Below are positions 1-40,933 of a stretch of 40,933 nt of DNA, piece after piece (positions within the stretch are counted from its first letter, which is position 1; each line of letters begins with the position of its first letter). Position numbers and translations under genes: made by a program. A model generated the notes under the pieces. It saw only the letters and a list, made by a program, of their open reading frames with translations, was not told the DNA's origin and did not search any database. This stretch comes from a virus, in the IMG/VR virus record IMGVR_UViG_3300022072_000029, positions 1 through 40,933 of that record; one strand, 5' to 3'.

Positions 1-95
1 GCGGTTACTTGTACGAAGAAACATATCAACTGATTAGCACAACACCGCACATAGTTGGAGAAGTAGAGAGATCGTTCGCACAATATAATTATTAG
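1..95 (+). CDS. 3' end of an unidentified gene (truncated by window start)
   Basis: The third reading frame is open from the window edge and ends at TAG 93-95, giving about 30 C-terminal residues that finish in AQYNY. The tail is rich in polar and aromatic residues with no recognisable motif. It lies on the same strand as the small genes that follow and is separated from them by about 100 bases of non-coding sequence with a promoter-like element. The function cannot be told from this fragment. Confidence 0.5.
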   Translation, partial: GYLYEETYQLISTTPHIVGEVERSFAQYNY

Positions 96-140
96 GTATA
101 TGCTTAGAACAAAATGATCTAAAAATAAGTGAAATAGTTG

Positions 141-169
141 TTGCATTATTGTTTTGGTTATGAGATAAT
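141..169 (+). promoter_or_regulatory. Candidate sigma70-type promoter
   Basis: TTGCAT (141-146), a 17-base spacer, then GATAAT (164-169). It sits in the only non-coding gap at the left edge, about 30 bases ahead of the small gene at 199. The spacing is ideal and both hexamers are close to consensus. It probably drives the small-gene cluster 199-1789 in early or middle infection. Confidence 0.45.
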
Positions 170-198
170 AGTACCCTATTGAGATGAGAGAGAAAGTT

Positions 199-342
199 AT
201 GATTAAATATGTATTGAGAAACGTTGTTAATGACCAGTTAATAAACTGTAAGATGTTCGACACTATGGTCGATGCCCTTAACTACAGACATACTTATCTT
301 GAACGTGATGTTGCTTGGGTCGATCAGGTGGAGGTGAAGTAA
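199..342 (+). CDS. Small phage protein, 47 aa, unknown function
   Basis: ATG at 199 follows a purine-rich GAGAGAGAAAG about 5-10 bases upstream, a fair ribosome binding site. An in-frame ATG at 184 is possible but would overlap that site. The product begins MIKYVLRNVV and ends DQVEVK. It has no membrane segment and looks like a short alpha/beta protein. Its stop TAA (340-342) overlaps the ATG of the next gene (TAATG), a typical phage operon junction, which supports translation. No family was recognised. Confidence 0.6.
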   Translation: MIKYVLRNVVNDQLINCKMFDTMVDALNYRHTYLERDVAWVDQVEVK

Positions 343-509
343 TGGTGCTCTTAAAAGTTTTCTTAACTATTGTACTGATTATTATCTTTTGTGTTATCGC
401 TATAGGTGGTTCTCTGGCTGCGATGTATGAAAGAGACGAAATTCGAAAAGGTATGCGTGAAGGTAAAAACGACTACTATGGTAATAAAATTGAAGAGGAA
501 GATGAATAA
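342..509 (+). CDS. Small single-pass membrane protein, 55 aa
   Basis: The ATG at 342 overlaps the previous stop, and GGAGGTGAAG immediately upstream is a strong ribosome binding site. This start is preferred over one at 315, which would place a charged extension in front. Residues 2-28 form one hydrophobic segment (LLKVFLTIVLIIIFCVIAIG), followed by a charged tail rich in E, K, R and D (ends EEEDE). The topology suggests an inner-membrane anchor with a cytoplasmic tail. The stop overlaps the next ATG by one base. Such peptides are common among phage early genes; its role is unknown. Confidence 0.65.
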   Translation: MVLLKVFLTIVLIIIFCVIAIGGSLAAMYERDEIRKGMREGKNDYYGNKIEEEDE

Positions 510-868
510 TGTTTAATAATTATACTTGTAATGTTGTGTACGGTTCTACTGGTGAACGTTCTATGTTCATGGGAATGGACTTAACTTGTGACTTCAAAGT
601 CTCTCATGCACTTGGTGAACGCCCTGTCGTTGACAAAGAGATCCAACTCGGTCGTGAAAAATATAAAGTTGGTGAACTTTTGAATTCCGCAATTGGTTTG
701 AAGTATGACTTGATCCTCCGCATGATGATGCGTGACGGAACTATCGATTACGACACGGTTGTTCGTGTTGGTTATGTTGGTCGTCTCCGTGAAGTCTACG
801 TTGTGAAAGACGAAGAAGCATACCGCATCTTTGGTAAGACTTACTATGGGTTGTATAACAATGATTAG
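509..868 (+). CDS. Conserved-looking phage protein, 119 aa, unknown function
   Basis: The ATG at 509 overlaps the preceding TAA (TAATG), with GAAGAGGAAG just upstream. The protein starts MFNNYTCNVV and is a mixed alpha/beta chain without signal peptide or membrane segment. A run LILRMMMRDG near residue 70 is followed by beta-like valine-rich stretches (VVRVGYVGRLREVYVV). It may be a small beta-barrel regulator, but no family was recognised. The overlap with both neighbours points to one operon. Confidence 0.7.
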   Translation: MFNNYTCNVVYGSTGERSMFMGMDLTCDFKVSHALGERPVVDKEIQLGREKYKVGELLNSAIGLKYDLILRMMMRDGTIDYDTVVRVGYVGRLREVYVVKDEEAYRIFGKTYYGLYNND

Positions 869-965
869 TGGTGAGTTTCTTTTTTCTGATATTATTTCTC
901 TTGCCATATTCTGTTTACTTATGGTAGTATGGTGGGAGATAAAGGGGATGGGGGATGACGAATAA
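861..965 (+). CDS. Tiny membrane peptide, 34 aa
   Basis: The ATG at 861 lies inside the end of the preceding gene (8-base overlap) and the frame runs to TAA 963-965. The product begins MISGEFLF and has one central hydrophobic helix (IISLAIFCLLMVVWW) with an acidic end, GDDE. It overlaps the next gene by 11 bases. Start and stop overlaps on both sides support it as a real gene in the chain. Like the product of 342-509 it is predicted to be an inner-membrane peptide of unknown role. Confidence 0.5.
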   Translation: MISGEFLFSDIISLAIFCLLMVVWWEIKGMGDDE

Positions 966-1128
966 AAAGAAACATGGATTGGGTAAGACCTCCAATCCTG
1001 TCGCTAAGTTCGCTAAACGTTTCAACAAGTCTGCGGTTATGGTTGACCGAAAGAAAGAAGAGAGACGTACTGGTGGACGTTGGAACCTTGATGATGATTT
1101 TTATGATTCCGATGGAGGAAAAGAATAG
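955..1128 (+). CDS. Small basic protein, 57 aa, unknown function
   Basis: ATG at 955 is preceded by a strong GGGGATGGGGG purine run. The first 40 residues are strongly basic (MTNKKKHGLGK, then FAKRFNKS and RKKEERR); the last 15 are acidic (LDDDFYDSDGG). This charge layout suggests a nucleic-acid-binding or complex-bridging peptide, but that is inference. The stop TAG (1126-1128) abuts the next ATG at 1129 with no gap, so the two are probably translationally coupled. Confidence 0.65.
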   Translation: MTNKKKHGLGKTSNPVAKFAKRFNKSAVMVDRKKEERRTGGRWNLDDDFYDSDGGKE

Positions 1129-1674
1129 ATGAATGTATTTCGATTAGATGATGATCCCGTGAAAGCTGCGCAGTTGATGTGTGACAAACATGTAGTCAAG
1201 ATGGTTATCGAGTATGGTCAACTACTGTCTACCGCACACCGAGTCATAGACGGTACCATGTACCTCGGTAAGACTAAGAATGGTCGTAACATCAAACGAT
1301 GGAGACTCGATGGTACAGCGCAAGAGGAGGTCTTATACAAGGCATCTCACGTGAATCATCCATCAAACATCTGGTGTCGTGAGAATGACAAGAACTATCG
1401 TTGGTTATACAAACACTTTGTGGCCTGCGCAAAAGAATATCAACATCGTTATGGACGTGTACACGCGACCTTCGATAAACTCAATGGGTTTGTGTGGTTC
1501 GCACCTCGCAAAATCAAACAGACCGCTCACGAGTCCGTGATGCCACAGTGTATGCCTGACGAATGTAAGCGGGATAGTGTGGTTGAAGGATACCGTACCT
1601 ACTACGTACAGGAGAAAAAGTACTTTGCCAAATGGACAAAACGCGAGACACCAACTTGGTTTGTATCTCCTTAG
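1129..1674 (+). CDS. Conserved T4-like phage protein, 181 aa, unnamed
   Basis: The ATG at 1129 follows the previous stop directly, with GGAGGAAAAG upstream as ribosome binding site. The N terminus carries a His- and Cys-containing block, CDKHVVKMVIEYGQLLSTAH at about residues 18-37. More His, Cys and Trp residues follow (SHVNHPSNIWCRE, CAKEYQHRY) and the C terminus is basic. I recall similar proteins in marine T4-like phages without an assigned function. The conserved Cys/His set could bind metal or form an enzyme site, but no known fold was identified. Confidence 0.75.
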   Translation: MNVFRLDDDPVKAAQLMCDKHVVKMVIEYGQLLSTAHRVIDGTMYLGKTKNGRNIKRWRLDGTAQEEVLYKASHVNHPSNIWCRENDKNYRWLYKHFVACAKEYQHRYGRVHATFDKLNGFVWFAPRKIKQTAHESVMPQCMPDECKRDSVVEGYRTYYVQEKKYFAKWTKRETPTWFVSP

Positions 1675-1678
1675 AGTG

Positions 1679-1789
1679 ATGTTAATATTTTGGTTGGCGT
1701 TTAGTGTAGACAATGAGGATGACCTATATGGAGTGATGTCGAGTATTCGTAGATTGAATGAATGTAAAAAAGTGGTAAATTTAACTTGA
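1679..1789 (+). CDS. Possible 36-aa peptide
   Basis: A short frame starts at ATG 1679, four bases after the previous stop, and ends at TGA 1787-1789, inside the -35 element of the next promoter. The product starts MLIFWLAFSV and has a short hydrophobic N terminus and a mixed C-terminal half. The ribosome binding site is weak (TTAGAG). It fits the tight spacing of the operon, but its small size makes it doubtful; the stretch may be just a spacer. Confidence 0.3.
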   Translation: MLIFWLAFSVDNEDDLYGVMSSIRRLNECKKVVNLT

Positions 1790-1814
1790 CAGTGATAAGG
1801 AAATGATATATAAT
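1786..1814 (+). promoter_or_regulatory. Perfect sigma70 consensus promoter
   Basis: TTGACA (1786-1791), 17-base spacer, TATAAT (1809-1814): an exact match to both hexamers at the optimal spacing. Transcription would start near 1821, downstream of the ATG at 1813. It probably drives the block 1941-3210 (unknown proteins, SH3-fold protein, gp33-like coactivator) using unmodified host polymerase, as an early phage promoter would. Confidence 0.85.
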
Positions 1815-1983
1815 GTCTAAACAAATGAGATATCTTAAACTCAGATCTGCGCAACAAAGATTAGAGAGTCAAAGAAGATCACGAAGAATGCTAATTATGC
1901 ATGAACAAGAAATTAATAAAATTGAAGGAGAAGACCCGTTATGTCCTACACAGAAAAGCAGTTCAAAGAAGACGTTGAAGTAA
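1813..1983 (+). CDS. Possible 56-aa basic peptide overlapping a promoter
   Basis: The frame runs from ATG 1813 to TAA 1981-1983 and has AAGGAA about nine bases upstream. The product begins MSKQMRYLKL and is rich in R, Q and S. Its first ATG lies within the -10 hexamer of the consensus promoter, so it could only be translated from transcripts that begin further upstream. An internal ATG at 1825 could serve RNAs started near 1821. The last 43 bases overlap the next gene in another frame. It may be real, but could be a chance frame across a leader. Confidence 0.35.
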   Translation: MSKQMRYLKLRSAQQRLESQRRSRRMLIMHEQEINKIEGEDPLCPTQKSSSKKTLK

Positions 1984-2261
1984 CTAAACGTATTCTGAAA
2001 GACACTTATGTCAATAACATCATTTACGTCCAAGAACGTATTAAAGATGGTGCTGATGAAAGTGAGTTAAAAAACATCGAAGATCTTATCATTGCAAACG
2101 AACGATTAATCGTTTACTTTGATGAAGGTGATGATTGGGTAAAACAACTACATGAAGAGGCCTCAGGGTCAGGAGATGATAATGGAACAAGCAGTGAACG
2201 AACTAACACCGGAGATGATGAAGAAGCAGTCGCTCGAATTGAAGAAGCAAGGAATAGTTGA
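1941..2261 (+). CDS. Acidic phage protein, 106 aa, unknown function
   Basis: ATG 1941 is preceded by GAAGGAGAAG, a strong ribosome binding site at normal distance. Residues 1-75 look helical and highly charged (MSYTEKQFKEDVEVTK onwards). The C-terminal third is a low-complexity acidic tail (EASGSGDDNG, TGDDEEAVARIEEA). It is the first good start downstream of the consensus promoter. It overlaps the next gene by 80 bases in another frame. An acidic early protein of this kind may interact with host proteins, but nothing in the sequence proves that. Confidence 0.7.
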   Translation: MSYTEKQFKEDVEVTKRILKDTYVNNIIYVQERIKDGADESELKNIEDLIIANERLIVYFDEGDDWVKQLHEEASGSGDDNGTSSERTNTGDDEEAVARIEEARNS

Positions 2262-2490
2262 TGCTTTGAAACAGGGTCTTGTCCACCTACAATTCAAGAA
2301 GGTGAACGGTGATCTTCGTAATATGATTGGTACTTTAAGTCCCGAACATATTCCAGAAGACAAAGTACCCGAAGAAGGTAAAGAGCGTAAGAGTAACGAA
2401 GAACTTGTTGTTCTGTTCGATGCCGAAGTCAATGACTGGAGATCTTTCCGTACCGAAAACCTTGTAGAATATCGGTGTGACGCATGGTAG
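2182..2490 (+). CDS. SH3-like beta-barrel phage protein, 102 aa
   Basis: ATG 2182 is chosen because AGGAGAT lies just upstream; in-frame ATGs at 2152 and 2176 are less well placed. Residues 1-25 are helical. The remainder shows the pattern of a small SH3-like barrel found in many T4-like phages: a strand of type VHLQFKKVNGDLRNMIGTL, a proline-containing turn with PEHIPEDK, and a final strand pair with DVEVNDWRSF-like spacing (here DAEVNDWRSFRTENLVEY). Family members are usually annotated only by fold; the role is unknown. It overlaps the next gene by 7 bases. Confidence 0.75.
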   Translation: MEQAVNELTPEMMKKQSLELKKQGIVDALKQGLVHLQFKKVNGDLRNMIGTLSPEHIPEDKVPEEGKERKSNEELVVLFDAEVNDWRSFRTENLVEYRCDAW

Positions 2491-3047
2491 TAAAACGCAA
2501 ACGTAAACCAATGTCCGAAGAGCAACGTGCAGCTGCGAGTGAAAGACTCGCAAAAGCACGGGAAGCTCGAGGTCACGATGGTTCCAAATCTGTCCATCCT
2601 TTATTGTTGGATATGGATGAGGATAGTCCGATACATTGGAGAAAGGTTCGCGAGTGGGTCAAAGAGATAGGTGTGGAACTTCGATCCAAGAAGGCACAAC
2701 GACTGTCGAAGGATTCTAAGGAAAGACATGAGTATCAGACACTAGAGGTATATCTCGGAAACCTGAAAAGGTATCTTGACTCTAGTATCTGGTTAGATGC
2801 ACGTTATGGAAGACATCGAGAAGGTAAGATGGGTACTGTCGTTCATGCTATTGCATACTTTCCTAGTGGTCGTCCCAAGAGAGTTGTGGGATGGTTTTAT
2901 AAAGATATCGGTGAATACACCGAGGAGATGAAAGAGAATGACGATAGAATTTACGGTACCGAATCTGAGTACCGAAGAGACGAACACAAGCGAAAACTTC
3001 ATGAACAAGAAGAGGTTCTCGAAGATGGTGGAGAGGACGGTACGTAG
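2484..3047 (+). CDS. Basic phage protein, 187 aa, unknown function
   Basis: ATG 2484 overlaps the end of the preceding gene. Residues 1-30 are strongly basic and helical (KRKRKPMSEEQRAAASERLA). The middle has a Trp-rich helical region (HWRKVREWVKEIGVELRSKK) and a long segment around residues 80-110 (YLGNLKRYLDSSIWLDARYG), followed by a beta-like stretch ending RVVGWFYKDIGEY. The tail is acidic (EEVLEDGGEDGT). I recall similar proteins in marine T4-like phages, without a name. The basic N terminus suggests nucleic-acid contact; this is inference. Confidence 0.7.
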   Translation: MVVKRKRKPMSEEQRAAASERLAKAREARGHDGSKSVHPLLLDMDEDSPIHWRKVREWVKEIGVELRSKKAQRLSKDSKERHEYQTLEVYLGNLKRYLDSSIWLDARYGRHREGKMGTVVHAIAYFPSGRPKRVVGWFYKDIGEYTEEMKENDDRIYGTESEYRRDEHKRKLHEQEEVLEDGGEDGT

Positions 3048-3210
3048 TTCCGGACTTAACTATATGGACTCGATTGTTCATATGTGCGAGAAGAATAACA
3101 TGGAAGTTGAAGATGTTAAGAAGTACTTGACGCCTTCAATTATAGATTGTCTTGAAACCGAGGCGATGAATTTGAACTTCCTAGAGAAAACTAATTCTCT
3201 GGATGTTTAA
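3025..3210 (+). CDS. 33: gp33-like late transcription coactivator, 61 aa
   Basis: ATG 3025 (or in-frame 3001) lies inside the end of the previous gene, with AGAGG about ten bases upstream. The product resembles the conserved core of T4 gp33, the protein that links RNA polymerase to the sliding clamp at late promoters. It has a helix-turn pattern with YMDSIVHMCEKNNMEVEDVK near residues 15-34, then KYLTPSIIDCLETEAMNLNF. It is much shorter than T4 gp33 (112 aa) and ends soon after the helical core, at NSLDV. The presence of many TATAAATA elements in the window fits this role. The name rests on pattern resemblance, not a search. Confidence 0.6.
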   Translation: MVERTVRSSGLNYMDSIVHMCEKNNMEVEDVKKYLTPSIIDCLETEAMNLNFLEKTNSLDV

Positions 3211-3217
3211 ATAACAC

Positions 3218-3246
3218 TTGACTTATGTGTATAAATAGGTTAGAAT
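3218..3246 (+). promoter_or_regulatory. Sigma70-like promoter ahead of gp32
   Basis: TTGACT (3218-3223), 17-base spacer, TAGAAT (3241-3246). It overlaps the late element at 3230-3237, so gp32 could be transcribed both early/middle and late, which fits the need for single-stranded DNA-binding protein throughout replication. Confidence 0.5.
3230..3237 (+). promoter_or_regulatory. T4-type late promoter (TATAAATA) for gp32
   Basis: Exact TATAAATA, about 100 bases upstream of the gp32 ATG, in non-coding DNA directly after the gp33-like gene. It is the same octamer as T4 late promoters read by gp55-polymerase. Confidence 0.75.
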
Positions 3247-3335
3247 ACTATGGTACAATCAAGAAACAATTGAAAATACGCTGTGTAAAAAAACTGTAAA
3301 TAAACTGAAAACGCTGAACATACTGGAGAAAACAT

Positions 3336-4256
3336 ATGTCTTTTGCAAACCTAAAAAGTCGTTCTACCGACATTTCTAAATTAGTATCTGCCGCTCAAGA
3401 AGCATCTGGTACTAACACCAAAACCAATAAGTACGATGACGAACGTAAGTGGAAACCAACCGTTGATGATAACGGCAATGGTTACGCAGTAGTCCGTTTC
3501 CTTCCTGCAATGGAAGGTCAAGATATGCCTTGGGTACGATATTGGGATCACGGATTCAAAGGCCCTCAAGGTCAATGGTACATCGAGAAATCGTTGACTA
3601 CCATCGGTCAGAAGGATCCTGTATCCGAACTGAATTCACGTCTGTGGAACTCGGGTATCGAAGATGACAAAGAAACTGCACGTAAACAGAAGCGCCGTCT
3701 TCACTACGTGTCCAATATCCTTGTGGTAAACGATCCTGCAAACCCATCGAACAATGGTAAAGTATTTTACTATGAGTTTGGTAAGAAGATCTTTGACAAA
3801 ATCATGGATCTGATGCAACCACAATTCCCTGGCGAAACTCCTATCAACCCATTTGATTTTTGGAATGGTGCTGACTTCGAACTGAAGATTCGTAATGTTG
3901 CGGGTTACCGTAACTATGATAAGTCGGAGTTCAAGTCCACTTCTGCATTGTATGAGTCGGACGAGACTAAACTCGAAGCCACTTATAATCAACAGTATGA
4001 CTTGGGTGAGTTCGTAGATCCTGCTAACTTTAAAACCTATCAGGAATTAGAGTCACGTCTGGAATTGGTATTGGGTACTGCGGTAGGTGCTAACACCACT
4101 ATCCGTAATGAAGCATTAACTCAGACTGCGGAATCGAACGTTGGACGTTCTGCACCACAACCTGAGATCGTTTCTGCTCCTGCACCAAAGGTAGGTGCTG
4201 TCGCGGAGGAAGATGACACACTATCTTACTTTGCGCAGATGGCACAGGAAGACTAA
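3336..4256 (+). CDS. 32: Single-stranded DNA-binding protein gp32
   Basis: The 306-residue protein is close to T4 gp32 in length (301). It coats single-stranded DNA during replication, recombination and repair. Residues 7-11 (KSRST) match the basic/hydroxyl LAST motif used for cooperative binding. The core shows the gp32 signatures LHYVSNILVVNDPANPSN and GKVFYYEFGKKIFDKI (about residues 125-160), then NPFDFWNGADFELKI. The C terminus is acidic (AEEDDTLSYFAQMAQED), as expected for the protein-interaction tail. There is no cysteine in the whole chain, so the zinc site of T4 gp32 (His64, Cys77, Cys87, Cys90) is absent. ATG 3336 follows CTGGAGAAAAC. It has its own promoters and a terminator directly after the stop. 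Confidence 0.95.
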   Translation: MSFANLKSRSTDISKLVSAAQEASGTNTKTNKYDDERKWKPTVDDNGNGYAVVRFLPAMEGQDMPWVRYWDHGFKGPQGQWYIEKSLTTIGQKDPVSELNSRLWNSGIEDDKETARKQKRRLHYVSNILVVNDPANPSNNGKVFYYEFGKKIFDKIMDLMQPQFPGETPINPFDFWNGADFELKIRNVAGYRNYDKSEFKSTSALYESDETKLEATYNQQYDLGEFVDPANFKTYQELESRLELVLGTAVGANTTIRNEALTQTAESNVGRSAPQPEIVSAPAPKVGAVAEEDDTLSYFAQMAQED

Positions 4257-4262
4257 AGATTA

Positions 4263-4286
4263 GGGGGACGAAAGTCCCCCTTTTTT
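4263..4286 (+). terminator. Rho-independent terminator after gp32
   Basis: GGGGGAC (4263-4269), GAAA tetraloop, GTCCCCC (4274-4280), then T6. It is a seven-base-pair perfect stem with a very stable loop. It ends the gp32 transcript only six bases after the stop, where the minus-strand tail operon also ends. The minus strand has no T run after the stem, so it should act mainly on plus-strand transcription. Confidence 0.93.
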
Positions 4287-6381
4287 ATGATAAAGCATAA
4301 GTCCTATCGTTCTGATCAACTGTCGGTTGATTCTGTGACATAATCGCAGCAGTACTTGAGTTGTTATTATTAGTAACTGAATTAGAACTCGGTGCATTTA
4401 CTAATACTGCATTAGCACCTTGTTCTGATTTTAACTTAGTGTTCTCACTTTGTGCCTGGGTAAGACCATTGTCTCTAGGTGATCTCATTGATCTCGAAGA
4501 AGATCTTTCGACATTAATTTCTGGTGATAACTTGGTGACCTCAACCTTTGGTTCTGGTTTAGATACACTTTCAAGTTTATCAATTTGTGCTTGAGTCTTG
4601 TCTATATTCAATGCAGCAGATGCGGTACCTGTTTTCTCAAAACGTGCTTCTGCTCTTTCGAGTTTCCTTTCTAAATAAGCAAGACGTTCCGCATCTCTGG
4701 ATTGCACCACAACTTCTACTTCTTCTTTGACTTGTGGTTTATCGACAACTTGCAAGACTTCTTCTTCCTTATCGGCAACGGTAGGTGTATCAGGTAGAAC
4801 AGGCACTTCTGAATATGGTTGAGTACTTGGAGTAGTTTGTTGTTTGGTTGTTCCACCATCGTCACCATCAAATCCGAAGAAATTTCCTACGGATTCTAAT
4901 GCACCAGATGCCATATTCTTGATATCATCCATACTAGGAATCAACCCCATGACAAACTCCTTGATATCAGTAATCATTTGATTGATAGGTTCCATCAAGT
5001 AACCAATCGGATCTTCGCTCTCCATGAAACCATTCCAGAACTCTTTGATACCTTCGATCATGGAAGTGACTTTGTCTGGTATAGCACGTATCATCGACTC
5101 CATATTCATCATAACTTCACTGAACATCTCTGAGAACGAGAAACTGTCCAAGAAAGTAGAGAAGTTTTCGAAACCCAACATACCTGATATCCAAGAGATA
5201 CCGTCTTTTAGGAGATCTACTAAACTCAATACTGCACCATTGATCGCACCGGTCATGAATGCGTATACGCCACCGATGATATCACCTGACTTGAATTTAC
5301 TCAGAGATGCTTTAATACCTTCGTACAAACCAATAGCGATTGTGAGTGGCCAACCAAAGAATCTACCTAGTGCACCAAACACTTTGAAGATATTAGGCGC
5401 AATTCCTCGCATGTACGCGACGACATCCTTCATTGGTTTTACTATCTTACTAAAGGAATCTTTGATACCTCCTGCGAATTTACCCACACTAGCAAATGAT
5501 TGACCTGCTGATCTGAATGCTCCAATAACTGTCTGGAATCCAGTTGTGATAGATGTACCGACACTCTTGACGAACTTTACAGAATCGGTAAAGATTTTAC
5601 CCATACCTCTGAATGTCTTTTCGAACATATTCAGAGAACGGAAAGTACCGGTTACAGATTGTGATAGTCCCTTGACACCATTCATACCTGCTTTGAATGC
5701 ATTAGATATATTACTGAAGGCGTTAGTGATAGGTTTTACAAAATTCTTAAAACCATCAACATATAACTTCACCCCTATCTTAATATCAGTGACAAGTGAT
5801 TTGATGCCAGTACCCAAGTCTTTAAAGACCTTGACCACACTAGAAGCAAAGTCGGTAACCGGTTTGAAAACATCCTTCAATTTCTTCACGATATTACCAC
5901 TTGCAAGTTTAACAAGATCGGAAATTTTTTTTCCTAATGGAGCGAAGAAGTTTGTAATAGGACGTAATAGAAACTTGACACCCGACAGAATAGTCTTGAA
6001 GGTTCCTGATATAACATTCTTTATAAGTTTTGCGGTGTCTGTAATAGCCTTCATCCATCCTATCGCAAGACCTTTAGCAAAACCAAGAACCATGGTAGGA
6101 ATACCGATGAGTAAATCTAAGATACCGCCAGTCTTCTTATCGAGATCTGGACGTTCGGGCCCGGTTCCTCCACCTGTAGGAGATGTTCTACCAGAATCTC
6201 GACGGGCCTCTTCTCTGTCACCAGCCTGACCTCTGAACTCGCCCAGAAGATCCTTCATAGTTTTCTTTAGGTCATCAACACCTTCACTTGTTGTTGCAGT
6301 GTTCTTGATGACCTGATCAGATTGTTTCGCATTCTCTTCTCTTAGAAGTTGAATCGAGGTTTGTAGTAAAGCATCTGCCAT
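4285..6381 (-). CDS. 29: Tail tape measure protein (gp29-like), 698 aa
   Basis: This is the longest gene of the minus-strand block and lies directly after the gp26/gp51-like pair, the usual place of a tape measure. The N-terminal 80 residues are helical and charged. From about residue 85 the chain is a series of long amphipathic and hydrophobic helices with recurring K-x-V-K-x-F spacing (for example GILDLLIGIPTMVLGFAKGL). The last 180 residues are low-complexity, with acidic and Lys-rich helices (EEEVLQVV, LAYLERKLERAEARFE) and an Asn/Ser tail. T4 gp29 has 590 residues; the extra length suggests a slightly longer tail. It fills the tube lumen and sets tube length. ATG at 6381 starts one base after the preceding stop. 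Confidence 0.85.
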   Translation of the reverse strand: MADALLQTSIQLLREENAKQSDQVIKNTATTSEGVDDLKKTMKDLLGEFRGQAGDREEARRDSGRTSPTGGGTGPERPDLDKKTGGILDLLIGIPTMVLGFAKGLAIGWMKAITDTAKLIKNVISGTFKTILSGVKFLLRPITNFFAPLGKKISDLVKLASGNIVKKLKDVFKPVTDFASSVVKVFKDLGTGIKSLVTDIKIGVKLYVDGFKNFVKPITNAFSNISNAFKAGMNGVKGLSQSVTGTFRSLNMFEKTFRGMGKIFTDSVKFVKSVGTSITTGFQTVIGAFRSAGQSFASVGKFAGGIKDSFSKIVKPMKDVVAYMRGIAPNIFKVFGALGRFFGWPLTIAIGLYEGIKASLSKFKSGDIIGGVYAFMTGAINGAVLSLVDLLKDGISWISGMLGFENFSTFLDSFSFSEMFSEVMMNMESMIRAIPDKVTSMIEGIKEFWNGFMESEDPIGYLMEPINQMITDIKEFVMGLIPSMDDIKNMASGALESVGNFFGFDGDDGGTTKQQTTPSTQPYSEVPVLPDTPTVADKEEEVLQVVDKPQVKEEVEVVVQSRDAERLAYLERKLERAEARFEKTGTASAALNIDKTQAQIDKLESVSKPEPKVEVTKLSPEINVERSSSRSMRSPRDNGLTQAQSENTKLKSEQGANAVLVNAPSSNSVTNNNNSSTAAIMSQNQPTVDQNDRTYALS

Positions 6382-6382
6382 T

Positions 6383-6622
6383 TTAGTTTCTCATCTGTTC
6401 TTGTTTAATACGATCGTTTTCTTCTTTAACATATTCAACTAACATAGCAACGTAGATCTCCCTCTCCCACGGCAACATCATTTCAATTTCAGTCAAACTA
6501 TAACTATGATGTTGTATCAGTGAAAAATTAGTTTTATAATAATTCACTAGACTATCATGAGAAAGGTTTAGGATAAAAAATCCTGCATACCTTTCAAAGT
6601 CACACTGTTCTGTTCCCCACAA
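6383..6622 (-). CDS. 51: gp51-like downstream half of a tail-assembly chaperone (frameshift ORF)
   Basis: This frame is open from 6622 to the TAA at 6385-6383 and overlaps the gp26 gene in the -1 frame. The only start before the conserved part is a TTG at 6622 with no proper ribosome binding site spacing; the first ATG lies deep inside, at MMLPWERE. The second half has the compact pattern seen in gp51-type hub assembly proteins: YYKTNFSLIQHHSYSLTEIE, then MLPWEREIYVAMLVEYVKEE. The best reading is that ribosomes enter it by -1 slippage at 6580-6574, making a gp26-gp51 fusion, as in G/GT chaperones of lambda-like phages. The product ends two bases before the tape measure ATG. Confidence 0.65.
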   Translation of the reverse strand: MWGTEQCDFERYAGFFILNLSHDSLVNYYKTNFSLIQHHSYSLTEIEMMLPWEREIYVAMLVEYVKEENDRIKQEQMRN

Positions 6623-7272
6623 CCTTCACACGCAAATGTCTCGGTGTGTATCATTGCGGGCATTGCTTCAAGAAATTCACCTAACTTCCTGAATTGTCCT
6701 TGGGTCATAGACTCGATGAAATCCATTAGTTCTTCCTTCGATGTGTCACTGGAAGAGACTCTTTCTTCTTCGGTCAAGATTGCATTGATACATGTGGCAA
6801 CCAAGTTAAAACCTACTGTAAGTTCATCTCCGGTCAAATCACTTGACTGGATATCAACATACGATGGATATTTCATTTCAACACTAACACTGTCTGTCAA
6901 TTCTATGACGTTACTGAGTTCACTAGTAGACACATCAATTGAACCAATATCGATAGATCTTTCGTTCTTATGATCACAACTAGAACATTTCAACAACACT
7001 GTCGCGGATTCGCCCACAGACTTCGATCGTATCTGAGTAAACAGATATTCAATATCGAATGTTGTCAATGCATTAACATCGATTTCATTTTGAATACAAG
7101 CGTCTAATGTGTTGACAATTGCATTCAGTGCTTCTTTTTGATCGCCAGTTTCAAATGCGATCATCAATACCTTTTCTTCTTTGACCAAGTAAGGTCTATA
7201 AGAAACAACTTCTTTAGTAGAAGGAATCTTACATGAATACTGCGGTGATGTATTTAACTTAGGTAATGCCAT
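6568..7272 (-). CDS. 26: gp26-like baseplate hub / tail assembly chaperone, 234 aa
   Basis: The ATG at 7272 begins MALPKLNTSPQYSCKIPS. The following block VVSYRPYLVKEEKVLMIAFE (residues 22-41) is typical of the T4 gp26 family. T4 gp26 has 208 residues. Two CxxC pairs, Cys96/Cys99 (KCSSCDHK) and Cys215/Cys218 (CEGCGEQ), look like a zinc ribbon closed across the chain. The region between is helical and acidic. The gene ends two codons after a slippery heptamer, so a longer fusion with the next frame is likely. It lies upstream of the tape measure and is expected to help load or fold it during hub assembly. It follows the gp54-like gene by about 29 bases. Confidence 0.8.
   Translation of the reverse strand: MALPKLNTSPQYSCKIPSTKEVVSYRPYLVKEEKVLMIAFETGDQKEALNAIVNTLDACIQNEIDVNALTTFDIEYLFTQIRSKSVGESATVLLKCSSCDHKNERSIDIGSIDVSTSELSNVIELTDSVSVEMKYPSYVDIQSSDLTGDELTVGFNLVATCINAILTEEERVSSSDTSKEELMDFIESMTQGQFRKLGEFLEAMPAMIHTETFACEGCGEQNSVTLKGMQDFLS
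6574..6580 (-). other. Predicted -1 programmed frameshift site (T TTT TTA)
   Basis: On the minus strand the gp26 codons read gaT TTT TTA tcc taa. The heptamer T TTT TTA is in the zero frame of gp26 and fits the X XXY YYZ rule, two codons before its stop. Slipping back one base continues into the gp51-like frame as DFL-ILNLSHDS. The minus-strand gene that follows is the tape measure, exactly where tail phages keep such a site. Confidence 0.7.
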
Positions 7273-7301
7273 TATATTCTCCAGTGTTTTTAATAATTTA
7301 T

Positions 7302-8030
7302 TTAACCAAATAATTTTGAGAAGATTCCACCGATCGCTCCACGAGCGATGTTCTCTCCGTCTTTTGTGTAGTCTCCGACTTCACTTTCCCAATCAGTAAA
7401 TGATAGTTGTACACTCAATTCCAATACACCTTCTTCACCATTACCTAATTGTTGATCAGTCAACGATGTTGGATAACACTCCAACAAAGTACATTGATAT
7501 GTTTTCTTCATTTGAAAAGAAGCACCTGCATCAAGTTCTCCTTGTGCGAGATCTATAGGCCCTACTTTCGGTAATCTGTTTTTCAGGAAGGATGGGATCT
7601 TATCCGTAAACCCTAACTGTTTCTTGATTATAGAAAGTCTCAGACCTCTTTCCATAGTAGTTATTGTTACAGGATATGTATAATCATCGAAGTACCCTAC
7701 TGTACGATTCAATTGATTATGCGCTTCGTTCTGCCAGTTCTCGAAGTACTGACGAACCAGATGATTGTTTGCAACCAAAAACGTCATTGTCATATCTGTG
7801 GTAGCATATCCATTTGCGAACTTTCGGTTGGTCGTACCAATCGCATGATCTATAGACATTATCTGTCTACCCGGCAACGTTGCAACAGTACAAAATAGAT
7901 TCAACTCTCGTGCGTCCATTTTGAAACTTTCTATTTGGGGTAGGGTGACCATGAACTGATTACCCTTGGCAAGTCCACCTGAACCACCTATTTGACCCTT
8001 TAGGTCTTCGATTGAAAATCCTGAACTCAT
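7302..8030 (-). CDS. Tail-tube-fold protein, gp54-like tube initiator (or gp19-like), 242 aa
   Basis: Residues 20-115 follow the gp19/gp54 tube pattern: an N-terminal strand (KGNQFMVTLPQ), then LNLFCTVATLPGRQI, an NRKFANGY loop, a TDMTMTFLVAN strand and the YFENWQNEAHN helix. Further strands are CTLLECYPTSL and ELSVQLSFTDWE near residue 215. The C terminus is glycine-rich and hydrophobic (IARGAIGGIFSKLFG). gp54 caps the baseplate and starts tube growth; gp19 forms the tube. The location in a hub/tape-measure operon and near gp48 favours gp54, while the length (242) falls between gp19 (163) and gp54 (320). ATG 8030 overlaps the upstream stop (ATGA). Confidence 0.7.
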   Translation of the reverse strand: MSSGFSIEDLKGQIGGSGGLAKGNQFMVTLPQIESFKMDARELNLFCTVATLPGRQIMSIDHAIGTTNRKFANGYATTDMTMTFLVANNHLVRQYFENWQNEAHNQLNRTVGYFDDYTYPVTITTMERGLRLSIIKKQLGFTDKIPSFLKNRLPKVGPIDLAQGELDAGASFQMKKTYQCTLLECYPTSLTDQQLGNGEEGVLELSVQLSFTDWESEVGDYTKDGENIARGAIGGIFSKLFG

Positions 8031-8611
8031 CGTATCATCTGCCTACTATCGTAATGAACCTTATAACTGTTTCGTTTGCGGAACTGTGCGGTTGGCAGAA
8101 AGATTGCAATCTCCCATTCTGGTGCAGGTACTTCCGCAAAACGACTGGTAACCTGAGAATTCAAATAATGTTTAACACATGGTTTGAAGTATCTCAGATT
8201 CGAAGATTTCTTTAACATTCTATATGTCAAAGAAAACTTATCATCTTCACTCAACTTACTACCTTGGATATCCATGATGTTCGCAAAGAACTGCATCCTC
8301 AACTTGGGTGGCAGATAGTGTAGATTCAATCCTAAGAATCCACCCTTCGCAGGCCCAAGAACAATCACCAATGGAAATGCATCATAGTATGGTAGTTTGT
8401 CTTTATGTTTAGGATCATAGGTAAACATGAACATACCACCAATGATCTGTTTAGATCTTGCCTTGATGGGTTCTTCCTTCATCAAAGACTCTCGATTGAT
8501 ACCCCGCATATTCTGTGCTTTCTTCAGAAACCACGCACGACTTTCCTTCGTCCGAGGTGTAATACCCGCACGGAATGCCTGTCGTTCTAATCTATTGAAT
8601 ATGTCAGACAT
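8027..8611 (-). CDS. Conserved T4-like virion-region protein, 194 aa, unnamed
   Basis: The ATG at 8611 lies about 30 bases downstream of a TATAAATA late promoter on the same strand. The N-terminal 55 residues are basic and helical (MSDIFNRLERQAFRAGIT). The signature is in the middle: MFMFTYDPKHKDKLPYYDAF followed by PLVIVLGPAKGGFLGLNLHY and LPPKLRMQFF. I recall this motif in marine T4-like phages next to structural genes, without a secure name. It could be a head or tail completion factor; the gp2 DNA-end protector is one candidate, but nothing here proves it. The stop overlaps the tube-fold gene by four bases, so they are co-translated. Confidence 0.7.
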   Translation of the reverse strand: MSDIFNRLERQAFRAGITPRTKESRAWFLKKAQNMRGINRESLMKEEPIKARSKQIIGGMFMFTYDPKHKDKLPYYDAFPLVIVLGPAKGGFLGLNLHYLPPKLRMQFFANIMDIQGSKLSEDDKFSLTYRMLKKSSNLRYFKPCVKHYLNSQVTSRFAEVPAPEWEIAIFLPTAQFRKRNSYKVHYDSRQMIR

Positions 8612-8637
8612 GTGTCTTCCTGTTAAAATCCATGTCT

Positions 8638-9240
8638 TTATTTATATAGTTTGCCATGACGCCCCCAATCTTTTTCTTTGAGTATAAAGTCTGGTTTGAC
8701 GAAATTGATCAACTTCGATATGTGGTCGGTACTGAGGTTCCATTCAAGGAAATTTGCATACTTCTTGTTTGTAAAAAAAGAACGAACATTATCTTCATGT
8801 TCTTCTCGATCATTGCGAAACCACTCCAACATCTCATCTGGCTCTAGGTCATGATATTCACAACAACGTCTCATATAATCACCGTCCTTGTGTCTACGTT
8901 TACTGTCCAACCAGTCTTCCATATCACGAGTCTGTAATATAAAATAAGCATTTGGATTATTATTGTAGAGTTTGTCGAACCACTTGACGCCATCTACCCA
9001 CGCATAATCACGATGGAAAAACAAATCACTATAGACCTGTGCATGATCAATACTTTTCATCACATATTTATTTTCATCAACATTCTGTCCCATCTGTTGT
9101 GCGAGTACCAACGGTTCCATAGTAACTTCGTCCATGCAGGAATAATGCCATGACCGGTATCCTGATGCTTTAAATAACTCGTGGAATGACGTGGTTGCAA
9201 TCTTGTTCATTCCTATAAAATATACTTTCTTGTCAATCAC
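8638..9240 (-). CDS. Sulfotransferase-like protein, 200 aa
   Basis: The N terminus VYFIGMNKIATTSFHELF (residues 6-23) matches the 5'-phosphosulfate-binding loop of the P-loop sulfotransferase superfamily, where a K-x-x-T-T/S-S sequence holds the PAPS cofactor. The downstream part has further sulfotransferase-like features: FHRDYAWVDGVKWFDKLY, then the strand YFILQTRDMEDWLDSKRRH, resembling the 3'-phosphate region with R and S. The remainder is charged and helical. The start is GTG 9240, which overlaps the gp4 stop (GTGA), so translation is coupled. The substrate is unknown; sulfation of a glycan, capsule or virion component is possible. It is not part of the T4 core and is probably an acquired cargo gene. 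Confidence 0.7.
   Translation of the reverse strand: MIDKKVYFIGMNKIATTSFHELFKASGYRSWHYSCMDEVTMEPLVLAQQMGQNVDENKYVMKSIDHAQVYSDLFFHRDYAWVDGVKWFDKLYNNNPNAYFILQTRDMEDWLDSKRRHKDGDYMRRCCEYHDLEPDEMLEWFRNDREEHEDNVRSFFTNKKYANFLEWNLSTDHISKLINFVKPDFILKEKDWGRHGKLYK
8639..8646 (-). promoter_or_regulatory. Late promoter (TATAAATA, minus strand)
   Basis: The plus-strand sequence is TATTTATA, i.e. TATAAATA on the minus strand, 28 bases upstream of the ATG at 8611. It overlaps the last codons of the sulfotransferase-like gene. It would drive the minus-strand chain 8611-4285. Confidence 0.75.
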
Positions 9241-9743
9241 TTCTTTCTCTTATACGGTTTCATTTTCTTCAATGGTTTAATTGGTTTCTTTCCTAATGGT
9301 TTGGGTAGTATCCCCATAGCCCTTAGTTTGTGTTCATCCCATATTTCAAAGTGCCATCCTCTATCAGCAACATACTTCTCGGTCGCTGTCCACTTACTTA
9401 TGTTTTTAATATATGTCAATGTTTCACTAAGTACTTGTCTTCGAGGTCTTCCTTGTCCGGTCTTGGGTTTGATTGTCTCTTTATGCGGTTTGACTTCGAT
9501 CAGTACAGTGCGTCCATCCTTGTACTTGACCATAAAGTCCATGAAATAACGATGGGGACGCTTGTCAGTCTCGCAAATATATGGTATAATAACTTCTTCA
9601 CTTACCCAACCAACCACATTGGGATTGTCGTCACACCATATCATGACAGCCTTTTCCCATCCCGAACGATACACCACATTCTTGGGATCACCAAGATACT
9701 TGGATTCATTCCGGATTTTGTATTTTCCTTTGTAAGTTTTCAT
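9237..9743 (-). CDS. 4: Head completion nuclease gp4, 168 aa
   Basis: It resembles T4 gp4, a small protein needed to finish the DNA-filled head, with a PD-(D/E)xK-type nuclease fold. Visible signatures are NVVYRSGWEKAVMIWCDDNP (residues 22-41), WVSEEVIIPYIC, HRYFMDFMVKYKDG and VLIEVKPHKE. The presumed metal ligands are Asp69 and Glu83-x-Lys85. A basic, proline-rich tail (LGKKPIKPLKKMKPYKRKK) extends the C terminus. T4 gp4 has about 150 residues. It is the first gene of the minus-strand block; its ATG complements bases that overlap the plus-strand late promoter at 9743-9750. The sulfotransferase-like gene overlaps its stop. Confidence 0.9.
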   Translation of the reverse strand: MKTYKGKYKIRNESKYLGDPKNVVYRSGWEKAVMIWCDDNPNVVGWVSEEVIIPYICETDKRPHRYFMDFMVKYKDGRTVLIEVKPHKETIKPKTGQGRPRRQVLSETLTYIKNISKWTATEKYVADRGWHFEIWDEHKLRAMGILPKPLGKKPIKPLKKMKPYKRKK

Positions 9744-9750
9744 ATAAATA
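9743..9750 (+). promoter_or_regulatory. Late promoter (TATAAATA) for the gp48 operon
   Basis: Exact TATAAATA 45 bases upstream of the gp48 ATG. Its first base is also the last base of the gp4 start codon complement, so the two divergent operons share very little non-coding DNA. Confidence 0.8.
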
Positions 9751-9776
9751 GTTTTAAAGTTTTAAAGATTTTAACC

Positions 9777-9784
9777 TATTTATG
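9777..9784 (-). promoter_or_regulatory. Late-promoter-like element for gp4 (CATAAATA)
   Basis: On the minus strand the bases read CATAAATA, one mismatch from the late octamer, 34 bases upstream of the gp4 ATG. With the plus-strand element at 9743-9750 it makes a face-to-face pair whose transcripts would overlap by a few tens of bases. Confidence 0.5.
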
Positions 9785-9794
9785 GATCGGATAA

Positions 9795-10910
9795 ATGCCT
9801 GATAATATATATGACGTAAAGGTCGGAGATAAACTCACTCCGGAACAGATTCAACTAGCAGTTGCACGAGGTGGAAAACAAAAACCACGGGCAGTACCTG
9901 TCGGAGTACCTGTGGGCGGTGAGAGTTCTATTAGACAACTCAAGTACCCACTAGAAGATACTGATTACAAGGCACGGGTAATTTTCAGTTTAAATGAAGA
10001 TAAACCCACCGGCGCAAATAGTAACAACGTCTTCGCCTCGCAGACCAAAAAGTTGAAAGGTGATTTGGAAGTTCTGAAGAAAAGAGCTAACGAGATTGCA
10101 GCCGAAGGTGATGAAGAAGAACTTGAGAAAATTATCGATGAATCAAAAAAACTCACCGAACAAATAAGATCATATGAAGGACTTGAGAAACAGTCAAATT
10201 CTACCAGACAAAGTATTCCCATAACTACTAGTTCAATTAGTTTATACCTCCCTTTGGGTCTTGCCTTCCGTGATAATGTGACATATGAGAACTTTGATCT
10301 GGGTGCCGCAGGTGCATCTATGGAAGCTGGATTAGGTTTCGCAGAATCTATGGTCAAAGGATTGGGTTCATTTGTAAGTCAACTTACTAGTGGAGATAAT
10401 GGAGATCTTGCAAAACTCGCAGGTGTTCAACTTGCATCTCAGTTTGGGTCGTATGGTGCAGAGGCACAAGCAGCTTCGAAACTTGCCGGTGGTGTTACAC
10501 TGAACCCCAATTCACGCATATTGTTCAAACAACCGAACATTCGTGAGTTTACATTCGCATTTAAGATGATTGCAAAGTCTAAAAAAGAAGCAAGAGAGAT
10601 TAATGAAATCATCAAACTGTTGCGAACCGAATTGTATCCGGATGAGATTACTGCGAATGTTGGTGATGCTTCAATATCATTAGGTTATAAGTTCCCTAAC
10701 AAATTTAACATAGCATTCGAATATGACGGTGATAAGATTCCTGGCCTTGCCAAGATCAAACCGTGTTATCTTCGTGATGTATCTACAACATTTAACGCAT
10801 CTCAAATGGCAATGCACGAGGATGGTAACTTCATGGAAGTTGACATGACCTTGAGTTTCCAAGAGACGAAAGCACTAGTACGCAAAGACGTATCTGAAGG
10901 AGGTTTCTAA
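9795..10910 (+). CDS. 48: Baseplate tail tube cap gp48, 371 aa
   Basis: The length is near that of T4 gp48 (364). gp48 sits on the baseplate dome and is the platform on which the tube grows. The N-terminal 80 residues are flexible. A charged coiled-coil-like insert follows (LEVLKKRANEIAAEGDEEEL, about residues 94-113), then SISLYLPLGLAF near residue 150. The C-terminal half has the recognised block NSRILFKQPNIREFTFAFKM and KKEAREINEIIKLLRTELYP (about residues 235-275). The ATG at 9795 is preceded by GGATCGGATAA, a weak site. It starts a long plus-strand operon and overlaps the next ATG by one base (TAATG). Confidence 0.85.
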   Translation: MPDNIYDVKVGDKLTPEQIQLAVARGGKQKPRAVPVGVPVGGESSIRQLKYPLEDTDYKARVIFSLNEDKPTGANSNNVFASQTKKLKGDLEVLKKRANEIAAEGDEEELEKIIDESKKLTEQIRSYEGLEKQSNSTRQSIPITTSSISLYLPLGLAFRDNVTYENFDLGAAGASMEAGLGFAESMVKGLGSFVSQLTSGDNGDLAKLAGVQLASQFGSYGAEAQAASKLAGGVTLNPNSRILFKQPNIREFTFAFKMIAKSKKEAREINEIIKLLRTELYPDEITANVGDASISLGYKFPNKFNIAFEYDGDKIPGLAKIKPCYLRDVSTTFNASQMAMHEDGNFMEVDMTLSFQETKALVRKDVSEGGF

Positions 10911-11974
10911 TGTCATATTTCTATAACTTCAGACCAACACTTTATCGGTTTGGTGACGAGACTTCTCTTTCTGTCGCGACCAATCTAACACAATATGTCG
11001 ATGCTATTGACCAGATAAAGTCACGTGATTTACTTGTTACCGACTATACTATACCTGCCAACGAAAGACCTGACCAAACATCATTTCGTTTTTACGGAAC
11101 TACGGATTATTATTGGACATTCTTTCTCATGAACGATCATATCCGAGAGGGTGGTTGGCCACTGACCTTGTTAGAGGTTCATAGTGCTGCACAGAAAAGA
11201 TACCCACACCGAATGGTAACGGTACAGTTGCAACAAGAAGATGTTATTGATTACTATGATGATGACAACCAACCAATCTATCGTACTAAAATTATAGGTA
11301 CCGCACCTGATCAATTTGAAGTTGGTGCTATCGTAACGGGTAACGTATCCGGTACCAGAGGACGGATCATCAAAAGAGATCTATCACTCGGAACGTTTAT
11401 TATCGATACTATCAATGTTGTATTGACTTCGGAAGTAAGTGAAGAGGTTGTGACTCCGGACTCTAATGGTATTATAAACCTAGAGAGGACAGATGCATTA
11501 GGGGCAGAAACCTTTACTCAACCCCTTACATGGGTGTTATTGAAAGATGGTTTACAAGTATCTTCGTATGAAACAACATTAGATCCTTTCGAGAGAAAAG
11601 CAACCATCACCAATGTCGCATTCGATCCTACTTCAGAATATAAGTTGACGTATTATATTAATACCAAGAACTTGACTGACGGATCTTTTCAAACCGGAGA
11701 AGAGTTGTCATATACCAATCCTGCGGGCACTGTGACATCAATGTTGGTATATGGTGAACAACCTCAGTATTTGGGGACGCATCACTACGAAGATGTTGAT
11801 GGTAACTGGATAGATATTAATCCACTGACCCAAGTCAAACCGGTGGGTGCTGTCGAAGTGACCATGAAAGACTATCTGTCGAATGTGAACGAGAGTCTCC
11901 GTCAAATCAAACTCATTAAACCCAATTCTATAAAGGGTATTGTGAATGAGTTCTCTGCACTGATGGGTCAATAA
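10910..11974 (+). CDS. 53: Baseplate wedge gp53, enlarged, 354 aa
   Basis: The N terminus fits gp53: MSYFYNFRPTLYRFGDE, then SFRFYGTTDYYWTFFLMND with a following GGWPLT near residues 58-85, which matches the gp53 pattern of a LysM-like wedge protein. The C-terminal SNVNESLRQIKLIKPNSI (about residues 324-341) corresponds to the conserved end of gp53. T4 gp53 has 196 residues; here a beta-rich insert of about 170 residues lies between the two parts (for example GAIVTGNVSGTRGRIIKRDL). gp53 joins wedges into the baseplate ring. The gene overlaps both neighbours by one base. Confidence 0.8.
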   Translation: MSYFYNFRPTLYRFGDETSLSVATNLTQYVDAIDQIKSRDLLVTDYTIPANERPDQTSFRFYGTTDYYWTFFLMNDHIREGGWPLTLLEVHSAAQKRYPHRMVTVQLQQEDVIDYYDDDNQPIYRTKIIGTAPDQFEVGAIVTGNVSGTRGRIIKRDLSLGTFIIDTINVVLTSEVSEEVVTPDSNGIINLERTDALGAETFTQPLTWVLLKDGLQVSSYETTLDPFERKATITNVAFDPTSEYKLTYYINTKNLTDGSFQTGEELSYTNPAGTVTSMLVYGEQPQYLGTHHYEDVDGNWIDINPLTQVKPVGAVEVTMKDYLSNVNESLRQIKLIKPNSIKGIVNEFSALMGQ

Positions 11975-13332
11975 TGGAAAGACAATCACAGTTTAAATAT
12001 AAAGTCGCCGAGATAACTTCGGACAGGTTACCGGATTTCATTGTCGATGTTCGTTCTCTGATCGTAGAATTGGTGTTCTTTGAGAATCTAGACAAACCAT
12101 ATATCAGTGGTCAAGTCATAATATCTGATGACCAAGGAATATTTGACAGTTTAGGATTCAGTGGAACCGACAGACTGCATATTAAAATGTTAAGTGAAAT
12201 GAGTAAGACCGAATCCGAAGAAGTTGTTATGGATCGTTCTTTCTTATTGACCGGTATCGACAACATCGTCAAGTCCTCTAACTCAGGCAATTCTTCTCTA
12301 TACGTATTTAGTTTTATGGACGAACACGCATTCGTGAGTAAGACCAAAAACATTTCACGTGCAATACGAGATGACTTGAGCACTGAAATAATAAAACTGT
12401 GTCAGAACGAATGTGGTAAGAATGTGGATATTTCTTATGCAGGAGAATCTGTTCAGAGTAACTTCAAAGGTATCATTCCATATATGCACCCCCTTGAGGC
12501 TGCAACTTGGTTGACTAACAAGGCAACCACATCTTTGGGTATGCCATTCTTTCTATATGCGTCTATCCATGATCAAGATCTAAGACTCGCAAGTCTGGAT
12601 CGTATGTTGTCAGAACCCGCATGGAATAAACAGATTCCTTTCATCTTCTCTCCTGCTAACACACAGGCACAAGAAGAGATCGGAAGTATAAGTCATCAAT
12701 ATTTTCAAGTCCAGTCGATGAAGACTAGTAAGTTACAAAACACACTCAATCAACTTATGTCTGGTGGTATAGGTTCATTATATACTGTGACCGATATTAG
12801 TAATGGTCGTACAACCGCACAACACTTTAGTCTAGAATCACTATTATTGAAGTCTAGTGAACAAGGGTTTATAAACTATGCAAAACAAAATGTTTATGAT
12901 GCATCGTATAAAACACCGGATTTCGTTAATGTGAACATCGAAGGGGATCACCTACATAATACCAATGCAAAGATATTCCATAGTGTAGTATCTCGGGGTG
13001 TTTACCATGACAAGAAAAGTATTCATGACGAAGTGAGTCCTTCTATGTTCCTCAAGAAGATTGAGAACCTTGCATTCCGAAACGCCATATTCAAAAACAT
13101 GATGGATGTTACGGTGCCGGGGCCAGGTTTCATTGCTTCGGGTGGTTCGGTAGGTGACAAGATCCGCATTAATGTTTTGAACGATGATAATAATCCCGAG
13201 AGTCCGGATCAACTCGATGCATTAAAGAGTGGTGACTTTCTTATTTACAATACAAGACATACCTTTAGAGATACTCGACATGATGTTGCAATGACAGTAT
13301 TCAAACTAGAGAAGGGGCCAAACATTGATTAA
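11974..13332 (+). CDS. 27: Baseplate hub protein, gp27-like, 452 aa
   Basis: The N-terminal domain has the gp27-type barrel pattern: DVRSLIVELVFFENLDKPYI, then SGQVIISDDQGIFDSL and GTDRLHIKML (residues 26-75). A long helical and beta middle follows. The C terminus carries a second barrel-like part with PGPGFIASGGSVGDKIRINV and SGDFLIYNTRHTF near residues 385-435. T4 gp27 has 391 residues; its trimer forms the hub that holds the gp5 spike. The context is strong: the next gene begins with a gp5-type OB domain. The assignment comes from pattern and order rather than a direct alignment. The gene overlaps the next start (TTG 13325) by eight bases. Confidence 0.75.
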   Translation: MERQSQFKYKVAEITSDRLPDFIVDVRSLIVELVFFENLDKPYISGQVIISDDQGIFDSLGFSGTDRLHIKMLSEMSKTESEEVVMDRSFLLTGIDNIVKSSNSGNSSLYVFSFMDEHAFVSKTKNISRAIRDDLSTEIIKLCQNECGKNVDISYAGESVQSNFKGIIPYMHPLEAATWLTNKATTSLGMPFFLYASIHDQDLRLASLDRMLSEPAWNKQIPFIFSPANTQAQEEIGSISHQYFQVQSMKTSKLQNTLNQLMSGGIGSLYTVTDISNGRTTAQHFSLESLLLKSSEQGFINYAKQNVYDASYKTPDFVNVNIEGDHLHNTNAKIFHSVVSRGVYHDKKSIHDEVSPSMFLKKIENLAFRNAIFKNMMDVTVPGPGFIASGGSVGDKIRINVLNDDNNPESPDQLDALKSGDFLIYNTRHTFRDTRHDVAMTVFKLEKGPNID

Positions 13333-14194
13333 TTATTACGGTGATAAGGTTCGTTGGTTTGTTGCTGACGTAATCGACACATCCCCTCCTTATGGTTTGG
13401 AGGGTCGTGTACGTCTGCGTATCCATGGTATCCATAACCCATCTACTCGTGAAGTGAGACAGAATGATCTCCCGTGGGCGCAGGTAGTATTACCTACCAC
13501 CGAGGGTGGTGTGTCTGGATTGGGTTCTACTCCAAGACTTGAGGCAGGTTCTTTTGTTTTTGGTATGTTTATGGATGGTACTGAGTCTCAGGTTCCTATC
13601 GTGATAGGATCATTACCCCGTACAGAATATCCAACTTCGATTCAAAAACAAGTTGCATTCGATAGTTTACTTGAGAGAATAAGTCCAGACCAAGAGTTCT
13701 ATAACCAATCAACAGGTTCTATCGATGAGTCCTCGAAAGCATTGAAGAATGAAGTCAGAAACTTCCCTATCGACGAGTTCACTTCGAAGTTGCGCAGAGA
13801 TGTTGCTGTTAAGTTCTTCCTTTCTACCGGATACAGTATCAAACAAGCTTGTGCGATAGTAGGTGCAATCTCACGTACTAACAGTAGTTTTGATACCACA
13901 TACACAAATGTGGGTGGTACCGGTCTGATGGGTTGGAGTGACGTTAGGTTTACTCGTCTGAAGGCCTTCAGTAATGAATGGTGGCATTTCAGTACACAAT
14001 TAGCATTCATATCATATGAACTAAATACTACTCACGTAGATGCAAACATTCGCATTTTGAATTCAGATATTATTGACAAGTCAAAACCAAGATCTCTGGG
14101 TAAAATTATAGGTCGTCATTATGCTCCTATTCAAGATGATTACAACAGTGAAGTAAAAAGAGTATATGAAATATATGCGAATAAGAAGGTATAG
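13325..14194 (+). CDS. 5: gp5-type OB domain with degenerate tail-lysozyme domain, 289 aa
   Basis: The start is TTG 13325 with AGAAGGGG about 12-5 bases upstream; no ATG fits. Residues 8-100 form the gp5 N-terminal OB domain: EGRVRLRIHGIHNPST, DLPWAQVVLPTTEGG, GSFVFGMFMDGTESQVPIVI and GSLPR. That domain sits on the gp27 hub. Residues 155-240 resemble the phage tail lysozyme family: YSIKQACAIVGAISRTNSSF, then VGGTGLMGWSDVRFTRL. The catalytic Glu of the usual E-S-G motif appears to be Thr185 (RTNSS), so lytic activity may be lost. The beta-helical spike part of T4 gp5 is absent and is found in the gene at 16155. Confidence 0.8.
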   Translation: MINYYGDKVRWFVADVIDTSPPYGLEGRVRLRIHGIHNPSTREVRQNDLPWAQVVLPTTEGGVSGLGSTPRLEAGSFVFGMFMDGTESQVPIVIGSLPRTEYPTSIQKQVAFDSLLERISPDQEFYNQSTGSIDESSKALKNEVRNFPIDEFTSKLRRDVAVKFFLSTGYSIKQACAIVGAISRTNSSFDTTYTNVGGTGLMGWSDVRFTRLKAFSNEWWHFSTQLAFISYELNTTHVDANIRILNSDIIDKSKPRSLGKIIGRHYAPIQDDYNSEVKRVYEIYANKKV

Positions 14195-14196
14195 AA

Positions 14197-16158
14197 ATGT
14201 CTAATCTCCAAAAACTTAATGATGGTCTCAAGGCAAAGGTCGTATCAACTGCAAACTTGGATGTCCTCAATGCGCAAGTCGTAAAGTCTCAGGACGCTAA
14301 CATACTAAATTCTTCTACTGTACTCGGTAAGAATGTGGAAGTTGATGTGAACGGATTCAAGAGTTTAGACAACAACTCTAAGGGTGATACAACAAGTTCA
14401 CTGTCGCAAATACTTCCTACTGCGGGAGTATACCCCAAAACAGATCCATCCAAGATGATAACTGATGTTGGTGTTCCTAGTGTCGCAGTGACAAATGTAG
14501 CAACACAAATAACAGAATTTGTTTTAGACGGATCGGGATTACCCACCGAAGACTCCTCGGGTAACCCTATTACCCAACTAGTCGATGGCGCATTAGTACC
14601 TACTGTAGTACAGACCGGAGAAAATTTACCGAGTACAATTCCTGAGATTACAAAATCTTTGACAGGTATTGTACCACCCGTCGAAAGTATTACTATTGTT
14701 TCATTAGGAGGTTCCGCACTCGATGAACTTGCCGGTGCAATCGAAGATGCATCCGAAAGAAAAGGTACGTTATTAAGTTCTATCAAGGCAACCGCATCCG
14801 CATCTAAAGCCGGTGGTGATGCACTAGGTGATTCTATAACCGAAGGTATAGGAAATGTACAGAGTAAATTAGATGAAGTTGCCGATAAGGCAAAGAGTGG
14901 TAGTTTACTGACTGAAGTTGCAAGTGCAGTATCCGCAGTCGAGGGTGTGGGTAATTCTATTGCCTCTGCGGCCGCATCTGTTACCGGAACACTTACTTCT
15001 GCATTAACGACTGGACTCGATGAAGCAAAGAGTATAATCTCGGATGGATTCGGTTCTATTACGAGTAGTATAGGAAGTGCGGTAACGGATCTTGTTAGCG
15101 GAGTTTCTTCGGATATAAATTTAGGATTTGGTACTGCACAAGACCTGTTCGAAGATTTGACCGGTTCGGTTGGTAGTGCTCTTACTGGATTGTTCGGTGC
15201 GGGAGAATCTCTCGATAAAGATTTTCTCTCGGGTATAATGAACGATGTTATGTCTGGGGGAGACATCAATTTAAGTAAAGCAATGAAAGCACTTACCTTG
15301 AAGGATAAGTCTTTGTCGCCAGAGATGCGGAAGGTCATTCAGGAAACTGAAGCTGGTAGTGTCGAAGAATTCAATCAAACGATAAACAGTAAAGCAAGAG
15401 CTGCGGGAATATCCGAGTCTGAATTACAAAACTTTAACAATCAGACCACTAAGATTGAGAATGCACTTAGTCTAGTGGACACCACAATAGCAGGAAGTGT
15501 TGTATCTGAAGCAGGTGAATTCTACACAGAAGATCTGGATCTACTAGAACTTTCTAAACGATACTCTGCCGGATACATTAGAGAATTTAGTTATGTAGAT
15601 TCTAAAGAAGAACTTGGTCTAGAATTTGTTAGAATGACCAGAGAGGTATCTGAAGTTATTATTCACGCAAGTGAAACTTATACTAATGCGAACATTGGTG
15701 CAGAAGAAATTCAACTAAGACATAATGATGCGGGTCATCTTGGTATCCAGTATCACTTTGTAATTAGACGTGATGGTACTATGCAACGCGGGTTACCTGT
15801 AGATAATGTTGCACAAGCAAGCGACATTAACAGACACAAGTTCAACTGTATTGACGTATGTCTGGTCGGTGGTGTGAACGTTCCCTCTGAAGCTGACAAC
15901 CCACTACTGAATCTATCTGCGAGTTCGTTCACTATATCTCAGATGAAGACATTAGAAACACTCCTTGAACTGTTTTACCAAACCGTTCCGGGCGGTCAAG
16001 TACTGGGTCACAATGATATTGATATCTCATCTCAAGATCCATACTTCGATGTTATATCTTTTGTTGAGAATAAGTTTGGTAAGAAGACAGTATACTCAGA
16101 TCCGTTGACAGAAACATCATTAGACCGAAATGGTCTGAAACTGAAGAAGGCCGTATGA
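14197..16158 (+). CDS. Tail-associated N-acetylmuramoyl-L-alanine amidase (PGRP fold), 653 aa
   Basis: Residues 1-440 are a long low-complexity chain of short Ser/Ala/Gly-rich helices and strands (for example VASAVSAVEGVGNSIASAAA), possibly a fibrous hub segment. The C-terminal 170 residues form an amidase_2/PGRP domain: EVIIHASETY (His490), HLGIQYHFVIRRDGTMQRGL, HKFNCIDVCLVGG and GHNDIDISSQDP (His605, Asp614). His490, His605 and Asp614 fit the three zinc ligands, with Asp in the place used by AmpD. It cuts the amide bond between muramic acid and the stem peptide, letting the tail tube pass the wall. It lies between the two halves of the split gp5, three bases after the first half. Confidence 0.85.
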   Translation: MSNLQKLNDGLKAKVVSTANLDVLNAQVVKSQDANILNSSTVLGKNVEVDVNGFKSLDNNSKGDTTSSLSQILPTAGVYPKTDPSKMITDVGVPSVAVTNVATQITEFVLDGSGLPTEDSSGNPITQLVDGALVPTVVQTGENLPSTIPEITKSLTGIVPPVESITIVSLGGSALDELAGAIEDASERKGTLLSSIKATASASKAGGDALGDSITEGIGNVQSKLDEVADKAKSGSLLTEVASAVSAVEGVGNSIASAAASVTGTLTSALTTGLDEAKSIISDGFGSITSSIGSAVTDLVSGVSSDINLGFGTAQDLFEDLTGSVGSALTGLFGAGESLDKDFLSGIMNDVMSGGDINLSKAMKALTLKDKSLSPEMRKVIQETEAGSVEEFNQTINSKARAAGISESELQNFNNQTTKIENALSLVDTTIAGSVVSEAGEFYTEDLDLLELSKRYSAGYIREFSYVDSKEELGLEFVRMTREVSEVIIHASETYTNANIGAEEIQLRHNDAGHLGIQYHFVIRRDGTMQRGLPVDNVAQASDINRHKFNCIDVCLVGGVNVPSEADNPLLNLSASSFTISQMKTLETLLELFYQTVPGGQVLGHNDIDISSQDPYFDVISFVENKFGKKTVYSDPLTETSLDRNGLKLKKAV

Positions 16159-17591
16159 CAACTATAACGAATAAAAAAACGATAGGTGATAATCCTGCAA
16201 TTGAAAATACCGAAGGTGTTCCAATTGATGGTTTCCAAGATCCTACAGGAGAATTCCCCAAGAGGGAATATCATTACGGGTCGTCATTAAACAGATCTGC
16301 ACGTGGTCTCAAGGTAGAGAATCTTTATCTTGGGGGTGGTACCGAAGGAACTGACTTGGATCTCGAAGACCAAGAACCTTCTCGATTCCCCTTCAACCAA
16401 GTAAAGGAAACTGCATCGGGACATATCATCTCCTATGATGACACGCCTGGCGGAGAACGTATTCTTATCAAACATCGTAAGGGTGCAGGTGTAGAAGTAC
16501 GTGCAGACGGGTCTGTAGTCATCTCTGCGGTCAATAACAAGGTTGAGGTTACTGGTGGTGACCATACTGTTATTGTTGAAGGTAACGGTAAGTTGGTGTA
16601 TAATGGTAACCTAAACTTAGAAGTGACGGGTGACTATAATGTCAGTGTTGGTGGCGATTACAATGTCAACGTTGATGGTAATACTAATACCGAAATACGT
16701 AAGAACAATACCACAACGGTAGGACTGAACACCGACTACACAACCAAAGGTACTGCGGTAAACAAAACAATCGAACACAAATCTGATATTGTTTTGGGTA
16801 ACTGTTATGGTACAATCAAAGGTCACTGGAAGAACAACGTAGGTGCCGAGATTGAAATGTTCACCGGTAATCGTTTCCATGTGTCTGCCGAAGAAGAATT
16901 TGTAATGACAGCATTACAGGGTAATATTTCTGCAACTGAAATCTCGGTACTTGGTATGAAAGGTGCGATTGGGGGTGAACAAGTCGAGTTTACTGGCCCA
17001 GTTTATATGGGGCCTCAAGGTGCGGTACCATTTACTTCGGGAGCATCATTCTATGGTTCTTTCCATGGCCAGGCGCTCGAAGCGATAAAGTCTAAGTTTG
17101 CACATAAAGCAGAGAACGCTAAGACTGCGCAACTAGCATCCAAGGAAAAGGGTGGACAACCAAGTGGTGGTGCGCCTGATGTTCCTACTAATATGGAATC
17201 ATTATCTCCACTGAAACCAATACCTAAGACAGATGCCGTTGCAGGTCTTTTGTCCGATGGACACTTGTCTATACGTGCAATATCAATTGATAGTAAGGAT
17301 GCTATACGAAATCATGTATTGTTACGTGATGACTATGCGGGTCTATTTGAAAAGGAACCCACTATAAATGAAATCCGATCTACAATGCGAGACGAAGCCA
17401 ACCGAACCATCCTCAACGAGAAGGGTATATCATTCCCTGACGCACTGATAAAGAATGGTATGATTGCCTCTGACTGGACAAATCCTTTGCCTCCGAAGGT
17501 GGGACGTATTGCCAAAAAACAGACATCTCCAAGATTTGGTTATACTCCACTTGGTAACTCAGTGAAAAATAGAGGTAAGAGATTCAAATGA
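16155..17591 (+). CDS. gp5 C-terminal-type beta-helix spike protein, 478 aa
   Basis: Residues 85-115 carry the VgrG/gp5 entry pattern GHIISYDDTPGGERILIKH, followed by GAGVEVRADGSVVI. Residues 115-200 are a run of short strands with repeats of the V-x-V-x-G-D/G-x-x-V type (VEVTGGDHTVIVEG, LEVTGDYNVSVGGDYNVNVD), the signature of the triple-stranded beta-helix needle of T4 gp5. The C-terminal half is helical and polar (HGQALEAIKSKFAHKAENAK), with a basic end. It is expected to trimerise and extend below the hub as the membrane-puncturing needle. The ATG at 16155 overlaps the previous stop by four bases, and its own stop overlaps the next ATG. Confidence 0.85.
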   Translation: MTTITNKKTIGDNPAIENTEGVPIDGFQDPTGEFPKREYHYGSSLNRSARGLKVENLYLGGGTEGTDLDLEDQEPSRFPFNQVKETASGHIISYDDTPGGERILIKHRKGAGVEVRADGSVVISAVNNKVEVTGGDHTVIVEGNGKLVYNGNLNLEVTGDYNVSVGGDYNVNVDGNTNTEIRKNNTTTVGLNTDYTTKGTAVNKTIEHKSDIVLGNCYGTIKGHWKNNVGAEIEMFTGNRFHVSAEEEFVMTALQGNISATEISVLGMKGAIGGEQVEFTGPVYMGPQGAVPFTSGASFYGSFHGQALEAIKSKFAHKAENAKTAQLASKEKGGQPSGGAPDVPTNMESLSPLKPIPKTDAVAGLLSDGHLSIRAISIDSKDAIRNHVLLRDDYAGLFEKEPTINEIRSTMRDEANRTILNEKGISFPDALIKNGMIASDWTNPLPPKVGRIAKKQTSPRFGYTPLGNSVKNRGKRFK

Positions 17592-18205
17592 TAACAATTG
17601 TACCGGATCAAAAATACAATCCAGCTTTGGTTGACGCGAAGGACATTACCTCTTTTACTAAACTCTCGCCTGGAGTATCACTCTCGAAGTTTCTTGGTAG
17701 TAAAGGAAACCCGTGTAGTTTATCGACCATAGACAAATACCAAAATAGTCCGTATGAAAGACAACAACTCGCGTTCAATCTTTATTTACACGCAGAGTTG
17801 TTCCGTAGAATCAATGGTAACATTGACATGTTCAAAGATGTACGTCTTATTGTCTCGGAGGGGGTTTACCGTGGTGGCCCTCTTGAAACAGTTGCAGGAG
17901 AAAATCTTCTAAAACAAGACGGACAAATGGTAAGTTACAAAGTTGTGGATGAACAGGGTCAGATAGATTACGAAAGAACATTTGATCTTGCTGAGTATAT
18001 CAAGGACTATGTTGGTTACGAGAAACTTATTCTAGAGTATGATAAGTGGGATCCAACAGGAAAACTCAATGCGCAAGTGACCGTTGTAATGCCGAAAGTC
18101 GATGGTATTACTTGGAGAGTGTATTATAAAAAACAATTAGAAACAAGATACAACGGAATACTTTTTGCAAAGAATGAGTTAGTAGAAGTTCTCGAAGACG
18201 TATAA
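17588..18205 (+). CDS. Conserved baseplate-operon protein, 205 aa, unnamed
   Basis: ATG 17588 overlaps the TGA of the spike gene. The protein has an N-terminal block VDAKDITSFTKLSPGVSLSK then FLGSKGNPCSLSTIDKYQ (residues 17-60), a helix YERQQLAFNLYLHAELFRRI (about 58-77), and a beta-rich second half with DVRLIVSEGVYRGGP and VTVVMPKVDGITWRVYYKK. Proteins of this shape sit between gp5 and gp25 in related phages as I recall, so a baseplate or hub role is likely. No enzymatic motif is visible. The stop codon lies within the next late promoter. Confidence 0.7.
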   Translation: MITIVPDQKYNPALVDAKDITSFTKLSPGVSLSKFLGSKGNPCSLSTIDKYQNSPYERQQLAFNLYLHAELFRRINGNIDMFKDVRLIVSEGVYRGGPLETVAGENLLKQDGQMVSYKVVDEQGQIDYERTFDLAEYIKDYVGYEKLILEYDKWDPTGKLNAQVTVVMPKVDGITWRVYYKKQLETRYNGILFAKNELVEVLEDV

Positions 18206-18208
18206 ATA
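18201..18208 (+). promoter_or_regulatory. Late promoter (TATAAATA) for gp25
   Basis: Exact octamer followed by GAA, 27 bases upstream of the gp25 ATG and overlapping the last codons of the previous gene. Confidence 0.8.
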
Positions 18209-18234
18209 GAATTATAATATTTTAGGAAAGACAA

Positions 18235-18684
18235 ATGGCTAGAGCATTTTCTATAGAAGACGGTGGATTACAACAATTCTCCACTATCAAAGCGACATCG
18301 AACAGTGAGTATATCGATATTGACCTTTCGTTTGCAGCGAAGGGTGCCGGTGACGTGTATAAGAAAACTGCGGTATCATCTGTCATGCAATCTTTAAAAA
18401 ACTTATTGATGACAAACCGAACCGAGAAACCCTTTGCTCCATACTTTGGTGCAAACCTCCAGAGTTACCTCTTTGAGTTGATGGATCAAGGTACAATGAA
18501 TCAGATGGAAAATGCGATTATACAGAACATTCGTGCTTTCGAACCAAGAATAAATTCCGAAACTCTACAAGTAATTCCCGAAGTAGATGAGAACGGAAAC
18601 AGTGTTACACTTACGATAATTTTTAACATCGTAAATTCTAATCAATCCGTAGAATTTACAACCAGACTGAATAGGTTACGATAA
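18235..18684 (+). CDS. 25: Baseplate wedge gp25, 149 aa
   Basis: The length and pattern fit gp25 (132 aa in T4), a lysozyme-fold-like wedge protein without lytic activity and conserved in contractile machines up to the type VI secretion sheath. Residues 45-75 (VSSVMQSLKNLLMTNRTEKP and FAPYFGANLQSYLF) and the conserved EPR triad at 103-105 (IRAFEPRINSE) are the hallmark; EPR links gp25 to the sheath-nucleating wedge core. The strand LTIIFNIVNSNQSVEF closes the fold. The ATG follows TTAGGAAAGAC. It overlaps the gp6 start by one base. Confidence 0.95.
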   Translation: MARAFSIEDGGLQQFSTIKATSNSEYIDIDLSFAAKGAGDVYKKTAVSSVMQSLKNLLMTNRTEKPFAPYFGANLQSYLFELMDQGTMNQMENAIIQNIRAFEPRINSETLQVIPEVDENGNSVTLTIIFNIVNSNQSVEFTTRLNRLR

Positions 18685-20531
18685 TGGCAACGACTATTAA
18701 TTCCTCATCTTTAGATTTTGATGCGATCAAAAACAATCTAAAGACATATCTAAAACAACAGTCGGAGTTTTCGGACTATGACTTCGAAGCGTCTGGTATA
18801 TCTAATCTATTGGATGTATTGGCTTACAATACGCACATCAATGGTTTAACTGCAAACATGGCGTTGAACGAGTCTTTCTTGAATACTGCACAGTTGAGAT
18901 CTTCGGTCGTATCACACGCAGAGACATTGGGTTATGTACCTCAGTCAAAAACTGCATCACAAGCTACTATCAATATGTCCTTCAACATCGGTATCGACCA
19001 AGCAGATGTACCTGAGACTTTACAGATTGCATCTGGATATAAGTTTAATGCATCTATTGATGATGCATCCTACACATTCCAGACTAAGGAATTGATTCAG
19101 GCTACTAATGACGGTAACAACTTCTTCCAGTTCACAACACTGTCGGGTTCTACCAGTATCCCTATTTACGAAGGTATTGCAAAGACTAAAACTTTCTTTG
19201 CAGGGGAAGATGCAGAAGAAACTATGTACATCATTCCCGATCTTAACCTTGACCGTGCAACTGCGATAGTTAGAATATATGAGAGTTCAACTTCTGATGA
19301 CTTTACTACTTATGTTAATCTAGAAACTGCAACTAATATAACTGCAACCACTCCTGCATACATTCTAAAGGAAGCACCAAATGGTTACTATGAGTTAACC
19401 TTTGGTAATGGTTCCACACTTGGTGCGGTACCTAAAGCTGGTGCAAAGATCACAGTTGAGTATCTCTCGGTAGATGGTGCGAATGCAAATGGTGGACGAT
19501 TATTCGAACCCCTTAATACGGTAGAAGTGACCGAACCGACTAGTGGTAGTGGTCTACAAAGATTACCTGTAGTATCGACAGTCAATAGATCGGTCGGTGG
19601 TACTAATAAAGAAACATTGGATTCTATTAGACGAAATGCGCCATTCCGATATGCAACACAGAACAGAATGGTAACACACGTTGATTATGCTAACTTGGTG
19701 TTACGTTCATATGGTTCATTGATTGACGACATCATTGCTTGGGGTGGAGAAGATAATCTTCAACCCGAGTATGGTCAGACTTTCTTATCAATAAAATTCA
19801 AAGGGGACGTTACACAATCCTTAGAAGATATCACTAAAGACGATATCAGAGTGTTGGTCGATCAACTCTCTATTGCTTCGTTTGGATTACAATTTACTGA
19901 TCCGGTAGAGACTTTTGTCGAAACCAATGTCTTCTTCCAATACAATCCGGACTATACTAACTTGTCGATCAATGCACTTCAAGAACAAGTTAAAGGTGTA
20001 ATGCTAGATTACTTCTCGACCAATACCGGTAAGTTTGGACAGGCATTCCGTAGGTCTAACTTATTGACTTTGATAGATGACGTGAGTCCTGCTATTCTAT
20101 CATCTCGCGCAGATGTGAAGATGCAACAACGTTTCACGCCTTCGGCTGGTGTAGAACAGGATTTCAAATTTAGTTTTCCTTCTTCTATCGCCAATCCGGA
20201 TGATGTGAACTTCATTATAGAATCTTCTACGTTCAAACGTACCTTTGGTGGACAATCATTAAACTGTAAGATTAGAAATCTTCTGACCACAAACAAACTC
20301 CAGATCATTGATGTTGGTACAGGTGACGTGAAGTCCGACAACATCGGTTTCTACGAATCCGGTTCTGGTATCATCAATCTTGTAGGATTTAAGTCGGACG
20401 AATCGAAGTTGATCAAACTTTCATGTACTCCTGCTAACGCAAGTGCTATAGTACCACAGAGAGAATACATTCTAGATTATGATAATACGAGATTAAGTGC
20501 GAAAGGTTTACGTACCACAGCGAGTAACTAA
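18684..20531 (+). CDS. 6: Baseplate wedge gp6, 615 aa
   Basis: It matches T4 gp6 (660 aa) in length, order and N terminus: FDAIKNNLKTYLKQQSEFSD, then YDFEASGISNLLDVLAYNTH (about residues 13-51), followed by NMALNESFLNTAQLRSSVVS. This is the gp6/J-like wedge domain. The core contains GSTLGAVPKAGAKITVEYLS and NAPFRYATQNRMVTHVDYAN, the latter shared by gpJ-like proteins. The C-terminal 130 residues are beta-rich. With gp25, gp53 and gp7 it builds the inner wedge, and gp6 dimers form the ring. It overlaps both neighbours by one base. Confidence 0.93.
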   Translation: MATTINSSSLDFDAIKNNLKTYLKQQSEFSDYDFEASGISNLLDVLAYNTHINGLTANMALNESFLNTAQLRSSVVSHAETLGYVPQSKTASQATINMSFNIGIDQADVPETLQIASGYKFNASIDDASYTFQTKELIQATNDGNNFFQFTTLSGSTSIPIYEGIAKTKTFFAGEDAEETMYIIPDLNLDRATAIVRIYESSTSDDFTTYVNLETATNITATTPAYILKEAPNGYYELTFGNGSTLGAVPKAGAKITVEYLSVDGANANGGRLFEPLNTVEVTEPTSGSGLQRLPVVSTVNRSVGGTNKETLDSIRRNAPFRYATQNRMVTHVDYANLVLRSYGSLIDDIIAWGGEDNLQPEYGQTFLSIKFKGDVTQSLEDITKDDIRVLVDQLSIASFGLQFTDPVETFVETNVFFQYNPDYTNLSINALQEQVKGVMLDYFSTNTGKFGQAFRRSNLLTLIDDVSPAILSSRADVKMQQRFTPSAGVEQDFKFSFPSSIANPDDVNFIIESSTFKRTFGGQSLNCKIRNLLTTNKLQIIDVGTGDVKSDNIGFYESGSGIINLVGFKSDESKLIKLSCTPANASAIVPQREYILDYDNTRLSAKGLRTTASN

Positions 20532-21640
20532 TGTCAATATTCGATAAAACACATAAAGATACTACAAGACGTGACATCAATCTGAGAGCGGATCAGATCG
20601 AGTCCGTCTTACCTTCGCATATCCTTGCAGAGTATCCTAAGTTTGTAAGTTTCATCAAGGCCTACTTTGACTTTGAGAATCAAGAAGATTCGTTGACTCG
20701 TTTTTTGAACAACATGTTCGAGACGCGAGATGTGTCACAAACAGATTTGGATCTTCTTACTTATTTTGAAGATGAGTATCTGTTAGGTCAGAATTACTTT
20801 CAAGGGTTTGTTGATAAAAGAACCGCAGTAAAATACTCAAGTTATCTGTATCGTGCCAAAGGTACTAGATACAGTATTCGACAATTCTTTAAAACTTTCT
20901 TTGACATTGAACCAGATGTTGTTTACACAAAACAATACATATTCAAGTTGAATGAGTCTAAGGTTGGTGCAGAGAGTGCAAGGTACCTTACTGACAATAA
21001 ACTATATCAAACCTACGCAATACAGATTAGATCAGAACTTTCTCTTGCGCAATGGCGTGATGCATATAAACTCATGGTGCATCCTGCCGGTATGTACCTT
21101 GGTGGTCTCACTCAAATCGTAGGTACTGCATCAATAGATCAGTTACAGTATGATCCGGGCGAAGCAATCAAACCACCGATTGTATTGGAAGGTATTGGTG
21201 GATTATCACCACTTGGTTTCCAACAACATACCGCACTATTCGACTTTGGTGCGACCGATGAAGGAGGAACTTTGAAGTTCCGAACAAATATGGGTAGTAG
21301 TGCAGGTCTGGCCAGAGACTCAAGTGAATTGTATCTGGGTATACCTATGGGTAATGACCTGAATGACGTGCAAGATCTTACAATCGATAACCTCGATAGA
21401 CTGTATTCAAGTCTTGGTGAATACCTCACGCCTGATTCCCCAACGTTGGATGATGATAGTGACGGTTCAACTACTTACTCTGGATTCGATTTATCATCTA
21501 CAGAAAGTATAGATCAAGAAACCTTCACGTGGAACCCACAGGTTTCTCGTATAGATTCTGATAATAATCTATTCCAGACTCCGGTCGGAGATTCTGATGG
21601 AGAAATTTCTCTCCGTGAAGTAATAGAAAGTAATAGATAA
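20531..21640 (+). CDS. 7: Baseplate wedge protein, gp7-like, 369 aa
   Basis: It directly follows gp6, the position of gp7 in T4. Signatures include LRADQIESVLPSHILAEYPK (about residues 18-37), FVSFIKAYFDFENQEDSLTR, LLGQNYFQGFVDKRTAVKYS and YRAKGTRYSIRQFFKTFFDI, a region shared by short gp7-type wedge proteins of marine myoviruses. T4 gp7 has 1032 residues, so only a core equivalent is present. The C-terminal 130 residues are acidic and low-complexity (DSPTLDDDSDGSTTYSG). The name is by order and recall and could be replaced by a generic wedge label. Confidence 0.7.
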   Translation: MSIFDKTHKDTTRRDINLRADQIESVLPSHILAEYPKFVSFIKAYFDFENQEDSLTRFLNNMFETRDVSQTDLDLLTYFEDEYLLGQNYFQGFVDKRTAVKYSSYLYRAKGTRYSIRQFFKTFFDIEPDVVYTKQYIFKLNESKVGAESARYLTDNKLYQTYAIQIRSELSLAQWRDAYKLMVHPAGMYLGGLTQIVGTASIDQLQYDPGEAIKPPIVLEGIGGLSPLGFQQHTALFDFGATDEGGTLKFRTNMGSSAGLARDSSELYLGIPMGNDLNDVQDLTIDNLDRLYSSLGEYLTPDSPTLDDDSDGSTTYSGFDLSSTESIDQETFTWNPQVSRIDSDNNLFQTPVGDSDGEISLREVIESNR

Positions 21641-21650
21641 CAATTATTAG

Positions 21651-21658
21651 TATAAATA
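21651..21658 (+). promoter_or_regulatory. Late promoter (TATAAATA) for the 21687 gene
   Basis: Exact octamer followed by GAA in the 46-base gap after the gp7-like gene, 28 bases upstream of the ATG at 21687. The extended form TATAAATAGAA is shared with the elements at 18201, 30043 and 36467. Confidence 0.8.
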
Positions 21659-21686
21659 GAACATATAATCTTTAGGTAAAAAGAGA

Positions 21687-22688
21687 ATGACTAGACAAGT
21701 ATTAAACAGAGGCACAATCGCGAACGATGGTACGGGTGATACACTTCGTACTGCATCGTTGAAGATTGAACAAAACTTCCAAGAGATCTACAGCAAACTT
21801 GGAGATGGTGCATCTCTGATGGCGTTGATCGACTTTGACTCTTCGGGTATTATATTCGAAGGATCTGTCGAGAACAATTTTGAGACTCGTTTGCAAGTCG
21901 CTAACCCAACAGCAGATAACACGGTTACAATACCGAACTATTCTGGTGCATTGGTTATGGACTCTGCAACACAAACATTGTCTAACAAGACTTTACTAAG
22001 TCCTATTTTGACTACCCCACAGATTAATGACACTTCATCGAATCACAGATATGTGGTTGCAGTGAATGAGTTGGCTGCGAATAGAACAATTACATTACCA
22101 CTGTTGGGTGCGGCAGATACTTTTGTATTTAATAACCACACCGCAATATTAAAGAACAAGACACTTCAGAATCCTACTCTTAACTCTCCGGTTATCGGTA
22201 AAGAGATTCTTGATAGTGCGGGTAACGAATTAATACAATTCCAAGACTCCGGTTCTGCAACAAACTTTATTCGAATTGGTAACTCCCCCACTAACGTACC
22301 TGCAATAGTGCAAGCTGCGGGTGAAGCAAACTCCGCACTATCACTCAAGGGTTCGGGTAATGGTGGAGTTAAAGTTGACTCTAAATTTGTATTAAAAACA
22401 CAGGGTATTTCGACAGGTGGTGGTACTGTAAGTGCAAATTCACCAATAACATTATTCACCAATGGTACTACCGGTGCACACAGTTTAGCAAGTGGTACAT
22501 CTGGACTAAATGGTGAAGTTAAATATCTTGTTAATAAAGGTGCGGGTACGCAAACTATTAACGAAACTTCAAGTAATCTTGCTGCGTATGCAAGTCTTAT
22601 ACTACCACAGAACGAATCTGTTACTTTGATGTGGTTTGGGACTCAGTGGATTGTGATAAATAAAACTGATAACGTAACAACTTCGTAG
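21687..22688 (+). CDS. Fibre-like virion protein, 333 aa
   Basis: The N-terminal motif NRGTIANDGTGDTLRTA (residues 7-23), with IEQNFQEIYSKL after it, is the attachment block found at the start of many baseplate fibres and whiskers of T4-like phages. The middle has repeated TLSNKTLLSPILTTPQIND-type segments and KNKTLQNPTLNSPVI, a pattern of short beta turns seen in fibre shafts. A glycine-rich stretch (LSLKGSGNGGVKVDS) and a terminal beta domain ending MWFGTQWIVINKT resemble a small tip domain. It probably attaches to the baseplate near gp8. It has its own late promoter and stands 13 bases before gp8. Confidence 0.7.
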   Translation: MTRQVLNRGTIANDGTGDTLRTASLKIEQNFQEIYSKLGDGASLMALIDFDSSGIIFEGSVENNFETRLQVANPTADNTVTIPNYSGALVMDSATQTLSNKTLLSPILTTPQINDTSSNHRYVVAVNELAANRTITLPLLGAADTFVFNNHTAILKNKTLQNPTLNSPVIGKEILDSAGNELIQFQDSGSATNFIRIGNSPTNVPAIVQAAGEANSALSLKGSGNGGVKVDSKFVLKTQGISTGGGTVSANSPITLFTNGTTGAHSLASGTSGLNGEVKYLVNKGAGTQTINETSSNLAAYASLILPQNESVTLMWFGTQWIVINKTDNVTTS

Positions 22689-22701
22689 GAATATATAAAA
22701 A

Positions 22702-24072
22702 ATGCCAGTAATTACCGATCAATTTAAAAAACAGGTCTTAGATGATCTTCTTACGGACTTAGACTCTTCTTCTGTAAGATACTATGCGGCCATTGGTAGA
22801 TCCGAAGATTGGAATGCTTCTGATCTTGCGACTGTTCCTACTAATGATTCACGTTCTGTCAGACAGGCAAGAAGTTCTTTGCAATCTGCAAAACTCATCG
22901 AAGATGCCTCATATGTAATTCCACGTAGAATATGGGTTGCTAACCTTATCTACTCTGCATATGATGATAACGATGTAGGTTTCCCCGAGAATCCTTTCTA
23001 TGTAATCAACTCGAATAACGAGATTTACATCTGTTTGGAACAGGGTAAGAAACAGGATGGTTCTTCGCAGTTATCTACCAACCAACCTACTGGTAACACT
23101 ACCGGTACACCATTCCGTACTGCGGATGGTTACACGTGGAAGTTCCTTTACTCTATCGGTGCATTACGTGCAGATAAGTTTTTGTCATCTGCATATATGC
23201 CTGTAAGATTTGTTGGTTCAACCGACTCGGATTCTCCTGCCGAAGATCTACAACAACAACTAGTCCAGAACGCTGCGGTAAAAGGACAAATCGTTGGTTA
23301 TAAAGTAACTAATGGTGGATCTGGTTATACATCTCCACCTTCGGTAAGTATCGTGGGTAATGGTACTGGTGCGATTGCTTATGCGGTACGTGCGGGTGAG
23401 ACTATCGTAGACATCAAGGTCAAGGCCGACTCTGCGGGTAACTCGGGCAACTCTTACTTTGGTAGTGGTTACGACTATGCAAACGTATTAATTTCTGGTG
23501 GTGGTGGTGACTCTTGTATTGTTCGTCCTGTATTGGGACAAGCATCTGGTGTTGGATCTAATCCTGTTATTGACCTGAAGGCAAATGGTGTTATGTTTAA
23601 CTCCAAACCAGATGGTATTGAAAACGGTGACTTTATTACTGGTGACGAGATATTCCGTCAAGTATTATTGGTACGCAATCCAAGAGTTGATAGTGCAGAA
23701 GGTGTTTTACTTACATCTACTTCCGCCCTGGCACTTAATAGTATTATACACGATGGATCAGGATTTGTCAAGTCTATTGTGCAAAAATCTCAGATTCAAG
23801 GTGTTACTTCTGGCGCAGTTGCAATCATCGACAACACTAATGATTCGGATACAATCTGGTATCATCAAAACGAAACAACTGGATTCACTTCCTTCCAAGT
23901 TGCAGAAGAAATTCAGGTGGTAGGTAACACAAATATTAACGGTTCGATAACCAGTAAAGTAGACGGTGAGTTTAATCCGTACACTGGGGATCTACTATAT
24001 ATTGATAACCGTTCAGCTGTAACGCGATCCACCGATCAAACCGAAGACCTGAAAATCGTAATTACTATCTAG
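22702..24072 (+). CDS. 8: Baseplate wedge gp8-like, 456 aa
   Basis: The N terminus MPVITDQFKKQVLDDLLTD, followed by SSVRYYAAIGRSEDWN and VIPRRIWVANLIYSAYDDND (about residues 20-100), follows gp8 of T4-like phages. The next blocks are NPFYVINSNNEIYICLEQGK and TPFRTADGYTWKFLYSIG. T4 gp8 has 334 residues; here the C-terminal half is extended by beta-rich, Gly/Ser-rich repeats (GSGYTSPPSVSIVGNGTGAI). gp8 dimers lie on the wedge periphery and help change the baseplate shape on infection. The ATG is nine bases ahead of the conserved block, with GTAGGAATA upstream. Confidence 0.85.
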   Translation: MPVITDQFKKQVLDDLLTDLDSSSVRYYAAIGRSEDWNASDLATVPTNDSRSVRQARSSLQSAKLIEDASYVIPRRIWVANLIYSAYDDNDVGFPENPFYVINSNNEIYICLEQGKKQDGSSQLSTNQPTGNTTGTPFRTADGYTWKFLYSIGALRADKFLSSAYMPVRFVGSTDSDSPAEDLQQQLVQNAAVKGQIVGYKVTNGGSGYTSPPSVSIVGNGTGAIAYAVRAGETIVDIKVKADSAGNSGNSYFGSGYDYANVLISGGGGDSCIVRPVLGQASGVGSNPVIDLKANGVMFNSKPDGIENGDFITGDEIFRQVLLVRNPRVDSAEGVLLTSTSALALNSIIHDGSGFVKSIVQKSQIQGVTSGAVAIIDNTNDSDTIWYHQNETTGFTSFQVAEEIQVVGNTNINGSITSKVDGEFNPYTGDLLYIDNRSAVTRSTDQTEDLKIVITI

Positions 24073-24081
24073 GATTAAGAA

Positions 24082-27000
24082 ATGCCAAACACATTTACAG
24101 AACAAACATTCAGATCAACCTACAAGGATGATCACGCGGATAGTGATAATTACTCACGTATCTTGTTCAATGCCGGTCGTGCATTGCAAGCACGTGAACT
24201 TACACAGATGCAGACCATCATCCAAAAAGAAATTAAAAGGTTTGCTGATAACATATTCCAAAAGGATGGTGTTCCTACTAAAGCTGGTGGTGTTGCACCT
24301 AACAACCATTATGCGTTCATCAAAATAGAGAACGATCAAAATAACTCTTTTGATACTGTAAGTGCATTGAAGGGTGTCGTGTTAACTGGTGCGGATTCGA
24401 GTATCAAAGTCAAGATCTATGAAGCAGTTGCTTCTGTGAACAGTGACCCTGATACTCTTTTTGTCCAGTACTTGGACAATCCAAATACACAGAGTCCTAG
24501 TCTACCACTTACTACTAGTACCTTTGTTACGCCTGGCGAAGTACTCTCCAACGGGTCTAACATTAACTTAACAGTTCAAACAATCAACACATCTACCAAT
24601 CCGGCAGTCGGATATGGTTCTCAGGTTGAAGTTGGACAATCAGAATTTTATGTTCAAGGACACTTTGTATTCTGTCCTAAACAGAGTCTATTCCTTGATA
24701 AGTATAAGAATTTCCAGACAGCAGATATTGGTTTTAAAGTTATTCAAGACATTATAACAGTATCCGATACTGATGCACTGTATGACAATCAAAATGTAAC
24801 TCCTAACCGTGCTTCGCCTGGCGCAGACCGTTATCGTATCCGACTTGTTCTTACTAGACGAGACCAGATGGTGACCGGAGATACCTTCGTGTATTTCGGT
24901 CGTATCGAAGGTGGTAGATTAGTCGATCAACAATCTGATGATGAAGGTTTCAATAGAGTCCGGAATCACGTTGCTACACGTGTCCGAGAGATTAATGGAG
25001 ACTTCATCCAGAAGTATTGGAAACTTCGCGTAGAACCTAATGGTACAAACGCATCATCTACATTGATGTTGAAGGTAGATCCAGGCACAGCATATATCGA
25101 TGGATATAGAGCTGCAACTACTGCTACTCGCAATATACCGATTCCTAAAGCAAGAGACACTATTGCAAGAGAAGAAGAACAGATTGGTATCGACTACGGG
25201 AACTACTACTATTTCGATAGTGGTGTTGGTATGTTGGATATTGATACTTGCGAAGAGGTGACATTATATGCGGGTTTTGATGGTGCAGATAGTGCAATCG
25301 GTACTGCACACATTCGTGCATTGACCGAAGGTTCCACAGGACTTCGTACTGGTGGATACACCTATGTGAGACCACCTTTATACAAGGCACATTTATTCGA
25401 CATCCAACGAGATAACTATAATTATAGTTTACGTGATGTCAAATCTATTAAATCTTCGACCAATACTCACTACATAAACCTTGTTCAAGTAACAGGTAAT
25501 GGCGGAAGTATTGTACATGAACCTAAGAAAAATGCTTTACTGTTTGATACTCCATTAAGACGACCCAAGTCTTTCACTGATGTCACTATGACATTTATGA
25601 AGAAGTACAACTTTACGGCTTCTGGTACTAGTCACACAATCACACTGACCGATGCTGGTGAACGTTTTGTTAATGAAAGTGATATCCTTGTTGCTTCTGC
25701 AACTGAGTTTGCACCTTCAAGTGTTGCATCAAATATCCAATCCGGAAACACAGACATTTTGTTCAGTGGGTTGTCGAATGGTGTTGCATATGAAGCAATT
25801 GTATTCATAAGAAAAACTAACGCAAGTGTTAAAACAAAGACACTGACCGAAACCGTGGTAACTGCTTCATTAGACTCTGATGGCGCAGGTGTATATTTCC
25901 TTCCTCTCGGTAAATCTGATGTCTATAGTATTCAACGTGTATCTCTTAATGATTCTGATGGTGAAGATGTATTCACCAGTTTCTTATTCGATGCGGGTAA
26001 CCGTACTACTCACCAAGATGACAGTAGATTAATCTATTCTGGTGGTGGTTTTGATAGTGCAGGTCAATCCGTATTTGTACGATATAAGTATTTCGAACCT
26101 TCGGTAAGTGGGCAGTTCTATGCTGTGAACTCTTATGATGGTCAATTGGATTATCTTAAAGTTCCTGGCCAGAAATTGCCTGATGGTGGTCTTCTGTCAC
26201 TACGTGATGCAATCGACTTCCGTCCTTCAACTGATGGCTCTGGTTCATTTTCTGCTGGTTCAATTTGTCCTCTTCCGGTACCTACCGATACTATCACTAC
26301 AGATGCCGAATACTACTTACCTCGTGCAGACCGTCTGGTAATATCTAAACAAGGTGAACTTCGTTATATCACCGGTTCTTCTTCGTTGAGTCCGAAATAC
26401 CCTGATGTTCCTGTGGATTGTATTGATCTTTATAAACTGAAACTGAATGCTAATACCATGCACACTCAGGATTTGAGAACAACTCTTATTCCACGTAAGG
26501 GTTATACGATGCAGGACATCAACAAACTAGAAGAAAAAGTTGATCGTCTTGAAGAAATGACTACATTGTCACTTCTCGAATTGAATACTAAAATGATGAA
26601 TGTTTTGGATTCTGCGGGTAATGATCGTGCTAAGTCTGGATTCTTTGTGGACAACTTCAAGTCACATTCTCATTCTCAAACTAAGTCTCCTGAATATCGT
26701 GCTGCGATTGACAAGAGAGGTAAACTGTTACGTCCTACTTTTGTAGAAGACTGTGCAGATCTTTTCTATGACAGTGATCATGTCGGTCAACTACGTACCG
26801 GTGTATTCGGTGACTTCGTTATGTTGAACCATACCGAAATTGCATATGAAGCGCAAGAACTCGCTTCTGGTACAGAAAACCTCGCACCTTTCTATGTTCC
26901 TACCATTGTCGGTAGTGTAGAACTTTCTCCGGAAACTGATTCTTGGAAAGAGACTCAGAAGATTGGTGAAACTGTTGTGGGTCGTTCAAGTGAATTTGAC

Positions 27001-29964
27001 CTCAAACACGCATTGAACTGGAACAACTCCGAGAACGAATGGTTTGGTGTAGATCCTTCTGACCTAGAAGCTGGTGATGCTGCAACTTCATTTGTAAGTG
27101 GTACATCAACTTCGATAACACACAATAGTTCGGATCCTGTTCTTATTGGTACCGAGACAACCGAAACTCTCGGTGAGTGGGTTGAAGTCGGTCATGTGAC
27201 CGATGTGGAAACTCTTTATACCGAAACTGTAGAAGTATCACGTGAACGTGAAGAAGAAATCTCACGTACAGTAATAGATTCTTGGTGGAACAATAATTAT
27301 TGGGGTGGTTGGACTGGTAACTGGTCTGGTTCTTACTTTGGCTTAGGTGGAACAGGTTCTTATTCATATGGTTATTACAACCCTTGGACTGCCGAACAAA
27401 TTACCACTGATATGTGGGATGTTGTTACTACCGAAACTAGAGATAAAGTTAAGACTGTTAACACATCTACTTATGAAACCACACGCACAATCGAAACTGA
27501 AAATGCGTATGAGTCTACTACGGATACCACAACAACAACAACAACTTCCAATACAGTAAACCGTATTGCGAGTGAATCAACTATCCGTGACGTAGTTGGT
27601 AAAAAGGTTATCGATGTATCGGTCATTCCTTTCATGCGTTCGATTGATATTCAATTCAAAGCTGAAGGTCTGCGTCCTAATACACAGTACTTCCCATTCT
27701 TTGATGGTTCTAACGTATCTTCTTTCTGTAGGGAACAGAATAAGTTCAGTACTTGGGCTCAACGCAATTACCTTGCATCTAAAAGTACTGAAGATGGTGA
27801 AGGTGTTCAACGTACTACCCAAGAACATAGTTCTGGTAAGACCAACCTTATATCTGACGCAGAAGGTAGTATTATTGGTTCGTTCGAAGTACCTAACAAC
27901 CAAGCAATGCGTTTCTACACAGGGCCTCGTGAGTTTGCATTACTTGACGTAAATGTCAATGACTTCAGTGCTGCAATGTCTTATGGTAGAGCAATGTTCC
28001 ACTCTAGAGGTGTTCTCGAAGAGTATGAAGATGAAGTCGAAGTAACTCGCGTACTTAAAATCGTAGGTAACAGTACCAGTGATGTTGATAGAACAATTGC
28101 TTCAAGTTCAACTGTATGGACTGAATCTGTTATCTCGACAGAAATTGCTACAGATGTAGTATCTACCGAAACATATTCTACTCTGGTCGGTGATACCACA
28201 TCATCTACAGAACATGTTGGTGAAACTTCTGAGGTAAATTATCTCAACCAAATCACTCCGGTAGATCATGTAACAGACACTACAGTTCCTCCGGGCGGTG
28301 CGGTGACTGATGCCGACCTAACTCCAGTAGAAAGAACTACTCGACGGGGTAAAGCTGGTGCCCTTTACAGACATACCAATAATAGACTAGAATATAACGA
28401 TCCAATCGCGCAGACCTTCTTGGTTAAACAAATTGCCGGTGTATTCATTACATCTGTTGATGTTTACTTTGCAAGTAAGTCTTCTTCTGCTCCTGTATTC
28501 TGTGAGTTGAGACCTACTGTGAATGGCGTTCCGTCTTCAAGTAAGATTATTGCAACTAAGAAATTATCTGCAAGTCAAGTATCTCTTGTTCCAGAAGGAT
28601 CTACCAACAAACAAATGTTGCAGAATGCTACTACGTTTACATTTGATCATCCGGTATTTGTTGCGGGTGGAGAGTATGCACTCGTACTAAGACCGGGCAA
28701 CAATGATCCGGACTATAACGTATATGTTGCAACTGTCGGTGAACACCAATTGAACTCTAACGAAGCGTTCATCTCACAACAAACAACTCTGGGTGGATTC
28801 TTTAAATCTCAGAATGCTAAATTGTGGGAACCTTCTAGTGGTCAAGATCTTTCATACAGAATCAATGTTGCTAAGTTTGAAACCTCTGGTAATGCTATCC
28901 TTGAGAATGCAAACATACCTCCAGTATCTTTGTCTAAAGATCCTTTGGTAGTGGATTCTGGATCTAACGCAGTACGTGTTATGTTCAAAGGTCACGGCCT
29001 TAGAGATGGTGATAAGACTTGGATTCGAGGTATCGACTCTGCAACTGACTTTGGTAACGGTTTGACCGGTGCAGATGTTAATGGGGTACGTACTGTTATC
29101 GATTTTGATAACTCTGGTTACACCTATGCTGCAACTTCATCTGCGACCTCTCGTAAGTGGTTCGGTGGTTCTTCTGTAACTTCTCAGAGAAACATGAACT
29201 TCGAAGTATTGAGACCCGAGATTGATATCAAACAACCAGGCGAGACTAACTACACTATGTCGATTAAGACTACTAGTCAGTCCGCATTGGCAGGAAGTCA
29301 AGTTCGATTTGTTAAAGATGGTTCATATAACATCATTGAGAACAAGAAGAATAATGAGTTCACAAATCCTCGTGCACTATTTAACAGACGCACCGAGAAT
29401 CTGTCAACCGCAGGTAAACTCAATGGCGAGAGATCTACTACTGTACAGTTAACATTGAAGACAACCAATCCATACTTGTCTCCAGTCATTGATTTACAAC
29501 GTTGTAAGTTGAACACTATTCACAACATGATCTCTAGACAAGATTCTTCGTCTACGGATGGTTTCAATGTACCATTATCTTATGTCGGTGAGACTAACCC
29601 TCTATATGGTACTGAGTCTGCAAAACATGTTACTAAAATAACAACTCTTACCGAACAGGCTGTTGGACTGAAGATCTTACTTGCTGCGAATAGACCTCCT
29701 GAGTCAGACTTCCAAGTTTATTGGAAAGTCGCAAGTGCGGGTGATGACATTAAGAGATCTGCATGGACTCTGGTTAATTCCGAAACCGTTCTACCAGTTG
29801 ATACTAACAAGAACGTGTTCCGTGAATACCGTTATCTTGTAGGTGGTGATGGTGGTACTATGTCACCATTCACACAGTTCCAAGTTAAGATTGTTATGAG
29901 ATCGACCAACAGTGCGAAAGTACCTACATTCCGTGACTTGAGAATTATATCACTGGCAGTATAA
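24082..29964 (+). CDS. Giant virion protein with DUF4815-type N terminus, 1960 aa
   Basis: The N terminus SDNYSRILFNAGRALQAREL followed by TQMQTIIQKEIKRFADNIFQ (about residues 21-60) is the DUF4815 signature of marine T4-like structural proteins. The long chain consists of beta-rich segments with repeats of TGxG type, one EEKVDRLEEMTTLSLLELNT coiled-coil near residue 820, and further beta domains to the end (RDLRIISLAV). At about residues 1030-1160 a Thr/Glu-rich stretch flanks an aromatic insert (WWNNNYWGGWTGNWSGSYFG). A second Thr/Ser-rich stretch is near residues 1335-1420. It replaces gp10-like peripheral baseplate proteins by position. The exact role is unknown, but it is certainly a virion appendage by context. 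Confidence 0.8.
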   Translation: MPNTFTEQTFRSTYKDDHADSDNYSRILFNAGRALQARELTQMQTIIQKEIKRFADNIFQKDGVPTKAGGVAPNNHYAFIKIENDQNNSFDTVSALKGVVLTGADSSIKVKIYEAVASVNSDPDTLFVQYLDNPNTQSPSLPLTTSTFVTPGEVLSNGSNINLTVQTINTSTNPAVGYGSQVEVGQSEFYVQGHFVFCPKQSLFLDKYKNFQTADIGFKVIQDIITVSDTDALYDNQNVTPNRASPGADRYRIRLVLTRRDQMVTGDTFVYFGRIEGGRLVDQQSDDEGFNRVRNHVATRVREINGDFIQKYWKLRVEPNGTNASSTLMLKVDPGTAYIDGYRAATTATRNIPIPKARDTIAREEEQIGIDYGNYYYFDSGVGMLDIDTCEEVTLYAGFDGADSAIGTAHIRALTEGSTGLRTGGYTYVRPPLYKAHLFDIQRDNYNYSLRDVKSIKSSTNTHYINLVQVTGNGGSIVHEPKKNALLFDTPLRRPKSFTDVTMTFMKKYNFTASGTSHTITLTDAGERFVNESDILVASATEFAPSSVASNIQSGNTDILFSGLSNGVAYEAIVFIRKTNASVKTKTLTETVVTASLDSDGAGVYFLPLGKSDVYSIQRVSLNDSDGEDVFTSFLFDAGNRTTHQDDSRLIYSGGGFDSAGQSVFVRYKYFEPSVSGQFYAVNSYDGQLDYLKVPGQKLPDGGLLSLRDAIDFRPSTDGSGSFSAGSICPLPVPTDTITTDAEYYLPRADRLVISKQGELRYITGSSSLSPKYPDVPVDCIDLYKLKLNANTMHTQDLRTTLIPRKGYTMQDINKLEEKVDRLEEMTTLSLLELNTKMMNVLDSAGNDRAKSGFFVDNFKSHSHSQTKSPEYRAAIDKRGKLLRPTFVEDCADLFYDSDHVGQLRTGVFGDFVMLNHTEIAYEAQELASGTENLAPFYVPTIVGSVELSPETDSWKETQKIGETVVGRSSEFDLKHALNWNNSENEWFGVDPSDLEAGDAATSFVSGTSTSITHNSSDPVLIGTETTETLGEWVEVGHVTDVETLYTETVEVSREREEEISRTVIDSWWNNNYWGGWTGNWSGSYFGLGGTGSYSYGYYNPWTAEQITTDMWDVVTTETRDKVKTVNTSTYETTRTIETENAYESTTDTTTTTTTSNTVNRIASESTIRDVVGKKVIDVSVIPFMRSIDIQFKAEGLRPNTQYFPFFDGSNVSSFCREQNKFSTWAQRNYLASKSTEDGEGVQRTTQEHSSGKTNLISDAEGSIIGSFEVPNNQAMRFYTGPREFALLDVNVNDFSAAMSYGRAMFHSRGVLEEYEDEVEVTRVLKIVGNSTSDVDRTIASSSTVWTESVISTEIATDVVSTETYSTLVGDTTSSTEHVGETSEVNYLNQITPVDHVTDTTVPPGGAVTDADLTPVERTTRRGKAGALYRHTNNRLEYNDPIAQTFLVKQIAGVFITSVDVYFASKSSSAPVFCELRPTVNGVPSSSKIIATKKLSASQVSLVPEGSTNKQMLQNATTFTFDHPVFVAGGEYALVLRPGNNDPDYNVYVATVGEHQLNSNEAFISQQTTLGGFFKSQNAKLWEPSSGQDLSYRINVAKFETSGNAILENANIPPVSLSKDPLVVDSGSNAVRVMFKGHGLRDGDKTWIRGIDSATDFGNGLTGADVNGVRTVIDFDNSGYTYAATSSATSRKWFGGSSVTSQRNMNFEVLRPEIDIKQPGETNYTMSIKTTSQSALAGSQVRFVKDGSYNIIENKKNNEFTNPRALFNRRTENLSTAGKLNGERSTTVQLTLKTTNPYLSPVIDLQRCKLNTIHNMISRQDSSSTDGFNVPLSYVGETNPLYGTESAKHVTKITTLTEQAVGLKILLAANRPPESDFQVYWKVASAGDDIKRSAWTLVNSETVLPVDTNKNVFREYRYLVGGDGGTMSPFTQFQVKIVMRSTNSAKVPTFRDLRIISLAV

Positions 29965-29965
29965 T

Positions 29966-30199
29966 ATGAAAAAGAGACAATTGGTACACGTAAAAGATGA
30001 ACCCGATTTTGCAAGAGATGCAGAGTCGGGTGCCATTATTAATATAAATAGAAGTGAAATACAACTTGCACGGGAACAGAAGAAACTCCGTAAACAAAAG
30101 ATGCAAGATGAAAAGAATCTTAAAGTAAAGGTTGATAGACTAGAGTCAGATATCCATGATATCAAATCCTTACTTTCACAACTAGTAGAGAAACTATAG
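29966..30199 (+). CDS. Small coiled-coil protein, 77 aa
   Basis: It begins one base after the preceding stop. Residues 1-27 are polar with an INRSE motif. Residues 28-77 form a strongly heptad-like charged helix (REQKKLRKQKMQDEKNLKVK, VDRLESDIHDIKSLLSQLVE). The stop abuts the ATG of the 1013-residue fibre (TAG ATG), so translation is coupled. It may be a chaperone or a trimerising adaptor for the fibre gene downstream; this is inferred from order and shape. A late promoter octamer lies within it at 30043-30050. Confidence 0.65.
   Translation: MKKRQLVHVKDEPDFARDAESGAIININRSEIQLAREQKKLRKQKMQDEKNLKVKVDRLESDIHDIKSLLSQLVEKL
30043..30050 (+). promoter_or_regulatory. Intragenic late promoter (TATAAATA)
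   Basis: Exact octamer with GAA after it, inside the small coiled-coil gene, 150 bases upstream of the 1013-residue fibre ATG. It could drive the fibre genes without the giant gene upstream. Confidence 0.6.
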
Positions 30200-33100
30200 A
30201 TGTCAAGACCATTTACGAAACTAAGTGACTCGTTCAAGACAATGCGAGACAACCAGAACACTGTCTCTTATAATGTTGGCGATCCGGTGGATCTTCTCAC
30301 TCACGGTGATAGTGATGTGGTCATGGCCATCAACGAAATCGAAAGGGTGTTTGACGCATCTTCCGGTGAAATCATTTATCCTACGGGAAATGCCCTCCAA
30401 GGGGAAACTCAAACTCGTTTACTAATCAGTACTAATCAAGCAAGTGGTACTGATGTACAATTCAATGTCGGTGCAAACTTCAACGTTGATGCGGTAGGTG
30501 ATATTAATTTAGATGCCGGTGGATCTAACATCAACTTCCTTGATGATTCGGTCAGTCGTATTGCATTCACATTAGGTACCACTAACACAGTTGGTGTGAC
30601 TGGTATCCTTGATCTTGATGTTTCTTCTAACTTAGATATCGATGTATCTGGTGATACAACTCTTACCTCTACCGGTGCAACTAGAATAGAAACGACCACA
30701 TACACTGTCGATGCGTCCGGAGATATTATCCTTGATGCTGATGGTGGTAATGTCACATTCAAAGATGCTGGTGTCACAGAGTACGACTTTGCTACTGACG
30801 GTACAGTTTCTCGTACCGGAAACTTGACATTTGACATCTCGGGTGATATAATCTTCGATGCAGATGGGGCAAACATTACATACAAAGATGGTGGTGTTAC
30901 TCGTATTGCATATACGATGGGTACCACTAACACCGAAGCCGTAACTGGCAATTATACTCTTGATGTGTCTGGTAATATTATACTAGATGCGGACGGTGGA
31001 AACATCGACCTAAAAGACGGTGGAGTATCTAGATTTGAATACGGACTTGGTACATCTAATACCTTAGACATTACAGGTAATCTAACTCAAACCGTCTCAG
31101 GCAACTTCTCAGACAGTGCAAATGGTACTCGTGACATCACCTCAACTGGTGCGATGTCTCATACCACTCTTGGTACTCTCACCACAACATCATTGGGACA
31201 AACCCATAATGTGACGGGAAACTTCGCTGTTGATGCATCTGGAGATATTACTCTCGATGCTGATGGTGGACAACTATATCTAACAGATGGTGGTGTCAAT
31301 AAGGTAACATATAATTTCGGTACGAATCAAGAGATTGATGTTGTCGGTTCTTTGATCTTTGATGTTGCCGATGATATTGTATTGGATGCCGGTGGTGGTG
31401 ACATTGACCTCAAACAAGCTGGAACGACTCGTTTTGCTTACGGACTGGGTTCAGCAAATACTTTAGATGTTACAGGTACACTCACTACTACTACTTCGGG
31501 TAACAACACCCTTACAGTGGCAGGAGATCACTCTGACAGTGCTTCTGGTACTCGTGACATCTCTTCGACTAACGGTATTAATATCGACACTCGTGGCCCG
31601 ATGACGAATACTGCGGGTGGTGCGTTCAATCTTGTTACTGAATCAAACATGGGTCTTACCGCTGGTGGTAACCTAACCGCAGATGTTGAGGGTGATATTA
31701 ACCTTGATGCAAATGGCGGTAATGTTACACTTAAAGATAATGGGGCGATCAGATTCGACTTCGTTATGGGTGCGAATCAAGAGATTGACGTACCCACCGG
31801 CAACTTAACTGTCGATGTGGCAGGTGATATAGTACTGGATGCAGACGGTGGAGACATCGACTTCAAAGATGCAGGTACTTCTCGTTTCTCATATGGAATG
31901 GGTGCGTCAAACACTTTAGATGTTAACGGTAATCTTACACAAACTGTATCAGGTAACCAATCTGATAGTGCTGGTGGTACTTACTCAGTTACTTCTAGTG
32001 GTGCAATGTCTCATACTACTTTGGGTACATTGACCACAACATCATTGGGACAAACCCATACAGCAGACGGTAATTACTTGATCGATGCTTCTGGTGATAT
32101 TACACTTGACGCAGATGGAAACGACATTTACTTCAAAGACGGTGCATCCACACGCATCCGTCATCAATTAGGTGCAACAAACAACATCACTGTTACCGGA
32201 GATTATAATATATCGGTAAGTGATTCTGCATCTTTGTCTACTACAAATGGTTATAGTCTAACTATTGGTGGTTCGGTAAAAGAGAATATTACCGTAAACA
32301 AAACTACTACTGTTGGTGGCACATTAGTAAATGCTATCATCGGTGCATTAAATGATAGTGCGGACTCGTATGGTCTGACTACTACAGGTAGTATTGTACA
32401 GACTGCCGGTGGATCTACATCTACTACCGCAGGAACAACTGCAACCATCAATGCAGGAACAAATATTCTTCTTGATGCAGAAGGTGATATTACACTTGAC
32501 GCGAATGGCGCGGACATCTTCTTCAAGGATGGCGGTGTCACTAAGTTCACCTATAACCTTGGTACAAACCAAGAAGTTGATGTTGTAGGAAATCTGACGT
32601 ATGATGTCTCCGGTGATATTATACTTGATGCAGACGGTGGTAATGTATTCCTTAAAGATGCAACCGTTCAGTTTGGTGAATTCCGAAACTCTGGCAATCA
32701 TCTGGACATTTATTCTGGTACTGGTCTTGCAATCGAAATGGATGCAACTAAGGTAGAGATACATGGTCGTGCATTCCACACTGACGAAGATCTAGACACT
32801 ACCGCACAAGATGTTGCGGGTGGTATCAATGAACTTCATTTGCAACTAGATAGTGCAGTTACCGAGATAGAGTCCGAGAAACTTATAACCCGTGCGCATC
32901 TGGACATTATACAGTCCGGTGGTACAACTGCGAACATGTCAGGAACAGGTATCTCCACACTGGATACAACAAGTAAGTTTATTGTTCCGGCTATCAATGA
33001 GATCCACACCCAACTGGATAGTGCGGTTGGTGAGATTGAAGTTGTAAAGGGTAGAGTTACAAGTAACGATACTGACATTCTTAACTTGAGTAATCGAGTG

Positions 33101-33241
33101 GGACAGTTGAATCAACTTGATAGTTCTGCGCCAGGCAACTTCTTCGAAGGTATAAATAATGATAGTATTGTTAAAGCGTTAAATGAACTGGCATCTAGAA
33201 CTGTCTTAATCTATGACGAAAACGGTACTCTTCTAAACTAA
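30200..33241 (+). CDS. Beta-repeat fibre protein, 1013 aa
   Basis: After an N-terminal adaptor with VVMAINEIERVFDASSGEII (about residues 37-57) the chain is a tandem repeat: a GDI-x-LDADGG-type block, then KDGG-V-T/SRF-x-Y, then a GT-x-N-x-x-x-V-TGN-L turn, about ten copies of roughly 35-60 residues. The regular Gly/Asp turns and alternating hydrophobic strands suggest a beta-helix shaft. Two copies contain the same SGAMSHTTLGTLTTTSLGQT segment (near 31150 and 32000), sharing long exact DNA stretches. The C terminus has three more I/L-N-E-I/L-type helices (GGINELHLQLDSAV, PAINEIHTQLDSAV, KALNELAS) like coiled-coil caps of phage fibres. It is probably a baseplate-anchored fibre shaft; the receptor end is not identified. 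Confidence 0.75.
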   Translation: MSRPFTKLSDSFKTMRDNQNTVSYNVGDPVDLLTHGDSDVVMAINEIERVFDASSGEIIYPTGNALQGETQTRLLISTNQASGTDVQFNVGANFNVDAVGDINLDAGGSNINFLDDSVSRIAFTLGTTNTVGVTGILDLDVSSNLDIDVSGDTTLTSTGATRIETTTYTVDASGDIILDADGGNVTFKDAGVTEYDFATDGTVSRTGNLTFDISGDIIFDADGANITYKDGGVTRIAYTMGTTNTEAVTGNYTLDVSGNIILDADGGNIDLKDGGVSRFEYGLGTSNTLDITGNLTQTVSGNFSDSANGTRDITSTGAMSHTTLGTLTTTSLGQTHNVTGNFAVDASGDITLDADGGQLYLTDGGVNKVTYNFGTNQEIDVVGSLIFDVADDIVLDAGGGDIDLKQAGTTRFAYGLGSANTLDVTGTLTTTTSGNNTLTVAGDHSDSASGTRDISSTNGINIDTRGPMTNTAGGAFNLVTESNMGLTAGGNLTADVEGDINLDANGGNVTLKDNGAIRFDFVMGANQEIDVPTGNLTVDVAGDIVLDADGGDIDFKDAGTSRFSYGMGASNTLDVNGNLTQTVSGNQSDSAGGTYSVTSSGAMSHTTLGTLTTTSLGQTHTADGNYLIDASGDITLDADGNDIYFKDGASTRIRHQLGATNNITVTGDYNISVSDSASLSTTNGYSLTIGGSVKENITVNKTTTVGGTLVNAIIGALNDSADSYGLTTTGSIVQTAGGSTSTTAGTTATINAGTNILLDAEGDITLDANGADIFFKDGGVTKFTYNLGTNQEVDVVGNLTYDVSGDIILDADGGNVFLKDATVQFGEFRNSGNHLDIYSGTGLAIEMDATKVEIHGRAFHTDEDLDTTAQDVAGGINELHLQLDSAVTEIESEKLITRAHLDIIQSGGTTANMSGTGISTLDTTSKFIVPAINEIHTQLDSAVGEIEVVKGRVTSNDTDILNLSNRVGQLNQLDSSAPGNFFEGINNDSIVKALNELASRTVLIYDENGTLLN
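33151..33158 (+). promoter_or_regulatory. Intragenic late promoter (TATAAATA) for the first tetrad-repeat gene
   Basis: Exact octamer near the 3' end of the 1013-residue fibre gene, 97 bases upstream of the ATG at 33256. It could give separate late expression of the repeat protein. Confidence 0.6.
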
Positions 33242-33255
33242 TAGTAGGAAAGAGA

Positions 33256-36200
33256 ATGTCAGATAATAAGACATTACCGTTAAAATTAAAAGACATTAAT
33301 GGTAATCTCCAACAGATAAATGCAACCGAGAAAAATTATGTTGCCTACCTCGCAGGACTACAGAACGCAATTGCGGACAGTAGCGATGTAGGGCTTCTTA
33401 CGCTCAGTGCAAGTGGAAATAGGTCTCTTGGATCTCTGACGGATACCTATTATCCAGAACCCGTTGGAACTCATCCATATAATGCCCAATCGGTTATTAC
33501 CACCACAACAAATTTACATCAGATCAATGGTACCGCACTAGAGAATGATAGTGATTGGAGAAAACCAGTCGGACATTATGAAAGTAATGTATATGAAATG
33601 TCGGATAATGATCTGAACACTTTCATCGATGATATCAATGGTCGTATCGCACTATCTGACTATCCAGGCTCTCTCAAGTTGTCTTCGACCAGACCTAGTG
33701 CAGACTATGACATTCTAGTCCCTAGTGTTTTGCATGATCAACGTGCTGACTCTTCGGGGAACCCATATACTGTAAATGACTATAGTATATGGCGTAGAAC
33801 TGCAATGACTGCTCCAACTTCGGTCACTCTCGCGGGACTGAAGAGAAGTAGTGGCGACAGTGGTGATTATCAAGGACTTCAAAAGTTAACTGATCGTCAA
33901 GTTCAAGTGACTATTGGTCAACGTGCAAAGACTAGACGTGCAATTGATGGCGCGGTCGGATCATATGAACTTAGAACTTCTTCGCAGGGTATACCTGTCG
34001 GTGGCACTTGGAAGAATGTAGGTAGTGCTGCAAACACCATTCGTGTTGTCAGTGAACAGAACTATACTCGCACACGAGCATCTTTATACACGAGAACTAG
34101 ACCTTCGGCTTACGCTGATGATTACACTCGCACAGGGACAGTTTCATATGCCGGTGAATTCACAGGCAATTACACCAGAGAATTTATAGGAGACTATACC
34201 AGAGAATTTACGGGCAATTATACCGGTGATTTTACTGGCGACTATTCTAGAGACTTTGCGGGTAACTATTCTAGAGACTTTGCGGGTAACTATAGTGGAA
34301 ATTACACAGGTGACTACCTTCGCCACTTTTCACGTACCTTTTTTAGAGATTTCATAGCGACACGTATCAGTTCATATGCCGGTAACTATGCTGGCAATTA
34401 TACCAGAGACTTCACACGGACTCGGGAATCGGCTTATGGTAGAATCCGTACATCTAGTTATTCCAGAGACTTTGCAGGCGAATATACTAGATCGTTTCTT
34501 GGCAACTATGCTGGTAACTATGTAGGTGAATATACACGCATCTCGACACGTGAGAGACCATCTACCTATACCAGAACAAGAATAGTAAGTAGAAATTCCA
34601 GTTACACTGGCGATTATACCAGACTTTTCTCTGGACAATATGCACGTGACTACACCAGAATTAGGGCATCAACTTACACTGGCGATTATACCAGAGATTT
34701 CTCTGGACAATATGCACGTGACTTTACTAGAATTAGGGGATCAACTTACACTGGCGATTATACTGCCACATATATTGGTGAATATGCAGGTGACTTCACA
34801 AGAGATAGGGAATCAACTTACACTGGCGATTATACTGCCACATATATTGGTAACTATGCACGTGACTTCACTAGAATTAGAATTTCTTCATACTCCAGAA
34901 GCTTCATTGGTAACTATGCACGTGACTTCACAAGAGATAGAAGTTCAGCATATCTTAGATCCTTTGTTGGTGAATATGCACGTGACTATACAAGAAATAG
35001 AATTTCTACATATAATAGAAACTTCAGCAGAACTCGTTTCTCAACATATATTGGCGACTTCACTCGAATATTAAACTTTACACGCACTTCGACATCCACA
35101 TATGGTGCTGTTAGAGTAAGTAATTATACACGAGATCGTGTAGAATACCTAAAAAATACTTTTTACTTTACTGGTGATTACATAAGAGAGTTTGTGGGTG
35201 CTGGTTATTTGGGATTGCCGGGAGAATATACTCGTAACCGTACATCTACTTTTGCAGGATTTGTGAATTCTGTCAGATACGACAAATCGGGTGGTGGTCT
35301 TTACTTTGCTGGCCCCGCTACGTATACCGGTGACTTTATAGCTACTAGGACGGTTCCTTCATACATTGGTGATTTCACAAGAGTCAGTTCATATTTGAAG
35401 GGATCCGTTCGCGAATTTACTAGGACTCGGGTATCTACTTATTCTAGAGAGTTTGCTGGGGAATACTCAAGAAACTTCGAAAGAGCCAGAGTATCAAGTT
35501 ATAATAGATTGTTTGTTGGCGAATACTCAAGAAACTATGAAAGAACTAGAAATTCGAATTACAACAGATCGTTTGCTGGGGAATATGCAAGAGACTTTAC
35601 CAGAAATAGAGATTCTAGTTACATAAGAGTTAGATCTTCTATTTTTGCGGGAGAATATGCGAGGGACTTTACCAGAAATAGAGATTCTAGTTACATAAGA
35701 GTTAGATCTTCTACTTTTGCGGGAGAATATGCAAGAGACTTTACCCGAGAAAGAAACAGTAATTATATACGGACTAGGTCTTCTACTTTCTCGGGACAGT
35801 ATGCAAGAGACTTTACCCGAGAAAGAAACAGTAATTATATACGGACTAGGGTTTCACTCTATACTGGTAACTATACCGGTGAATATACGAGAGACTATAC
35901 CGGTAACTATACCGGTGATTATGCAGGTCTATTTACCAGAGTTAGATTAAATGATCGTGATTCGACATATATCAGAACTCGGGTATCGTCTTACCTTAAA
36001 GCGTTTGCTGGGGATTATACAAGAGATTTTGGCGGCAACTATACCGGAGGTTTCCTACGAATATCAACCAGAACAAGGTTCGATTCTTTCAGTAGAGCTC
36101 GGGTTTCGTCATACACAACTTTTAGAGGATCTTCATACGCTGGAGTTTATGCTGCGGATTATGTCGGTGATTATACTGGTGAGTTTACCAGAGATAGAAA

Positions 36201-36459
36201 CTCCAACTATACCCGAGAAAGAAACAGTAATTATATAAGAAATCGTGATTCCACATACACCAGAACTAGAGGATCTTCATATACTAGAGAGTCTACTCGA
36301 ACAAGAACTGTAGATTTTGGCGGCAACTATATTGGTAATTATAGTAGAAACTTTGCCGGTAATTATTCCAGAGACTTTGTAGGAGACTACGTGGGTCAGA
36401 CTATTAGGGATACTACATTCTCAGTTGAAACATATACTCTGTATGTAAGAACCGCATAA
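33256..36459 (+). CDS. Tetrad-repeat giant fibre protein A, 1067 aa
   Basis: ATG 33256 follows TAGGAAAGAGA. Residues 1-269 are a globular N-terminal region with PLKLKDINGNLQQINATEKN and GRIALSDYPGSLKLSS near residues 130-145. From Tyr270 the chain becomes a tetrapeptide repeat, [Y/F/R]-x-[G/R/S]-[D/N/E/T/S], in unbroken register for 84 tetrads to residue 605, for example YTGD FTGD YSRD FAGN. After a partly degenerate part (residues 606-720) the repeat resumes and holds a block of 24-residue copies near residues 773-868. Lys, Cys, His, Pro and Trp are nearly absent from the repeat; Arg is the only common base. The C terminus is short (ETYTLYVRTA). No signal peptide is present. I do not recognise the family. 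By position it should be a virion fibre. Confidence 0.75.
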   Translation: MSDNKTLPLKLKDINGNLQQINATEKNYVAYLAGLQNAIADSSDVGLLTLSASGNRSLGSLTDTYYPEPVGTHPYNAQSVITTTTNLHQINGTALENDSDWRKPVGHYESNVYEMSDNDLNTFIDDINGRIALSDYPGSLKLSSTRPSADYDILVPSVLHDQRADSSGNPYTVNDYSIWRRTAMTAPTSVTLAGLKRSSGDSGDYQGLQKLTDRQVQVTIGQRAKTRRAIDGAVGSYELRTSSQGIPVGGTWKNVGSAANTIRVVSEQNYTRTRASLYTRTRPSAYADDYTRTGTVSYAGEFTGNYTREFIGDYTREFTGNYTGDFTGDYSRDFAGNYSRDFAGNYSGNYTGDYLRHFSRTFFRDFIATRISSYAGNYAGNYTRDFTRTRESAYGRIRTSSYSRDFAGEYTRSFLGNYAGNYVGEYTRISTRERPSTYTRTRIVSRNSSYTGDYTRLFSGQYARDYTRIRASTYTGDYTRDFSGQYARDFTRIRGSTYTGDYTATYIGEYAGDFTRDRESTYTGDYTATYIGNYARDFTRIRISSYSRSFIGNYARDFTRDRSSAYLRSFVGEYARDYTRNRISTYNRNFSRTRFSTYIGDFTRILNFTRTSTSTYGAVRVSNYTRDRVEYLKNTFYFTGDYIREFVGAGYLGLPGEYTRNRTSTFAGFVNSVRYDKSGGGLYFAGPATYTGDFIATRTVPSYIGDFTRVSSYLKGSVREFTRTRVSTYSREFAGEYSRNFERARVSSYNRLFVGEYSRNYERTRNSNYNRSFAGEYARDFTRNRDSSYIRVRSSIFAGEYARDFTRNRDSSYIRVRSSTFAGEYARDFTRERNSNYIRTRSSTFSGQYARDFTRERNSNYIRTRVSLYTGNYTGEYTRDYTGNYTGDYAGLFTRVRLNDRDSTYIRTRVSSYLKAFAGDYTRDFGGNYTGGFLRISTRTRFDSFSRARVSSYTTFRGSSYAGVYAADYVGDYTGEFTRDRNSNYTRERNSNYIRNRDSTYTRTRGSSYTRESTRTRTVDFGGNYIGNYSRNFAGNYSRDFVGDYVGQTIRDTTFSVETYTLYVRTA
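34063..35070 (+). repeat. 84 in-register tetrapeptide (12-bp) repeats in fibre A
   Basis: The DNA has a 12-base period because each tetrad uses four codons. Adjacent 24-base copies are identical in places (for example TCTAGAGACTTTGCGGGTAA recurs near 34250 and 34274). Position one is Y, F or R in nearly all tetrads, G or S rarely. Confidence 0.85.
35572..35859 (+). repeat. Four tandem 72-bp repeats in fibre A
   Basis: Units start at 35572, 35644, 35716 and 35788, each six tetrads (24 residues) beginning F-A/S-G-E/Q-Y-A-R-D-F. Long stretches are identical between neighbours at DNA level, showing recent duplication or conversion. Confidence 0.9.
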
Positions 36460-36466
36460 ATAAACT

Positions 36467-36474
36467 TATAAATA
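36467..36474 (+). promoter_or_regulatory. Late promoter (TATAAATA) for fibre B
   Basis: Exact octamer with GAA after it in the 48-base gap after fibre A, 34 bases upstream of the GTG start at 36508. Confidence 0.8.
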
Positions 36475-36507
36475 GAAATAAGTTTAATAAATTAGAGAAG
36501 TGAATTT

Positions 36508-39500
36508 GTGGCCGCATCTGATATCCCACTAAAGTTAGAAGGTACGAATGGTGATCTGAAGGAGATGACTCCTACGGAAGAGAACTATCTCGCCTATCGT
36601 GCAGGTATTCAACTAAAGAATTCTTCGGGTTCTTCTGCGGGAGACTTGCATCTCTCTAGTGGCACTATCATTGGTTCTTTCGTTGATACTTTCTACAATG
36701 AACCTGATGGTACCCATCCCGCATCATCTATCACTTCCGGCACAACTACGACTAATCTAAGACAACTATCTAATGATGCGAACTATACTGGTAGTTTTTA
36801 TAACAGACCGGTTGGTTGGAACACTTCGGGTGATGTAGGTATTCATGAATTTACTGATGTAGATATGGATACCTTATGTACTCGTCTGAATGCACGTATT
36901 GCAATATCTGATTATCCAGGCACCTTTTACCTCGGTTCTTCTGCACCTAGTGCGGACTATGGTACATTTATCCCCGCTGTATACACAGATACATTAGGTA
37001 ACGGAACTTCTACAGTATACAATATCTACCAACGTGATGCAATGACTGCACCGACAGCCACGTCTCCGATTGGTATGATTGGGTCAGGTTCTGCCGCCAG
37101 TTTTGGTGGATTACAAGAACAATCTGTTAACCAGATTACTTACACTTATGGACAACACTGTAAAACTCTTAGGGGAAAGGTGGGTAATATTGGTTCTTAC
37201 CAATTAAGATCTGCGACTCAGGGAACTCCGGTAAGTGCGGGAACTTGGGCCGCAAAAGGTACTGCGACCAATACTAAAAGAACAACTTCAGAACTTGCAT
37301 ATGTTCGTACTCGTGCATCTTCTTATACTCGTGATCGTTCATCCGCATACGCAAGAACAAGAACTTCACTATACACTCGTAATAGCACAAATACGTTCAC
37401 CCGAGGTTTTGGTGGAAATTATATTGGCAACTACACTCGAAACTTTTCGGGACAATATACCAGAGATTATGTGGGTGAGTATGTCGGTAATTACGTAGGT
37501 GAGTACACAAGAAACCGTGCTTCAACTTTCACTAGAAACAGTACTGATACTTTCTCTCGTGACTTCTTGGGTAACTATGCCCGCAATAGAGTATCATCAT
37601 ATACCAGAGATAGTATCAATACTTTCACCGGTAACTTTGTAGGCAATTATTCTAGAACAAGAGTATCTGCATACAGTAGAAATAGTATTCGCAACAGGTT
37701 GAGTACATATACTCGTAACAGAACATCTACATACGCAACCGTATTTTCGGGAAACTATATTGGTAATTTTGTTGGGGATTATTCCCGTACTAGAGTATCC
37801 GCATACGCAGGAACATACTCACGTAATCGCATATCAACATATTCGCGAACCCGTACCAGTGCATATATTCGTGATCGAGTAACATCATTTATTGGCGACT
37901 TTACTGGTAACTATGCACGTAACAGAGTATCATCATACTCTAGAATAAGTACGCGTACTCGTATCTCTGCATATACCCGAACTAGAAACTCCACATACAC
38001 CAGAGATCAACTAACGACTTTTACCGGTAACTATGTTGGTAACTACGGCCGTACTCGTATCTCTGCATACGCAAGAATTCGTGTTTCTAATTATGCAGGT
38101 AATTATACAGGTAATTATACACGCACGAGAATATCCGCATATACACGTGATCGAGTAACAGACTTTACCGGTGACTATATTGGTAACTACACTCGTGGCC
38201 GAGTTTCCAATTATATTCGGGATAGACTTGTAACTTTTACCGGTGACTATGTTGGTAACTATAATAGAACATATGTTGGTAACTATAATAGAACATTTAT
38301 AGGTAACTATTCACGTGGGTTTGCGGGTGACTATACCGGCAACTATTCTCGTATATCAACACGTATTAGTGCAAGAACAAGAGGTTCCAACTACACTCGT
38401 ATTTCTTCACGGAATTCATTGGTAACATATACTCGCGACAGATTCCAAGGATATGTCGGTAACTTTGGTGGTAATTACGCAAGAACATTTGTCGGTAATT
38501 ATGTCGGCGACTATGGTAGATCATTTGCTGGTAACTTTACCGGAAATTATAACCGTGCGTTTGCTGGCGATTATACTGGTAATTACAATCGTGGATTTGT
38601 CGGTAATTATATCGGCAACTATACCGGAAATTATAACCGTGCGTTTGCTGGCAATTATACTGGTAATTATAATAGAGGGTTCGTAGGAGAATATGGCCGT
38701 ACTCGTCCCTCTAACTATACCAGAAACAGCACACGTATTTCGACTCGTATACTCAACTATATCAGAACAAGTCTCCGAACTTCGGTTCGCACACTCAACT
38801 ATATCCGAACGAGTCTCCGGACTAGCACTCGAATTTTAACATATACTCGTGATTCGACCTATGCGGGTAACTACACGGGCAACTATGAACGTGTAAGAAT
38901 TGCAACTGGTGACTATATCAGAACCAGAATTGCGACCGGAACATATATCAGAACCAGAATTGCGATCGGAACATACATTCGTACCCGAATTGCGACCGGA
39001 ACATATATTCGTACATCAATAAGAGACAGACAAGACACACTGTACTACGGACGTACAAACTATTTTGCAGGTAATTTCACAGGTAACTACACTCGTACAT
39101 TGTATTATGTTGGTAATTTCACAGGTGACTACACTCGTACATTGTATTATGCTGGTAATTTCACTGGTAACTACACTCGTACATTGTATTATGTTGGTAA
39201 TTTCGCAGGTAACTACACTAGAATAGTTAACTATGTAGGTGACTATAGTCGAATAGTTAAACAGACAGTGTATTATACCGGTGATTATTTAAATACAGCT
39301 GCGTTCCTGAGATATTCTGCAAGAACCAGAACTGCGACCGGATATTATATCAGAACATCTACACGTACTAGAACTGCGACCGGAAATTATATCAGAACAT
39401 CTATACGTACTAGAACTGCGACCGGTACGTACATTAGAACAAGTCTCCGTGATTCGTCTCGATTCGATAACTATTCCCGAACTGGATATTATATAGGTAA

Positions 39501-40933
39501 CTATACAGGTAACTATACCCGAACTCTATATTACACTGGTAACTATCAGCGTACCTTATATTATACTGGTGACTATACTCGAACTCTATATTACACTGGT
39601 AACTATACTCGTACATTGTATTATACAGGCGACTATACTCGCATATCTATTCGTAATAGAATAACTCCATTATACTTTACTCGCATTGGATATTATGCAG
39701 GTGACTTTACGGGCGACTACACTCGCATTGGATATTATGCAGGTGACTACATAGGCGACTACACTCGCATTGGATATTATACCGGTGATTTTACTGGCGA
39801 CTATGGTAGAACTTTTGTCGGAGACTATTCGCGAACTCGCATCTCTTCATATACTAGAATATCTACACGTAATAGAATTTCTGTATATATTCGTATATCG
39901 ACAAGAGACTCGATGAGAGAGCGCATCTCCACATATACTCGTATATCGACCCGTAGTAGAATTTCTGCATATACTCGTATATCTACACGCAGCAGACCTA
40001 GTAATTACACAAGAACTCGTATCCAAAACAGAAGTTCTACGTATACTCGTACATCAACTCGTGATAGTATTGTGTCATATACATCTGGTGGTGGTGCACG
40101 TTACTCAGATCAATCTAACTTACTTGCAACTAACTTTCCTGAATGGACAGTAGGCACAGGTTCTGCGACAAACTATGGTCAGAACGGTGACGGTAACTCA
40201 CGTATTGTAGATGCGTCTCCGAAAGGTCAAGATGTTGTCTGGCAGACAGTAAATAACGATACAACATCTAATGCTGATGGTGGTTGGAACTCAAGTCAAT
40301 TTGCAATTGATGATACTAAACTATACAGATTCTCTACTTGGGTTAGACGTAAGGTTGTTGGTAATGGTCACTTCTATATGGGAACACATGGCTGGAACAG
40401 TGCCGGTACCCAGATTGGTGTTCTACGAAGAGACAACGGTTCCGTAACTACTAACCCATACTTTGAGGTTAATGCCGATTGGGGTGAATGGTCAACGGGT
40501 GGTAACGTAGACGATTGGTTCTTGGTAGTTGCACACATTTGGCCAGCAGGTTCTGGCACTGGTTCTGCCAAGGCAGAGTCCGGTATCTATAATATTGGTG
40601 GCGAAAAGATAGACACTATCGAAAAAGACTTTGTATGGCAGTCCGGTACGGTTGGGTCAAGACATCGTTCATTCTTGTACTACTCTACAATTCCTGCAAC
40701 CAATCAACAATGGTGGGAACCTCGTGTAGATGATATGACTCATTCACTTGCTCCAACTGTTGCTGATATGATCACACAATCATCGAACTATACTCGTACA
40801 TTCGCGGGTAACTTCACTGGTGACTATACACGGGGATTCGCAGGAAACTACACCGGAAACTATACCGGTGAATATACTCGTATATCGACCCGTAGTAGAA
40901 TATCCGCATATATACGTACTCGTGCATCTTCTT
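36508..40933 (+). CDS. Tetrad-repeat giant fibre protein B, more than 1475 aa (runs off window)
   Basis: The start is GTG 36508, with AGAGAAG (36494-36500) seven bases upstream; an in-frame TAG at 36493 excludes earlier starts. Residues 1-264 resemble the N-terminal region of fibre A (RIAISDYPG, PSADY, GSYQLRSATQGTPV), so the two genes are tandem paralogues. Residues 265-748 are 121 tetrads in one register; residues 749-1190 continue with 10- and 14-residue variants. Residues 1191-1421 form a globular insert rich in Trp and Tyr (KLYRFSTWVRRKVVGNGHFY, DWFLVVAHIWPAGSG, WQSGTVGSRHRSFLYYS) that looks like a jelly-roll carbohydrate-binding or lectin-type domain. The tetrads then return from about residue 1428 to the window end. 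Its full length is not visible. Confidence 0.75.
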   Translation, partial: MAASDIPLKLEGTNGDLKEMTPTEENYLAYRAGIQLKNSSGSSAGDLHLSSGTIIGSFVDTFYNEPDGTHPASSITSGTTTTNLRQLSNDANYTGSFYNRPVGWNTSGDVGIHEFTDVDMDTLCTRLNARIAISDYPGTFYLGSSAPSADYGTFIPAVYTDTLGNGTSTVYNIYQRDAMTAPTATSPIGMIGSGSAASFGGLQEQSVNQITYTYGQHCKTLRGKVGNIGSYQLRSATQGTPVSAGTWAAKGTATNTKRTTSELAYVRTRASSYTRDRSSAYARTRTSLYTRNSTNTFTRGFGGNYIGNYTRNFSGQYTRDYVGEYVGNYVGEYTRNRASTFTRNSTDTFSRDFLGNYARNRVSSYTRDSINTFTGNFVGNYSRTRVSAYSRNSIRNRLSTYTRNRTSTYATVFSGNYIGNFVGDYSRTRVSAYAGTYSRNRISTYSRTRTSAYIRDRVTSFIGDFTGNYARNRVSSYSRISTRTRISAYTRTRNSTYTRDQLTTFTGNYVGNYGRTRISAYARIRVSNYAGNYTGNYTRTRISAYTRDRVTDFTGDYIGNYTRGRVSNYIRDRLVTFTGDYVGNYNRTYVGNYNRTFIGNYSRGFAGDYTGNYSRISTRISARTRGSNYTRISSRNSLVTYTRDRFQGYVGNFGGNYARTFVGNYVGDYGRSFAGNFTGNYNRAFAGDYTGNYNRGFVGNYIGNYTGNYNRAFAGNYTGNYNRGFVGEYGRTRPSNYTRNSTRISTRILNYIRTSLRTSVRTLNYIRTSLRTSTRILTYTRDSTYAGNYTGNYERVRIATGDYIRTRIATGTYIRTRIAIGTYIRTRIATGTYIRTSIRDRQDTLYYGRTNYFAGNFTGNYTRTLYYVGNFTGDYTRTLYYAGNFTGNYTRTLYYVGNFAGNYTRIVNYVGDYSRIVKQTVYYTGDYLNTAAFLRYSARTRTATGYYIRTSTRTRTATGNYIRTSIRTRTATGTYIRTSLRDSSRFDNYSRTGYYIGNYTGNYTRTLYYTGNYQRTLYYTGDYTRTLYYTGNYTRTLYYTGDYTRISIRNRITPLYFTRIGYYAGDFTGDYTRIGYYAGDYIGDYTRIGYYTGDFTGDYGRTFVGDYSRTRISSYTRISTRNRISVYIRISTRDSMRERISTYTRISTRSRISAYTRISTRSRPSNYTRTRIQNRSSTYTRTSTRDSIVSYTSGGGARYSDQSNLLATNFPEWTVGTGSATNYGQNGDGNSRIVDASPKGQDVVWQTVNNDTTSNADGGWNSSQFAIDDTKLYRFSTWVRRKVVGNGHFYMGTHGWNSAGTQIGVLRRDNGSVTTNPYFEVNADWGEWSTGGNVDDWFLVVAHIWPAGSGTGSAKAESGIYNIGGEKIDTIEKDFVWQSGTVGSRHRSFLYYSTIPATNQQWWEPRVDDMTHSLAPTVADMITQSSNYTRTFAGNFTGDYTRGFAGNYTGNYTGEYTRISTRSRISAYIRTRASS
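37300..38751 (+). repeat. 121 in-register tetrapeptide (12-bp) repeats in fibre B
   Basis: Tyr265 to residue 748 read as consecutive tetrads with Y, F, R or S at position one, for example YIGN FVGD YSRT RVSA. The register never slips over 484 residues. DNA copies are diverged but keep the 12-base period. Confidence 0.85.
38896..39015 (+). repeat. Four tandem 30-bp repeats in fibre B
   Basis: Ten-residue units of type RIATGTYIRT at 38896, 38926, 38956 and 38986: two tetrads plus two residues. Confidence 0.85.
39067..39234 (+). repeat. Four tandem 42-bp repeats in fibre B
   Basis: Fourteen-residue units of type VGNFTGDYTRTLYY at 39067, 39109, 39151 and 39193, nearly identical in DNA for the first three; the fourth diverges at its end. 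Confidence 0.85.
39319..39444 (+). repeat. Three tandem 42-bp repeats in fibre B
   Basis: Fourteen-residue units of type TRTRTATGNYIRTS at 39319, 39361 and 39403, differing at a few codons. Confidence 0.8.
39523..39642 (+). repeat. Four tandem 30-bp repeats in fibre B
   Basis: Ten-residue units of type TLYYTGDYTR at 39523, 39553, 39583 and 39613. Codon choice varies between copies (CTA/TTA/TTG for Leu, CGA/CGT/CGC for Arg) while the peptide is kept. Confidence 0.85.

Follow-up and report, generated by a model that had tools for sequence, protein, structure and literature searches.

Tetrapeptide-repeat proteins of marine T4-like phages, likely modular fibers, are linked to a cassette encoding a predicted oxygenase and a probable glycosyltransferase

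The window analyzed here, a 40.9-kb virus record (40,933 nucleotides), carries T4-type genes for the tail and baseplate. Its right end is occupied by two open reading frames (ORFs), A and B, whose products are paralogs that have in common a head of ~260 residues, a shaft of four-residue units (tetrads), and a C-terminal tail of the form ...ETYTLYVRxA. The family to which they belong occurs commonly in contigs of marine T4-like phages; at least 118 stretches were obtained from two scans of IMG/VR in which loci were chosen by the repeat motif alone. A role for A and B as fibers is likely. On balance, we lean toward a fuller reading, in which they are modular adsorption fibers of a marine T4-like phage and enzymes encoded by the virus hydroxylate and glycosylate their repeats. 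The features of both proteins, and of the gene upstream of them, are listed in Table 1.

Table 1. Coordinates of the two tetrad genes, their parts, and the upstream neighbor in the window
Feature	Position	Strand	Remarks
A, whole ORF	33256-36459	+	1067 aa
B, whole ORF	36508-40932	+	GTG start, 1475 aa, open at contig end
A head domain, aa 1-264	33256..34047	+	AlphaFold2 model; 45% identity to B head
A tetrad tract 1, aa 270-605	34063..35070	+	84 units, single register
A irregular spacer, aa 606-710	35071..35385	+	register breaks
A tetrad tract 2, aa 711-1045	35386..36390	+	one short irregularity near 934-960
A conserved C-terminal tail (..TIRDTTFSVETYTLYVRTA)	36391..36459	+	family consensus.GNY.G.TI......IETYTLYVR.A
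B head domain, aa 1-264	36508..37299	+	46.6% identity to head of C48C1 giant protein
B tetrad tract 1, aa 265-748	37300..38751	+	121 units, single register
B tract with 4-, 10-, and 14-residue units, aa 749-1203	38752..40116	+	
B globular insert, aa 1204-1434	40117..40809	+	differs between near-identical strains
B further tetrad stretch after insert	40810..40932	+	cut by contig end
Upstream neighbor with gp5-like beta-helix repeats	30200..33241	+	PHROG 430 match

The initial annotation had described two adjacent proteins with an unbroken tetrad register. Both ORFs were recovered, and the register runs through 84 units of A (residues 270 to 605) and 121 units of B (265 to 748) with zero slips. 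The residue classes proposed for the unit, applied strictly, fit 63 of the 84 units in A (75%) and 84 of the 121 in B (69%); the remainder are near-misses that have, for example, Ser at position 1 or one of Ala, Ile, Gly, and Gln at position 4. Over the same stretches, the three alternative registers gave 0 to 6 matches in A and 0 to 12 in B, or 0 to 10% of units. When the classes were widened slightly, up to 58 consecutive units fit in A and 25 in B, compared with a maximum of 6 to 7 in shuffled sequences (n = 500). The regular tracts cover only part of each protein. Past residue 605, A has an irregular spacer (~606 to 710) and then a second tract up to ~1045; past residue 748, B continues with 10- and 14-residue units and then a globular insert. 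Elsewhere in the family, the register is strict for up to 220 units.

In 31,946 tetrads from 218 family ORFs among the matches listed by repeat motif, segmented with emission weights that favor the tetrad residues and so bias the percentages toward them, position 1 was Tyr (47%), Phe (27%), Arg (16%), or Ser (7%); position 3 was Gly (39%), Arg (37%), or Ser (11%); and position 4 was Asn (35%), Thr (23%), or Asp (16%). Successive units also obey a grammar. A Gly unit is almost always followed by one that opens with Tyr or Phe, after RxSx the next residue is mostly Tyr, and units that open with Arg or Ser are found mainly behind an Arg unit. Arg and Tyr each account for ~13% of repeat residues, and Lys, Trp, His, Cys, and Met are nearly missing, as is proline from the repeats of A and B. 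The A and B repeats hold 5 Lys and 261 Arg, the reverse of the balance in the window's remaining structural proteins, in which Lys outnumbers Arg. For some residue classes, a period of 8 equals or exceeds the period of 4 in strength. One family member contains, at residues 1340 to 1764, a run of near-exact 12-residue units (ITYEGLYERQQD), related to the tetrad tract and rich in Glu/Gln.

The period is constrained at the level of the protein. Lag-4 periodicity in A and B is found at codon positions 1 and 2; codon position 3 is hardly periodic (0.34 observed versus 0.32 expected in A and 0.37 versus 0.34 in B), which excludes recent tandem duplication of DNA as the source of the period. Between related proteins, 46 of 57 indels within tetrad tracts are multiples of 4 and 54 are even; for indels that touch nonrepeat sequence, the corresponding counts are 6 and 17 of 28. 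The proposal in the initial annotation that side chains alternate between two faces of an extended strand is backed by these even lengths and by the unit grammar. Because an even indel would preserve both faces, their alternation seems to be a deeper constraint than the four-residue period itself.

Two shared ends support the view that ORFs picked only by their repeat motif form a single family. Among the matches listed, a YTLY-type tail closes 150 of the 157 repeat ORFs that have a closed 3′ end, including A (...ETYTLYVRTA), and nearly all of 156 extracted heads match one another. Distinct complete ORFs among these matches have a median length of 942 aa and a maximum of 3364 codons, and tetrad genes frequently occur there in adjacent pairs. 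Judged from relatives that are 98 to 100% identical in the head, B would be ~1790 to 1830 aa at full length; a complete B tail of the same type as that of A is present in loci L009, L011, and L016. A second type of tetrad gene, seen in L056, L079, and L178, ends not in the YTLY tail but in a proline-rich C terminus (GGPTDPGD.., PTPTPT..), and in L056 and L079 it adjoins an ordinary tetrad gene.

Profile and sequence searches of Pfam, PHROGs, and the PDB gave no convincing match for the family, in agreement with the initial annotation, which had not recognized it and had set it apart from pentapeptide, collagen, and RTX repeats; A and B gave no match to the Pfam profiles of those three. The sole PHROG that touches the repeats is phrog_15773, of unknown function (E = 0.0005). 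No cellular homologs of the tetrad-protein head were found, and only 1 of 50,697 phage records, that of phage C48C1, contains it, in a product annotated "hypothetical protein." The literature searched yielded no description of a tetrad fiber family. The repeat escapes ordinary searches because low-complexity filtering masks it. Two matches were rejected as family members. One, AG-345-D19, had no tetrad ORF that passed the filter; the other, from Synechococcus phage S-RIM2 (L002; KX349281, 89987-95725), is a structural protein with long [V/L]-T-G-[N/D] repeats and hence belongs to another family. In the PDB, the S-RIM2 repeat has matches to gp5-type spikes as well as to other repeats of four residues, and it may represent a hydrophobic relative of the tetrad shaft.

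Head and shaft differ in how they were modeled by AlphaFold2. The head of A, which is conserved across 56 aligned members, has a pLDDT mostly above 90 over residues 1 to 265; a Foldseek search with the head model, in which the disordered repeat part was included, returned no match at an E value of <0.3. The repeats, modeled as a single chain, have a pLDDT of <50, a value that fits disorder but also a shaft that takes shape only on oligomerization.

Among the matches listed, 25 of 71 full-length proteins have a shaft broken by globular inserts. These inserts fall into many unrelated groups, and one is PA14/GLEYA-like. The B insert is related to a virion structural protein that adjoins tail-fiber genes in Vibrio phages. 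When the window is compared with locus L008, the head and repeats of B are 99 to 100% identical and the insert is 76% identical at the nucleotide level, with sharp edges of divergence at nucleotides 3610 and 4299 of B; loci L011 to L014 carry a third allele. Near-identical flanks around a divergent, sharp-edged insert are what recombinational exchange of a receptor-binding module would leave. In one case the swapped insert could be an assembly chimera, against which the three alleles stand. The proteins pair a conserved shaft with an exchangeable module, as fibers do, and from these sequence comparisons the swapped insert appears a better candidate for binding than the shaft, which the initial annotation had suggested could be a beta-solenoid or a glycan-binding aromatic/Arg ladder.

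Behind the last tetrad gene, and usually starting within 130 bp of it, lies a cassette of three genes that encode, in this order, a basic protein of ~150 aa and proteins of ~240 and ~230 aa. Among the matches listed by repeat motif, 71 of the 72 loci that reach at least 1.5 kb downstream have the cassette. The linkage also holds in reverse. In a nonrandom sample, the best 80 loci by similarity to the second cassette protein, a tetrad gene directly precedes the cassette in 73 of the 74 loci with enough upstream DNA, and in the single exception it is ~4 kb upstream. The window lacks the cassette because the contig ends within B. All three cassette genes occur together in only 1 of the 50,697 phage records, again that of C48C1, the sole carrier of the tetrad head. 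The presence of the cassette behind nearly every tetrad gene suggests a virus that decorates its own fibers. Head, tetrad grammar, tail, and cassette together provide a sequence-level definition of common but unannotated marine phage proteins.

Tetrad genes lie in the tail/baseplate or host-recognition module, where fiber genes would be expected. The baseplate wedge protein of the window is nearest to that of C48C1, followed by those of Pelagibacter, Methylophilales, and Synechococcus myoviruses. A tail-fiber assembly chaperone (phrog_4912) is encoded directly upstream of the tetrad gene in C48C1, and an LtfC-like tail-fiber assembly protein (phrog_3304) is encoded 3′ of the cassette in C48C1 and L011; a metagenome-assembled genome (MAG) contig, L273, has the order tetrad gene, cassette, LtfC-like fiber assembly gene. 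The upstream neighbor of A, which keeps the same relative position across the near-identical loci compared, encodes a protein of 1013 aa that contains VSGDI/LDADGG repeats and has matches to the beta-helix families of gp5 tail lysozyme and to PHROG 430 (annotated as baseplate hub subunit and tail lysozyme; E = 6e-19). No lysozyme domain match was found in it, and it is probably another fiber or spike.

The three cassette proteins were characterized to different degrees. The first, represented by L009:18783-19235, is a strongly conserved basic protein (WMDNAFWE...EEIKNSKNRKLKAKLRRAKSK) and a possible fiber chaperone. The second has DxD, GGV, DQ, YN, and H motifs arranged as in GT8 enzymes, identified by eye without a significance value. 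Weak matches to GT2 profiles were obtained for 14 of 25 members (best E = 0.0019), and hhalign comparison with WaaO/WaaJ was nonsignificant, no better than a GT-B control. From its motifs, this protein is a probable GT8-type glycosyltransferase. The third was modeled by AlphaFold2 as a double-stranded beta-helix with a pLDDT of 93. Profile searches of Pfam and the PDB with its sequence found nothing, and its identity came from a structure search, in which all 50 PDB matches listed were 2-oxoglutarate (2OG)/Fe(II) oxygenases, with modest TM-scores of 0.27 to 0.48. These matches are mostly protein hydroxylases, among them prolyl hydroxylases, FIH, AspH, and a viral collagen prolyl hydroxylase, and they also include AlkB-type enzymes. 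In 29 sequences, His135, Asn137, His195, and Arg203 are invariant; the metal motif is HxN in all 29, with Asn137 replacing the usual acidic ligand of HxD/E. The model predicts the fold of a 2OG/Fe(II) oxygenase. A distant homolog of the oxygenase (28%) was observed in a Bdellovibrionales MAG contig, L275, which has no recognizable tetrad gene; it could point to an ancestral substrate.

From these observations, we infer a mechanism in which A and B are virion fibers that serve in adsorption. The ~260-residue head would join a long, extended shaft of [Y/F/R/S]-x-[G/R/S]-[N/D/T] tetrads that carries globular modules and ends in the short conserved C-terminal tail. One face of the shaft would present an aromatic residue or Arg together with Gly, Arg, or Ser, and the opposite face would present small or polar residues (Thr, Ala, Val, and Ser; Asn, Thr, and Asp). 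Either the head or the tail would hold the fiber to the tail apparatus, and the globular inserts, exchanged among strains, would touch the host surface. The cassette, with its small basic protein, GT8-like glycosyltransferase, and 2OG/Fe(II) oxygenase, would hydroxylate and glycosylate the repeats, or aid their assembly. Thr/Ser, Asn/Asp, Tyr, and Arg are candidates for residues modified before assembly, and the mature product would be a decorated protein fiber.

The main rival for the cassette keeps the same fiber but leaves its repeats unmodified; the enzymes would instead alter the host envelope, for example LPS sugars, and so block coinfection. This has a precedent in the host-recognition cluster of pelagimyophages, whose glycosyltransferases, mostly GT8, were interpreted as LPS modifiers (PMC7029224). 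We nevertheless consider it unlikely, since the tetrad gene is immediately followed by the cassette in almost every locus counted in either direction among the matches listed, the oxygenase model resembles mostly protein hydroxylases, besides AlkB-type enzymes, and the first cassette gene is unlike that of an LPS enzyme.

Other alternatives concern the shaft. It could be a gp5-type triple-stranded beta-helix in which Tyr or Phe takes the place of Val and a four-residue unit that of the eight-residue one. We judge this improbable: A and B gave no match to gp5 beta-helix repeats in Pfam, PHROGs, or the PDB, and an Arg-rich face would be unusual for such a core, even though the strength of period 8, the gp5-like repeats of the neighboring 30200-33241 product, and the match of the S-RIM2 tetrapeptide repeat to gp5 spikes speak in its favor. 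The Arg- and Tyr-rich repeats might otherwise be no ordered fiber at all but a disordered sticker polymer, a cation-pi condensate or a matrix associated with the virion. Their composition and their low pLDDT are consistent with such a polymer. A register held for up to 220 units, even indels in 54 of 57 cases, and a rule linking neighboring units would, however, be unexpected without a fixed geometry, and single-chain prediction often fails on shafts that form only as oligomers. We therefore regard the polymer as quite improbable.

If the cassette acts on the fiber, as the decorated-fiber reading proposes, these phages make enzymatically decorated fibers, which would give them a new means to tune adsorption or to evade receptors and defenses and could make viruses one origin of tetrapeptide glycofibrils in water. 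More tentatively, then, A and B may represent a new kind of viral fiber, a tetrapeptide shaft hydroxylated and glycosylated by a dedicated, coinherited oxygenase-transferase cassette and a phage counterpart of the glycan-coated tetrapeptide fibrils that cryo-EM has revealed in natural water.

Among known systems, phage C48C1 (OQ984149, Kyanoviridae) has the same head, tetrads, tail, and cassette, encoded by CDS0201 (3347 aa, annotated hypothetical) and CDS0202-0204; it differs from the window in having a single giant gene with several different globular inserts rather than an A/B pair. The C-terminal triple-stranded beta-helix of T4 gp5 is, like the tetrad shaft, a phage shaft repeat of even period with Gly, Asn, and Asp, but its unit has eight residues (VxGxxxxx), and A and B do not match it. 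Mycobacteriophage Tweety gp54 and its relatives carry 15 to 48 tetrapeptide repeats, in varying number, built of Ala-Ala-x-x units that are conserved as a DNA repeat and unrelated in sequence to A and B (PMC2884959). OCM3 (PDB 9ufe) shares with A and B a tetrapeptide period with Gly at position 3; its PSGQ repeats are proline based, whereas those of A and B are nearly free of proline. The Paramecium bursaria chlorella virus collagen prolyl hydroxylase vCPH (5c5t) is likewise a 2OG oxygenase encoded by a virus and shares the fold class of the cassette oxygenase; the two are 12% identical when aligned by structure, and vCPH acts on proline, which is nearly missing from the A and B repeats. The freshwater glycofibril TLP-4 (PDB 9ikm) is reported as glycan-coated linear tetrapeptide repeats (CryoSeek II, PNAS 2025, 10.1073/pnas.2423943122). 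A and B have a strict four-residue repeat, in a chain that may be extended, and a glycan coat on it would come from the linked cassette enzymes. The deposited TLP-4 chain consists of X-T-A-S repeats with no sequence match to A/B, and its position 1 is a nonstandard residue, X, rather than Tyr, Phe, or Arg; unlike A/B, TLP-4 is not known as a phage protein. Without placing A and B in the TLP-4 class, we see this glycofibril and the viral collagen hydroxylases as their closest analogs in kind.
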